Notes under the pieces: generated by a model | Databases searched by the model: none | What the model was told of the DNA's origin: nothing | Seen by the model: only the letters and a program-made list of their open reading frames with translations | Shown: piece after piece, positions 1-64,000 of the stretch | How positions within the stretch are numbered: position 1 is the stretch's first letter | Layout: every line of letters begins with the position of its first letter | Position numbers and translations under genes: made by a program | Assembly: GCF_964340395.1 (NCBI RefSeq) | Contig: NC_135555.1 | Location: 4,445,001-4,509,000 of the forward strand | Direction of reading: 5' to 3' | From: Glandiceps talaboti | Lineage: Eukaryota > Hemichordata > Enteropneusta > Spengelidae | DNA length: 64,000 nucleotides

Positions 1-2135
<2,135 letters not shown>

Positions 2136-2631
2136 TCAAAAGTTAATTTAAAGGTTTCATTCAATTTAATGACCCATACACTGATTTATCTGCCATGCTC
2201 ATGAAAAATCATTATATCATGTCAGTTGTCATCAAGTGTCACATTATAAATCAATACTATTTACATATTGGTTTGTTAAATGTACTGAGGCAGGACCATC
2301 AACTTCATTGCAGGATATACTAGGATTCTAGTATTCTAGTATGTGGTTTAAATGAATTATGCCTGAATTGACTGAATGTACAGATATTTTGTTATCTCCT
2401 GAGCGAGTTCAAACGCATAGAGTTATAATGATATGTAATGTAATAATGGTTATGTCAATATCGGCATGTTTAAATGTACGGAGGGGATGGTTTTACATAA
2501 AACCGTGGCCCGGGATGAAGAATCAATCATGACATCTTCATCTTTAGAAGTAACGGGGGGAGGTTGATACAAAAAATCGGAAGTGAAGAATCCACAATAA
2601 CGTGTTCAGAAATATAGGAGATTATAAGTAT

Positions 2632-2648
2632 GGGGGGGGGGGGGGGGG
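2632..2648. repeat. Poly-G run (17 bases)
   Basis: Uninterrupted run of 17 G in intergenic DNA. On the transcribed strand it could form G-quadruplex-like structure; otherwise unremarkable. Confidence 0.9.
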
Positions 2649-4513
2649 TAACTCACATATATGGGTTGAAGACAGTAAGTTGTATTCGTCTCGTGAATTT
2701 ATATTCTGACGTTGTTTGAGTTATATAGACAGTGGATGGGCCCTCTACTGTCTATGGTTACTGACTCACCACAAGTTGTCGTACATTGCTAGTCTAATCT
2801 TTGTAAATTTATTATCGTACACATTACGACTGAAAACACATAAAACACTTTTGGTAAATCGAGAAAGTAATATTTTACTAAATTGATTGTATATGTATTG
2901 ATGAATGTTAAGATATGCTGTTGTCTCCATAATTCGGAATGTTTCACGTCAACAAATAGTAAAAAAGACGCTCTACAACATTACAATACCAAACGAGCGA
3001 GTACATATATGGTCGGGTCACATTGAATTTCTTGTGTGTGAGAACATTTAGCAATTGTGTCAGCGAGCAGTGATGTATAGGGAGTGGATATTACTAAAGA
3101 TGACATATTGTGGAAAGTGTATAGTTGGTGTGAAGGAAAGGACAAATGGCGTGACACACAGTCAACGTTGCATACATCGATCTCCCCGGGAAAAATAACA
3201 ATATTCACCTACCAGTGTAACTTCTTAAAAAAATAAACCACGGTCCGTTTGATCGACATTATGCTACATGGACACTGGATCTGTTGGTGTCTCTCCCTTA
3301 ATTTTAGTGACGACAAAATCACGGGTTACTGGAACAGGAAGGATTTGTCAGGCATCAGAACAGAAACGAACAGGACAACTCAACACATGAATAAATGAGT
3401 ATTTTGAATATGTATTTTGGAATAAATTATCTTTCCACACCAGTTGTTACTTTAATCCGATTTTCATCTTTTTACGATGCGGTGCGCATGCGCATATTTC
3501 GTAGGATGTTATCATGTGTCAAGTTAATACGGTGCTCATTTTTAGTAAAATTGCAGTAAAACAAATATGTGTATTTCTGATTTATATAATTATATATGTA
3601 CCTCTCAACTTTTTTTTTTTTTTTCTTAAAGTTGACGAAGTTGGTCAGAGGCGCTAATTTTCGAAATATAAAAGTCAGCTGCCTATGATGGAATATTTCA
3701 TTGTCAAACTTGTGACATTTTAAAACATATCATACTGGTATTTTGTTGAATATTGAAGCAGTGGTACAGAGACACGTCAGCACCGGAACGGCAACTGGTA
3801 CAGCTATGGTGTCAGCTGGCGGAGTGATGCTACTCGCCGATTTATTGTATTGTACGACTATTGTACGGAGACTCGAGTACACAATTCACATGGATATCGT
3901 TACACGTGTAATACAATAAAGCTACCAACAAGCTCTTAATTTTTCCAATATTCCGATGATACTTTTAACATTTGATTTCTATACTCACAAACGAAAATGA
4001 CAGCATCTCTTACTTAGTACTGAGCAAGCGTTTGCAAAGTTCTACGAATGAAGTTCAAACTCGGACAAAGAAAGGAGCGGTTAAAGTCTTGTCGATAAAA
4101 TCTTGTCGATCGACAGGCTACAAAAACTATAAAATGTCATTTGAACATTAATTGTCTTTATTTAGGTTAAAACATGAGTTGTCATCTGTGTGAACCGGTC
4201 AAAGAGATAGAGTGGGTTTATTACATGTTTACTTTGTAACTGTTGGTCTTTTCGTATCTAGTTTGATACAAAGACAAAGTACATTGTGACAAAAATCGTA
4301 CATATCGTTTTTGAGAAATGTTGTCGATATGGTTCAATACCAACACGACACACAGATAGAGAAGATACGAATAGTAACATCATTGACTATATAACGATAA
4401 CAGAATATGACGATAGCAAAAGAATTTGACACGTCGTAACAAGTGCTTCAAGTTCAAGTTCGTGTGAATTGCGATGTGCAATTCAAACATTCGATTCTCT
4501 GTAACATGCTATG

Positions 4514-4772
4514 TCTAGACTGTCGACAGTCGTTCGTGCCTTTTTTGATACGTTTCATCTAAATCAAAGTTGTCGCCTCGCTCCGTAGCACTGAATACTA
4601 ATGCGTACTGATAGGAAATGCGATAGCAAAAGGCACGAACGTCGCTCGTATCTCCGGCACTCGCTGATCAGTACGCGGTATTATATAGTATTGCTCCGGA
4701 TCGGAGCGAGGCAACGACTTAGTTTTAGATAAAACGTAGCAAAAAGGCACGAACGACTGTCAACAGTCTATA
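4514..4772. repeat. Fold-back (inverted-repeat) element, MITE-like
   Basis: The left part (from about 4514) reads CTAGACTGTCGACAGTCG then TTCGTGCC, a T-run and a GCCTCGCTCCG block. The right part (to about 4772) carries the same blocks in reverse complement: CGGAGCGAGGC, then GGCACGAACGACTG and CAACAGTCTA. Arms are roughly 80 bp at about 80-90% identity, and pairing continues weakly toward the centre. No coding capacity is visible, which fits a non-autonomous fold-back or MITE insertion. Target-site duplication is unclear. Confidence 0.75.
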
Positions 4773-5295
4773 ACATGTCGTAAATCACATCAGTAAAAGT
4801 ATGAAATCCAGATGTTACATTTGTATATTATTTATTACAAATTTTATTCTATTCACAGAAGGAAGGGGACAGTACCAGAATTATTCTTTAATTTTTAAAT
4901 CTTAATTATAGGCCAAATCTGTGTAAAGGTCATATTAACTTTATATCAAATGTCTTGAAATTCTTGGAAACTGGGGAAAACACGACCAGTTTTATCACAT
5001 ATTTTCCTGAAAAAAACATTGCATACATATTTCATAAATTTCTTCATCTTTGAACTTTGTCGGCCATCGTTGGTGGCGTGGTGAGATTTACTGATACGTA
5101 CTAACTAGGTAGGCCACTGACAATATGATATGTAAATACATTGACAAGATCAAAGGTGAGAAAAAAATAACTACATTCAACAAGAATTTCATGATTTTGT
5201 CATTGTAACTTTTATTAGTTCTTAGGCCACTCCCTTTGTACAGGTATTTCCATAGAATGTAAAAACACAGAAGTTACTGCAATACTTACTTAATT

Positions 5296-5337
5296 CACAG
5301 ACAACTAACACAGTGTTAGTTGTGTTAGTTGTCTGTG
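5296..5337. repeat. Perfect 17-bp-stem hairpin
   Basis: CACAGACAACTAACACA at 5296-5312 is exactly reverse-complemented at 5321-5337, leaving an 8-base loop. It may be a remnant of a small inverted-repeat element. Confidence 0.85.
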
Positions 5338-5399
5338 CTTAATTATACATCCATAAGTTTCATCACATTCATTTAAATTTCATGTCTAGTTCCAGATGA

Positions 5400-5565
5400 G
5401 GTAGTCTCGCTGCCAGACTCGTGATTATCGTCCCTAAGCTTTGTATGCCGAGCGGCGCAGCTGCGAGAAGAGATGGACTTGTCCCTCTCTTCTCGCGGCT
5501 AAGCCGCTCGGCAGACATGAAAAGATTAGGGAGGATAGTCACGGGTCTGGCAACCAGACTACATT
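5400..5565. repeat. Fold-back element, about 75-bp arms
   Basis: The sequence begins GTAGTCTCGCTGCCAGACTC and ends with its diverged complement (GGTCTGGCAACCAGACTAC). The centre carries GCCGAGCGGC and GAGAAGAGA with matching complements. The element folds nearly end to end. It is more GC-rich than the flanks. Short ORFs crossing it are products of the palindrome. Confidence 0.8.
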
Positions 5566-6461
5566 ATGGTGTTGCAATCAGACGAAAGCAATACAAGAAG
5601 TACAGACGACGATGCGAAACTTCTGTGGAGTGAAATGAATATTTCTTATTCTTATTTCTATTATTAGATTATTAATGATACATCGTACTTAGACTTGGCT
5701 CCTCCTACACAATTTTTGTGGTGCGAATTATCAACTATTCCCGTTTTGCTGTAACACTAACAGTCGATCTTGGGTGAACATGTCGTTGGTGGCGCACTAA
5801 TATTAACCTTGATTCTTCTAGGTAGGTAGTACGTAAATGCATATGTAATTCTTGCCGTCGATTATCATACTGAGAGGCTACGAGAATTCTTGGGTTCATT
5901 TCGGGAGGGCATGAATTTTTTTGAGAGCGCATGTTTTGACCAAAATAATTCTCCCCAGGACCCCCGCCCCACCCCGCCCCGCCGTACCAGCCTAACGTCA
6001 GTCTTCTCGTGCACATGCGCATTGAGATTATCATGATAAAATCACGTCACAGCTGTACCTGGGGAAAGCCTCACGTTGTCTCTGCTTTCGTCAAAGCCGT
6101 ATTAATAGCGGTGTACTTTCAGGTACTGTGCTTTAGCGAAATCAATTTATCGGAGAGAACATGTTGGCCGTAGATGCGGCATTGTCATTGAATGTGATTC
6201 GCGGCTCATTCATCACACCGTACCGAGGTCACATCTACATCGTGTAGTCGTAGGCCAGCTCATGTCACATGTGTACTCAGTGGTTGGCTTGCAGTCAAGT
6301 TGCGGGCTTGCATATATTGCAGTGAATGTTCAGGCAACCAGTGTTGCATAGTTTGTACATCTCAGTTTAGTGGTCTGAGCTTTGATGATTGGTTTTGATT
6401 TGTAGCATCCGTTGTATCTCAATGATCATACAGCCTTCCGGGGTCAGCTCACAGTGACCCC

Positions 6462-6632
6462 AGTGACTAGTCTAGCTGCTTATGCGCTAGAGACCTTCAG
6501 ACTTTCTAAATCGATACGATATTAAAGCGATCGACGGTCGCTTAATCAAGTTGAGGGTGTCGCTTGTCGTATCGTATCGGAAGAAAAGCCGAAGGTCTAC
6601 TAGCAGTAGCAGCTAGACTATAGTGACCCTAG
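6462..6632. repeat. Fold-back element with TCTAGCTGCT ends
   Basis: The left arm carries AGTCTAGCTGCT, AGACCTTC and TCGATACGATA. The right arm carries TATCGTATCGG, GAAGGTCT and AGCAGCTAGACT in complement order, and the whole is flanked by a GTGACCC / GGGTCAC-type pair. Motifs resemble those in the fold-back sequence near 57803-57880, suggesting one dispersed family. Confidence 0.75.
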
Positions 6633-7642
6633 ATATAATATGTTTCACAATGTTTATCTAAACTATTGACGCCGTATATTACCGTAGTAGCCTGCACATG
6701 TAACAAGTCAATGAAGAGCTAGAAAATCTTAGAATGTAGGTTTCTAAGACCGCGAAAGTCACCTGACAATAGGTTTTGACAAGTGATCGGGATACAAACA
6801 CTGCAATGATGACAGAACCAATGAATTTTGTCGTCTGAAATTGTATTTCATTCGTAATGTTCTCTTTTGTGTATATATATAATATATTTACACGTATTAT
6901 GGTCCAGTAGTACTGTAAACCATACGTGTCAGATACAGTTACCATATCATGTGTTGATATATCTTTTCTGGAAAGCATATTATATATACTCCAACAAAAA
7001 CGAGTTGGTCAGAGGAACAATTATCCCAGTGATGTGTCTATCTGGCTTCAAGGTTCTTCAAGTTCAAGTTCACAACGTAGTTCGCCAAAGGACATCGTCG
7101 CGTTAGATAGCTAAGTCTCTGGGCTACATTAAAGATAAAAAATAAAAATTTACCATGCTGTAGATATTTTCAGCTGTAGAAACAACTTCCTATGATAACG
7201 AGTCAGTTTTTGTTATCTTTCAGATGTGTTTGTAATGATTACTACTAGTACTAGACTAAGTACTTTCAGTAATAAAATTGCCCAGATAAGAACTTATGCT
7301 CGTAATTTCATCGTTTGTGTTGAAAAAAAAACCGTTGATCAGAAACTCAGAACCAAGAACTACACCACAAAACTGATGCATTTAGAAATGTATCTACATT
7401 AATTGACCCATTCAAGTCAGATTCACCTGATCGATGGACATGTGATGTTATATATTATCACCTCCTTTTATGCATGAACCAGTAGGCCTAGTGTCATTCA
7501 GTGTTAGGATGAAGGACAATATCGATTTGGAGATGGGGTATTTAAAGTCTTGTGAATGTATGAATGTAATTTGACTTCACTTTCAATTTCCACATAGCTT
7601 GCAAATACCGCAGAGAGTGGTTGCGACCTGTCCCCTATCAAT

Positions 7643-9050
7643 ATGGACGAATCTCCCGACAGTTGTCCAGACACATCGAGACATGTGGGTGAAGCATGTC
7701 GACATCAATTCACGTATGAACAATTTCAAGATCCCCAACGAGATAGTCTAATCACCGGCAAGTTCCCATCAGGCTTTGCATGGGGCATAGCCACAGCAGC
7801 TTATCAAATAGAAGGTGCCTGGAACAAGGACGGAAAGGGACCGAGTATTTGGGATACTTACTCACATACGGAAGGGAAAGTTTTTGGCAACGAAAATGGG
7901 GATATTGCGTGCGATAGTTATCACAAAGTTGAGGAAGACGTCGTATTGTTGAAAGAGCTTGGAGTGTCTCACTATCGGTTTTCTCTCTCTTGGCCACGTA
8001 TTTTACCGAATGGTAAAAATGATCTCGTCAACCACGATGGTTTGAGTTACTACCACCGATTGATTAATGCTTTAGTTGAAGCTAATATCCAACCTATGGT
8101 AACACTCTATCACTGGGATTTGCCACAGGCCTTGCAAGATATTGGTGGATGGGAGAATGACATGGTGGCCGTATACTTCCAAGACTATGCCGATTTGTGT
8201 TTTAAAGAATTTGGAGACAGAGTAAAACTATGGATTACCTTTAATGAACCGTATGAATTTATATATGAAGGCTTCGAAGGTGGTCACCTTGCCCCAGGAT
8301 TCAAACATCAGGGGACCAGTGTCTACCGTGTAGGGCATAATGTATTGAAGGCCCATGCAAAAGCGTATCATGTCTACGACAAGAAGTACAGAGCTTCACA
8401 GAATGGCATAGTTGGAATCACTTTAGTATCAAACTGGCTCATCCCAGCAACAGATTCCAAAGAAGACAGGGAAGCCGTGAATACATACCTACAGTTTATG
8501 CTTGGATGGTTTGCCCATCCAATTTTCATTAACGGCGATTACCCCGAAATAATGAAAGAACGAGTACTCCACAAAAGCCTTGCACAGGGCCTGACATCTT
8601 CCCGCCTGCCTGCATTTAGCAAGGAGGAGAAGACAATGCTTAAGGGAACGGCAGACTTCTTGGGACTTAACTACTACACTACCAAGATTGTTTATGGAAA
8701 GGAAACGCCTTATACACCAGGTTACTTCGAAGACCAGGATTTGCAGTGTCGATACGATGATGACTGGCCAACGTGTGGAGCTTCATGGTTGAGACCTGTA
8801 CCCTGGGGTTTTAGGAAGCTTATTAACTACGTTAAAGAGAATTATCACAATCCACCGATATATATTACCGAAAATGGGATCTCTGATCCTGTGCTCGATG
8901 GTGATCATGTATTGGAGAGTCCACAAATTGAAGATACATGGAGAGTGAAGTACCTCACAAGCCACATAAATGAACTTCTGAAAGGTAACATTTTATGGGT
9001 TTTACCTCATTCTCACCTACATATTTGAGTTTTTGTTTTGTTTTGTTTTG

Positions 9051-9081
<31 letters not shown>

Positions 9082-9212
9082 TGTTTTTTTGTTTTTTTGT
9101 TTGTTTGTTTGTTTGTTTGTTTGGTTTCCTTTGTATTCCTCCCCCCGCAATATCTACTTGCACGACAAATCAACTCATCTCACGTTTCACATGAGTGGAT
9201 GGTGGGTGAATG

Positions 9213-9273
<61 letters not shown>

Positions 9274-9675
9274 TGTATGTATGTATGTATGTATGTATGT
9301 ATGTATGTATGTATGTTTTAATTTGTAGAATATAATACATAATGTATCATTGAATGAAAGAATGAATGAATACATAGTTTAAACCGGATTACTTTTCCAT
9401 TATCTGTTTTCTCCTTATACTACGGATGATGAAAGGAGTAATATGATAACATTACGTCACATGTTGTCTTTGCAGCCTACAAGCTAGACGGAGCTGATAT
9501 TCGTGGTTACATGGCTTGGTCGTTGATGGATAATTTTGAGTGGAGTGATGGCTTTTCCCAACGATTTGGTCTTTATCATGTCGATTTCACGGACCATCAG
9601 AGACCTCGTACTCCCAAGATGTCGGTTAAAAGATATGCTGAAATTGTGGAAAATAATGGCTTTCCTGAAACATAG
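7643..9675 (+). CDS. GH1 beta-glucosidase / lactase-like glycosidase
   Basis: Family-1 glycoside hydrolase of 513 residues from two coding exons, 7643-8984 and 9476-9675; donor AAAG|GTAACA and acceptor TTTGCAG join as K-A-Y-K-L-D-G, phase 1. The (beta/alpha)8 landmarks are present in order: [12 protein letters not shown] near residue 50, acid/base Glu in FNEP (8246-8248), nucleophile Glu in ITENG (8870-8872), and SLMDNFEW in exon 2. The protein ends NNGFPET and stop. The ATG at 7643 is the first Met of the open frame, but the frame stays open upstream to an acceptor-like CACATAG near 7598, so a further 5' exon with a signal peptide is possible. As drawn it has no signal peptide, unlike its head-to-head paralogue. 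The intron contains long (GTTTT)n/(GTTT)n and (ATGT)n tracts. Substrate unknown. Confidence 0.92.
9032..9120. repeat. (GTTTT)n / (GTTT)n microsatellite
   Basis: Pentanucleotide repeat passing into a tetranucleotide repeat, in the GH1 intron just after exon 1. Confidence 0.9.
9206..9315. repeat. (ATGT)n microsatellite
   Basis: Long ATGT array with one interruption near 9240, in the same GH1 intron. Confidence 0.95.
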
Positions 9676-9830
9676 ATGAGTTGCCAGGATTTAATTGCCA
9701 GTACTTGTTGCTATCAGTTATCATTGCTGAATTAACAAACTTTTAATCGTGCATGAGCTATATAGGATATTTTAGCAGAAAACCATTGAATCTGCATACG
9801 GTATTATTACCCATTAATATACTTAAAATG

Positions 9831-9941
9831 AATAAATATAACTTGTCCTCGGATTGTGCAGTAGTTGTAATAAAGTGAACAAACTGAAATCTACGAATAT
9901 TCTAATGAATCATTAATGGAAACCCCACTCTAAGAAATAAA
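9831..9941 (+). promoter_or_regulatory. Polyadenylation signals downstream of the + strand GH1 gene
   Basis: Three AATAAA hexamers follow the GH1 stop: 9831-9836, 9869-9874 and 9936-9941. Spacing of 150-270 bases from the stop at 9675 fits a short 3' UTR. Which is used cannot be seen. Confidence 0.55.
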
Positions 9942-9949
9942 GGTATTTT

Positions 9950-11600
9950 CATAAACTTTCAGTTCCGAGTAATTTCATGATTTTTCCCTGATTGCCAATT
10001 GCCAAAAAACACCAAATTGAAACTCTATTACACCTCTTTTGTTCTTGCATGGCTCCTCTGATGCCTCTTGGGACTTAGTATATAAATACATTTGCAGTTT
10101 TATTAGATGCGCACGACCGCTAAGTGCTTAATACCTTTACATAAATAGTCCATTTTCTTACATCACTTACAATTCAAATATCAATACATTGAATACACTA
10201 TGAATTTATACCTTGTCTGTGATTTAACGAAGTATATTTGAACGATAAATACTTAGCTGAGCCTTTATAATATTGTATCTACAGTTGAAGCGGTGCGTTG
10301 AAGCAGAAACACTTCTTTGTGTGAACACCCTTTCCTAACCATGACATGTGACTAGAATAAAAGTGAACATAAGGACAAGAACAGGCATGTTGTTACATGT
10401 TGTTCGAACACACGCAATGTCGGATTTAAAATTCTGAACTACCATACATGATCATGATGATACGTCCGGAACACAATGGCTCGTTGAAATAAAAAACGCT
10501 ACATTATTCCTTCTGTATGCAAATACTATGCAAATGTGTCCTAATCGTTCCTTGTACACGAAAGAGTACGTACGCAAAGTATGATTTTCACGGAAAAGTT
10601 TGTTAAGATAAACATATATAATAATTAAACAGAACCCCATGACGTGCGAGTGCAAGTGTGGCTATTCAGGGTTATTGCACTCATGCAGCTTTTTTTACTC
10701 ACTATTCGCTCATCAAAGTATAACCACCACAAGCACTCGTACAAATACCCCAATTACGTCATGATGTTCTGTTATAGTACTTATACGGTTAGACACAATA
10801 AACAAAACCCATTCATTTAGATATTTGAAATTAAATAAAAATTGAGGATAGCAAAATATAGGGGTTACTTTTTTCATGACGTCAGTTTTCCTCTTGAGGG
10901 TCTCAATTTACATGAAATACATACACTGTGACATTAAATATTAAAAAACACAAGTAGTGTTCAATTATGTCATTGATATCTGAAGTCTTTGAAGGGATAG
11001 TGACATACTGAGGAAAGGAGACAAGACTTAAATGCATCAACATACTAGTTGGAGAAGGTTGGTGAACCTTTATATTTTTGAGTATTTATTAGTTTACTGG
11101 GTTCTTTGTCACAGTAGTGGGTTTCATAGCAGCTCCGTGGCATATACAAATTGTATCAATTTATCTTATGTAACTAGTAATTATACTAAAATATCGCCCA
11201 TGTGCACCCCATAGCATCTTACTTCGACGAACAATGTTCTACAATGACAGTTTATAGTGGGAAATATAGTGCAGTAGACTGTTTGAATGTATTCGTCTGA
11301 TGAGTATACGGTGATGTATTTAATACACCATTGTACTATTGAATGGAATACCATGAGCAGATGAATAAAAACAAAGCAACAGTGTATTTGTCCAGTGAGG
11401 GCGCACAATACAATACGAGGTCACTGCGGTCAACCTCACGAGTCGTCAGTGACTGAAACCTCGAAAAGAAACAATAAATTCGCACATGAAATCAAATAAA
11501 ACTTTATTTTATTGCCATTTACTTTGTGATAATGGTGTGAAAGAAGTATTTTATCATTCGATTAAAAGCGATACATTCTTTCATTTGGCATTTCCTGGAA
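9950..11600. other. Intergenic region, no gene seen
   Basis: AT-rich sequence between the GH1 gene and the MYND gene. Small open frames have no recognisable motifs or splice-supported extensions. No clear repeat structure was noticed. Confidence 0.5.
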
Positions 11601-11606
11601 ATGACG

Positions 11607-11638
11607 TATATATATTTATTGCACCTGAGTTGACGTCG
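11607..11638 (+). promoter_or_regulatory. Possible core promoter of MYND gene (TATA-like and CRE-like)
   Basis: A TATATATATTTA stretch at about 11609-11619 and TGACGTCG at 11631-11638 lie 60-90 bases before the ATG at 11699. Position fits a promoter, but both motifs are short and the region is AT-rich. Confidence 0.25.
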
Positions 11639-11698
11639 CTGTGCTTACACTGATATGTGAACTCAATATACACAGTGCAACCATCGTCCAATTTTAGG

Positions 11699-12301
11699 AT
11701 GGCTTCGTTCTCACCTTATATAGACAGTGCATTCTTCGATAGTGATGATTTAGAGCCGTGCCAGGTATGTGGGGACGAAGGTGAACATGTCAAGAGATGT
11801 TCTCGCTGTAAGAAGGCGTTCTACTGCTCAAAATCGTGCCAGAAAACAGACTGGAAACAACACAAACCAAGTTGCAATCAGCCCACGTCTGCGGAAAATA
11901 CTACCGGGCGTTCAGAGGACGGTGGGCCTTGGGGAATTACGTGGGAGGACTATGCGAAGAAATTCCACGTCCCCAATGCTATTCTCGTTGATAACTTGGA
12001 CTATGTACAGCCGGAGTATGACCCGCCATTTTGTCGCCAAATTCTTGTTGCAAAGATTATAACCAATGCCTTACCAGCCTTTTGTCGTCATAAGATAATT
12101 GTTGCTGATTCGCACGGAAATACGTCACCTGTTATGTTTTACGTTGATTTCGGTATTTCTTATCCATATTTCGCCTGGCAGCAACTCATTGCTGGCAACG
12201 TCATCGCCATTCTCGACCCTCTTCTTCACCGGTTTTTGGACGGACAGGTTGGTATTCGAATTGACGAAGCGTCCGAAGTGAGAGTTTTCAGGAAACGTTA
12301 A
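11699..12301 (+). CDS. MYND-type zinc-finger protein, intronless
   Basis: Predicted 200-residue protein. A canonical MYND finger covers residues 21-59 with ligands C21, C24, C34, C37, C43, C47, H55 and C59, and the typical YCSKSCQ and W-K-Q-H core. MYND fingers usually bind proline-rich peptides in partner proteins. After an acidic/Gly linker there is a conserved-looking C-terminal domain (about residues 85-200) of alternating beta strands ending in a G-x-x-VAI-like strand (NVIAILDP) and DGQVGIRIDE. It resembles small beta-barrel domains found beside MYND or SET modules, but I cannot name it. The ATG at 11699 sits in good context (AGGATGG); the open frame extends 14 codons upstream without another ATG. 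No SET or ankyrin domain is present. Absence of introns suggests possible retroposition, but no poly-A tract or target duplication was seen. Confidence 0.8.
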   Translation: MASFSPYIDSAFFDSDDLEPCQVCGDEGEHVKRCSRCKKAFYCSKSCQKTDWKQHKPSCNQPTSAENTTGRSEDGGPWGITWEDYAKKFHVPNAILVDNLDYVQPEYDPPFCRQILVAKIITNALPAFCRHKIIVADSHGNTSPVMFYVDFGISYPYFAWQQLIAGNVIAILDPLLHRFLDGQVGIRIDEASEVRVFRKR

Positions 12302-12681
12302 ACTTCAATGAATGCATTCAAGAGATGTTGCTGAACTGTATTTTAGAATATTCAGTTTGATGGCTTTCTAAAGCAGTATTTCTGCTATTTCTCAGGCTGT
12401 TAGAAGGGCAAATGTTTATTAGTTGGAATTTCATTTCAGTAATGGAGTCTATTGACAACTGTCATCCCCGCCGAGGCAACCCCTAAGTAACGGTGCCATC
12501 ACTGCTTGGAATGGTAGAAACATTTTTTGACGTTTCTTCCGGAAAACCGGGATGACTTTTCCAGAGTCTAGAGAACCCTGTATCTGTTGGATTTATATCA
12601 CAATCGTGACAGTTTGATGGCAGAATATAATTTTTCTATGTGTTACTATTTTGTATCTACGCCAGTCAACTATGAGTAGTT

Positions 12682-12929
12682 CAACCACAACGGCCATCGA
12701 CTCATTGTAAATCTCTATCCCGTCCACTAGAATGTAATATTCGTCTTCTTGTATGTGCTCCACACTTGCTGTCGATGTCACGCCAGCAATGTCGAGCGCC
12801 CACAACGACGAATCAGTCAGTCTAGTCCTCCACAAACCGTCACCGCGACCACTATAGAATTAAACGACGAATATTGCATTCTAGTGGATGTGATAGAGAT
12901 GTACAATGAGTCGATTGCCGTTGTGGTTT
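12682..12929. repeat. Inverted duplication, 64-bp arms
   Basis: 12682-12745 and 12866-12929 are inverted copies with about 6 mismatches, separated by 120 bp. Read outward from the centre each arm gives a similar peptide (DEY.ILVD.IE.YNES.AVVV). This may be a duplicated exon fragment or a fold-back element. Confidence 0.75.
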
Positions 12930-13057
12930 TCGGATCACTTGAACTATCCATCCCGTTATCACCATCACTACCTCTTACCATGTAGCACCGCTCCACTAAC
13001 ACCAAACCAACACAAAAACTTACACTACCACCACCTTCATCATAAGCACCTCATCAC

Positions 13058-13077
13058 TTACGGTAGTGGTGGTGGGG

Positions 13078-13110
<33 letters not shown>

Positions 13111-13232
13111 GTTGATGATGATGATGGTGGTGGTGGTGGTGGTGGTGGTGGTGATCTGGGGTTGTGATTGGTGGTGGTGGTGGTGGTGGTGGTGGTGGTG
13201 GTGGTGGTGGTGGTGGTGGTGGCGGTAATGAT
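13058..13232. repeat. (GGT)n / (CGTGGT)n low-complexity tract
   Basis: Trinucleotide and hexanucleotide repeats rich in GGT with ATG/CGT variants. Predicted poly-His or poly-Pro frames here are repeat artefacts. Confidence 0.95.
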
Positions 13233-13239
13233 ATGAGGA

Positions 13240-15132
13240 TAGTGGCCATATCATCCTCATCATCATCATCACAGTCGCCCCAACCAACACCATTGACAAA
13301 GCAATAACAACGTCATCCCAGCTAACAACAACGAAACAACAGTACCAACAATAATAAGAACACCACTTTCAAGAGAAAAGGTTTTCTTCATATTTACATG
13401 TCACATATCATGATCAAAACCAACACATTCGCAGTTAGCCATTATAACTATAGCAACGACATAAAATTAACTACAATATTTCAATGTAGATGATAAACTT
13501 TAGTATTTTTTGTTTGAATTGCTTTTTGATAAGTATTGTGTTTTGATTGAATTACTTTTTGTCAAATAATGCATGATTTTGTTTGAATTGCGATATCCAT
13601 GTTACCCATGATGGAAATCATACCAGAAGCAATGCAATGACGAGTATCTGGATAATGAGTAATACAGACACTCGTACTTGATAATACTGATTTAAAGTTG
13701 TTTATGTTTGGGACTGTAGGCTATCTGATTTACATGTAAATTTGAACCAGGACTCTTCCTTTGCTTTATTTTCTGTATGTCACGTGCCGTCTACTGTGCC
13801 CGTCCTTCGCTTTCTCTTTGTTAAATTATAGTATACGCCGAGTGGCCGCATTCAATAACATAGGACACACAGGTTGACACGAAAAATGGTAAATAAAACA
13901 AAGGGAACATTCACGTGGATCAGGTTTTTATCAGATTTGGCCTTAATAATGGAATTCTGCTTCCAGAGGATACGTTTTCATCCCCCGTCGCACTTAATTT
14001 ATCATCGTTTCTGCTCTTGATTAGGCTAGAATGAAGAACAACGTATTTTAATATATATATTAATTGTATATTGGCCAGGTGTTGATAGCAATGCGATGCC
14101 TGGATGCAAAGACGGCTGCGTGACTTGCCCTGCTATCACTCTATATAAGAATACAGAATACGAACGTTAAGCCTGGCCTGGAGTACCCGGTTTCTTTAAC
14201 AGCAATATTGAATTCAGAATGGCATTATTTTATTTCATTTTTTTATTTCGTTCTGTCTAATGTTAAATATGTATTTTTAGCATAATCATAGTCTGACTTA
14301 TTTTTTTTTTTTAAATATAAAACCCGAAATAGGTTAGATACAACCTGTAGTTTCTGTAGTCACGTACCCCACCTTGTCTTAGTGGCTGTGAATCTGATCT
14401 ATTATCCATGACTATCATTCTATAGCCTCTCGTTACCGGATAGTCATCGATTTTGCCACATCACAATAGTTCATCAACTACATAACTATACAGTTATAAG
14501 TAGTACCAGCACAACCAGAAAATTAGTTTGTGATGGCTTGTAAATTTACTGTTTGCAACCAGGTAAAGGTGAATTCTCAATCGGACGTTGCCGTCGGAAT
14601 TTGGGTGGCTTATTTTTCCATGTCTGTTGTTTTTGAAGAATTTGTATTGTGTTCGATTGCTTACTGTGGGCCTACATGTTGAAATGCGTTGACAAGTTAA
14701 CAATAATTTTAACGCCATAGTTAGCTTCATAGGCAATTGCCTGCTATTTTTAAACCAGTGTCGTTTTTCTTATTTTCCTATTGGTTTCTAGGTGCTTGGG
14801 TTATATTTGAAATTATTCGTTTCACTTTTACTTTGTTGTGTCGATGTCAAACGTAAAACTGCTGACAGAATTGGCGTGACTCCCACTTTTTCAATAAAGT
14901 TTAACTCGAGAGTGTTAACTTTTATTTACCTGTGTAGTGTGGTTTGTTTTAAGAATTGTATTGTGTATTTTTTCATCGCTTCATTAAAAATGGATGTGAT
15001 TTTAATGATTTCGTACCGTATACCGGTAAAAACATTCTTTACCCAAGTGAAACAGCGAACTATATTTCGCTATGCATGCTGGGTACATGCGTTGGAGAGC
15101 GCATGTGCAAAGTAATGTAATTGTTCAAAAAG
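13240..15132. other. Intergenic region between MYND gene and GCSH
   Basis: AT-rich, with loosely repeated TTGTTTGAATTGC-type phrases around 13508-13595 and a T run near 14301. No gene is supported. The last few hundred bases should contain the GCSH promoter and 5' UTR. Confidence 0.5.
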
Positions 15133-18100
15133 ATGGCGAGTGTCGTACGACTTGGTTTTCAGCGTGCAGCTTGTTTTAGTAGCAGGTGCCTTATAACAAG
15201 ACAGACGAATTTGCGTTCATTACCACAGCTTGCTAAATACTGTGACGTCGCATTCAAGGCACCTGCAGGTAAGAACTTTTTTTATGATAAATATATTCTC
15301 CCGGATGGTGCCTGTGTGACTATTAAAGTTCCTCGATGGTTTCAACTTTGTGACCATTTGCAACTTTAGTTCAAGCGAAATGTTGCCCGGTGAATGCTAA
15401 CATTATATTCATGTTCTGAGAAGTTAGCGTTGATCTTTCCGATTTTTAATATCAAAATTCAGACATGCGTGTTTCGTTTCGTCTGATTTATATTTTGTGA
15501 AATTGTGTCAGTACGTACATCGTAAGACTCACACACAGCTGGTTCGTTCAAGGTCAGTAAGTTCAGAGGGCGGAGTCACAAGATTATGTCGGTAGCTATT
15601 TTATGTTTTATTTACATTGCAGTACAGTTCCTAATTTGCGCAAATACCACTATCATTATAGTACAGGTGTTCCAAAGTTTTGATAGAACACATAAAAATT
15701 ACATACCTATAGTATTGGATCACAGGAATGGCTTTTCAAAGGGGAAGTAAGTTTCTTACATTGAACCGACCTTGAATTTGCTATAAAATTACTGTAACTA
15801 TGTAACTGATGAAATTGCAAGTTCCGTTTATATCTCAGCTGTTCGCATTTTTTAATTTTATCCATGAAAATGTCTGACTATAGAATGGTACATTATGTAT
15901 TTGGGAATAGGATACAATCACGGATAGTCACATTGTGAGAGTTATAAACTATTCAAATTATCTTGAAGTGTTTTGTATGTCTCTATTTCCCTCCCCCACC
16001 ACCACCCACAATAAAAAAAATCCACTTTCGTAAACATTGGCATGTCAAAAACAGAAAAATATTGCTGCTTCAAGTACCTGTGAAGTAGATGCTTGCATTA
16101 TGTGTGGCATAGTTACCCATTCCTTGACATCTGTAAACCAAATAAATTGAAATGTAGCGTACATTCCCCTGATTGAAATGATAAGAAATGTCCTGTAGTA
16201 AAGTATATATTTGCAGGGCTGAGGCTACAGGAAGTCAGGTTTATGAGTATTAGCATACAATACATAACAAGAAGGAAATGTTAATTATATCATGTCCATA
16301 GACAATGGACAATATGCTTGAATTTTGAATGGATAATTTACATAATAATTACTTTACTGGTTAACAGGTTAATGACATCCACATGACCACTATTTATTTT
16401 GTATACTTGCTTGTATTATCACTATTATGAGCAGTGAGTGTGTACTTAACTTCATGCGAAACAAGACATGACATTCACAAGCCATTAGTGGTCCAAGTGC
16501 AACAAACCCGTGGGCTTGCCTGGCGAAAACAGGTGTCATAAAAGTTGTTTGCATCTCTAAAGCTGTTTGTAGCGTTACTTATAATAGCCTAATAAATTGA
16601 TAACAACTGATATAAGACGGAGATAAGGTTTGCCTCAATTGCAGTCCATGCAGACAGCGGAATAGAGGTTTTACAGCTGTTTACTTGTGTTATGTAAGAG
16701 CCCATCATCACATGTGTAAATATTGGTACTCTTTGATAACAAGTCAACTTGCTTGGCTAATGGCTTGTCCCAGTAATGATGATCCTTATTTCCACATCAA
16801 CATATTTTAATTTTGAACAGTGAACACAGTTATATGATTTTAAAGGTGCTCTTTTGGAGCACTTATGTAACATATATATTTTCCCATGTTTTGTTTTAAG
16901 TTATTTGTTAAAAATAGTTGCCTTCTGCTCATCGGCAGTGTATTCATATTAATTGATAAAAGATTGAACCACCCCTTCCCTCCCCCAGATGACAAAGTAG
17001 AATTTCAAATTCAAATTGAAATTATCATTACTTCTCTCATACTACAACTGAATAAATGTTGAAAACAGAAAATAGTAGTTGTTTTTATTTATTTTTATTT
17101 GCTGTGTTTTCACTAATTATTTATTTTTTACATCATTGCAAAGAAATTAAAATCTATTGATAAGAAACTGAGGAAAATACCCAACAATAATTCTCCAGAA
17201 GTATTTACATGGTATACTAATAGGAGGAGCCTATATCCTAAATCAATTAATCTACATAGATGTTTGCTGCTATCACTGTCCAGTATCTCTAAATTAATTT
17301 ACATGAGAAAAATGTTAATGTATTTTGAAAGATATCAGAGAAAATGGGCTTTCAGTTGATGATAACAAATGAATTTGGGTGTTATATTATTACAGACAGA
17401 AGATACACTGAAAAACATGAATGGGTGAAATTGGATGGTGACATTGGTACTGTAGGAATTACAAGCTATGCACAGGTAGGTTGTGATAAGGTGTTCACTG
17501 TTCAGAATGATTATCAGCATAGAGCAATAATAGTTGGTAAGTAATAGGGGATATAAAATCTGACTTCCCAACAAACCAGGACATTATGTATTAGAAATAT
17601 TAAAATTTAATAAAGGAGGAAAAGTGTGTATTTAGGTATTCAAGTCACAGTTGTATTTTGTTGTAAACTTACAATGCAGCTGGAGTCCATGAGAATGGAC
17701 TGTAATGTGAACTGTGTATATTTAATGTGTAAATACAGCTGTTTGTACTGTGATGACCCTTTTGACCTTAAATGTGACAGCCTACATAACTTCCCATGTT
17801 GCTCAATGAGGAGCATTTAATGTTCAGACACTTACACAAGCATATGTCACTCTTCAAAGTGTCAGTCCTTGTTTAATATTGGTGGAGTTTTCACCAACCC
17901 CAGTATTATGTGTTACAGATAACCACTAAATTTTTTTTTTGTAAATTGTTTTAAAGATGTCAATTTCAATGCCATAATTCTGTCTGTATGGCTATAACCA
18001 CAGTAAAAATGTTGATTCAAGGAAAAAGTCAAATATAATAACAAGTTTTCTGTAACAGAGTGTACAAAGGAGCCCATTCCATAGTGTTTAGTAACCACAA

Positions 18101-19630
18101 AAATGTATTGATCATGTCTGACCAACACGTGCTGACATTTTAGGGGAGCAGTATTTCTGTAATCTGCAGAAATAAAGAGATGGAGTCAGTAGATCAAGAT
18201 ATGTTTGAATAAAGCAAAATTAATGTAATCTCCCAATAGTCAATATTTGTGCACAACTAACCATTGTGATTGGAAAGACTAATATAAACAATCCAATCCA
18301 CATGGATTCTAGGCTACATAAAGAAGTCAAATAGTTAGTGTTCATTTGTCACAAGGGGGTGGGGGGTTAGTGAGAACGGCATTTAGAATTGTAGTGTACT
18401 CGCATATAAGAGTTTAGTCTGTGTGAGTACTAGCACTCAGAAGCTCAAAAGGAGTGAAATTTGAGCATGTACATATACATAGAGCTCTTAATCTTATCTT
18501 ATCTTTTGACTTTTGTGTTCAGACTTCAGAATTTTGATTCACCACTACTGTTTACTTTTGTTGAAGTGTATCTTTTGATATGTTGATTGTCAAAACGTGT
18601 CTGGTATATGTTTTACACATTATCTGGTGTACTGCAACATGTGCACTAGCTAATAATTAGCATGATAATATCAGGTAGGTCTGCAATGACAATAAAAACT
18701 GGACCAAGCCCACATAATAACAATTCATAAAATTCATGAATGAAGTGCTACTGACAGCAATTTCTTGGGACCATCAAATTTGATGTTCTCCTATCTCTTA
18801 CTATGTGGTGACTCATATGAAAACCTAATTTTTATCAACTATGTTGGCCGACAGCAGTAAAACTTGTCTGTCATTATGGGGGCACACTGCATGGATATAG
18901 TAAATGTTCATGTGTATAAATTCACATTATTCTCAAAGTACAATAGAGGTATTGTCATACATGATACAATTTAAATAGTGACAATACTGGCTAACTTTGG
19001 AACAGTGAACTGATGTTATGATATTAGTTATGGTTATAGAATGTTTATATCATATTTCTTTCTATAGGATTCCCTAGGAGAAGTAGTTTATGTTGGCTTA
19101 CCAGATATAGGATCAGCATTTGATGTAGATGGTGAGTATATATGTATATTTTGTGTGAACTTTGGTATAAAGTTCAATGAACAAAATAATAGGGGCACTG
19201 AGTCAAATTTTGATTCTGGACACATTGTTGTTGAACATAGTATTGCATGTCAGACCTGTTCAGCAGAATTGAAATGATTCCAAAATTAATACTCATTCTA
19301 CCAGGGTGGGTGATGGAGTGGGGGTGGTATTTGTACACAATAAAGTACAAGTTGGGAAAAATAGGACTAGACTGCAGTCAATCGTAAGTGGGTAAAGTGT
19401 TGTAATTTTTAGGACAGGGTGGACATTCATTTTGTTGCAATACACTAGTCTCATGACTTTGACTGTGAATTTCAGTCCCAAAGGACGTAGTTTTCATGTA
19501 GTGTTAGTATATTGTAAATTATGGATCAAAATGTGTGTACATATGTGCATGTACACGAATAACCTACTTGTGAATACTTGTCCATGTCTGTGTATGCATA
19601 TCTGTCAGTCTGTCTGTCTATCTGTCTGTA

Positions 19631-19667
<37 letters not shown>

Positions 19668-22600
19668 GACTATTAATTACCTGTGGACTAGAGTAAAATT
19701 TGATCTCAAACCAGACCAGGATGTACATGTATTATTTACTGATATCTGCTGCTTTGTACATTTATCAGATTGATAGAACATTTTTGTGTTTATTCCTCTT
19801 TCAAAGTTGTATTTGTTCTAATGCTAAATTTGGTGCACTTCAACAGATGAATTTGGTACTGTTGAGAGTGTAAAAGCTGCAAGTGAACTTTATTGTCCAG
19901 TGGCAGGTGAAGTCGTAGAAGTCAATTCTGCTTTGGAAGATGAACCAAGTCTTATTAATAATTCCCCATATGATGATGGTAAGTGTGAACCAAGTCTTAG
20001 TAATAATTACCCATATGATGGTGGTAAGTATGAACCAAGTCTTAGTAATAATTATCCATATGATGGTGGTAAGTATGAACCAGGTCTTAGTAATAATTCC
20101 CCATATGATGGTGGTAAGTATGAACCAAGTCTTAGTAATAATTCCCCATATGATGATGATGATAAGTATGAACCAAGTCTTAGTAATAATTCCCCATATG
20201 ATGATGGTAAGTATGAACCAAGTCTTAGTAATAATTACCCATATGATGATGGTAAGTATGAACCAAGTCTTAGTAATAATTCCCCATATGATGATGGTAA
20301 GTATGAACCAAGTCTTAGTAATAATTCCCCATATGATGATGGTAAGTATGAACCAAGTCTTAGTAATAATTCCCCATATGATGATGGTAAGTATGAACCA
20401 AGTCTTAGTAATAATTCCCCATATGATGATGGTAAGTATGAACCAAGTCTTAGTAATAATTACCCATATGATGATGGTAAGTATGAACCAAGTCTTAGTA
20501 ATAATTACCCATATGATGATGGTAAGTGTGAACCAAGTCTTAGTAATAATTATCCATATGATGATGGTAAGTGTGAACCAAGTCTTAGTAATAATTCCCC
20601 ATATGATGATGGTAAGTATGAACCAAGTCTTAGTAATAATTCCCCATATGATGATGGTAAGTATGAACCAAGTCTTAGTAATAATTCCCCATATGATGAT
20701 GGTAAGTGTGAACCAAGTCTTAGTAATAATTCCCCATATGATGATGGTAAGTATGAACCAAGTCTTAGTAATAATTCCCCATATGATGATGATGATAAGT
20801 GTGAACCAAGTCTTAGTAATAATTCCCCATATGATGATGATGATAAGTATGAACCAAGTCTTAGTAATAATTCCCCATATGATGATGGTAAGTGTGAACC
20901 AAGTCTTAGTAATAATTCCCCATATGATGATGGTAAGTATGAACCAAGTCTTAGTAATAATTCCCCATATGATGATGATGATAAGTATGAACCAAGTCTT
21001 AGTAATAATTCCCCATATGATGATGATGATAAGTATGAACCAAGTCTTAGTAATAATTCCCCATATGATGATGATGATAAGTATGAACCAAGTCTTAGTA
21101 ATAATTCCCCATATGATGATGATGATAAGTATGAACCAAGTCTTAGTAATAATTCCCCATATGATGATGATGATAAGTATGAACCAAGTCTTAGTAATAA
21201 TTCCCCATATGATGATGATAAGTATGAACCAAGTCTTAGTAATAATTATCCATATGATGATGATAAGTATGAACCAAGTCTTAGTAATAATTCCCCATAT
21301 GATGATGGTAAGTGTGAACCAAGTCTTAGTAATAATTCCCCATATGATGATGATGATAAGTATGAACCAAGTCTTAGTAATAATTCCCCATATGATGATG
21401 GTAAGTATGAACCAAGTCTTAGTAATAATTCCCCATATGATGATGATAAGTATGAACCAAGTCTTAGTAATAATTATCCATATGATGATGATAAGTATGA
21501 ACCAAGTCTTAGTAATAATTCCCCATATGATGATGATAAGTATGAACCAAGTCTTAGTAATAATTCCCCATATGATGATGGTAAGTATGAACCAAGTCTT
21601 AGTAATAATTATCCATATGATGATGATAAGTATGAACCAAGTCTTAGTAATAATTCCCCATATGATGATGATAAGTATGAACCAAGTCTTAGTAATAATT
21701 CCCCATATGATGATGATGATAAGTATGAACCAAGTCTTAGTAATAATTCCCCATATGATGATGATAAGTATGAACCAAGTCTTAGTAATAATTATCCATA
21801 TGATGATGATGATAAGTATGAACCAAGTCTTAGTAATAATTCCCCATATGATGGTGGTAAGTATGAACCAGGTCTTAGTAATAATTCCCCATATGATGAT
21901 GATAAGTATGAACCAAGTCTTAGTAATAATTCCCCATATGATGATGGTAAGTATGAACCAAGTCTTAGTAATAATTCCCCATATGATGATGATGATAAGT
22001 ATGAACCAAGTCTTAGTAATAATTCCCCATATGATGATGATGATAAGTATGAACCAAGTCTTAGTAATAATTACCCATATGATGATGATGATAAGTATGA
22101 ACCAAGTCTTAGTAATAATTCCCCATATGATGATGGTAAGTGTGAACCAAGTCTTAGTAATAATTATCCATATGATGATGATAAGTATGAACCAAGTCTT
22201 AGTAATAATTCCCCATATGATGATGGTAAGTGTGAACCAAGTCTTAGTAATAATTCCCCATATGATGATGATGATAAGTATGAACCAAGTCTTAGTAATA
22301 ATTCCCCATATGATGATGGTAAGTATGAACCAAGTCTTAGTAATAATTATCCATATGATGATGGTAAGTATGAACCAGGTCTAATTAATAATTCCCCATA
22401 TGATGGTGGTAAGTATGAACCAGGTCTTAGTAATAATTCTCCATATGATGATGGTAAGTATGAACCAAGTCTTAGTAATAATTCCCCATATGATGGTGGT
22501 AAGTATGAACCAGGTCTTATTAATAATTCCCCATATGATGATGGTAAGTGTGAACCAAGTCTTAGTAATAATTCCCCATATGATGATGATGATAAGTATG

Positions 22601-23258
22601 AACCAAGTCTTAGTAATAATTCCCCATATGATGATGGTAAGTATGAACCAAGTCTTAGTAATAATTCCCCATATGATGATGATGATAAGTATGAACCAAG
22701 TCTTAGTAATAATTCCCCATATGATGATGATGATAAGTATGAACCAAGTCTTAGTAATAATTCTCCATATGATGATGGTAAGTATGAACCAGGTCTAATT
22801 AATAATTCCCCATATGATGATGGTAAGTATGAACCAGGTCTTAGTAATAATATTCCATATGTAGTCTTATTAATAATTTTCCATAGTGTGATGGTAATTA
22901 TACAGCCAGCCTGCATACAGTACATACTCTGCAATACTACCGGTATTTGACTTTAAAAAAGTAGAAATGTCGCTCCTGTACTCCCAAAACTTCGCTTTCC
23001 ATAACTCACAAGCTCCCAAAAATATCCAGATTTCATATTGGGAGTGAATCAAAAGGGCTTTTTAAAAAGGCAACAAAACTGTTGTGGCCTACTGTTTTTG
23101 ATAAAATTTACTAGTTACACAGTAATATTATAAAATACACAAACTTCATTTTCTTTTCCACAGGCTGGGTAATGAAACTTAAACTAGATGCACCAGAACA
23201 ATTAAAAGATCTTAAAGATGCTGAAGAATATAAGAAGTTTGTAGAAGATGCTCTGTAA
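15133..23258 (+). CDS. GCSH: Glycine cleavage system H protein, mitochondrial
   Basis: H protein carries the lipoyl aminomethyl arm between the P, T and L proteins of mitochondrial glycine cleavage. Five coding exons: 15133-15268, 17396-17475, 19068-19131, 19847-19978 and 23164-23258, 507 nt for 168 residues. All junctions are GT-AG and keep frame. Residues 1-45 are Arg-rich with no acidic residues before about 37, as in a mitochondrial presequence. The mature part starts [11 protein letters not shown]. The lipoyl lysine is in TVESVKAAS (about K103). The C-terminal half ends [14 protein letters not shown], matching the family's YEDGW. The ATG at 15133 follows AAAAAG. Intron 4 (19979-23163) begins with a 2.9-kb tandem array made of the exon-4 end plus donor, so many alternative in-frame donors exist. 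Canonical length is obtained only with the first donor. AATAAA follows at 23453. Confidence 0.96.
15269..19846. other. GCSH introns 1-3
   Basis: Intron 1 is 15269-17395, intron 2 is 17476-19067 and intron 3 is 19132-19846. They are AT-rich with no nested gene seen. Intron 2 contains CATGGATTCTAGGCTAC at about 18300, matching one end of the inverted-repeat element at 38972. Intron 3 contains a (TGTC)n tract. Confidence 0.7.
19602..19669. repeat. (TGTC)n microsatellite
   Basis: CTGT tetranucleotide array with a few substitutions in GCSH intron 3. Confidence 0.95.
19942..22858 (+). repeat. Minisatellite of about 63 units spanning the GCSH exon-4 donor site
   Basis: Units of 45 or 48 bp, head to tail. 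Each consists of the last 36-37 bases of exon 4 (coding EPSL-NNSPYDD) followed by the donor GTAAGT and TAT/TGT. Unit 1 is the real exon end (19942-19978) with its authentic GTAAGT. Units differ mainly by SPY/YPY codons, TAT/TGT, and an extra or changed GAT triplet. By hand count about 35 units keep GGTAAG and about 28 have GATAAG, which lacks the GT. All units are multiples of three, so one frame stays open for about 1,000 codons, ending at TGA 22948. Copies after about 22800 are decayed. Confidence 0.97.
19979..19984 (+). promoter_or_regulatory. Authentic GCSH exon-4 5' splice site
   Basis: GATGATG|GTAAGT: the first copy of the repeated donor. Its use gives the family-length protein when joined to the acceptor TTTTCCACAG at 23163. 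Confidence 0.85.
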
Positions 23259-23452
23259 CTTGAAAGGGACCAGTCCAACCAGCCACATGGAAACATGCTG
23301 AACACTGTTGTTGTAATTAATGTAGTGTAACACTTGGCCCAAATATTACTGGGGCATTTCCTGAACACAGAGACAACGTACAAGTTTTCTTAATGTGTCA
23401 ATTTTCCTTATAATGAAACTATGGGAATATTTTAGTAAGGTATAGTATATTC

Positions 23453-23458
23453 AATAAA
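23453..23458 (+). promoter_or_regulatory. GCSH polyadenylation signal
   Basis: AATAAA, 195 bases after the GCSH stop; the first canonical hexamer in the 3' region. Confidence 0.6.
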
Positions 23459-24044
23459 ATGCATTTGATAATTTGGTAAAACAAGGGATTTGGTACAATT
23501 TGCCGTAAAGAGGTGGACTATGCTGATACATGTGGTTTCAAGCAGGAATTCTACTTTCCATAATTTGTGTTGTAATTAACAGTACAAGGTCATCTCGAAT
23601 CATCAGTTTCACATAACAGCTATGACAGTAAAGAACAGAATGTTATCTCCCTTCTATGAATGGTCACAATTGTAACTGAATATTTAGTTTCATATATGAT
23701 AGCACTGTAAAGCACAGTATGTTATCTCCCTTCCATAATATTTTTTATAATTTATGGTACATGGATAATCAAATATTCAGTTTCATCTGTGAAAGTAAAA
23801 AAAGATCTGTTTACAACTGTTTGCCGGGCAGTTATGATGTGATGGTTGTGACAACACAGAGCAGTTGATTTTGATGATGTGATGTATTTTGTATTGCAGG
23901 GTGGTTTGCCAGACTTTGCCATTTGTACAAATATAGAAGTAACCTGTCTTACAGTTTTATCTTACTTTTTGGGTGGGAAATAAATAAGATATTTTCTTGA
24001 TAACAAGATCACTTCTTTTGTATTATAACAGCAGTGATATTAAT

Positions 24045-24148
24045 CTGTAAGGTAAGCCATGACGGGGAGCCCTCACACATCGTTCAACCTGTTTCAAAGC
24101 AGCAGGCCAATGAGGGCAGTGTGACATGACATATCTTACAGTCTACAG
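24045..24148. repeat. Short dispersed MITE-like repeat, copy 1
   Basis: About 104 bp beginning CTGTAAGGTAAGCCATGA and ending with its imperfect complement (ATATCTTACAG). The middle (CACACATCGTTCAACC, then CCAATGAGGGCAG) matches a second copy at 58765-58876 inside another gene's intron. Confidence 0.7.
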
Positions 24149-25685
24149 ATTGTAATTTGGGATGGAAACATTAGAATATTTGATGATTGGCTTATCAACA
24201 TTAAATGAATCAATAACAATAGAAAGGTATGGTAACATTTTAAAATAAGTTTTTTTTGATCACTGTATCAGACTAACCCTTTTCTTTCACACAAACAATA
24301 AAGAAAATGTAGAACAAAGACATTTAATTTTTATGAGATACAAGGCTGGAATGATTGACACGGCTGTACGACAAATGTTTGGTGCTACTGTATAATCAAT
24401 GTAGATGTCATTTTTTGGTACATTTGTAGATGTCAGTACAACAAAGCAAGACTGTTTTCAACTATTTTTGTCTATTTTCTCTGTCTCTCTGGTGTCTTTA
24501 TTCTCTCTCAGCCATGGTCTATTTTCTCTGTCACTCGTGTCATTTTCCCCCCTCGGCCATGAATTTGATAAAAAACAGACAGTTGTTGAATACATTGTAT
24601 TACAAACATGCTGGGGAGTAGCCCATTTACATCGCGATCTGTGATATTGCTTCACCATCTCACTAACCCCTTGTAATGCTCTCGACAATAACCAATTAAT
24701 TTAGCCATGCAGTTATCAGCATGCCTGTTTGTTGATATATACATAATTACTACTATATGTCAATTATGTTGCCCTTGTGCTCATTTTAGTGAGGGTACAT
24801 TTACATATTGACTTTATTTGGATACAGTCAAATAGACTGGCATACATTATCACTCCCCATTGTGACCAATCAGTTTTAGTGTTTTTTGTCAAACCACTTT
24901 ATTTGGTTGCCGTTGATAGCATTACAAGCGGTTGGTGAAACTGCAAAGCAAAATCACACATCCCGATGTAAACGGGGTATGTGAGGAGTGCCCTGGCAGG
25001 TACATAAAGCATGACTTTAAATAGAACTTGCCAGTGAATGTATTTATCACATTCTCTTGTGATATTGGTATGAGCAGTCATGGTCCTATCACATGTAAGA
25101 AATTGATAAAATGATCACTTGGCTTAAAAACAGTGAAGTCTGTGGAAGTATTTCCATTCCCATTTGGGTTATATCTATTGTAAGATGTTTATTTAGATAT
25201 GTTACCAAATACATATGTACACATGATCTCCCTTTGACTGTCACACTTGTGGGTATCAACTGATTTTCAATAGTCCTCCGAGAGAGTTTGAGGGTTTAGT
25301 CATACATGTATAGACCCATCAGGGAACTTTTGTTTCTATCACATTTGTAACTACTGAAACAAACAACTGTTAAGTGATACCGATAATACATCATGTGTTT
25401 GCCATGATGAATGGCTTGTGTTATGTATGGAGTTGAGAGGAAATTGACTTGAGATCTCCCTATTTGTACTTACAAATTTGACCGTGAATCTCGAGAGATA
25501 AGACCAAGATGAACAGCGCCATCGTCTATCACAAGGATTGCCTATTGACAGGATTCATAGTACAGCTAGAAGAGTACATGACAGAATAAATGATCAAATA
25601 TTTACTCACACAAATTATACAAAAGGGTGGTTTTTGGAATAATTGAACTGTAACTGTAGTGTTATAGGCATGACAAAGTTCTGGC

Positions 25686-25720
<35 letters not shown>

Positions 25721-26150
25721 ATATAACAACTGATCATGAACTATGTCAGCAAACTCAGCTTGCTGGGGATAGTACTTTTTGTGTGAAATCGGAAGTCAAG
25801 GCAAAGTATTTGGTCTAGTGATATGAAACTTGGGTTAGAAGTATATCACACCATTGGAGAAAATTCATTTGTCAAGTAGAAAATGTAACAAAGAAGCATA
25901 AATTTTTGTGTATATTTCAATGTGAAAAAATAGGTTGATATTGCAATCACTAGCAGTATCTTTTAATAGACATGAAGGCATAACTCGGGAGAGGTGCATT
26001 GTCTGTGACGTTAGAAATATATACTCCTTTGGTCAAAGTGGCAGTTGCATTATTTAACCACATGTACTGTACAGAGATATACAGAAGTACGTACAGACAA
26101 AGAATGCTGTTCTAAAAATGTACATTTTCATGTACCCTCACCAACCAACC

Positions 26151-26202
26151 ATCCATCCATCCATCCATCCATCCATCCAACACACACACACACACACACA
26201 CA
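26151..26202. repeat. (CCAT)n followed by (AC)n
   Basis: Adjacent tetranucleotide and dinucleotide repeats in intergenic DNA. Confidence 0.95.
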
Positions 26203-27505
26203 GTCATACAATCCAACATAGCTATTGACAACCATGTAAAAAAATGTACTGAAATCTTTGTATATAGACAGACACCATTTATTCACACCAGATATGAAAA
26301 CAATAGTGGGATAGATCAAATTCATAAAATACTCTGTCAAAGTTTATCACACTGTATAATCACATATTAAGCTTCTCTTTCTGACCCATTTTGACTATAA
26401 ATTGACTGGAAATAATATCTTTCTCTTATATAGCATACCATACCACTACATTTATTTAAACCCTATATCAAAGACGACAACTTTATAGTCATGTCACTTG
26501 CCCATTCCTAAAAATTTACAACCCTGTATTTCAACATTTCTCATATAAAATCCTTTTAATAATTCCTGTGCAATTATTAAATATTTTAGAGATTACAAGT
26601 AAACTATAATCTACCATTTTATCACATCTCACCGATGAAACCATTTCATGATATTCAATATGCATTATAAAGTCAATCACAATCTTAGTTAAAAATACTC
26701 GTTACCAATTCTATTCTATTCACTTGCAGTGATTATTGGTTTAGTTATACAGTACATGTAGACCCATAATTGTTCAGTTTCTTGAATAATTCTCTGAATG
26801 CCGACTTATATTGAGAAAAATACTTAACTTGAATGTGCATATTTTCCAGTACGTTATCATTCTATTGTATCTATATAACTCTACGGATTGTACATGTCAA
26901 AGAGAAATTATCAGTCCAATGACTTCAAGCTATGGCTAGAGTTTGTCACTGAACATCATAAGGCAATAACTACATACTCTCTGGTAGAGTCATACACCAT
27001 ACCAAGAACAACAACACACTGAATAGGTTGCCATATGTGTAGGAAAATGTCAAAATCTTGAATAATATTGAGTAATGTTGAGTAATGCTGTAACTCCACT
27101 ATAAAACACACATGCTGTGCTAACAATAATCCCTTGTGTGTTCAAAAAACTCTTATTCCTACCAATACCTATTTTACATGCAAGTTTTCCTTAAAAACAA
27201 TCGTGATATTTTTGTAAGTGTAAATATTTTAGGGAATTGCTTGAGAATCTTTGACTTGAATCAAAGTCTTTTTTTTTTCGTAAGTGAGGCTTTTGAATCT
27301 GTTAATTCAATACAATTATCTTTGCAAATGCACTTTTCCTGATCTCATGAAATATGTTTTATCATAGACTTTGGTGTTCTTCAACATTTATGGTTTTACA
27401 GCGGGGTTATTGCATGATGGATGAATATTGTTTATTCTTGATTACTATTGCACACTACTTTCCCTACACATAGGCAGCATGCACGTTTTACAGTCGTGAT
27501 GCTTG

Positions 27506-29587
27506 TCAATGCATAGGACCACGACTTGCAATCTGACGGACAAAGTTGATCTGGTCCTCACTCAGCCCCAACTTCTCAGACTCTTTGTCAAACATGGCAA
27601 CGGAGCCATATCCACCAACATAGCCATTCAGTCTGGTTGTAATGTGAGAAGTCCTCACTTCCTTGGCTGTCAGGCTCAAACTGTTCAGTAAAGAACGGTT
27701 GTTACGCAACAGGTACTTCTGGTGGTAGCTGATGGAGGAATATACAGAAAAATGTTGTCAAATTGCTGAGTATTGGTAAACATGTATTAAAGTCTTATCA
27801 TTGTGTGACTTCTGGGCATATCTGTGTAGAGCCAAATGGAGTGCAGCAGATCTGCTAAAGAGAAGTAAAGAAATTACACAAAATAGTATGTGGACCCTGC
27901 TTGCACCAGAATTGGAGTAAATACTAACATAATAATAGTCCAAATAGAATTTCTTGAAAAGCTGACATTTTGGGCATGAGCTATCTTGTCTGCGCTTGAT
28001 ATCAAGTATAAAATACAATATATGTGAAATGTATTGTAGAAGGAAGCAATGATTAGATAAAATAACCAATGTGCATCATAGTCATAACTGCGACCTTCCA
28101 CCACAAATATAAAATATACTTGAAACCGTCCACCACACACACACACACACACATATACACATACTGTTAACAAATACTTACTCTTCAGCATCATAGAAGG
28201 TCTCAGCAGGAAGAATTTTGGTGACAATTTTCTTGGAGATTTTCTTTTGATGTTCTTCAAGTGTCTTCTCGGCAAGGTCCTTCTGGTCATTGCCATGATA
28301 GAAGATGGCTGACATATACTGGCGAGTGTGACAGGCAGTGGAGTCATGGTTTCCCCAGAATATCTTCAGCAATGCTTCATAGCTGGTCTGTTTGGGATCA
28401 AAGTCCATGTCCACTGTCTCTGTGTGATCACCACTGTAAGCAAAAACATGATAATATCACATGTCATAATCAAATCTTATGTATTGCTATGGTGAAATTG
28501 TGAATTCTACTCGACAATAATTTTCTGTGTCACATACCAGCACACTTTGCCTAAAGAAGGTCTTTGGAAATATCAATCTGCTTTGTAACTTTTAACTTTT
28601 ATCCAAACAGAAACTTTCAATATCACGTCCAACACTGTTGCCAAAATGAGAAAATTATTAATTTCAACAGTATTGAAGCATTTCATGGGGTATATGATAA
28701 AATCTTAACCCTGATTATAGGTATTGTGGAATTTGGTAGTTGAGCATAAAGGCCCTCCTAAAGTTGAGCCCTTGCAACATACAACCTTGGTCCGCAAATC
28801 CCATACCTGGGTTGTAATGGTCAGGTAAGCCCTGTAAACATCTCATACCAATATTGTATGTATTACCTCAAAGAAGTAACTAATAGTAATGTGATATCAA
28901 TACATTGTGTAGGCATAATGAGAGTCTTCATTTGACTAGGATATTGCGATATAAATTTCCTAGCTGAAGGTAGATAGAATTATTTTTGGGTGCACACCAA
29001 GTACCAAAGTCAAGCAAGTTTAGAAATGACCCAAAGAATGATTTAATTTCCAAAAATTGACCCTTTTACTGTCCACTTCATTTACAACTAATCCTTTATT
29101 GTATTTGAAATGTCTGAGTAATATTTCTGTAAATAGTGGACAGACGAGTCAGCATATGCTTGTATACATTGTACATGGCGGGTACATTGTCATCAAGTAC
29201 AATACAGACTATACACACTTGTAATGCCTGGGTCATAGAATGGGAGATATTTCTGTTTCATAATGTGATATTTCTTGTAAGACAACCACTGCAATTAACA
29301 AAACATACATAAAGTAAAGGTCATGCATAACATGCATACATTGTACTAAGTACAATCACATGAATGCATGCTTATGGATCATGATGGATGGCATTGAAGA
29401 ATACTCATACTTACAGGTCATGGTAGGTGGGACTTTTCTTCTTTCCTCCTGTGTACCCGACCCTGGTGTGGATAACCCCCTCAGCACAGCCATACTGTGC
29501 CTCGGGGAACCAAAATCAGCTAAGTGCAAAAGTGGCTCTTTGAGTTGGCATATCTGGTTCGTAGTAAGGCATATTTGACGGCTTTAA
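27506..29587 (-). CDS. MSRA: Peptide methionine-S-sulfoxide reductase, candidate selenoprotein (UGA at catalytic site)
   Basis: MsrA reduces methionine-S-sulfoxide in proteins and free Met. Three exons: 29587-29415 (ATG at 29572-29570), 28433-28182 and 27728-27506. All junctions are GT-AG, with 633 coding nt and 210 residues. The order is MPYYEPDMPTQRATFALS, then TGA (29518-29516), then FWFPEAQYGCAEGV, then TRVGYTGG, GDHTE, FWGNHD and DYHQKY. The family motif is G-C-F-W, so the TGA occupies the catalytic Cys codon with the frame intact on both sides. The C-terminal part (TTRLNGYVGGYGS) matches the Eip71CD-type clade rather than the vertebrate mitochondrial type. Remaining Cys are only C29 and C87. 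A first-exon acceptor at 29588 implies an upstream noncoding exon. Two readings are possible: a true Sec protein, or a nonsense change at the active site. Purifying signs elsewhere favour the first. Confidence 0.88.
29516..29518 (-). other. In-frame UGA, candidate selenocysteine codon of MSRA
   Basis: Reads ...GCA CTT AGC TGA TTT TGG TTC... on the minus strand: Sec-Phe-Trp in place of the catalytic Cys-Phe-Trp. Known Sec-MsrA proteins exist, for example in green algae. No convincing SECIS was found by eye in 26430-27505. Confidence 0.65.
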
Positions 29588-30227
29588 CTGTTGATTAGAA
29601 AAGAAACGTATCCATTAGAAGCATACATAATACAATACTCGCTATGTATAGATTGATGTGGTTGACTGCTAAGTTTCAATATTGAGGACACTGCCCAGGA
29701 CTTTTCCTATTTTCAGTTTCATGACAATTACTCTCTGCTGTGTTGATCATATGTATAAAGGTTACAAGCATCTTGTGTTCATCATGTGACATTTCATTCA
29801 CTCCTTCAAAACACAATGTTGTAGAAGCTTCCAGTGTTACATGTAGATGATCAAGCTGACATGGCATGAAAAAATGAAATCATCCCTAGTTATAATCCTC
29901 ACACACCAAGTAGTATGGCTGTGTAATGCTATATATTGGTTATACATTGTATATACATATATATACTTTCTCAACTCCCTGTAAGTGTATTGGATCAAAG
30001 CGTTCACATTACAACCTAGTCTATCATACCAAGTCCCAAATTATACAGTTGAGTGACTGAGCACATTTGTGGCTCAAATCTTGCCTAAAGAACTTCAACC
30101 GTTCAGAAATGCATTATATATGGAACAACTGTTTTTGCAGAGAGCTGTAAGTGTTAGCCTACCTGTATGATAGTAATTATGCTAATTAGATCATACATAG
30201 GTTACCGGTACTGATCTACCAGCAACT
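29588..30227. other. MSRA 5' flank / intron with SINE-fragment
   Basis: Contains a diverged partial SINE copy at about 29978-30108 (phrases ATTACAACCTA, CAAATTATACAG, CTCAAATCTTGCC) in the same orientation as the fuller SINE that follows. Nothing else was recognised. Confidence 0.6.
29978..30108 (-). mobile_element. Degenerate fragment of the same SINE
   Basis: Aligns to 30375-30505 of the neighbouring SINE at roughly 75% identity, without head or tail. Either an older insertion or a local duplication. Confidence 0.65.
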
Positions 30228-30591
30228 AATAATAATAATAATGTTGGGTTCTTATTTAGCACTTTCCCACTCTGTGCTCAAAGCGCTTTTCAATTATTAC
30301 CCCTGGCTCGGATCAGAATGGCACAACGGCCCTTTAGTCTTCCTCAACTCCCCGGGGAGCATACAATCCATTGCAGCCATTTAAGCGCATAGGATTAAAG
30401 CCTTCACATTGCAACCTACATCCTACCAGGTCCCCAATTATACAGCTGGGTTGACTGAAGCACAGTCGTGGTTCAAATCTTGCCCAAGGAGTTTAGCTTC
30501 TCTGAAACAAACAGCAGGCAGTGACGGGGCTCAAACCTGCAACCTGTAGATTCCAAGCCGGTCACGCTAACCATTCACCCATCATGACTCC
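30228..30591 (-). mobile_element. tRNA-derived SINE with (ATT)n tail
   Basis: Read on the minus strand: a tRNA-like head with box A TGGTTAGCGTGACC (30573-30560) and box B GGTTTGAGCCC (30537-30527), 36 bases apart as in Pol III promoters. The body contains AAAGCGCTTTGAGCACAG, then GGGAAAGTGCTAAATAAGAA and an ATT tail (30242-30228). The GCGCT...TAAATAA end is typical of SINEs that borrow an L2/CR1-like LINE tail. Length about 365 bp. Confidence 0.85.
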
Positions 30592-33500
30592 ACTACTCAT
30601 GACTACTACTATCAAGTAATAAGTAACCACAATGCAACATTATTACACATCAAAGGAATATTATTTTACAGAATTTGTAGAAGTTACTATAGGGAGATGA
30701 ACCTATTATTTGTGTATTAGTAAAGAGTGATTTTACCTCATTTGAATGGCAATACCATAGTGATACAGTGTCATACGTGTGTCAATTTGAGACATATACT
30801 ATTAGGTTTTATTGGTATTTGGATATTCTACATAGAAATACTATCAACACAAAAAATCTGTCTACATTCTTGGTTAGTTTGAAGTGGCACTGGAAGCAAA
30901 ATATTACCAACACCTGTCTGATGCCATAGTTTTTTTACAGAGAAGTACTGATGAACACAAACATATGAACAACAAGCCTTCAATTGAACACATAGTCCCC
31001 AACTTGTATGTTTTATAGCAAAGTCATTGTGCAAATCCTGAAATCTGAATCTTGAGATACAAAACTTCATAATTTATTGACTAATTTGCAATTTGGAGAT
31101 CAAAGGCAAAGGTCAAGATATGAAAAGAAAGCTGACCTTTGGGGTATAGACATTTAAATGGAGTCTTTGTTTATGTGAGGGTAGACACTTGAATGGTGTC
31201 AATATGTAGTAAACTTTTAGCAGTAACAGGCAAAATGTGCTTATTTATCACAAACATGGCTACCATTTTGCTATTCAGTTCACGGTCTTGCAATTAAGTG
31301 ACATGAATATACCTCAAATAGTAAAAACCAAGATATGATTAAAATATCATCTTTATTCAAAAAGCTATGAAGATAAACTAAAATTTGGTTATTTGACCTT
31401 GAAAAAGGCTTTCAAGGTCAAAGGTCAGGGTCTTAAAAGAAAGTTCCTATTTGATAATATGGGTAAGCACTTGAATGGACTCACTATATATAGTATACCT
31501 CTAAAGTTGCAATGCATATTGTGAAATTTAACAACATATATTGCTGCCATTCGGCCATATTTGTTTTGGTCATAAAACAAAGTGGCACGCATATGTCTCA
31601 CCATGGAAGTATAATATTATACTTCCATGGTCTCACATAGTATGATACCTTTATGCCAGGTTTGGTTGAAATCGGTTGGTGCATGCCATAGATATGAGGA
31701 TGAGGATGAAAGGATGGATGGAACCCAAAGTATAAGTCCCATGCGAGTGGTGCCCGTTGGGGACTAAAAAGTATATAAACTGCAACTTGCCAACCAAATT
31801 CGATATTCAACAGAGAAAATGAAAGGATGCTTACCAAAAAGTATTCAAATGTTACAATTTAGTAGAAAGAATCTGCCCTGGTTTAACACCTATACTAAAG
31901 TCTGACTTTCCTGATCCTTGGACTTTATGTTCTCACATGATGGTTCTTACATTCATAAATCATAAAGTATATATGTCAAAGGTCAAGGTATTGGGGATCT
32001 CAAATACAAAAGAAATTGATGCAAATAAAGAATTTGCAGTTCTTATTGTAGTTTCCTGTGGAAATTAACATCTGTTCAATCATGAAGTGACTGACTTAAA
32101 AAACAGCACTTTTACTTATATATGGTTCAAATGATACCAATATATTTTGTCTGGTTTAACCTTTGACTTCACTCATGTGAGAACTAGCATGGGTCTATTA
32201 TTGATAGATCCATGGAACTAGGCAGCAGGAAGAATGGTATTCAATAAGTGACATGATATGTTGACTCTCAGACCACTATTACTACTTCAACCAGCCTCAC
32301 CATCACAAAAGCTGACCTTTGACATATATTGTTTACATCAACAATGGTGACATTAAATTTAACACACTGTCTATAAATAGATCCATGGTACATACAGCAC
32401 ACTATCACAAGTTTCAATGAATTCTGACAGTATGTGAAAGACTTTCTCAAAAATTCCAAGAAATCTCAAATCACAGGAAGCTGAACAATGAGTATGTTAC
32501 TGTATAGTGACGTCATACAAGCAAATTCCCCTGTCTTTGGTCATGTTTACATTACCAGTACACTTTTTTGGCCTTGAGACCCAAACAGATTTTATGTCAT
32601 TGTTGTGCAGGGGTGTAAATATGTTAATGACATTGAAGCTAGCCATCTCATGCATCTAGTACAAAGTCCATCATAACCAAGGCGCATGTCATCGACATTC
32701 AACTCAACAACCATCAGTGTAGTGCTCCAATGTGACCTAACAAGTCTGACTGGTAGATCCACAGGCACTTGTTTCCCCAAGATATGTATCAGAATGTTTC
32801 TTTCAGAATACAATAACGCGATTGTCAATAATATCAATAATATTGACGTGTTTAGCCAACTGTATATGAAAGGGGTAAAATTACACTTGTTTCTATGATT
32901 GTGCAAGTCCACCTACCACTAAATAACAACTTTGCGGTGGGTGGCCTTGGGCAATCATAGAAATAAGTCTAATTTTAACATTCTGATAGTGACACATATC
33001 TTGAGACACAAGTGCCTGTGGGTAGATCCCATGAATTCACCTTGATTGTAATTTCTTTCCCTTCCAAGCTGGTCACAAGACTCACATGGACTAAGCCTTT
33101 GGGATCACAATTTGGTCCCTCACTTTTGGTGACCATCAAATAGCCTTAGATAATCTAGTCTGGACAATGTAGGCTGATGATTAGTAAATCTTACCAAGTC
33201 TTCCATTTCTCTTTTGAAAACTAGAATATGTTATCAGGAAGATCATACATAAATGGATGACAGTTGTCCACAAATATTCTACTTATAGTTAGTTTTCTTT
33301 AGCATATATCAATAAAACAATCTCATATACAAAAGTTTAGCTACCCATTTGTTAGTTCTACATATTTCATATCATAAAAAATAAAGAATGATCACTTCAT
33401 GAAACATAAAGCAAAATAGCTTTGTGAAATAAAAATAAATGACAACCGTACCTGAAAGAGGCAGATCAATTGTGCTTTTTCTGTCTAAAAGTACTTCTTA

Positions 33501-35150
33501 CTGATCAGTAATATCCCTGTTTACAATTTTCCAAATAGTATATTTTAGTGTTGTTCTTCCAGTGTATTTATGTGTCACATATTGTACAATGAAAGTGTAC
33601 ATAGAAATAAGGAAGTTGATTTCTATAACTACAACCGGTAACAACTTCCTTGAAATATGACCATTCCCTTTCCAAATATGGACTTTCAACAGACCAACTC
33701 TATTTCTGACGAATTTTCTTTTCTTTTTTCTGTCTTTTAACCTTCTGATTTTTAAAATATTTTGAAATTATAAGCAAAGTCAAGAAGTCATTCTAGAGGT
33801 GATAGTCATATCACACCACCTAATATATGTCTCATACACACAAAAAAGATACCATACAGGAAAGGAAAAGTCTTGTATGAAATACAAAAGTCAAACTATG
33901 TTGTAAATATAAACACTATAATGAGCATGTTGTGCCTGAAGCATATCAAGTGGCTACTCTCAATCAAAATATAAAACAACATTTCATGTTAGGCCATGCA
34001 TGGAGGTATAACAATCTATGGCCATGTAACAATTATTGAATTAAAATGAAAACATTATCTAACTAAGACTGAAGAGAGTGAAATTTGTTGGGATAGTTAC
34101 GATCCGCTATGCATCTGCTAATAAGCGTTTTAAAGATACTTAGTTTTTTAGACTACGTCACGACACAGTGAACCATCGTCCGGGTGAAGGAGGTGACATT
34201 TGTCGTCGGGGAATTTGAAACGTTTACGTTACATCAGCAAGTAGTTGTACAGAACTACAGGTTACACAACGTACTAGTACATCAGCAAAGTCAAAGTCAC
34301 CGGGTAGTTCAGTAAAATCATTCAACCAAATCAAACAAAATTTGACATCGAACGTACCGTATTTTGGAAAAATGCGGGCCACGAAGAGAGTTTCCTCCAA
34401 AGTATGCGAAACTGTGAACTCATGCGGTACTTCTGAGACGCCTTATCAGACTAGACGATCGTCCTGTATATGTTTATGTAAAACTGACTTTTCAGAATGA
34501 CCTGTGAACTGCCGTAAAGTGTTGTATTGCGACAAATACTTAAGTCGTAAAATAGTTGTCACGTAATAAAGTGACATTCATGACAAATATGACAAATCTT
34601 AGGTCAGGTTACTTATACAGAGATAAATCAGAAGTATTGGACAGATTTATACCAGCTCAGATCACAATATAGCTGCCAATGCGACAAATACATATCGTCG
34701 TTGCAGATTTACAGCATCTATACCATTGGTGGCGCACTTTATAACATTTTCCGTCACCGGGAAAGCCAGGCAAATTGTTGCCTGAAAAGTCAACTGTTTT
34801 CTGCTACGTTGTGATGCATCACTCTAGCACGTATTGGAATTTATAGCACTCTACAAGATAAATGTTTGATACGGTGACACATAAACATCGGAAATGGGCA
34901 AGAGGAAGCGTGGTGAAGGATAGGCGTGGTCAGTGTTATCAGTTTTGATGCTAACCGGCCCAGCCGTTGTGTCGATCACTTTGACGAGAACGTTTGGATT
35001 TTGATAGAAAAGAGTACAATTTCCTCCACTCAGTGTATCATTTGAACAATTATCACATTTTTATGTCAACGACGTCAGTATTTAGTCTCTAGTTATTCTC
35101 GTGTGAAACATTATTTGTACGGTTACTCGCATACCAGGACACGTTTACAA
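30592..35150. other. Intergenic region between MSRA and GFOD
   Basis: Divergent 5' ends: first exons of MSRA (minus) and GFOD (plus) are expected, probably toward 34100-35100 where GC and CpG content rise. It holds related segments with ACTTGAATGG(A/T)GTC at 31140-31260 and 31380-31510, AAGGTCAAAGGTCA phrases, and a 30-bp palindrome at 31601. No protein-coding gene is supported. Confidence 0.55.
31601..31630. repeat. Perfect 30-bp palindrome
   Basis: CCATGGAAGTATAAT followed directly by its reverse complement. Half-site CCATGG recurs in the palindrome at 48177. Confidence 0.95.
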
Positions 35151-36344
35151 ATGAAGATGTTACCTAGTGTCGGCGTATTTGGCTATGGGTCTCTGGCCCG
35201 TGCCAAAATATCCATACTACAGGCGGTAGGGTTCAAAGTTGAAGCAGTTTGGGCGCCTTCAATGGAACTGGCCCAGGATATCGCTACAGATCTCAATATT
35301 CCATTTTACACTGACAGAGTTGACGACGTGTTGCTACATCAAAACGTTGACTTGGTTTGTATTAGCAACCCTCCCATAATGCACTCCCAGGTAGCTGTTA
35401 AAGCTTTGGGTATAGGAAAACATGTATTGTGTGAAAAACCAGCAGGTCTCAATGAAGTAGATGCCTTCAAGATGGTAAATGCAGCAAGGTATTATCCAAC
35501 TTTGATGTCAATTATGGGCCACGGACTGCGATTCCTGCCAGCTTTCACACGCATGAAATCCCTTATAAAGGAAGGATATGTTGGAAAAGTACAACTGTGT
35601 GAAATTCGTGTCCACTGTGGAAGTCTGCTAAAAGAGAAATATAACTGGGAATGTGATGAAGTGATGGGAGGAGGTGTCCTAAGTGTGATTGGATGTCACA
35701 TGATTGATATCATAACATATACCATTAACGAGAGGGCTGTAAAAGTGAATGGTGTACTAAAGACATTCGTTCCTCAGACATCAAAGATAAATGGAATACG
35801 TAACATTACAAGTGATGATTTCTGTACTTTCCAGATGGAACTCAGTGAAGGGACATGTGCAAGTGTTTCTCTCAACTGTCATCTACCTGGTGTTTTCTCC
35901 CAGGAAGTGCTCGTTGTTGGCACAAAAGGTCGACTGTCTGTCAGGGAAGCTGATTTATATGGTCAGACCTATGAAATGAGCAAAGAAGAAATTATCGTCG
36001 CTGATTCTCTTCTCATTTCAGAGCAGCAAAGGCTTGGGGTTTCAGATGCAGTACTTAAAGAACTACCTTTGCCATACTTCAAGGGTGTCTTGAAACTGAT
36101 CTGTATGCTCAAAGATGCATTTGAGAGAAAGGAGGATAAACTGAGCTGGGATCCAGAACCAATTTCCATGGCAGCAACATTTGAAGATGGCTTGTACATA
36201 CAGACTGTGATTGATGCGATACGAAACTCTAACAGGAGTGGATTGTGGGAAAGAGTTGCTATCATGACAGAGGAACCAGACCCAAATCCATACCTTACAT
36301 CGGCTGCTGTCAACAGAAGCAGACACTCAATTACTTTCACTTAA
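35151..36344 (+). CDS. GFOD: Glucose-fructose oxidoreductase domain-containing protein (GFOD1/2-like)
   Basis: Gfo/Idh/MocA-family protein of 397 residues (395 from the second ATG at 35157, which matches the vertebrate MLP start). It has an N-terminal Rossmann fold with GVFGYGSLA. The middle and C-terminal alpha/beta domain carries family landmarks in order: DVDLVC-like, LMSIMGHGLRFLPAF, EGYVG, KYNW-CD, VKVNGVLKTF, SDDFCTFQM, WDPEPISMAATFEDGLY and AIMTEEP. Vertebrate members lie in the extracellular space or have unclear function. Here the sugar-dehydrogenase EKP motif is intact (CEKPAG, Lys codon 35436-35438), which is the catalytic/cofactor Lys of active family members. The coding region is in one exon; vertebrate genes split it. 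The open frame continues upstream of 35151 without ATG, so the start is well defined. Confidence 0.93.
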   Translation: MKMLPSVGVFGYGSLARAKISILQAVGFKVEAVWAPSMELAQDIATDLNIPFYTDRVDDVLLHQNVDLVCISNPPIMHSQVAVKALGIGKHVLCEKPAGLNEVDAFKMVNAARYYPTLMSIMGHGLRFLPAFTRMKSLIKEGYVGKVQLCEIRVHCGSLLKEKYNWECDEVMGGGVLSVIGCHMIDIITYTINERAVKVNGVLKTFVPQTSKINGIRNITSDDFCTFQMELSEGTCASVSLNCHLPGVFSQEVLVVGTKGRLSVREADLYGQTYEMSKEEIIVADSLLISEQQRLGVSDAVLKELPLPYFKGVLKLICMLKDAFERKEDKLSWDPEPISMAATFEDGLYIQTVIDAIRNSNRSGLWERVAIMTEEPDPNPYLTSAAVNRSRHSITFT

Positions 36345-36449
36345 ACTTATCATACAGTGAACTGCCATTGATGAAGACATTTTCAACATACAATGCATTT
36401 GGTAGCTACCTGATGGACACATTTTCTTAAGAATGGAGATATAACATGT

Positions 36450-36734
36450 CAGGGCTCGAAATTAACAGTAGTCCCATGCCCACAGACTACCAATTGTGGT
36501 CATGGGGCTACCTTAGTTCGCAGCTGGTAGCCCACTCAGGCTACCACTGGTTATGTGATGAGGATGGAAGATATATGGACATGGAAGTATTTTAATAATA
36601 CAAATATTTCCAATAGAGGAAATCTGCTTTTAGTTCAGGAATATCAGACTACAGGTCACAATCCTATGGCTACCAATTTCTGAAACTGGTAGCCCACTAG
36701 GACTACCAATGAAAAAAGTTAATATTGAGCCCTG
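36450..36734. mobile_element. MITE with CAGGGCTC / GAGCCCTG termini (hAT-like)
   Basis: 285 bp. Starts CAGGGCTCGAAATTAAC and ends GTTAATATTGAGCCCTG, terminal inverted repeats of 17 bp with three mismatches. Inside, ACTGGTAGCCCACT-type phrases recur. No transposase. A CAGGG terminus is common in hAT elements; a clean 8-bp target duplication is not evident (flanks CATGT and CATGG). Confidence 0.75.
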
Positions 36735-36837
36735 CATGGAACATAACAAGAACATGAATAATGTATTATTCTGAGTTATGTAATCAATAGTCACTGGAAA
36801 TTATGTAACATTTTTGTTATTAAGAAAAAGTGTCTAT

Positions 36838-36975
36838 TGAAAGGCATGTCATGATGTGTCATATCAATAGGTGCTTATGACAGGCACCTGCCAATAGACA
36901 GCCTATACAAAAGGCATGTGTCATATCGATAGGTGCTCATGACAGGCACCTGTCGATAGACAGCCTATACAAAGG
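36838..36975. repeat. Tandem duplication of a hairpin unit
   Basis: Two copies of about 66 bp, each with AAGGCATG, ATAGGTGC...GCACCTG and ATAGACAGCCTATACAAA. Each copy can form a stem between CAATAGGTGC-like and GCACCTGCCAATAG-like segments. Confidence 0.8.
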
Positions 36976-37699
36976 TATTATTACATTATGTTTACATTGA
37001 AATTTGTCATGGGACACCTTTCAAAGATGTACAGCTCATTAAAAAAAAGCTAGAATTCCCTGTTTCCCCGGGGTGTGATACATCATGGGGAAAAAAGCAC
37101 TGACTTTAATTAAGATTCAGGAATTAAAAATTTAGAAATAAAAATCCTTGATAATTCAATGTATAATTATGGTAAAATGGTTATATAGGTCAAACTAGGA
37201 TTATGCAGTCACATGAGACAAGGGAAAATAGCAATGGCTCTCTCTTACAGTCTTTATTAACAGTTACATGTTTTACAACTCCAGGTCTGAGAATTTAGAA
37301 AATGATGTTTTATCCACCCACATCAATCTGTATCTTTGAAAGGGATTGCAAAGTTTCCAAATACTACAAACTGATGTTAATCAAGATAAGTTATACTTTT
37401 ATTTATATGTTACCATTCTTACTACCTTTTACATTTCAGTGAATGAAGAATACCCTTGTAAAAATGTTATTGAGTTGAGAAAACTTAGGCAGTTGTAGTT
37501 TGGTAGGAAAGCAACAGACTAGCTGAATTTTCTCAACTCCAGAAATAACATCTTTGTTTAACAAATGTTAATATAGTATGGCATTGATTTTAAGAATCTG
37601 TGCTTCACTGTTATATATGATGGAAAGGAAAGGAAAGTTTCCTAGTAATTAATTTCCAATTTACACAAAGTATAGATTCTAGACTAGATCTTGTCTATT

Positions 37700-38213
37700 T
37701 GGTATTAATGTTATTTATTGTTTTATTTTATTCCTGGGATATGTAGAGTAGCCCTTCAGAGCATAATAATTTTCTTGGTCTTTCAAACTGATTGAAAACT
37801 GGGTGATTGCCATTTCTAAATTATGATATTTATATCGAGGGCACAAAATCAAAATTGTAAGTTTTAATGATTTGTAACTGAGTGGTTTTTCATTTTAATT
37901 TAGCTGTTCCCACTACTAAAGGTTTAGTAGATCTGTCAATGATACTCAGTTTTTTTTGTACAGCATTTTATTTTTACTAATTTATGGCTTTGTTGTGTAA
38001 TGTTGTGCAGGTGAACTTTCCTACCCTTGAGGCCGAACTTATCAGATGAAAAAAATTGGGGAAGGTGAACAGTAACCAAATTCACTTTACCAATACATTA
38101 ATGATATTAATCTTATTTATTAATTTTATATGATTACTGGGGTATGTAGGCTAGCCCTTCAAAACATGATAATTTTCGTGGTGTTTCAAACTGAATGAAA
38201 ACTGGGTGATTGT
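37700..38213. repeat. Spaced direct repeat, about 110 bp
   Basis: 37700-37813 and 38100-38213 share GGTATGTAG-TAGCCCTTCA, ATAATTTTC-TGGT and TGAAAACTGGGTGATTG at about 80% identity, separated by about 290 bp. Confidence 0.75.
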
Positions 38214-38971
38214 ATCAGTAACCAAATTAAAATAAAAACAGTTCACTTTGCTGAGATCTAACGTGATAATTTACTCTTCTTTCAAGCAATCTGTGATTTT
38301 TTTATCGGGGGGGGGGGGGGTGGCAGAGTGTTTGACATGATCAAAACTAATTATTTCAACAAATTAATTTATGAATATCAATACACAATTAATTATTTGT
38401 TGGTTTTTGAAAAAAAAATAGTTTATAATGGTGATGAGGTTTGGGGAAGTGTGAAATTATAAAATATGTTGACAGAGCACATTTTGAGTTTTCATCACAA
38501 AATAAACAATCACCAAATTTAGTCAATTTGTACATAATTTTATGCTGCATTGAGATGTTTTGTACATTTATGAAAGTTCAAAATTTGTAGTTTTTAGCAG
38601 CTGATAAATTTTGTTGTAATTTTAAACCATAATTTATACAGTGAAGTATTCAAGTTAGTATTCAGTATTCCTGAAATATTTTGCATTGCATCCTTGCATG
38701 TACTTTAATTAAATTAAAATCTACACTAGCTGCAACTAGATCAATTTTTGAAACAGAGTTTGTAGATATAATGAAGTATTCATAATGATGTACACCATGG
38801 ACAGTATTGACTCACTTGTTAGTAAACATATTTGTGTATCTCTTCACATAATATTGTACACCCAGTATGTTCTCCATGGTGTTCTTTGGCTGACTATATA
38901 TACATAACATCCCAATTACCAACCCCTGTACATGTTGTACACCTATTTCTTACAACCATATCACACCATTC

Positions 38972-39056
38972 TTAGCCTGGAATCCATGCGAATGGGATTT
39001 TGAATTCGTGGGGAAATCAAAATTCAAAATTCTTGATCTACTAGATTCTAGGCTAC
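38972..39056. repeat. Small inverted-repeat element
   Basis: Begins TTAGCCTGGAATCCATG and ends GATTCTAGGCTAC. The interior, rich in AAAATTCAAAATTC, also pairs partly. The same terminal motif occurs alone at about 18300 in GCSH intron 2. Confidence 0.6.
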
Positions 39057-42000
39057 ACTATACTAGGATATCATTACCAGTAGGTCATAAAGGAAACTCT
39101 AGGTCTCAACCTAAAATTTCATAGTGTAGCACTGAGGCAACATCAATTAAATTCTTTGTTTGCCACCTGCGTGTGGATAGGTTTTCGGTAGATTTAGAAA
39201 AAAAAAAAAAATTGTTTTGCTCAAAAAGCCGTATTTTATTCTGTTGTAAATGGAAAGACTGTACAAATGTCTTCACAATACATTTTTTTAACTACACATA
39301 CATGTATCTCTGAATAGTTGTTTAAGACTGTAAATAAATGATGCCTAAAGGCAGAGAACATAAAATGAAACTAGCATGTAATCATATTGTGGCTTTACAT
39401 GGTACTAAGTTTGTAGAGAAACACGTTGCATTCTCTGACCCAGTGTATAATAGAGGAATTCACCAATTTTCCAGTGGAATTTTTTTCAATTTCCAAATGC
39501 CTAAAAATGCTTACAGTTACAGCTACAGTGGGTTTTAAAATGACAAGGGAGAAGATATTGTTTATCTTACTTAGTCAATATTTGCATTACAAGTTCTATT
39601 GTTGGTAAATATTATTTATATTAAAATATAATAATAATTAATATGAAATGTTAATGTTATCAGATTGTAGTACAGTTTATGTGATTTTGAATAAGAGTTG
39701 TGAGGTCAGATTCTATGCAGTATATAGAATATTGAAAGTCAAGACAGAGTACCAAGATAAAACAACCAAATGTAAGGTCTATAGGCTTTTTATACTCAGA
39801 AAAAATGTCTTTCAAAAAAGTTGAAAAATGTCAATCCAAAGTTTTTCTGTCAGCTGCTGGGGCCTGACCTCTCACCTTTAACCCCTAGTTCTTTTAACCT
39901 CTGACGTGTTTGATTTTGATTTTAACTTTATAGCATGTCTGGTTTGTGGAATTTCTTTTCATTTCTTTCATTTTACTACCTCATGTAGTCATTTTTAACA
40001 TTTTCTGTTTCTGAATCTATGAGCATCTTTCAAACCATTTCAATGCAATTTTATTTATACTGATAGGTGAAAACTTAATGACACTCACGCATATGCCCTC
40101 ACACTAAGTGTGTGGCGATTTTAACATATTTTATAGTTAATTAATCAAGTAGCATTTTATTTTATTTTGCACACAGCCAGTGTAAGATCTTTAGCTTCTC
40201 AATTATTTCATTTGTTTGTTGTCAGAACTATACCTGTAAATATATTGATGCAATATGGTGAGATTTTGTCAGTAACAGTGGCCATGTATGACATGTAACC
40301 GACTCCCTCAGTTGTCAAACTAAGGGGTTACATGCCTCTGTAAATTAGTCAACTTCAATCACTATATCTCCTTCCTATAGGGATTTCTTTTCCAACCTTG
40401 TATAAACCATACATTTTATTTATGTCTTCTTTCCATGGTTGTAAAACAACTTCAAATGACAGTCTAATTGAGTTCCTAGATTTCTCCTCAATTTAATGTA
40501 CCTGGGTAGTGATTTTGCATATTTCGGTATGATGCAAATGAGTATGCAAATATACTGTAATGAGCTCTTGAGTTTCATATTCATGATGGTGTACATTCAT
40601 AATACACACTAACATTTGTTTTGGAGCAAATCTGTATCGTGTCATGATGGATGGGCAGCCGTACCTAATTCTATGTTGTCATGACTCAACTTACCATACA
40701 TTTAGTCAATCTGGGGAAATAATTAAAAAAAAAAATTAAGGCCCTCTATAAAAGAATCACATCACTTATTGTACAATGCAACCCAACTTGTATACATTGT
40801 TCTGAAATGCATTCTAACAAGTTATGTGTGACAAGTTTTCTTTTTAATAGTAAATGTTGTGCTAGTTGAAATTTTCACATAAAAGTCCTCAAATTCAAAA
40901 GTAAAATGTTCTGAAGCATAACATATTGGTCAGAATGTTTCTATTAGTCATTTAACAAGAATGTACAATGTAAATGTTAGAGTATATTGTATGAGATAAA
41001 TCTAAAAGTCGTACTAACATGTATAAATAGATAAACAAAAAACTTGAAATGTATTTATTTATTCATTGTTGTGTTTGCGAAGTTTGTGGTATTTTCTTGG
41101 TCTTCTGTTCACCATTACTGTCTGTTGTCTTTCATCACATGGTACGATATTGGTACACCATGCCTTTCTCTGTGTGAAAAGTGTTTGTTTGAGAGTGTTA
41201 TCTGTACTTTGAAGCAATCTGTATATAGACATGATGGTTCACTGTCTGTATATATCTTGAACTCTGTTATATATATATAAACATCAGAGGTTATGATCTT
41301 TAGTGATTCGGTATTGCAGTGTTTTGGTGAAAGGTCAAACCATCAAAACAGTTTGGTGATGTGATGTGAAAGGACAAAATCTACCTGCATTCCATAGTCA
41401 TTTTACTTGCATTCCAGTGAGATCTACGGTATAAGCATATGGGAAGTAATGGCTGCATTTTACTTGATTTCCCCATATGTTTTACCAAGATTCTTAAACC
41501 TTGGTGAAAGATACTGTGCCAGTTGTGTTACAAGGGAAATCGTAATGTTACCAGCCCAGTCTTTAAGAACTCGAGTTTGTAAAAACCATCTCACAGAAAT
41601 TGAAGGGATTGCCCTGTATGTATCACTCAAGTAAAGGACAGCACTGCAATATTTAAAGTGTGATATTTCACCTGATATGAAAACAAATCTCGGTATTTTC
41701 CAGCAACTTATTGTGTAGATTCTAAATGCAAATTAGTTATGTTAGACTTGTTTGCTGTTCAAATGACCTATTCTATACTTTGTTAGGTATAGTCTAAGAT
41801 ACAACATTTATGCCATGCTATGTGGTTTAGAAGCCTGATGGGGCTGAACAACACGACAGAATACAGTCTAGATTTAATGCTGCTGTAATTGTAAGTGAAT
41901 ATAGACAACTCATGCTAAGACTTAGTATATAGACTATCTAGTGTAGATTTTTGTATGCATGTATACTACAGTTTTATTTCAAGTAGTGTTCTATCACAAA

Positions 42001-42170
42001 ATGTTGGATTATTACAAACTAATTTGATACAACCACTACAGGCCCAAGACTGCGTAAGATACGTTGTTTTGCTCTGTCATCATCGGCCTTCTTTTCATTG
42101 TATCTTTCCACCCTCATCTGCTCTTTATGAGTGCTGGTTGATAGGGTGGCATACGCCATAACGCACAATA

Positions 42171-42325
42171 TCTTACAAACTATACTACACCTGTATGCAA
42201 GCCCATATTGATGTGTTACAGTGTTACATGATAGAACTGTATACAAGCCTATATGTTGGTGTTTTACAGTGTTACAAATAGAAATGTATACAAGCCCATA
42301 TTGATGTGTTACAAACTAGAAATGT
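42171..42325. repeat. Tandem repeat, about 3 copies of 55 bp
   Basis: Units contain TATACAAGCC(C/T)ATAT(TGATG/GTTGG)TGTTACAGTGTTACA with moderate divergence. Confidence 0.8.
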
Positions 42326-42518
42326 AGTTTTTAGTGCATGTCTTTCTAAAACGAATTCTTTCATTTTAACCGTCATTAGAAAATAACATAATATTTGTTA
42401 TTTTCTATATTACAATGTCTATTTCTCCTGTGAGTATATTCATGTTACAATCTTTGCTTGTATAAAGCTTTGGTCTTCACAAGATACCGTGATGTATAAC
42501 TTATAGATTGTTAAAATT

Positions 42519-42524
42519 CAATAA
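42519..42524 (+). promoter_or_regulatory. Candidate distal GFOD polyadenylation signal
   Basis: AATAAA followed by GTTTATATG and a T/G-rich stretch. If used by GFOD it implies a 6.2-kb 3' UTR. No other + strand gene lies between. Confidence 0.3.
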
Positions 42525-42689
42525 AGTTTATATGTTCAATCCTCTGAATATGTTCATTGCATTTTGTTTGTAATTGTACCAGTCAAGTAATTCATGAGTG
42601 TAATAAACAAACAAATAATTAATGTAGTGCCAAAAAGAGTATAATGGGATAATTAATGAGGTGTCTTGGTGTGTATTTATCTAAGCCCA

Positions 42690-42857
42690 TCCATCCATCC
42701 ATCCATCCAACCATCTATCTATCTATCTATCTATCTATCCATCTATCGATTGATTGATCGATCCATATCTACCTACCTATACCTATATCTATCTATCTAC
42801 CTACCGACACACCTATCTACCTATCTCCATAGACAGACACACAGATAGATAGATTGG

Positions 42858-42895
<38 letters not shown>
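42690..42895. repeat. (CCAT)n / (ATCT)n / (GATA)n microsatellites
   Basis: CCAT, then ATCT repeats with variants, then GATA repeats; the ATCT and GATA parts are complementary and could fold back. Confidence 0.95.
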
Positions 42896-43267
42896 TAGAA
42901 CATGTATTAAATGTTAAAGTTGTATTTTTGGCATAATATCACGCAAAATGAAAACAAGTAAAGTAATGAATGACTATATTTTCTTGGAAAGACTCCATAG
43001 ATATACAGTGACACCACGGCGGCTTTCGAATTTTTTTTTTTATCATATGTAAATTTATTTTACAACCAAATCGATATATCAGTCGTGGGTCGTGATATTT
43101 GCCTTTATCATGTTTAAAGTTTGGTGGCGCTGTTTACCAGTGTATATAACAGTTAGTTGAACATGACGGTTGTCCTGACGTGACTTGACACCTTGGGTTA
43201 CATCAAGTCTACCAATAGTACCATGTTTTTATGTAGTAGACTACTCAAGTGCATTTTATGAATTATC

Positions 43268-44467
43268 ATGGCATCAATGATAAAGCCCTGGAGAGAAGCA
43301 GCAACGTTGTTCGTCGCCGCTGCTTTAGGAAGGAAAGTTGGAGGTTTTAACTATCGCGTACTCCTACTCAAACGACACAGCAAAGCCACATTCGGAGATA
43401 CCTATGTTATCCCAGGTGGTGTCATCGATAAAGCTGATTTCTCAAATGATTGGCACGATTATTTTACACAGAAGGGTTTGAACAATGCACTTAAGTCATT
43501 GCTCTACACTCGAAGTCACTCTGCGCCAATACTTGCCGATAAAAACCACGATACTAAGATTACCAATGAAGTAGCATTTCGACTCTGTGCTATACGAGAG
43601 ACGTTTGAAGAATCTGGTGTTTTATTGATTACAAATCCAAATGACCAAAATGTTCAAAGTGGTAGGCGGTGTTCAGCTGACACGTCTAAAGTCATGAAAA
43701 TGGGCCAAGAAGAATTGAATGAATGGAGAAAACGCGTGCACAATAATGCCAGTGAGTTCATTGAACTCTGTGATACAATGAACTGTGTACCCAATATTTG
43801 GGCACTGGCAGAGTGGTCAAACTGGTTAACGCCTACCTATCTGTCAAAACGTTATGATACTGCTATGTTCATGTGTTGCCTTAATTCCTTACCGTATGCA
43901 GTTCATGATGACAAAGAATTGGTCGATACACAAGTGAGTGAGTATAGTAAATCAACTTGATATACCTCATGCAGGTGTACAAGTAGTCTAGATGCTAACG
44001 TATGTTGTATCGAATCATCTCATCACCTCGTCTAGCTCAATGAGAAATCATGAACCAAAAGTTGATCATGCAAATGAGTAAACCCCCAAATGTTAGAATG
44101 ATGGAACCAATGTAGTAGCATCCTGAGCTGACAAATATATCATATTTGGACATTATTTAACAGAATTCTGTGACTGATCAACAAAGACATGGTGTTAATG
44201 ATTGTGTGGGTTGCTTGGTTTGAATTTGAAATTTCATCTTAGGACCTCATCGAGCTAGATAGATGTGAAGAGAGATCTTGAGGTTTGATGCCATGGATAG
44301 AAACTAGACTAAAGTAGTCCCAATGGCATTGCAGTGAACTGATTACATCTTGAATAATCAAGGCATTATGATGATATCTATCTCTCAGTCATCTTTGAAA
44401 GGAGCAATTGTAACTTGGGTCGAAACTTATGCATCTTTGGCTGAATCATACACGCTCACACATACAT

Positions 44468-44539
<72 letters not shown>

Positions 44540-45874
44540 TGTATGTCAACAGTTCATAGTGATTCAGTGAACATTTCTTCATCTATGTAGCCATAGAAAT
44601 AATCTCATCAAATTTCAGGCCAATCTGTCCTGGTACTGAGTTGAAGATTTATTATCACAAATCACTTAATTATTCAGACCAAATCCATATCAAATTATTG
44701 CAGTGAACTTGTGCAAAAAAAAAGTACAAACCTCTGTTAGACAAGCGGTTTTTGTTTTGTTTCATTTCCATGGTGTGTCCCTCAGTAAGTCACAGTTTTG
44801 TTGATGGACCCCATGACATCGCAATGGTCCACTGATATTCGTTAACTGATTGACATGTTTGTTTGTTGTTGCTTTTTACAGTGGCTAACACCAGTGGAAG
44901 CATGGAACTATTCCAAAATTGGTAAATTAAATCTACCTCATGTGTATGAATTTCAACGACTTCGTCATTTCAATAATGTCAATGATTTGAATAATTTTAT
45001 GATGAAAAGAGAAGCAGAAGGTCTTCACCGGTGGATGGGTGTAAGATATACAATGACTGATGGAAGGTTGATTGCACTTCCAGGTAAACATTCTCCTTAA
45101 TTTTCAGAGCAGGTTAGAAATAGAAATAGACTTTTCAGCAAATGACCGTCTATAGTAGCATTGTGGACAGATGATAGTTGACAATATCACTTCAAGACAT
45201 ACCATGTAAATAGTGAATGTAACTCATCAGAGCATAAACACCACATGAGCTCAGCTCCCATGACTCTGTGTACTGATAGACCACTACCTATTATAACATT
45301 GAGTGTGACTGTTACTGTTACATTATAAACTTCCACACAGGACATAAACAGATACTGATAAACGCATGTAGAACCATAGACAGTGGAGGTCTATGGTAGA
45401 ACCTACATCAAAGGCACTCACTGTTGTTTTTATATAAATTATGAGTTGCAATGTTGTTGTTTTTTACCTAATTTTGTCTTTGCCTGAAGTCTTTCCATGG
45501 CCCACTTCATTCAAGCAAATGCACCGGTGTTTTTGCACAGGCTGTACTTAAGCAAGTTGACTGCAAGTGAATGATAATTTGTGTAACTACCACTGTACTG
45601 TATTATATTTAAAGCCAAGGTAAATGTACCCTTTACAGAACACTCTATTTACATTTTACATACATTTTTTATCACTTTTACAGGAGATGACTTATACCCA
45701 CAAAAACCTGATGTGTTTAATAAGTCAGAAACAGAACCCATCAACCAATCATTTGAAGAAAATCGTCAAAGAGTGCAACATTTGAATCGAGTGGAATTCA
45801 AAAATCCCAATGAGCTTGAGTTTCATTGTAATGTACAGCCACTGGATGGACATGTTATGCCTGTCATTGACTAA
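43268..45874 (+). CDS. NUDT19: NUDT19-like Nudix (acyl-)CoA diphosphatase, copy 1
   Basis: NUDT19 hydrolyses CoA and CoA esters to acyl-phosphopantetheine and 3',5'-ADP in peroxisomes. Exons 43268-43933, 44882-45083 and 45684-45874; 1059 nt, 352 residues; junction phases 0 and 1. Motifs are WREAATLFVAA, LLLKRHSK, PGGVIDKADF, and the Nudix core AIRETFEESGVLL. As in the family, an insert separates the leading Gly from the REtFEE part. WSNWLTPTYLSKRYDTAMF and WLTPVEAW follow. It ends MPVID with no C-terminal PTS1, unlike copy 2. AATAAA lies 32 bases after the stop (45906). Intron 1 has a long (AC)n array (44460-44536). About half identical to copy 2 in exon 1. Confidence 0.93.
44460..44536. repeat. 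(AC)n microsatellite
   Basis: Long dinucleotide array in intron 1 of NUDT19 copy 1. Confidence 0.95.
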
Positions 45875-45889
45875 GACTAGGTTTGGTAC

Positions 45890-46160
45890 TTGAAGTAAAG
45901 TGACCAATAAAAGAACAGGAAGTAATGTCAAAATATGTGGGGGAAATTTGCATATTAATATCATTAACATCTGTGGTATGTGCCTAACTTCAATATTGAG
46001 GAGGTTTTATGCCTGACACTGTGACAAGTACATTGTAAAGGACCAGGAAGTGAGACCATCAAAATTACCTGATATATGGGAAATTTGCATATTAACATCA
46101 GCAATATCTGTGCTATGTGCCTCACTTTGATATTCAGCTGCTTTTCGTGCTTGATAGTGA
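45890..46160. repeat. Tandem duplication downstream of NUDT19 copy 1
   Basis: Two copies of about 120-140 bp sharing GACCA, ACAGGAAGT/CCAGGAAGTGA, GGGAAATTTGCATATTAA and CTATGTGCCT(A/C)ACTT. The first copy contains the likely AATAAA of NUDT19 copy 1, the second does not. Confidence 0.75.
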
Positions 46161-47241
46161 TCAATAGTTCAATGTAGGATAGAAAACTTAATTCTTTAAG
46201 TTTGGGGGTAGTAGGGGGGACCATTTAGTTCTCATCCAACAAAAATGATTTTACTTTTATAATGGAATCTGTTTTGTATCCCATAATACAAATTTTCATT
46301 TTAAAAGTTCTCTTGATATCATCTGAAATTTGCATTTTCTCAAAAAAGATATTTTGTATCCATCTTTTCTGTTAAGCAAAATCTTTAGGCATGTAATAAT
46401 GTCTTTATGGTAAACTACATGAAGTAGCAAGGTATACAGGTCATGCTTACCTGCACAGGGGTGAGATCTAAAAGGACGCCATGAGCGTTACATGTTTACA
46501 CAGTAGAAATATGTATTAGATGACCAATAACTATTCATGACTATTAATCTGAAGGTAATAAGCACTTAGGTTCATGAATTTTTATTTTTCATGCAATACA
46601 TATGCATGTCCTCTGACTCCTGTGATGCAAAACTGGATCACCCCTAAGACAATCACAGAACAATGAATGTGAAACAAGATGCAATTTGACATTTCTTGGA
46701 AATCATGAAATCATGAAATGAATCTCCATAACCCAAAGAAGTTTGTTTGTTTTTGTTTTTGTTTTTTAATTACATGTAACAAGTTACAAACACACTATTT
46801 GTCTATGTTGTTTCACATTATTTTGTTTGTTTTTCACGTAGAAAAACATGGTATTAATCAAAAGTTCCTTCCTGTCTGTCTGTCTGTCTGTCTACCCCTC
46901 ACGAAATGTTCTATCAAAAACATAAATATGTTCAAGAAAACGACTACTTATGACCCCCTTCCTATCCTATCTAGAGAAACCTGACAATGTCATACGATAC
47001 GTGTGAAGACGTTTTACGATCAACTTCTCTGAACGTCTATGGACATTGGTCTATATTATTATTAACATACTATGAGGGAAAAGTTTCTTGAATATTGTCG
47101 CGGGAGGGCAGTAGTTGATTCCCATCATTCATTTCGTCGACAAAGATGGCGACTTGCGTAACCAAAACAATTTTGATCTCGATCATACTCTCGATGCGCG
47201 AAATCTGAACATTCCGCGTATCACATTTCGTAACATCAGTC
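46161..47241. other. Spacer between the two NUDT19 copies
   Basis: Holds the dispersed repeat at 46520-46735 and a short (TGTC)n at about 46875-46894. The final 200 bases are less AT-rich and should include the copy 2 promoter. No gene seen. Confidence 0.5.
46520..46735. repeat. Dispersed repeat, copy 1
   Basis: Shares CTGAAGGTAATAAGCACTTA, CATGAAT, ACATATGCATGTC and TCATGAAATGA(A/C)TCTCCA with 57985-58225. About 215 bp, roughly 70-75% similar; no coding capacity. Confidence 0.7.
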
Positions 47242-50200
47242 ATGGCTAGCATTTTGAAACGCTGGCGAGATGCTGCGACGTTGATTGTTGCTGCTAAAAG
47301 CGCAAAACCACTCGACAATTTCGACTACCGGCTTCTCACTTTGCGAAGACACGGTAAAAGTAATTTTATGCCCAATTCATACGTATTCCCGGGTGGTGTC
47401 GTAGATAAAGCTGACTTTGCGAATGAGTGGCTGGATTTATATTCCGAAAATGGTCTTAGATCAGCACTCAGTTCGATTTTGAACATCAGTGGCAACAGAC
47501 CTCCCATGTTCACAACCAAACGGGATTCTAAAGTTCCGAATGAACTTGGGTATCGCATTAGTGCAATCCGGGAAACATTTGAAGAGAGTGGCGTACTGCT
47601 TGTGACAGATCCAAAGAACGTCACAGAACATCGACAAGGTGCATTGAAACTAGCATCACTAGGTCAAATACGACATGGTGAGCTTGAGCAATGGCGGAAC
47701 CGTGTCAGCAGAAATGCGAACGTTTTCATTGAGTTGTGTCGATCCTTGCACTGTGTACCTGATCTATGGTCATTATCTGAGTGGTCTGACTGGTTAACAC
47801 CCTCTGACCTACAACCAAGACGATATGACACTGCATTCTTTATCTGTTGTATAGATGGTGCCCCAACAGCTCTTATAGATGACAAAGAAGTAGTTGATTT
47901 AAAAGTAGGTTTACTGCTGAATAGTTCATAATCATTAGTCAATTTTGGAATCTCTTTTTCATTGTACATAAGTCAAATACTTTACATATCAACAATCTTG
48001 TTAGCTCTGAAATATACGCTCACCGTAAACTGCACGCAACTTTTTTTTCAACATAAACTTTGGAGAGTCTATGGTTCCTATCTTGGTAGAATTAGAATAT
48101 CTATATTGAAAGTGAACATTGAGCACAGTCTACTTCTAGACACAGTCTGAGCATGGATGTATTAAGGGAGCTACATCCATGGATCTATTATAATAATAGA
48201 TCCATGGTCTGAGTAAATTCTGATGCCTTCACTCAACTCAAATGAATGCAATATTTGAAATACAATAAATTAATAGAGTGAGTGAGTGAGTGAGTGAGTG
48301 AGTGAGTGAAGCACCTCAGAGTCCCTGAAGTGACCACATACATGTAGATTTGCATTATGTTATCAAATTTTTCAAATACATATTTAGATAGATGCACAAC
48401 ACATTTAATATTGGTTATGACATTGCGTAGTTCTTTATTTCTGAAAGAAAGTGTACAATGAAACCCTGTTTATCCAAATTGTTGGGTCATCCATAAGTTC
48501 TCTTGCACATCATGCATCCGACCATTGGTCACCTTATATCTATGTACAATGTGCAGCAGTGATCGATGTTGAAAAGTAAAATGAAACGTTCAACTACATG
48601 TATATTGGTACAGTATTTGATACAGTATTACGTAGACAACTTAGGGGTTTGATGTCTTGATTGTTCAGCGTGTTTCAGATATGGGAAATTATGCCCCACC
48701 CACCAAAGCGATTAACTGGAACTGTGCATATCTGAACAAAATCAATGTCCATGGGGAGGTTTGAATAATCAAGAGTTTTAATGTATAACCATTGCTTTGC
48801 ATATAAGGAGAACTCATTCACACATATATTCATTTTGTATTTGATACTAGATGACATGCTAACAAGCTCTTTGCTGCCTGACTCATTTTCTCTCTCTTCT
48901 ATGTCTCTCTGCTGTTCAGTGGGTAACACCAACAGAAGCTTTAGATGATCACAAGAAAGAGAAACTATTTCTTGGCCCACCACAAGTATATGAAATTGCC
49001 CGACTCCTGAACTTCCAGAAGTTAGACACCCTTTGTAGGTTTAGTGTAGAAAGACAAAAGGCAGGTCTGGAATTGTGGTTACCAGTCAGATATAACACAA
49101 CAAATGGCATTCTCTCAGTTTTACCAGGTAAATGATCATAATTTTTATCTATAGTATTAGGTTTCTTGTATATCTTGGACCTAGAACAGATGCTGTTGTG
49201 TCTCCTTTCCCATGTAAAATCATATTAACATGTTAGGTTTCTGGCATATCATTTTCAACAGTGTTACCTGTATATATTTTACACTGACTGTAGTGACTTG
49301 TAAGCCAGTTGGGCTGAATAATTCTTTGTTTTGACTTGTTTTTCATACTATTATGTTATGTGATTACATGTCACTCTAATAAACATACTACTACTACTAG
49401 TACTACATGGACACAGAACAAATGGCATTCTCTCCATTTTACCAAGTACATGCATGTGATATTATCAAAAAAATATTTATATGTTGGGTGTCTGCAATAC
49501 CATTATGGACATAGAAACATTCTTGAGATGTTGCAGATTTCTGTAAGAAAATAGGCTAAACCTGTCTATCTTTGATAAACCACAGAGCTGACTGCTATCT
49601 TTTTATCTGTGACTCATCTTTTCAAATTATTTTCATCATTCAAATTACAACAGTGTCTTGTCAGCAGTAAAACAAAAAAACAGCATTGATGTTCTGATTA
49701 GATTCATCCAATTGAAGGAAGTACAGATTCAAAACTGTTAAGTTCAAAAGACCAGAGGGTTGGTCGGGAATGGGATAGGGATGGCAACAGTCCTGTTCTC
49801 TTTTAGTGCCACTGTATTCTCTTTATCTGAAATAGAATTTTACTTTGTAGGCGTGTCATAGAAATTAGAATCATGTTTTCTTGGTTGACATGATTTCTGC
49901 TCCCTACACTACATAGGCACTACTGTAGGCACATTAATTGAATCAACCTTCTTGTTCTATTTCGACCCTCTCACATGATGTAAAATGCTGTTACAGAGCT
50001 TTCAGTAGAGTGTGTTCCTAAAAGAAACCTTGTGTGTTTAACATCTGACCATGTATTATTGATCTACAACAGGTGACAGCATGTATCCTGTAAATCCAGA
50101 CTTCACTGGTGACAAGGACATTGTGGATCTCAACCAAACATTGTATGAAAACAGACAGTCATCCAAACACCTACACAGGACTGAATTCCGAGGAGTTCAT

Positions 50201-50296
50201 GATTCAGCTACATATTGTAATATTGAACTACCATATGGACAAATTTCAGCATTGACCTACCCATCAGACTGTAATCAAAACAAGGCCAAATTATGA
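47242..50296 (+). CDS. NUDT19: NUDT19-like Nudix (acyl-)CoA diphosphatase, copy 2 (peroxisomal)
   Basis: Tandem paralogue of the preceding gene with the same three-exon layout and phases: 47242-47904, 48920-49127 and 50073-50296; 364 residues. It carries WRDAATLIVAA, LLTLRRHGKS, PGGVVDKADF, the Nudix core AIRETFEESGVLLV, WSDWLTPSDLQPRRYDTAFF and WVTPTEAL. The protein ends N-K-A-K-L, a C-terminal AKL tripeptide that fits the type-1 peroxisomal targeting signal, consistent with the peroxisomal location of this family. Polyadenylation hexamers lie at 50397 and 50415. The start ATG at 47242 aligns with copy 1. Confidence 0.94.
48177..48207. repeat. 31-bp palindrome
   Basis: CCATGGATCTATTA, three bases, then its reverse complement, in intron 1 of NUDT19 copy 2. 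Half-site TAGATCCATGG also appears at about 32204-32214 and 32379-32389. Confidence 0.9.
48278..48309. repeat. (GAGT)n microsatellite
   Basis: Eight GAGT units in intron 1 of NUDT19 copy 2. Confidence 0.9.
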
Positions 50297-51109
50297 TGAT
50301 TGAGGTTTGATAGTAGAGCAAGAAGCTAGTTCCAAACAAGTTCTTTTGTGACATTCCAATTATACAGAGATAATTATTCATCAGGGTTCATAAATGAATA
50401 AAATTAAGAGTGGAAATAAAAAGTACTGACATTTATAAACAAGTAGGTAAAAAAGAATGATTTGGCATTGAGGGTGTAAAAATGTAAGAAAAATGCAATA
50501 TTAACAATGTAGTAATTTACAATTATAAACTTGTATGTTTACATAGCACGATGAAAATGAGCAATATCGACTGGTTCAAAGTCAATGGTGAAATGTCAAA
50601 AAGAAGACTGCCTAGTCGGGTGATACAAACACAGGCCATATGAACTAAAAGACAGATGATTGTAGGCTTACTTTGATTGATAAACCACATACTGTATAGC
50701 CATTCCTAATCTTGCCAACTTGTGTGTCACATATCATGTCTTGTTGGGATGCTTACAAACTTGAGTTTCATAATTAAATGCAATACTTTCATGTTTTTCA
50801 AGTGTAATCTCAAAGTATATCTTAGTTTAATCTGTTCTTTCATACCGATTTGCTTCCCTTGCTGTCCCACATTGTTCAATAAATCACAGTGGTAATGCAA
50901 CAAAATTTGTAATAAGCAACAAGGGACAGAAAGAGAAAGCAATCAGTACAAGAGTTAAAATGAGATTACACATGATCTTTGAAAAAAACCATAACATTTC
51001 TGTATTTCAGGAGCAGTCTTATTTGTAAACACCCCAAAAGGACATGTGCACCGAAGATCATGCCACACCACCACTGAGCTGTAAAGTGGTACTGATCTGT
51101 TACATTCAG

Positions 51110-51144
51110 GTTCAGATTCAGATTCAGATTCAGATTCAGATTCA
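51110..51144. repeat. (ATTCAG)n hexanucleotide repeat
   Basis: About six units. Confidence 0.9.
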
Positions 51145-51590
51145 TGAGCATAGCATTAATATTAACATCAAATGTATAGTGTACAGAAACACTGAATATT
51201 GATTAGTAGTATTGATTTGAATTATGTTGTTGAGGTTACATTATATGAGTATCTGTTGGTACCTACCACTGCCAGCCATTACAGTGAGAACTCTGTACAT
51301 GCATATACAAATGGGAAGAGAAGATTTAAATATTCAATATTTACCAAAATAAGAGCACAACTAATATCTGTTCCAACTTCTTTAAAAATGTAATTTTAAT
51401 ATCTGCTTGAAGAGAATGTCTGTACATCCGATGTCATTGTCTATGCACAATTTTAATAAACTTATTTGAATTATGCTTTCAATTGTGTCTGTTCATGTTC
51501 TTTGTCATATTCCAGTTACCCACTACTATTTGCAGCAATGTGCAATACCAGCATCACATCAAGGGTGGCCTCCCTACATTAGTGAAAATG

Positions 51591-51815
<225 letters not shown>

Positions 51816-52599
51816 AGGAAAACGTTGGCAGTGGATGCCAGTCATATAAGAATACAAGAGGCAGTTAACAAGATACATCAACAATTTTATAAGACCCTGA
51901 ATATGGGACTGGTGAAGATAAATAGTTGTATAGTTTTTACCACAATCTGATATAGGAATAATCAAGATGATCATTCCCAAAACAACAAAAAACAAAAACA
52001 AACATACAATATACAAAATATGAAGAATTCTCAGTCGTATTGCTTCATCAGATGCTACTTAAAGTGTTGTTTGGAAGCATCTTGTGGACTGAAGTGAGGG
52101 CCAAAATAGTTGCAATGGGTTTTGTGAACTAAATTTGTATTGAATGACTGCCTTGACTTGGTACATTGTTGTATTAACCCTTTCATTCCTAGAGACGACA
52201 TTGGAATAAATAGAAACTTGATTGTAAGAACATTTTCTAAAATTTAAGAATATTACTTCATTGGGAAGTAATATTTCTTGAATTCTGGTCTAAAATAAAG
52301 TTGATCTTTTTCCAAAAATTACAGAGAAACAAGAATTTTTGTTCAAAAATTTTGACGGGAAAGTTTCTAGTCCTGAAAGGGTTAAAGCAGAAAGCAGACA
52401 AGTTAAGTCTGTAAACCAAGCAATTTTATTATACGAATGTGACATTGAAAGGAAACACCTTGCAAATACTTTTTAGCTGACCAACGGACACAGAGATTCA
52501 TGGGGGGGGGGGGTTTATATACAGAAATGACCCATCTCCATCTGTGCCCCTCATCTATAGAATGCTTTCCCATCGCAGCTCCTAGCTACTCCTTCATTA

Positions 52600-53057
52600 G
52601 CTGCAATAATTGTATAGTTTGCTGTGATTTTGAATGAGTTTTCTTCTGTTTTTTTGTCGTTCCGATGTTTAACTGGAAGCAAACGCTTCAATTCCTGTAA
52701 CGTAAACACAAATAGGAAAGATCAGGCTGAAAACGTGAGCGAGATGTCAGCGAACTACCTGTTTCAAAATGCTGCGTGCGTTGCTACATTTGCCGATTTG
52801 GGGTACCTCTGAACACTTCTTGGGTCTTGAAGGCTCCATAATTAATGTTGGAGTTAGGAAATGGTGGCAGGTAAGGCATAATTTAACAGAAAAATCCACC
52901 CGACTTTGCGATTATTAAGATCTGAACCGCTTCGTATTCGCGTAACGTTACAGGAATTGTAGCGTTTGCTTCCAGTTCAACATCGGAACGAAAAATGCAT
53001 AAAAACAGAAGAAAAACCCTCAAAATCACAAGAAACGATAATTACAGCTACTCCTCA
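52600..53057. repeat. Large inverted repeat, about 105-bp arms
   Basis: Left arm 52600-52707 and right arm 52943-53057 share TGTGATTTTGA, TTTTCTTCTGTTTTT, TCGTTCCGATGTT-AACTGG and AAGCAAACGCT-CAATTCCTG in opposite orientation, about 85% identical. The approximately 235-bp centre is single-copy here. Fold-back or MITE-like element. Confidence 0.8.
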
Positions 53058-53059
53058 AT

Positions 53060-53292
53060 ATGACAGTTTAAAAGCAGTTTGAAAACTAACCTTTTTAGGT
53101 CTTTTTATCATTAGGCACTTTTTATATTTTACCTTTGTGTATGTGTACCCTTTTACTAGTGTGTTCTTCTGATATGTGGATATCTTAAAAAAATTCGCAT
53201 GATGTATTTTTGTTGTCTTTTTTATTCCTGTCAGTTGTACAGTGCATTGTGATTATTTTTAATGTAAGCGCTTTATAAGAAATAAAGGTTAA
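53060..53292 (+). mobile_element. Decayed non-LTR retrotransposon 3' end (tentative)
   Basis: The start reads like a broken reverse-transcriptase C-terminus (S-L-K-x-V-x-K-x-N-L-F, with a stop and frameshift). The end has GTAAGCGCTTTATAAGAAATAAA, a typical LINE 3' tail. Only the tail is clear. Confidence 0.35.
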
Positions 53293-54200
53293 GATTACAC
53301 ATCTATCTCTTCATACTCTTTCATCACACTCAGCCATCTTTCTGACACCCTCATGACTGTAACAGACACACAGGAGTTGCCAATGATGCGGCAACGCATA
53401 TGTCCGGTACTCGAGTAGTACATGTCTGCACTGGCTTCGTGTAAGCTTACTGTCTATCCCGATGATATGACGGGAACTGATATTGTTTGACGTTTGACTG
53501 TGACCTCTATCATCAAGGTCAAATTGCTCAAAAACTTCGAAAGTTTTGTACCAAGGGACTCAATTCAGGTGTCTGCATCATGTTTATAGAAGTAATCATT
53601 CAGAACTTTGATCTTCATCTTTTATCTTCAAGGTCAAATTATAACTTATAGGAAATTGCCCAATAACTTTTGAAGTTTTGTATCGAGGCTAAGTGTGTCA
53701 AGTCTTTACTTGGAAACCAACCACAATTTGAGGTCCAGTTTGAAATTCAATTATGAACTGATTCTTTACAGTTTGAAATCATGATTTGCTTCTATGCTTG
53801 AAAAAAAGTGGAAAAGTGTTGATTGGCATGTTAAACTGTATTATACATAAAAGGCAAAGTGAACCCAATCAGAATTTGTGTACACCTGGTTTGGCGTCCT
53901 TCACATTCAGGAAACCACTTTGTTTGTCAATGTTACACGTCGCCAGTTTTCCGATCCGAGATATAATATGTAAAATGGAGCTCACAACTGACACCTTGGT
54001 TTAGACATTGGAACTCGTCGATTAGCCAATCAGAGACAGAGATTATTGTACGTACACCTGGACGAACTTGGATTTTGTAAGTTCGTACAATATATGACAC
54101 ATACAATCAGAGCTTCGCCGGGTTGTAACACTTGACGCAACGAGGCAATGTTTGTTCATTTTCAGTAATTCCGTCCTCGAAACTGACCGAGTCAAACATT

Positions 54201-55453
54201 ATGCCGAAGAATACATATTTCATCTATACTATTGTTGTAATTTGTGGATTTAACTTGTCCACGGCAACTGGTCGTTTCGGTGAAGAGTTTGCTGACAAAA
54301 CAGAAGATGACGTCTTCGAAGACATGGGACAGGTATACCTCAACAAATGGGTGGTGGTTGACAGTCGAGTTGAACTCGATATTGTAGTCGAAGATACTTT
54401 CGGTAACTATACAACTCTTGTCTTATCTATCACCGTTGATTTCAGAATACACTGTTTGAATTTTTAGTGGCAATGATTTACGGCGTATATGACGATAATG
54501 GATAACACTTTCTGTTCGAGGAAATACTTCATTGATTTTAACGAAATACAATGTACCTCTTCCCACCGGTTTGGGAAAAAATGGGTACTTTGATACATGT
54601 ACTTTTTTGTAATTTAAAAAAAAATAACACGATAAAACGGGCAAATATACAATTTCAAGAGTTCAGTTAAAATTTTTAGTCGAGATTAGTTAGGCTAACG
54701 ATCGGAGGAGGGGGGTGGGGGAGGCGTTACGCACGGGATTCCCTCTTCTGAAATGTTCTTTCCCTAGAAACAAATCTTTCAGACCATTACTAATTATTTC
54801 GCATGTTACTTCAGGTTTTTTGCATGTCAATAGTATTTTATTGTACAATCTCCAGTCCATTGTCCATGTTATAAAAACAATAGGTTTAATTGTGATCGAA
54901 CACACTAATCAATGATCAATCAATCAATCAATCAACCAACCAACCAACCAACCAACCAACCAACCAACCAACCAACCAACCAACCAACCAATCAACCAAT
55001 CACTCAATCAATCAAGCTGTTGATAATCAATCGAAAAATTCAAATCAACCCAAAACCTTTTCTCCTTCTTGTTCTAGCAAATATCTATGCGGTTAGCAAA
55101 GATATGTTTTTATATACGAACAATTATTGTGTGACCTGAATTTCTTTAATTATCATTGTTTCTACAGGAATAGATGAAATATGGGTGCTTGATTTTCAGC
55201 CGTTTATTCGACAAGGTGAACCGTTCATAGATGAAACAAGTGGTAATTTGATATCCACAAATACTGGTAGTTGTTCAAATATCTACAATGATGCAACTTT
55301 AGCGGACAATTATTTCAGCGACGAGTTTTTCAAAGATCTGAATGGAACTGGCAATAAGGACCTATTTAACATTTATATCAGAGGTGATGGCTATTTTAAA
55401 AACGGAACTACAAGAATGGACAATGTAAGTTGACACCTACATTAATTAAGTTG

Positions 55454-55552
<99 letters not shown>

Positions 55553-56451
55553 AACAGTTTTCATTAGTTTGGTAGATCAAATGATTTACAAAGGTTATAA
55601 CACACACTGTCACAAGCAGTTCAAAGTTTTGTAGCATTGAGCTTTCAAATGTCTTGGTCAACGATCCTCATCACATAATGACAAATTCCATAATTACAGC
55701 TCAGTGACCCCTAGGAAGCGGTTTGATCAGCCGATTGTAGATGTTAGGTAGTTCGATGCCCCATCTCTGTTGATCTTGGGACTGTGTAGCGTCTAATGTT
55801 CCCCAACCTTCCTCGGTATCCTCACATGTGGGGATGTATCATCAATAATGGAAATAGAGTCCAATACAAGTCGATGTTATGATTGTAGGGGAATAACACA
55901 GTTACAGTTTTCCCGATACACTGTAAATGTTACAACTATCCTGCAAGTTATTTGAAGAACTAATGGTAACGTTAGAAGCCAAAATGTTCGGGATTTTGTA
56001 CATTTACATTGTAATTACGTTATTAACTGAAGTTATAATACTTTATACATGTCGCGTCGACACACACACGGAAAACGTACGCCAAGCACGAAATTATTCA
56101 TCAATAGAGGGCGCTGTGTCCGAAAAGTTCACAGCAGACTAAAAATTTAGTTGCACTGCATCCATTGCTGGATCGCCCCTACATCCCGGGCGCGGGCCCT
56201 ACATCCGGAGGTATAGCTGTCCTATCGGCATCAGTCATCAAAGGAGAAGAAGGGACAACATGACTCTGCAATTCTGCTCAGTCATTGGAGACGTTTGGCA
56301 GTACATATTTCGGACGCTCAGCTGAGTGATGATAATGGTTTGGCTATGGCATTGGCATAGTCGAGACAAATCGCGAACCTATGGAGGTAGGATTACTGTT
56401 AAACCACAGGGGGCAGCGAGCATGTAACTGATTGATCGATCGATCGATCGG

Positions 56452-56485
<34 letters not shown>

Positions 56486-59400
56486 TATTTATTATTTGGT
56501 TGAATGATTGATCGATTGAATGATCAATTTTTGTGGTGCAATATAACTTATTTTGTGTGTGATATTGATCAGTTCACTCATTGAGTTTTAAAACTATCTC
56601 TTTTTCTCTCCCTGGTTACTTTGCTCTCAGCTATATCTCAGACCACTAGCAGTCTGAGGCTGTATGTAATTCTCTCTCTTCTTTATTGACTAAATAAAGA
56701 CGCCTTGTCCATTCTTCTAAATTAAAACATTCCTAATCTTATAATTGGCGAGATATCACTTACATTAACAGTTTGCTTTATCTCTCATCTGCTGGGAGAT
56801 TATCACACTGGACAAACATTCGATCATGCATAAACTAGTAAGAAAGTTCATGTGTTGCCTAAATGAGAAGTTATTCATCTGATCACAGTACCTCTACGGG
56901 CCATGGCCTGATATTCGTCTAGTTTTTGACAACTGTGTTCGAAGTTTTCAACTTCCAATAGTCCAGTCACCTGATATTTTTCTTTCCTTCCAGATACAAT
57001 ATGTTGGAAATTTGTCTACACTTTTTGAGTGTCAACAAACTGATGGCACCAAAGCTTGGAATGTACAGATCAATTATGAAGAGGTGGAAGCAGATACAAC
57101 GTTATACGCCATGAATGTACGACCAGCTACAATACTCAATGGACATGGAGGTGACAACCCCAAAGCAGTTGCCTATGTACAAAGTGAGATCTCATTGACA
57201 TGGAGGCTCTCAAGATATGTTATTGTCAAGTATGTGTTATGAATTGACTCTTGTCTATAATATAAATGAAAACTCATGTAGCTAGCAAGTCAAGGTTGTT
57301 TTGAATTAAAAGCTAGTATACATGTATATGATGTCATTTGGGCAGCATATTTTATAGTCTATCAGCTAGCCCTCGGATGTTCTTCCGATAAAATACGACA
57401 CACAGCCGAACAACGCTATCGAGGATGGAACATCCAAGGTCTAGCGAATGTCATCAGGATATAAATAACTGCCAATCAGATAACCGTATTAGCGACAAGC
57501 ACAAACAGAGAACAATAGCTAAATTTTCATGCATATTCATCTTAAGGAGGGGCTTGTATAAATAACCACCAATGCGTTAACTGAAATGTGTGAATGACAA
57601 CGTCTACACACTCATCAAACTCACAATTACCATAAACCGATAAGCCATAGTAATGACGTAAATGTGTTTGTCAACACTTGCATGCAGAGATTCCCCGAGG
57701 TCATAGGTTATTGAATATATTAAAGTATATATATGCATAGATGGCCCAACCCACCGCTCAATGTAATCTCAATGGAATGTCCGGTCTGAAAATGACATTC
57801 GCTAGACTGTTCGGGCAGGCCCTCACATGCGAACTTCGTTCGCTTATAGTTATAGCATCGAAAGAAAGCCCGAACGTCTAGCAGCAAGACTACATATTTT
57901 ACATCACTGTCGTTTATGTGTTTGTGCCACTGGTTACGGGATTTGTGCTATGGACACATTGCCTCAAGGGAGACAGCAGATATGCATATGTAATAGGTGA
58001 AAAATGAATATTGATGGTGTTTATACTGAAGGTAATAAGCACTTAGGAGTCATGAATAGTTAATGTTCATTTATTACATATGCATGTCTACATGCTGACT
58101 TCCATGAGGCAATGTGACTAACAGCAATAATCCCCAAATCAGGCAGAAATTCAAATTGGTGTTTGTCTGAAATCATGTCTAATGTAGGTGGTGTAAAGTC
58201 ATGAAATGACTCTCCAGAACCCAAAATTTATGAAAATGCCTTTTATTTCATGGCATGGCATTCTCAATGCTATTTGACACTTGTTGAGTAAAGTCCAGTT
58301 ATCATCTGATACAAGTGATGACTTTGAACAGTTCAAAGAGACTGTTTCAGTAATGTTAGTCTCTCTCTATTGTCGTTTGAGTTGATGGACTTTTTCTGTT
58401 GTCTTGTTTATGTCAGTGACCGAAACAAATCAAAGATCTGATATTTATTTTGAGTGTGTTTGATTTCAGCTCTGTGCTAAGTTCCAGAGTTGATTTAAAA
58501 GCAGTGTTTGACTTCGCTATTGTGGAACCTGTACTGCTAGCTGATGGAAGCCCAGATCCTGCCAGGACATATATCATCTTCGGTGTATCAACAACGTCCC
58601 CAATGAGTGGAAATGAAATGAATGTCTACAAAAATGGATCTGTTACATATGTGTCTGATAATCCTCAAAACAAATTAGTTCAAACAATGGAAGCTGTAAG
58701 TATAGATGTACTTTTATTGACAATTAAACAGATAAATGACACCACAAGGTTAGTAACACAGGAAATGTAAGGTACGTACGCCACGATGGGGCACAGAGTC
58801 ACACATCATTGGTCAACCCCTCTCAAAGAGAGAGGAGGCCGATGAGGGCAGAGTGAAATGACGTATCTTATAGTCTAGGGAAAGGATAGCCCAGGATTTG
58901 ATTTGAAGTGGAGTTATGCTGTATAATGGTGGGTGCTAACATTGTGTTTTGATTAATTGTCACCTGCCATGACAGGGATAGGGTCAGCATCTTGAGTATG
59001 TGAGGTGTGTCCACGCATATATATGTAGCTGTCTGTCTGTTATAAGCTAGTCAATTTGAGGAAGCATATCAATGTTTGCGACTGGATAAAGTTTTATTGT
59101 AAGGCAAAATAACATGACTTCAGAATATAGGGTAAGTAGGTTGGAATTTTATTTTATTCTACTTTAAAAATTTTTTTTTTATTAATAATTACTTTGACCC
59201 CAAGATAAGATACTCATTGGTCACAATACTTCTGAGAGAGTTTGATGAGGTGAAAAAGAAGTAAGTGAAGACAATTATAGGGTCAGTTGGGTTGTCAGAA
59301 ACACACTTTTTTAATTTGGTCTAATTCTACCACAAAACTCACTCTTTGAGAGAAAATTCTTGCTTGATTGTACATGTTGTATTTTAGAGAAAATATGTGA

Positions 59401-62400
59401 AATGTTGAAAGAAAATAACATTCATTTTGATGTCCAAGTGATAAAAAACAATAATGCCACTCGTACAATTATTATTTATTACAAGCTATATTGTAAATTT
59501 GTTTTTATTTGTGACAACAAGTACACAAATCAACAATTTTTAACCTTCAGCCATCAACTGTACCAGCAGAGTCGCCTGTGTGTCAGGTTCTTGAACCAGG
59601 ATTTTGCACTCAAAGTTGGGAATTTAAATTTGAATTAGAAGTAGATACCACCTCATTAACATCTGAGATGCCCATTGGTGCAGCTGGTAACTTTGAATTT
59701 GAATATTATGCAAATCAATGTGAAGATATGAATACTAATGAAGGTAAGGGAAAATAGTATTCCATGTTATAAATGAACATTTCTGGATGAATTTGTTTTA
59801 TAACGTATAGGCACCAGTTGTTATTTGATGCAAGACTTAATGCAAAAATGAGTGTGATGATATAGCAAAGTCTGGTTTTAAAGGGGAACACCACTCCATG
59901 AAATACAGATTTTTTCATAAACTTTGTCATTGTATGGACAATTTATACATGCACTTTGCCTTAGGTACACGAGTTGGGTTAGCAAGATTACTGACAGTTT
60001 CATTGATGGTGAAGAAATTTGCAGACATTTTAAGTCCCCTGAAGAGGGAGATTATTACAATGGGCTCTATCCGTCTGTGCATCCATCCATCCGACCGTAA
60101 TACGCCATTTCTCAGACGTTCAATATCTGATTTCTTTCAAACGTGGCACAAAGGAGACATGTTATATCGGGTCATATGCATGTCACTTTGTTTAGCGACA
60201 TATGCAAATTTGACCAAATGACAGCCATATTTGTAGTTAAAAATCAATATTTATGTCACAACTCCAAAATTGTAATACATAGACTCCATTCAAGTGTCTA
60301 CTTACTTGTTAACTCGAAAGTGGCCTGTTAACTGGAACTAAGACCATGGTTGAAACAGTGACAACAAGATGAAGAGAAGTATAATTCATTAATTCCCTTA
60401 TTTTATACTCTTCATTTCTACAGGATGTGTACAGCTGGACATGGATGCAAGGAGTGTGAAAACTGGTCTGACCTTACAAACTGTGGTCAGTGCTGCTGAT
60501 GAAGAGAAGGACTTCATTACTGTAAGTATTTATTATGTCCATTAATGTCTATGGAGAGTACAGTATCAAACATACATAATATGATGTACATTGATGATAA
60601 TGGTATTAAAATGTGGTTATTATATTTGAATTAAAACTACAAACTTTCAAATCATGTATTTGACAGTACCTAACTAGATTCAGAAAATTGCAATCCTTTA
60701 TCAACATTTACTAAAATGTCACGGTGGTGTTAAATCACTGGATACCCAACCTTGGCAAAAATTAAACCTAACAAAATAATGAAGCGTTAATCTTGTATTA
60801 GTTCGAAACTCAGAGCGTAGGTAATCTACATAGTATATTTTGGTGAAATCACTCCGTTTTCTTTAACTGTTGTTGTATACGTTCAATGATAAAGACTTGT
60901 CAACGAAGTGTTAGTATCACATTTGACACTTATCAAATCTCCTATTCAGTTGACATGTTTGGACTATGACACTTCGCATGGAAATTGTAGGATGTATTTT
61001 GTCAATCACAAATTGTTTGATAGATAAAGTTCTGAATATCTAAAGTGCACTCAGCTTTGAAAGTTGAAGGTCATGTGTGCAACAGTGTGCCATCTACTAA
61101 AAGACCAACTTTATGGTAAAGTTACAGTGATAAAAACTGGATTTCCTTGTCAGTATAGGATAAGGGAATACTAAATGTAGTCCTTCATAACAAATTGCTG
61201 TGTCAGTAGAATGACAAATTGCCTGAGAGGACACATTGGTGTCTATAGTATTGTGACATCCACTGATGGCATCTTTTGACAGATTTACATTATTAAATTG
61301 GCTAATCAAAGAGGTGAAGATCTGAGAGGTGGGCAAGGTGTTCAACACGGTGAAAATGTGACATTGGAAGTAAATTTTTCACCAGCCTTCTTACGAGACG
61401 AATATGCACTAGAGTTACAGCTTTTTATGGTGTGTATTGGTGACCACCTGCAGTATTCAACAAGAGTAAGTCTTACTCTTTGTACTATTACATGTATATC
61501 TGTGATTTCTTCCACTGGTGTGTGTACACATACTATTGATATCTGTGAATTACTTCCACTGGTGTGTGTACACATGTGAATTACTTCCACTGGTCTGTGT
61601 ACACATACTATTGATGTTTGCACTCTGGTGCAACACAGCAAACATTATTGTGCATCTTTATGCAAATAATTGCGAGAGCTGCACTTGTACACAACATCCT
61701 GTGAACATACATTTACATTTTTATACACTCTATATGTATACACTTACATGTATGTCTGTTAGTCACCAGGGATACAAGCTTGACTAGCTTTGCTCATTCT
61801 TGATCCCTTTTTGCCATGTGTATTCTGTTATGTACCTATTTTAAGGCTAATTTTATTATATTTGTGAATAAATGTTATTAGATACAGATAAATATTTTGG
61901 ATAAATGTGTCATACTAGTAATTACAGTACCTGCAACCTGCTAAAAATATATATTGTAAAACCACCTTACTGATTATTCTGACTTCAAATAGGGTTGCCT
62001 TGGTGCCGGTAGTGATGAACGATACACTGCCTTTGTTGATGATAATCTCTATTTCAAGTATAATCCCAATGAAGATCCCATGTATGGAATGACTCGAGAT
62101 GAGATTGAAGGTACAGACCAGTCTGGGACACAAGGCTTGTCAACTACAGCACCACCACAAAGTCCTAGTATGTACACTTTTTAAAATAATACATGTACAT
62201 GTTCTGTGCACAAGTTTTGAACTTTTGCTCCATCTCTGTTCAGTTTAGGAGTTGTTCCAAACATATGTAGGAATTATGAAAAATATTTGTATTGAGTAAT
62301 GTTCATGAAATGTATTATTTTAATCTCAATTTTGATACAAGAATTCATTTTTAGCACAACTGAACTTTAATATATGGTTCAGTAACGCTTTAGGCATGGT

Positions 62401-62419
62401 TCGGTGTCTCCATCCATCC

Positions 62420-62463
<44 letters not shown>

Positions 62464-62500
62464 GTCTCTCTGTCGATCCATCTGTCTGTCTGTCTCTCTC

Positions 62501-62543
<43 letters not shown>

Positions 62544-62547
62544 CTGT

Positions 62548-62608
<61 letters not shown>

Positions 62609-64000
62609 CAACTTAAACTCAAAAATTGCATAACCAATTGCCTTATAATTTGGTGGTGACATTACTTTTGGTGTCAAGTTGGGAAATTGTTCAAATGAAA
62701 ATGATCACATCAAAGATGTGTGTTTTGGGTAAAAAAATGTTATTCTTGGTAAAAAAACTTAAATTCCAAAACTACTGGGCAGATTGGGCTGAAATTAGGT
62801 GGGAACATTCTTAGGGGTGTTTTGATGAAGAATTTGATGATCTCATCAGTGATATGCAAATTAGGTCTAAACATTTGTCTTTTTGTCAAAATTCTTTAAT
62901 TCCAAAATTAATGAGCAGATTGGGCTGAAACTTGGTGGGAATGTTCTTAGGTGTGTTTATATGAAGAATTGTTCATGACATGATCCCATCAGTGATATGC
63001 AAATAGGGCTAAAATATGTCTTTTTGGTCAAAAATCTATCATTCCAAAGAACTACGGAGCAGGTTGGGTTGAAATGTAATGGGGGTGCATTTGGGTAGTG
63101 TAGAGGAAGGTGTATTCAAAACATGATAATCCCATCAGCAATATGCAAATTAGGTCTATAAAATCTCAATTTTGGTCATAAACCCTTGAAAACTACATGA
63201 TGAATGGGGCTGAATCTTGGTGGGAATGTTTCTGGATGCCTTATTCTGCAAGTATTCAAAACATTTTGACACAACTGGCCCTAGTAACCATAACTACACC
63301 CTTAGTAACAGTGAAATGATGCATATTACAAAGATAACAACAGGGATTGGTAGGTAAGTGAATAAAGATTGTATGCAAATATGCCTAGCAACAAGCTCAC
63401 ACCCATAGCAACAGCCAAATACAGTTGTGCTACGGTGCCATTGCCACTATTTTTTGTGTATTAACTAATGTGTATTCAGATTCTGATTGATAACATTGCA
63501 AATTTGGATCCTTTTTCCATACTGTAGTGTTTCTAAAACCGAAATTTACTTCAAAGTTTCACTGTAAAATATCTCCTTTGAGTGTAATTATCCTTTGTAA
63601 GGTATTTTTAGTACTTTTCATGAAACAATATAGCCTCCTTTTGCCATATTTGATTTGATTTTGTATGTTTCAGCCTTTCAGCTTCCAGACCCAGTTGCAT
63701 TTTGGCCATTGAATTTCTTGTTTGAATTTGATGATATGAGTGGAAATGATAACGATGGTACTTCCTGGAGTGTATCACTATCATATGATGTTGATCACTA
63801 TCCAGATGGTGTGTACAGATTTCTTCCTGACGTTGCATCCTACATTGAGTTTCCAAACAATGGAGCATTTGATATCAATGATAAATCCATGACTTTGTTG
63901 ATGAAAGTGTACCCTAGTGGATCAAGTGGACCTCTGTTCTCTTTTGGACAGGATGGTGTTGGACTTCAACTCTCTCAGGAATCATCGAATGATCTTACTG
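54201..64000 (+). CDS. Secreted or membrane protein with laminin-G-like domain, partial (3' end off window)
   Basis: Nine coding exons: 54201-54402, 55168-55424, 56994-57229, 58470-58695, 59551-59743, 60424-60521, 61283-61465, 61993-62167 and 63674-64000 (open at the edge). All junctions are GT-AG with matching phases (1,0,2,0,1,0,0,1), giving 632 residues so far. The N-terminus has a hydrophobic signal-like stretch ([14 protein letters not shown]). Residues about 25-525 are beta-rich with several N-glycosylation sequons and scattered Cys, and no family I can name. A Ser/Thr/Pro-rich linker (exon 8) precedes a LamG/concanavalin-like domain in exon 9: [40 protein letters not shown] and GPLFSFGQ. 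Such domains bind glycans or partners in extracellular matrix and adhesion proteins. The start ATG follows a frame with no earlier ATG. Confidence 0.8.
54918..55014. repeat. (AATC)n / (AACC)n microsatellite
   Basis: Tetranucleotide array in intron 1 of the LamG gene. Confidence 0.95.
55456..55550. repeat. (TA)n microsatellite
   Basis: About 47 TA units starting roughly 30 bases after the exon-2 donor of the LamG gene. Confidence 0.97.
55551..56993. other. Intron 2 of the LamG gene, remaining part
   Basis: Includes GC-rich patches at about 56160-56215 and a (GATC)/(GATT) array at 56427-56525. No nested gene seen. Confidence 0.5.
57357..57446. repeat. Inverted repeat in LamG-gene intron 3, first
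   Basis: GCTAGCCCTCGGATGTTC at the left pairs with GAACATCCAAGGTCTAGC at the right, with ACACAGCCGAAC inside. Confidence 0.65.
57803..57880. repeat. Inverted repeat in LamG-gene intron 3, second
   Basis: GCTAGACTGTTCGGGC pairs with GCCCGAACGTCTAGC. Inner TTCGTTCGCTTATAG and ATAGCATCGAAAGAAAG. The AGACNTTCGG-CTTTCTTTCGAT phrase recalls the fold-back element at 6462-6632. Confidence 0.65.
57985..58225. repeat. Dispersed repeat, copy 2
   Basis: Counterpart of 46520-46735, in intron 3 of the LamG gene. Confidence 0.7.
58765..58876. repeat. Short dispersed MITE-like repeat, copy 2
   Basis: Counterpart of 24045-24148: TGTAAGGTACGTACG start, CACACATCATTGGTCAACC and GCCGATGAGGGCAGAG inside, TATCTTATAG end. 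Located 70 bases after the exon-4 donor of the LamG gene. Confidence 0.7.
62410..62606. repeat. (CTGT)n and (GT)n microsatellites
   Basis: Adjacent tetranucleotide and dinucleotide arrays in the last visible intron of the LamG gene. Confidence 0.97.
62620..63250. repeat. Diverged tandem repeat, about 4-5 units of about 130-140 bp
   Basis: Units share TTCCAAAA, GAGCAGATTGGGCTGAAA, TGGTGGGAATGTTCTTAGG and CATCAGTGATATGCAAAT, with growing divergence toward 63250. In intron 8 of the LamG gene. Confidence 0.85.

Follow-up and report, generated by a model that had tools for sequence, protein, structure and literature searches.

A minisatellite copied from the exon 4–intron 4 junction of GCSH in Glandiceps talaboti

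The GCSH gene and its surroundings

The window, a stretch of 64 kb of Glandiceps talaboti DNA, contains on its forward strand a complete GCSH gene of five exons, which once joined read through 168 codons with no stop inside and are separated by introns with GT and AG ends throughout (Table 1). Introns 1, 2 and 3 are 2,127, 1,592 and 715 nt long, while intron 4 spans 3,185 nt from its first donor. The product matches the Pfam GCV_H family (PF01597, E 4.5e-46) over residues 47-166, so that the mature protein is covered. It is identical over its full length to the NCBI protein ‘glycine cleavage system H protein-like [Glandiceps talaboti]’ (P0001), a model that may rest on homology, not on reads; the next-best match among the best 120 of 7,979 comes from the acorn worm Ptychodera flava, with 67% identity. 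Based on an alignment of 14 H-proteins, chosen from the named proteins among these best 120 of 7,979 matches, residues E100-A105 of the ESVKAASE region are invariant in 14 of 14 proteins and S106 and E107 are nearly so. Within this region, K103 is presumably the lipoylated residue. The AlphaFold model of the 168-aa protein has a mean pLDDT of 80.9, and its ten-residue blocks from residue 51 on reach 89-98. Among other annotated H-proteins, those of Trichinella (P0121 and P0127) are listed with 553 and 593 residues, far above the usual length.

Several other features surround the gene. Upstream of GCSH, at 11654-12301 (+), an open frame encodes a MYND zinc finger (PF01753). At 693-2135 (-) and 7598-9028 (+), two klotho- or lactase-like open frames are arranged head to head with about 5 kb between them; a match to glycosyl hydrolase family 1 (PF00232) was obtained for the second, and the first is similar by eye. 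The adjacent open frames at 43262-43960 and 47209-47931 (+) resemble tandem duplicates of a Nudix-type gene, the former with a weak PF00293 match below the Pfam cut-off and the latter similar by eye. A nearly pure GA repeat of 225 bp (51593-51817) lies within a 179-codon open frame and is probably non-coding, and a tandem array at 62701-63182, with a unit of 136-143 bp in two overlapping TRF rows of 75-77% matches, could be a member of a dispersed repeat family. The window has no Rfam match at gathering scores and no tRNA.

Table 1. Features of the GCSH locus. Positions are those of the window; a slash marks the end of an exon.
Feature	Position	Strand	Remarks
GCSH exon 1	15133..15268	+	start codon, mitochondrial-type leader; donor CAG/GTAAGA; open spliced frame
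GCSH exon 2	17396..17475	+	acceptor TTACAG, donor CAG/GTAGGT
GCSH exon 3	19068..19131	+	acceptor CTATAG, donor ATG/GTGAGT
GCSH exon 4	19847..19978	+	132 nt; encodes ESVKAASE; last 37 nt (19942-19978) form the exonic part of unit 0
Minisatellite	19942..22858	+	64 units in GAACCA phase, of which 63 measure 45 or 48 bp and the last is degenerate; junctions: 35 GGTAAG, 28 GATAAG
First donor, GTAAGT	19979..19984	+	ATG/GTAAGT; fits the annotated 168-aa protein
Last intact array donor	22823..22828	+	would leave a 341-nt intron
Decayed edge unit	22863..22901	+	indels; weakened donor GTAATT; local alignment score 46 against 29 for the best of 2,000 shuffles
Intron 4 acceptor, AG	23162..23163	+	no other AG of the intron follows a strong pyrimidine tract
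GCSH exon 5	23164..23258	+	remainder of the Gly codon, then WVMKLKL... up to the stop

Anatomy and drift of the array

Most of intron 4 is taken up by a minisatellite whose unit is a copied exon-intron junction, namely the terminal 37 nt of exon 4 followed by the initial 8 nt of intron 4, running head to tail from 19942 with unit-unit joints that read GATGGTAAGTATGAACC. TRF reports a single array at 19940-22851 with a period of 45, 63.5 copies, 94% matches and a score of 4904, the highest of the 41 rows in the 64-kb window. When the units are delimited by the motif GAACCA[AG]GTCT, with the end of exon 4 itself as the first, there are 64 units of 24 distinct sequences. The measured lengths are 45 bp in 45 units and 48 bp in 18, all multiples of three; the degenerate 64th unit was assigned 45 bp by script, not by measurement. 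An earlier note, made from the sequence alone, had described the end of exon 4 and its donor as repeated about 63 times in units of 45 or 48 bp, with about 35 copies reading GGTAAG and about 28 GATAAG and with the donors all in the same phase. These claims were borne out: there are 63 full units and a degenerate 64th, the 63 junctions divide into exactly 35 and 28, and 35 of 35 intact donors share the phase of the donor at 19979.

Beyond the decayed edge unit, no further decayed unit scored above shuffles in the rest of intron 4 (22903-23163), in intron 3 or in upstream exon 4, and a search of both strands of the 64-kb window with at most one mismatch to a 13-base core gave no copy outside the array. 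No clear higher-order repeat appears in the order of the units (identity by lag 0.02-0.19). Intact and lost donors are mildly clustered (25 runs against a shuffled mean of 32.1, p 0.044) and the donor is missing in 18 of 18 units of 48 bp, both of which fit what local duplication would give. The folding of the array RNA is unremarkable in the one stretch folded (19847-20520, 674 nt), with a z of 0.36 and with 12 of 20 shuffles folding at least as well.

In the way they vary, the units look like neutral DNA. Two of the nine variant codons in the 63 units are synonymous (22%), and random single changes would be expected to give 18.5-25.9%, along with 2-4% stops. This codon-variant test detected no selection on the array peptide, at low power because few distinct variants exist. 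An open frame was rejected as evidence for coding, since over the array two further frames, + frame 1 and - frame 0, also run through 813 codons with no stop; the caution, already voiced in the note, that openness alone shows no selection was well placed. The multiple-of-three unit length is likewise weak evidence, because only two lengths occur. An ATT (Ile) codon of exon 4 has become AGT (Ser) in 60 of the 63 downstream units, at a position where H-proteins have Ile or Val in 14 of 14 aligned proteins, which indicates that the exon kept the residue while the array drifted. The decay of the unit at the 3' edge, with its indels and weakened donor, likewise fits a neutral minisatellite.

Donor choice and the H-protein product

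The 35 intact donors are nearly identical. The 9-mer ATG/GTAAGT is found in 29 of them and the 20 nt of exon plus 6 nt of intron around the first donor in 22, the first donor included in both counts. On a simple donor matrix, the 29 donors with this 9-mer score 10.88 and the other six 9.92, compared with 11.32 for exon 1 and 10.19 for exon 3 of the same gene (exon 2 left out). Downstream of them, the single acceptor that had been placed at 23163 is indeed the one strong acceptor, with 89% pyrimidines in the preceding 18 nt against 67% for the next best, at two other AGs; the position needs correction only in that the AG closes intron 4 and exon 5 starts one base later.

As its units show, the array is a minisatellite copied from the junction between exon 4 and intron 4 in an intact GCSH gene, likely by tandem duplication. 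We consider it probable that it is spliced out almost wholly from the first donor, which would make the 168-aa H-protein the usual product. A single tandem duplication could have founded the array. Exon definition would then favour the first donor because it closes a normal exon of 132 nt, whereas with a later donor the exon would grow to as much as about 3 kb; the normal size of this exon and the fit of the annotated protein are the reasons why we judge use of the first donor most likely. If splicing now and then slipped to a later donor, an acidic linker would be added with no frameshift or early stop. Because both unit lengths, 45 and 48 bp, are divisible by three, such slips would stay in frame and the array would be tolerated and free to expand, with no strong selection against its growth. 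Growth may have proceeded by unequal exchange, and the same exchange may have spread the loss of the donor (GATAAG) between units. One point against the first donor is that the later donors are mostly no weaker. In competition studies with two sites, the intron-proximal donor is said to win often, a preference that would predict use of the last donor and an intron of only 341 nt.

Use of any later donor would place an insert between G138 and W139, the boundary just before WVMK at which the insertion point had been correctly located. In the AlphaFold model this site is a coil between a helix (129-132) and a strand (141-145), and neither residue varies among the 14 aligned H-proteins. The form made from the last intact donor would have 1,116 aa and no internal stop. 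The earlier note had allowed for 1 to about 62 added repeat copies; the open, stop-free frame holds, but with 35 intact junctions only 34 longer forms are possible, adding 15 to 948 residues, and the longest insert would bring in 226 acidic residues and 62 lysines. Protein searches were made in three length ranges, and many of the matches carry no species name. A longer GCSH isoform ought to have most of the query words in common, to come out among the top ranks and to approach 100% identity. At about 92-294 aa, with a capped set of candidates scored, no longer form was seen among the best 120 of 7,979 matches, where apart from the 168-aa form itself no match exceeds 67% identity; at 241-768 aa there was none among 17 matches from 314 candidates, with a maximum of 66% identity; and at 569-1,810 aa none of the capped set of 7,990 candidates scored matched the query, which is repetitive, at E 0.001. 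The name of the NCBI protein has no ‘isoform X’ tag, and by NCBI custom an absent tag means one annotated form.

Transcript reads would be of unequal use along the array. The first donor can be told apart from the other 34 with an exon-side overhang of 31 nt, and an overhang of up to 75 nt identifies 17 of the 35 donors; the remaining 18 require more than 75 nt, and four of the 35 more than 140 nt. Ordinary RNA-seq is therefore good for the first donor and poor for the rest, and rare use of later donors would easily be missed.

A choice among the 35 donors, which would yield H-proteins carrying 15 to 948 additional acidic residues at the G138-W139 boundary, strikes us as unlikely. All 35 donors are in phase, they score like the donors of exons 1 and 3 on the simple matrix, the modelled coil at the insertion point could bear a linker, and human IFI6 reportedly splices from two downstream repeat units (PMC4526556). 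Against such a choice, only the 168-aa form was seen for the species across the protein length ranges searched, so the ladder of H-protein lengths proposed in the note found no support; the units have also drifted away from the H-protein sequence, the insert would part two residues that are invariant in the aligned proteins, and the longest insert would be burdened with the acidic and lysine residues counted above. It is a rather doubtful proposition that as many as 35 H-protein lengths exist in which the number of acidic repeats varies beside the last strand of the lipoyl domain, with the spread set by the length of the array and by the units that keep the donor G. If the last donor were the main one, the array would be mostly exonic and the usual product would be the 1,116-aa form. 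The frame is open all through and the intron left over would be compact, but the NCBI protein is the 168-aa form and none of the capped set of 7,990 candidates scored at 569-1,810 aa is a relative. An exon of about 3 kb ahead of an internal donor is unusual in animal genes, which counts further against this outcome, and we regard it as extremely improbable.

The intact sites could instead act as decoys, with U1 snRNP held along the array so that removal of intron 4 is slowed or tuned, for example through intron retention or shielding from early cleavage. The 34 further intact donor-like sites in one intron and the absence of AATAAA and ATTAAA between 19979 and 23163 would suit such a role; the loss of the G of GT at 28 of 63 sites is unexpected if selection kept binding, and we think the role very unlikely. 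As to the array itself, it is scarcely credible that assembly has inflated its copy number. Tandem arrays are error-prone in assembly, but a repeated assembly error would not give 24 distinct unit sequences in mixed order, and the decayed unit at the edge also argues against it; the number of units could be off by some.

Precedents and significance

The minisatellite of human IFI6 (also 6-16 or G1P3; Turri, Cuin and Porter 1995), which reportedly begins at the end of an exon and has a 12-bp unit, again a multiple of three, is the closest precedent. Two downstream units of this minisatellite are used as donors, which gives three mRNAs (PMC4526556). The two arrays are alike in that each begins at the end of an exon and has units that bear donor sites, intact at 35 of 63 junctions in GCSH, and in that the GCSH unit of 45 or 48 bp is likewise frame-keeping. 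The likeness is one of arrangement only, as gene, lineage and unit all differ, and the GCSH array has 35 donors over 2.9 kb with 37 nt of real coding sequence per unit. Furthermore, IFI6 uses more than one unit donor in its transcripts, whereas for GCSH only the 168-aa form was seen, in proteins alone.

Repeats at exon-intron boundaries are known more widely. In human genes of segmental duplications, one study describes internal tandem repeats at such boundaries that are mostly in frame where coding, can alter splicing and vary between paralogues, with a mean of four 30-bp units; in the morpheus family one repeat reaches as many as 39 copies, there inside exons (PMC2812944). The GCSH minisatellite shares the position at the boundary with the repeats described there, but it has 64 units in one gene and carries the donor itself. 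Another parallel is the gain of introns by tandem duplication, in which AGGT in the classical form supplies both splice sites of the new intron; the same text mentions fission-yeast genes in which an exonic AGGT segment of 24 bp is present several times (PMC4974935). There too a coding segment with a splice signal is copied in tandem, but compared with the process described in that text the GCSH units give donors only and lengthen an existing intron; no new acceptor arises, the strong acceptor (23162) lying outside the array. The repeats of an earthworm metallothionein (PMC12783039) and a prawn lectin (PMC7536079) were set aside as precedents, since the available parts of these papers describe no donor-bearing units. 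A literature search by title found nothing on this GCSH locus, and IFI6 and the exon-intron-boundary repeats were the precedents that it gave. The GCSH locus is therefore an extreme case of a type of arrangement that is already known.

To our knowledge, the choice among equal donors has mostly been studied in built constructs with two or few sites. The GCSH locus sets 35 donors, 29 of them with the same 9-mer and near-equal surroundings, before one acceptor, with 28 single-base knock-outs interspersed among them. The donor that is used here would separate exon definition, which points to the first, from nearness to the acceptor, which points to the last, and the locus is a useful test because the intron-proximal expectation runs contrary to our reading. 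The array also illustrates the way in which a coding junction can grow into a long minisatellite without loss of the gene's reading frame.
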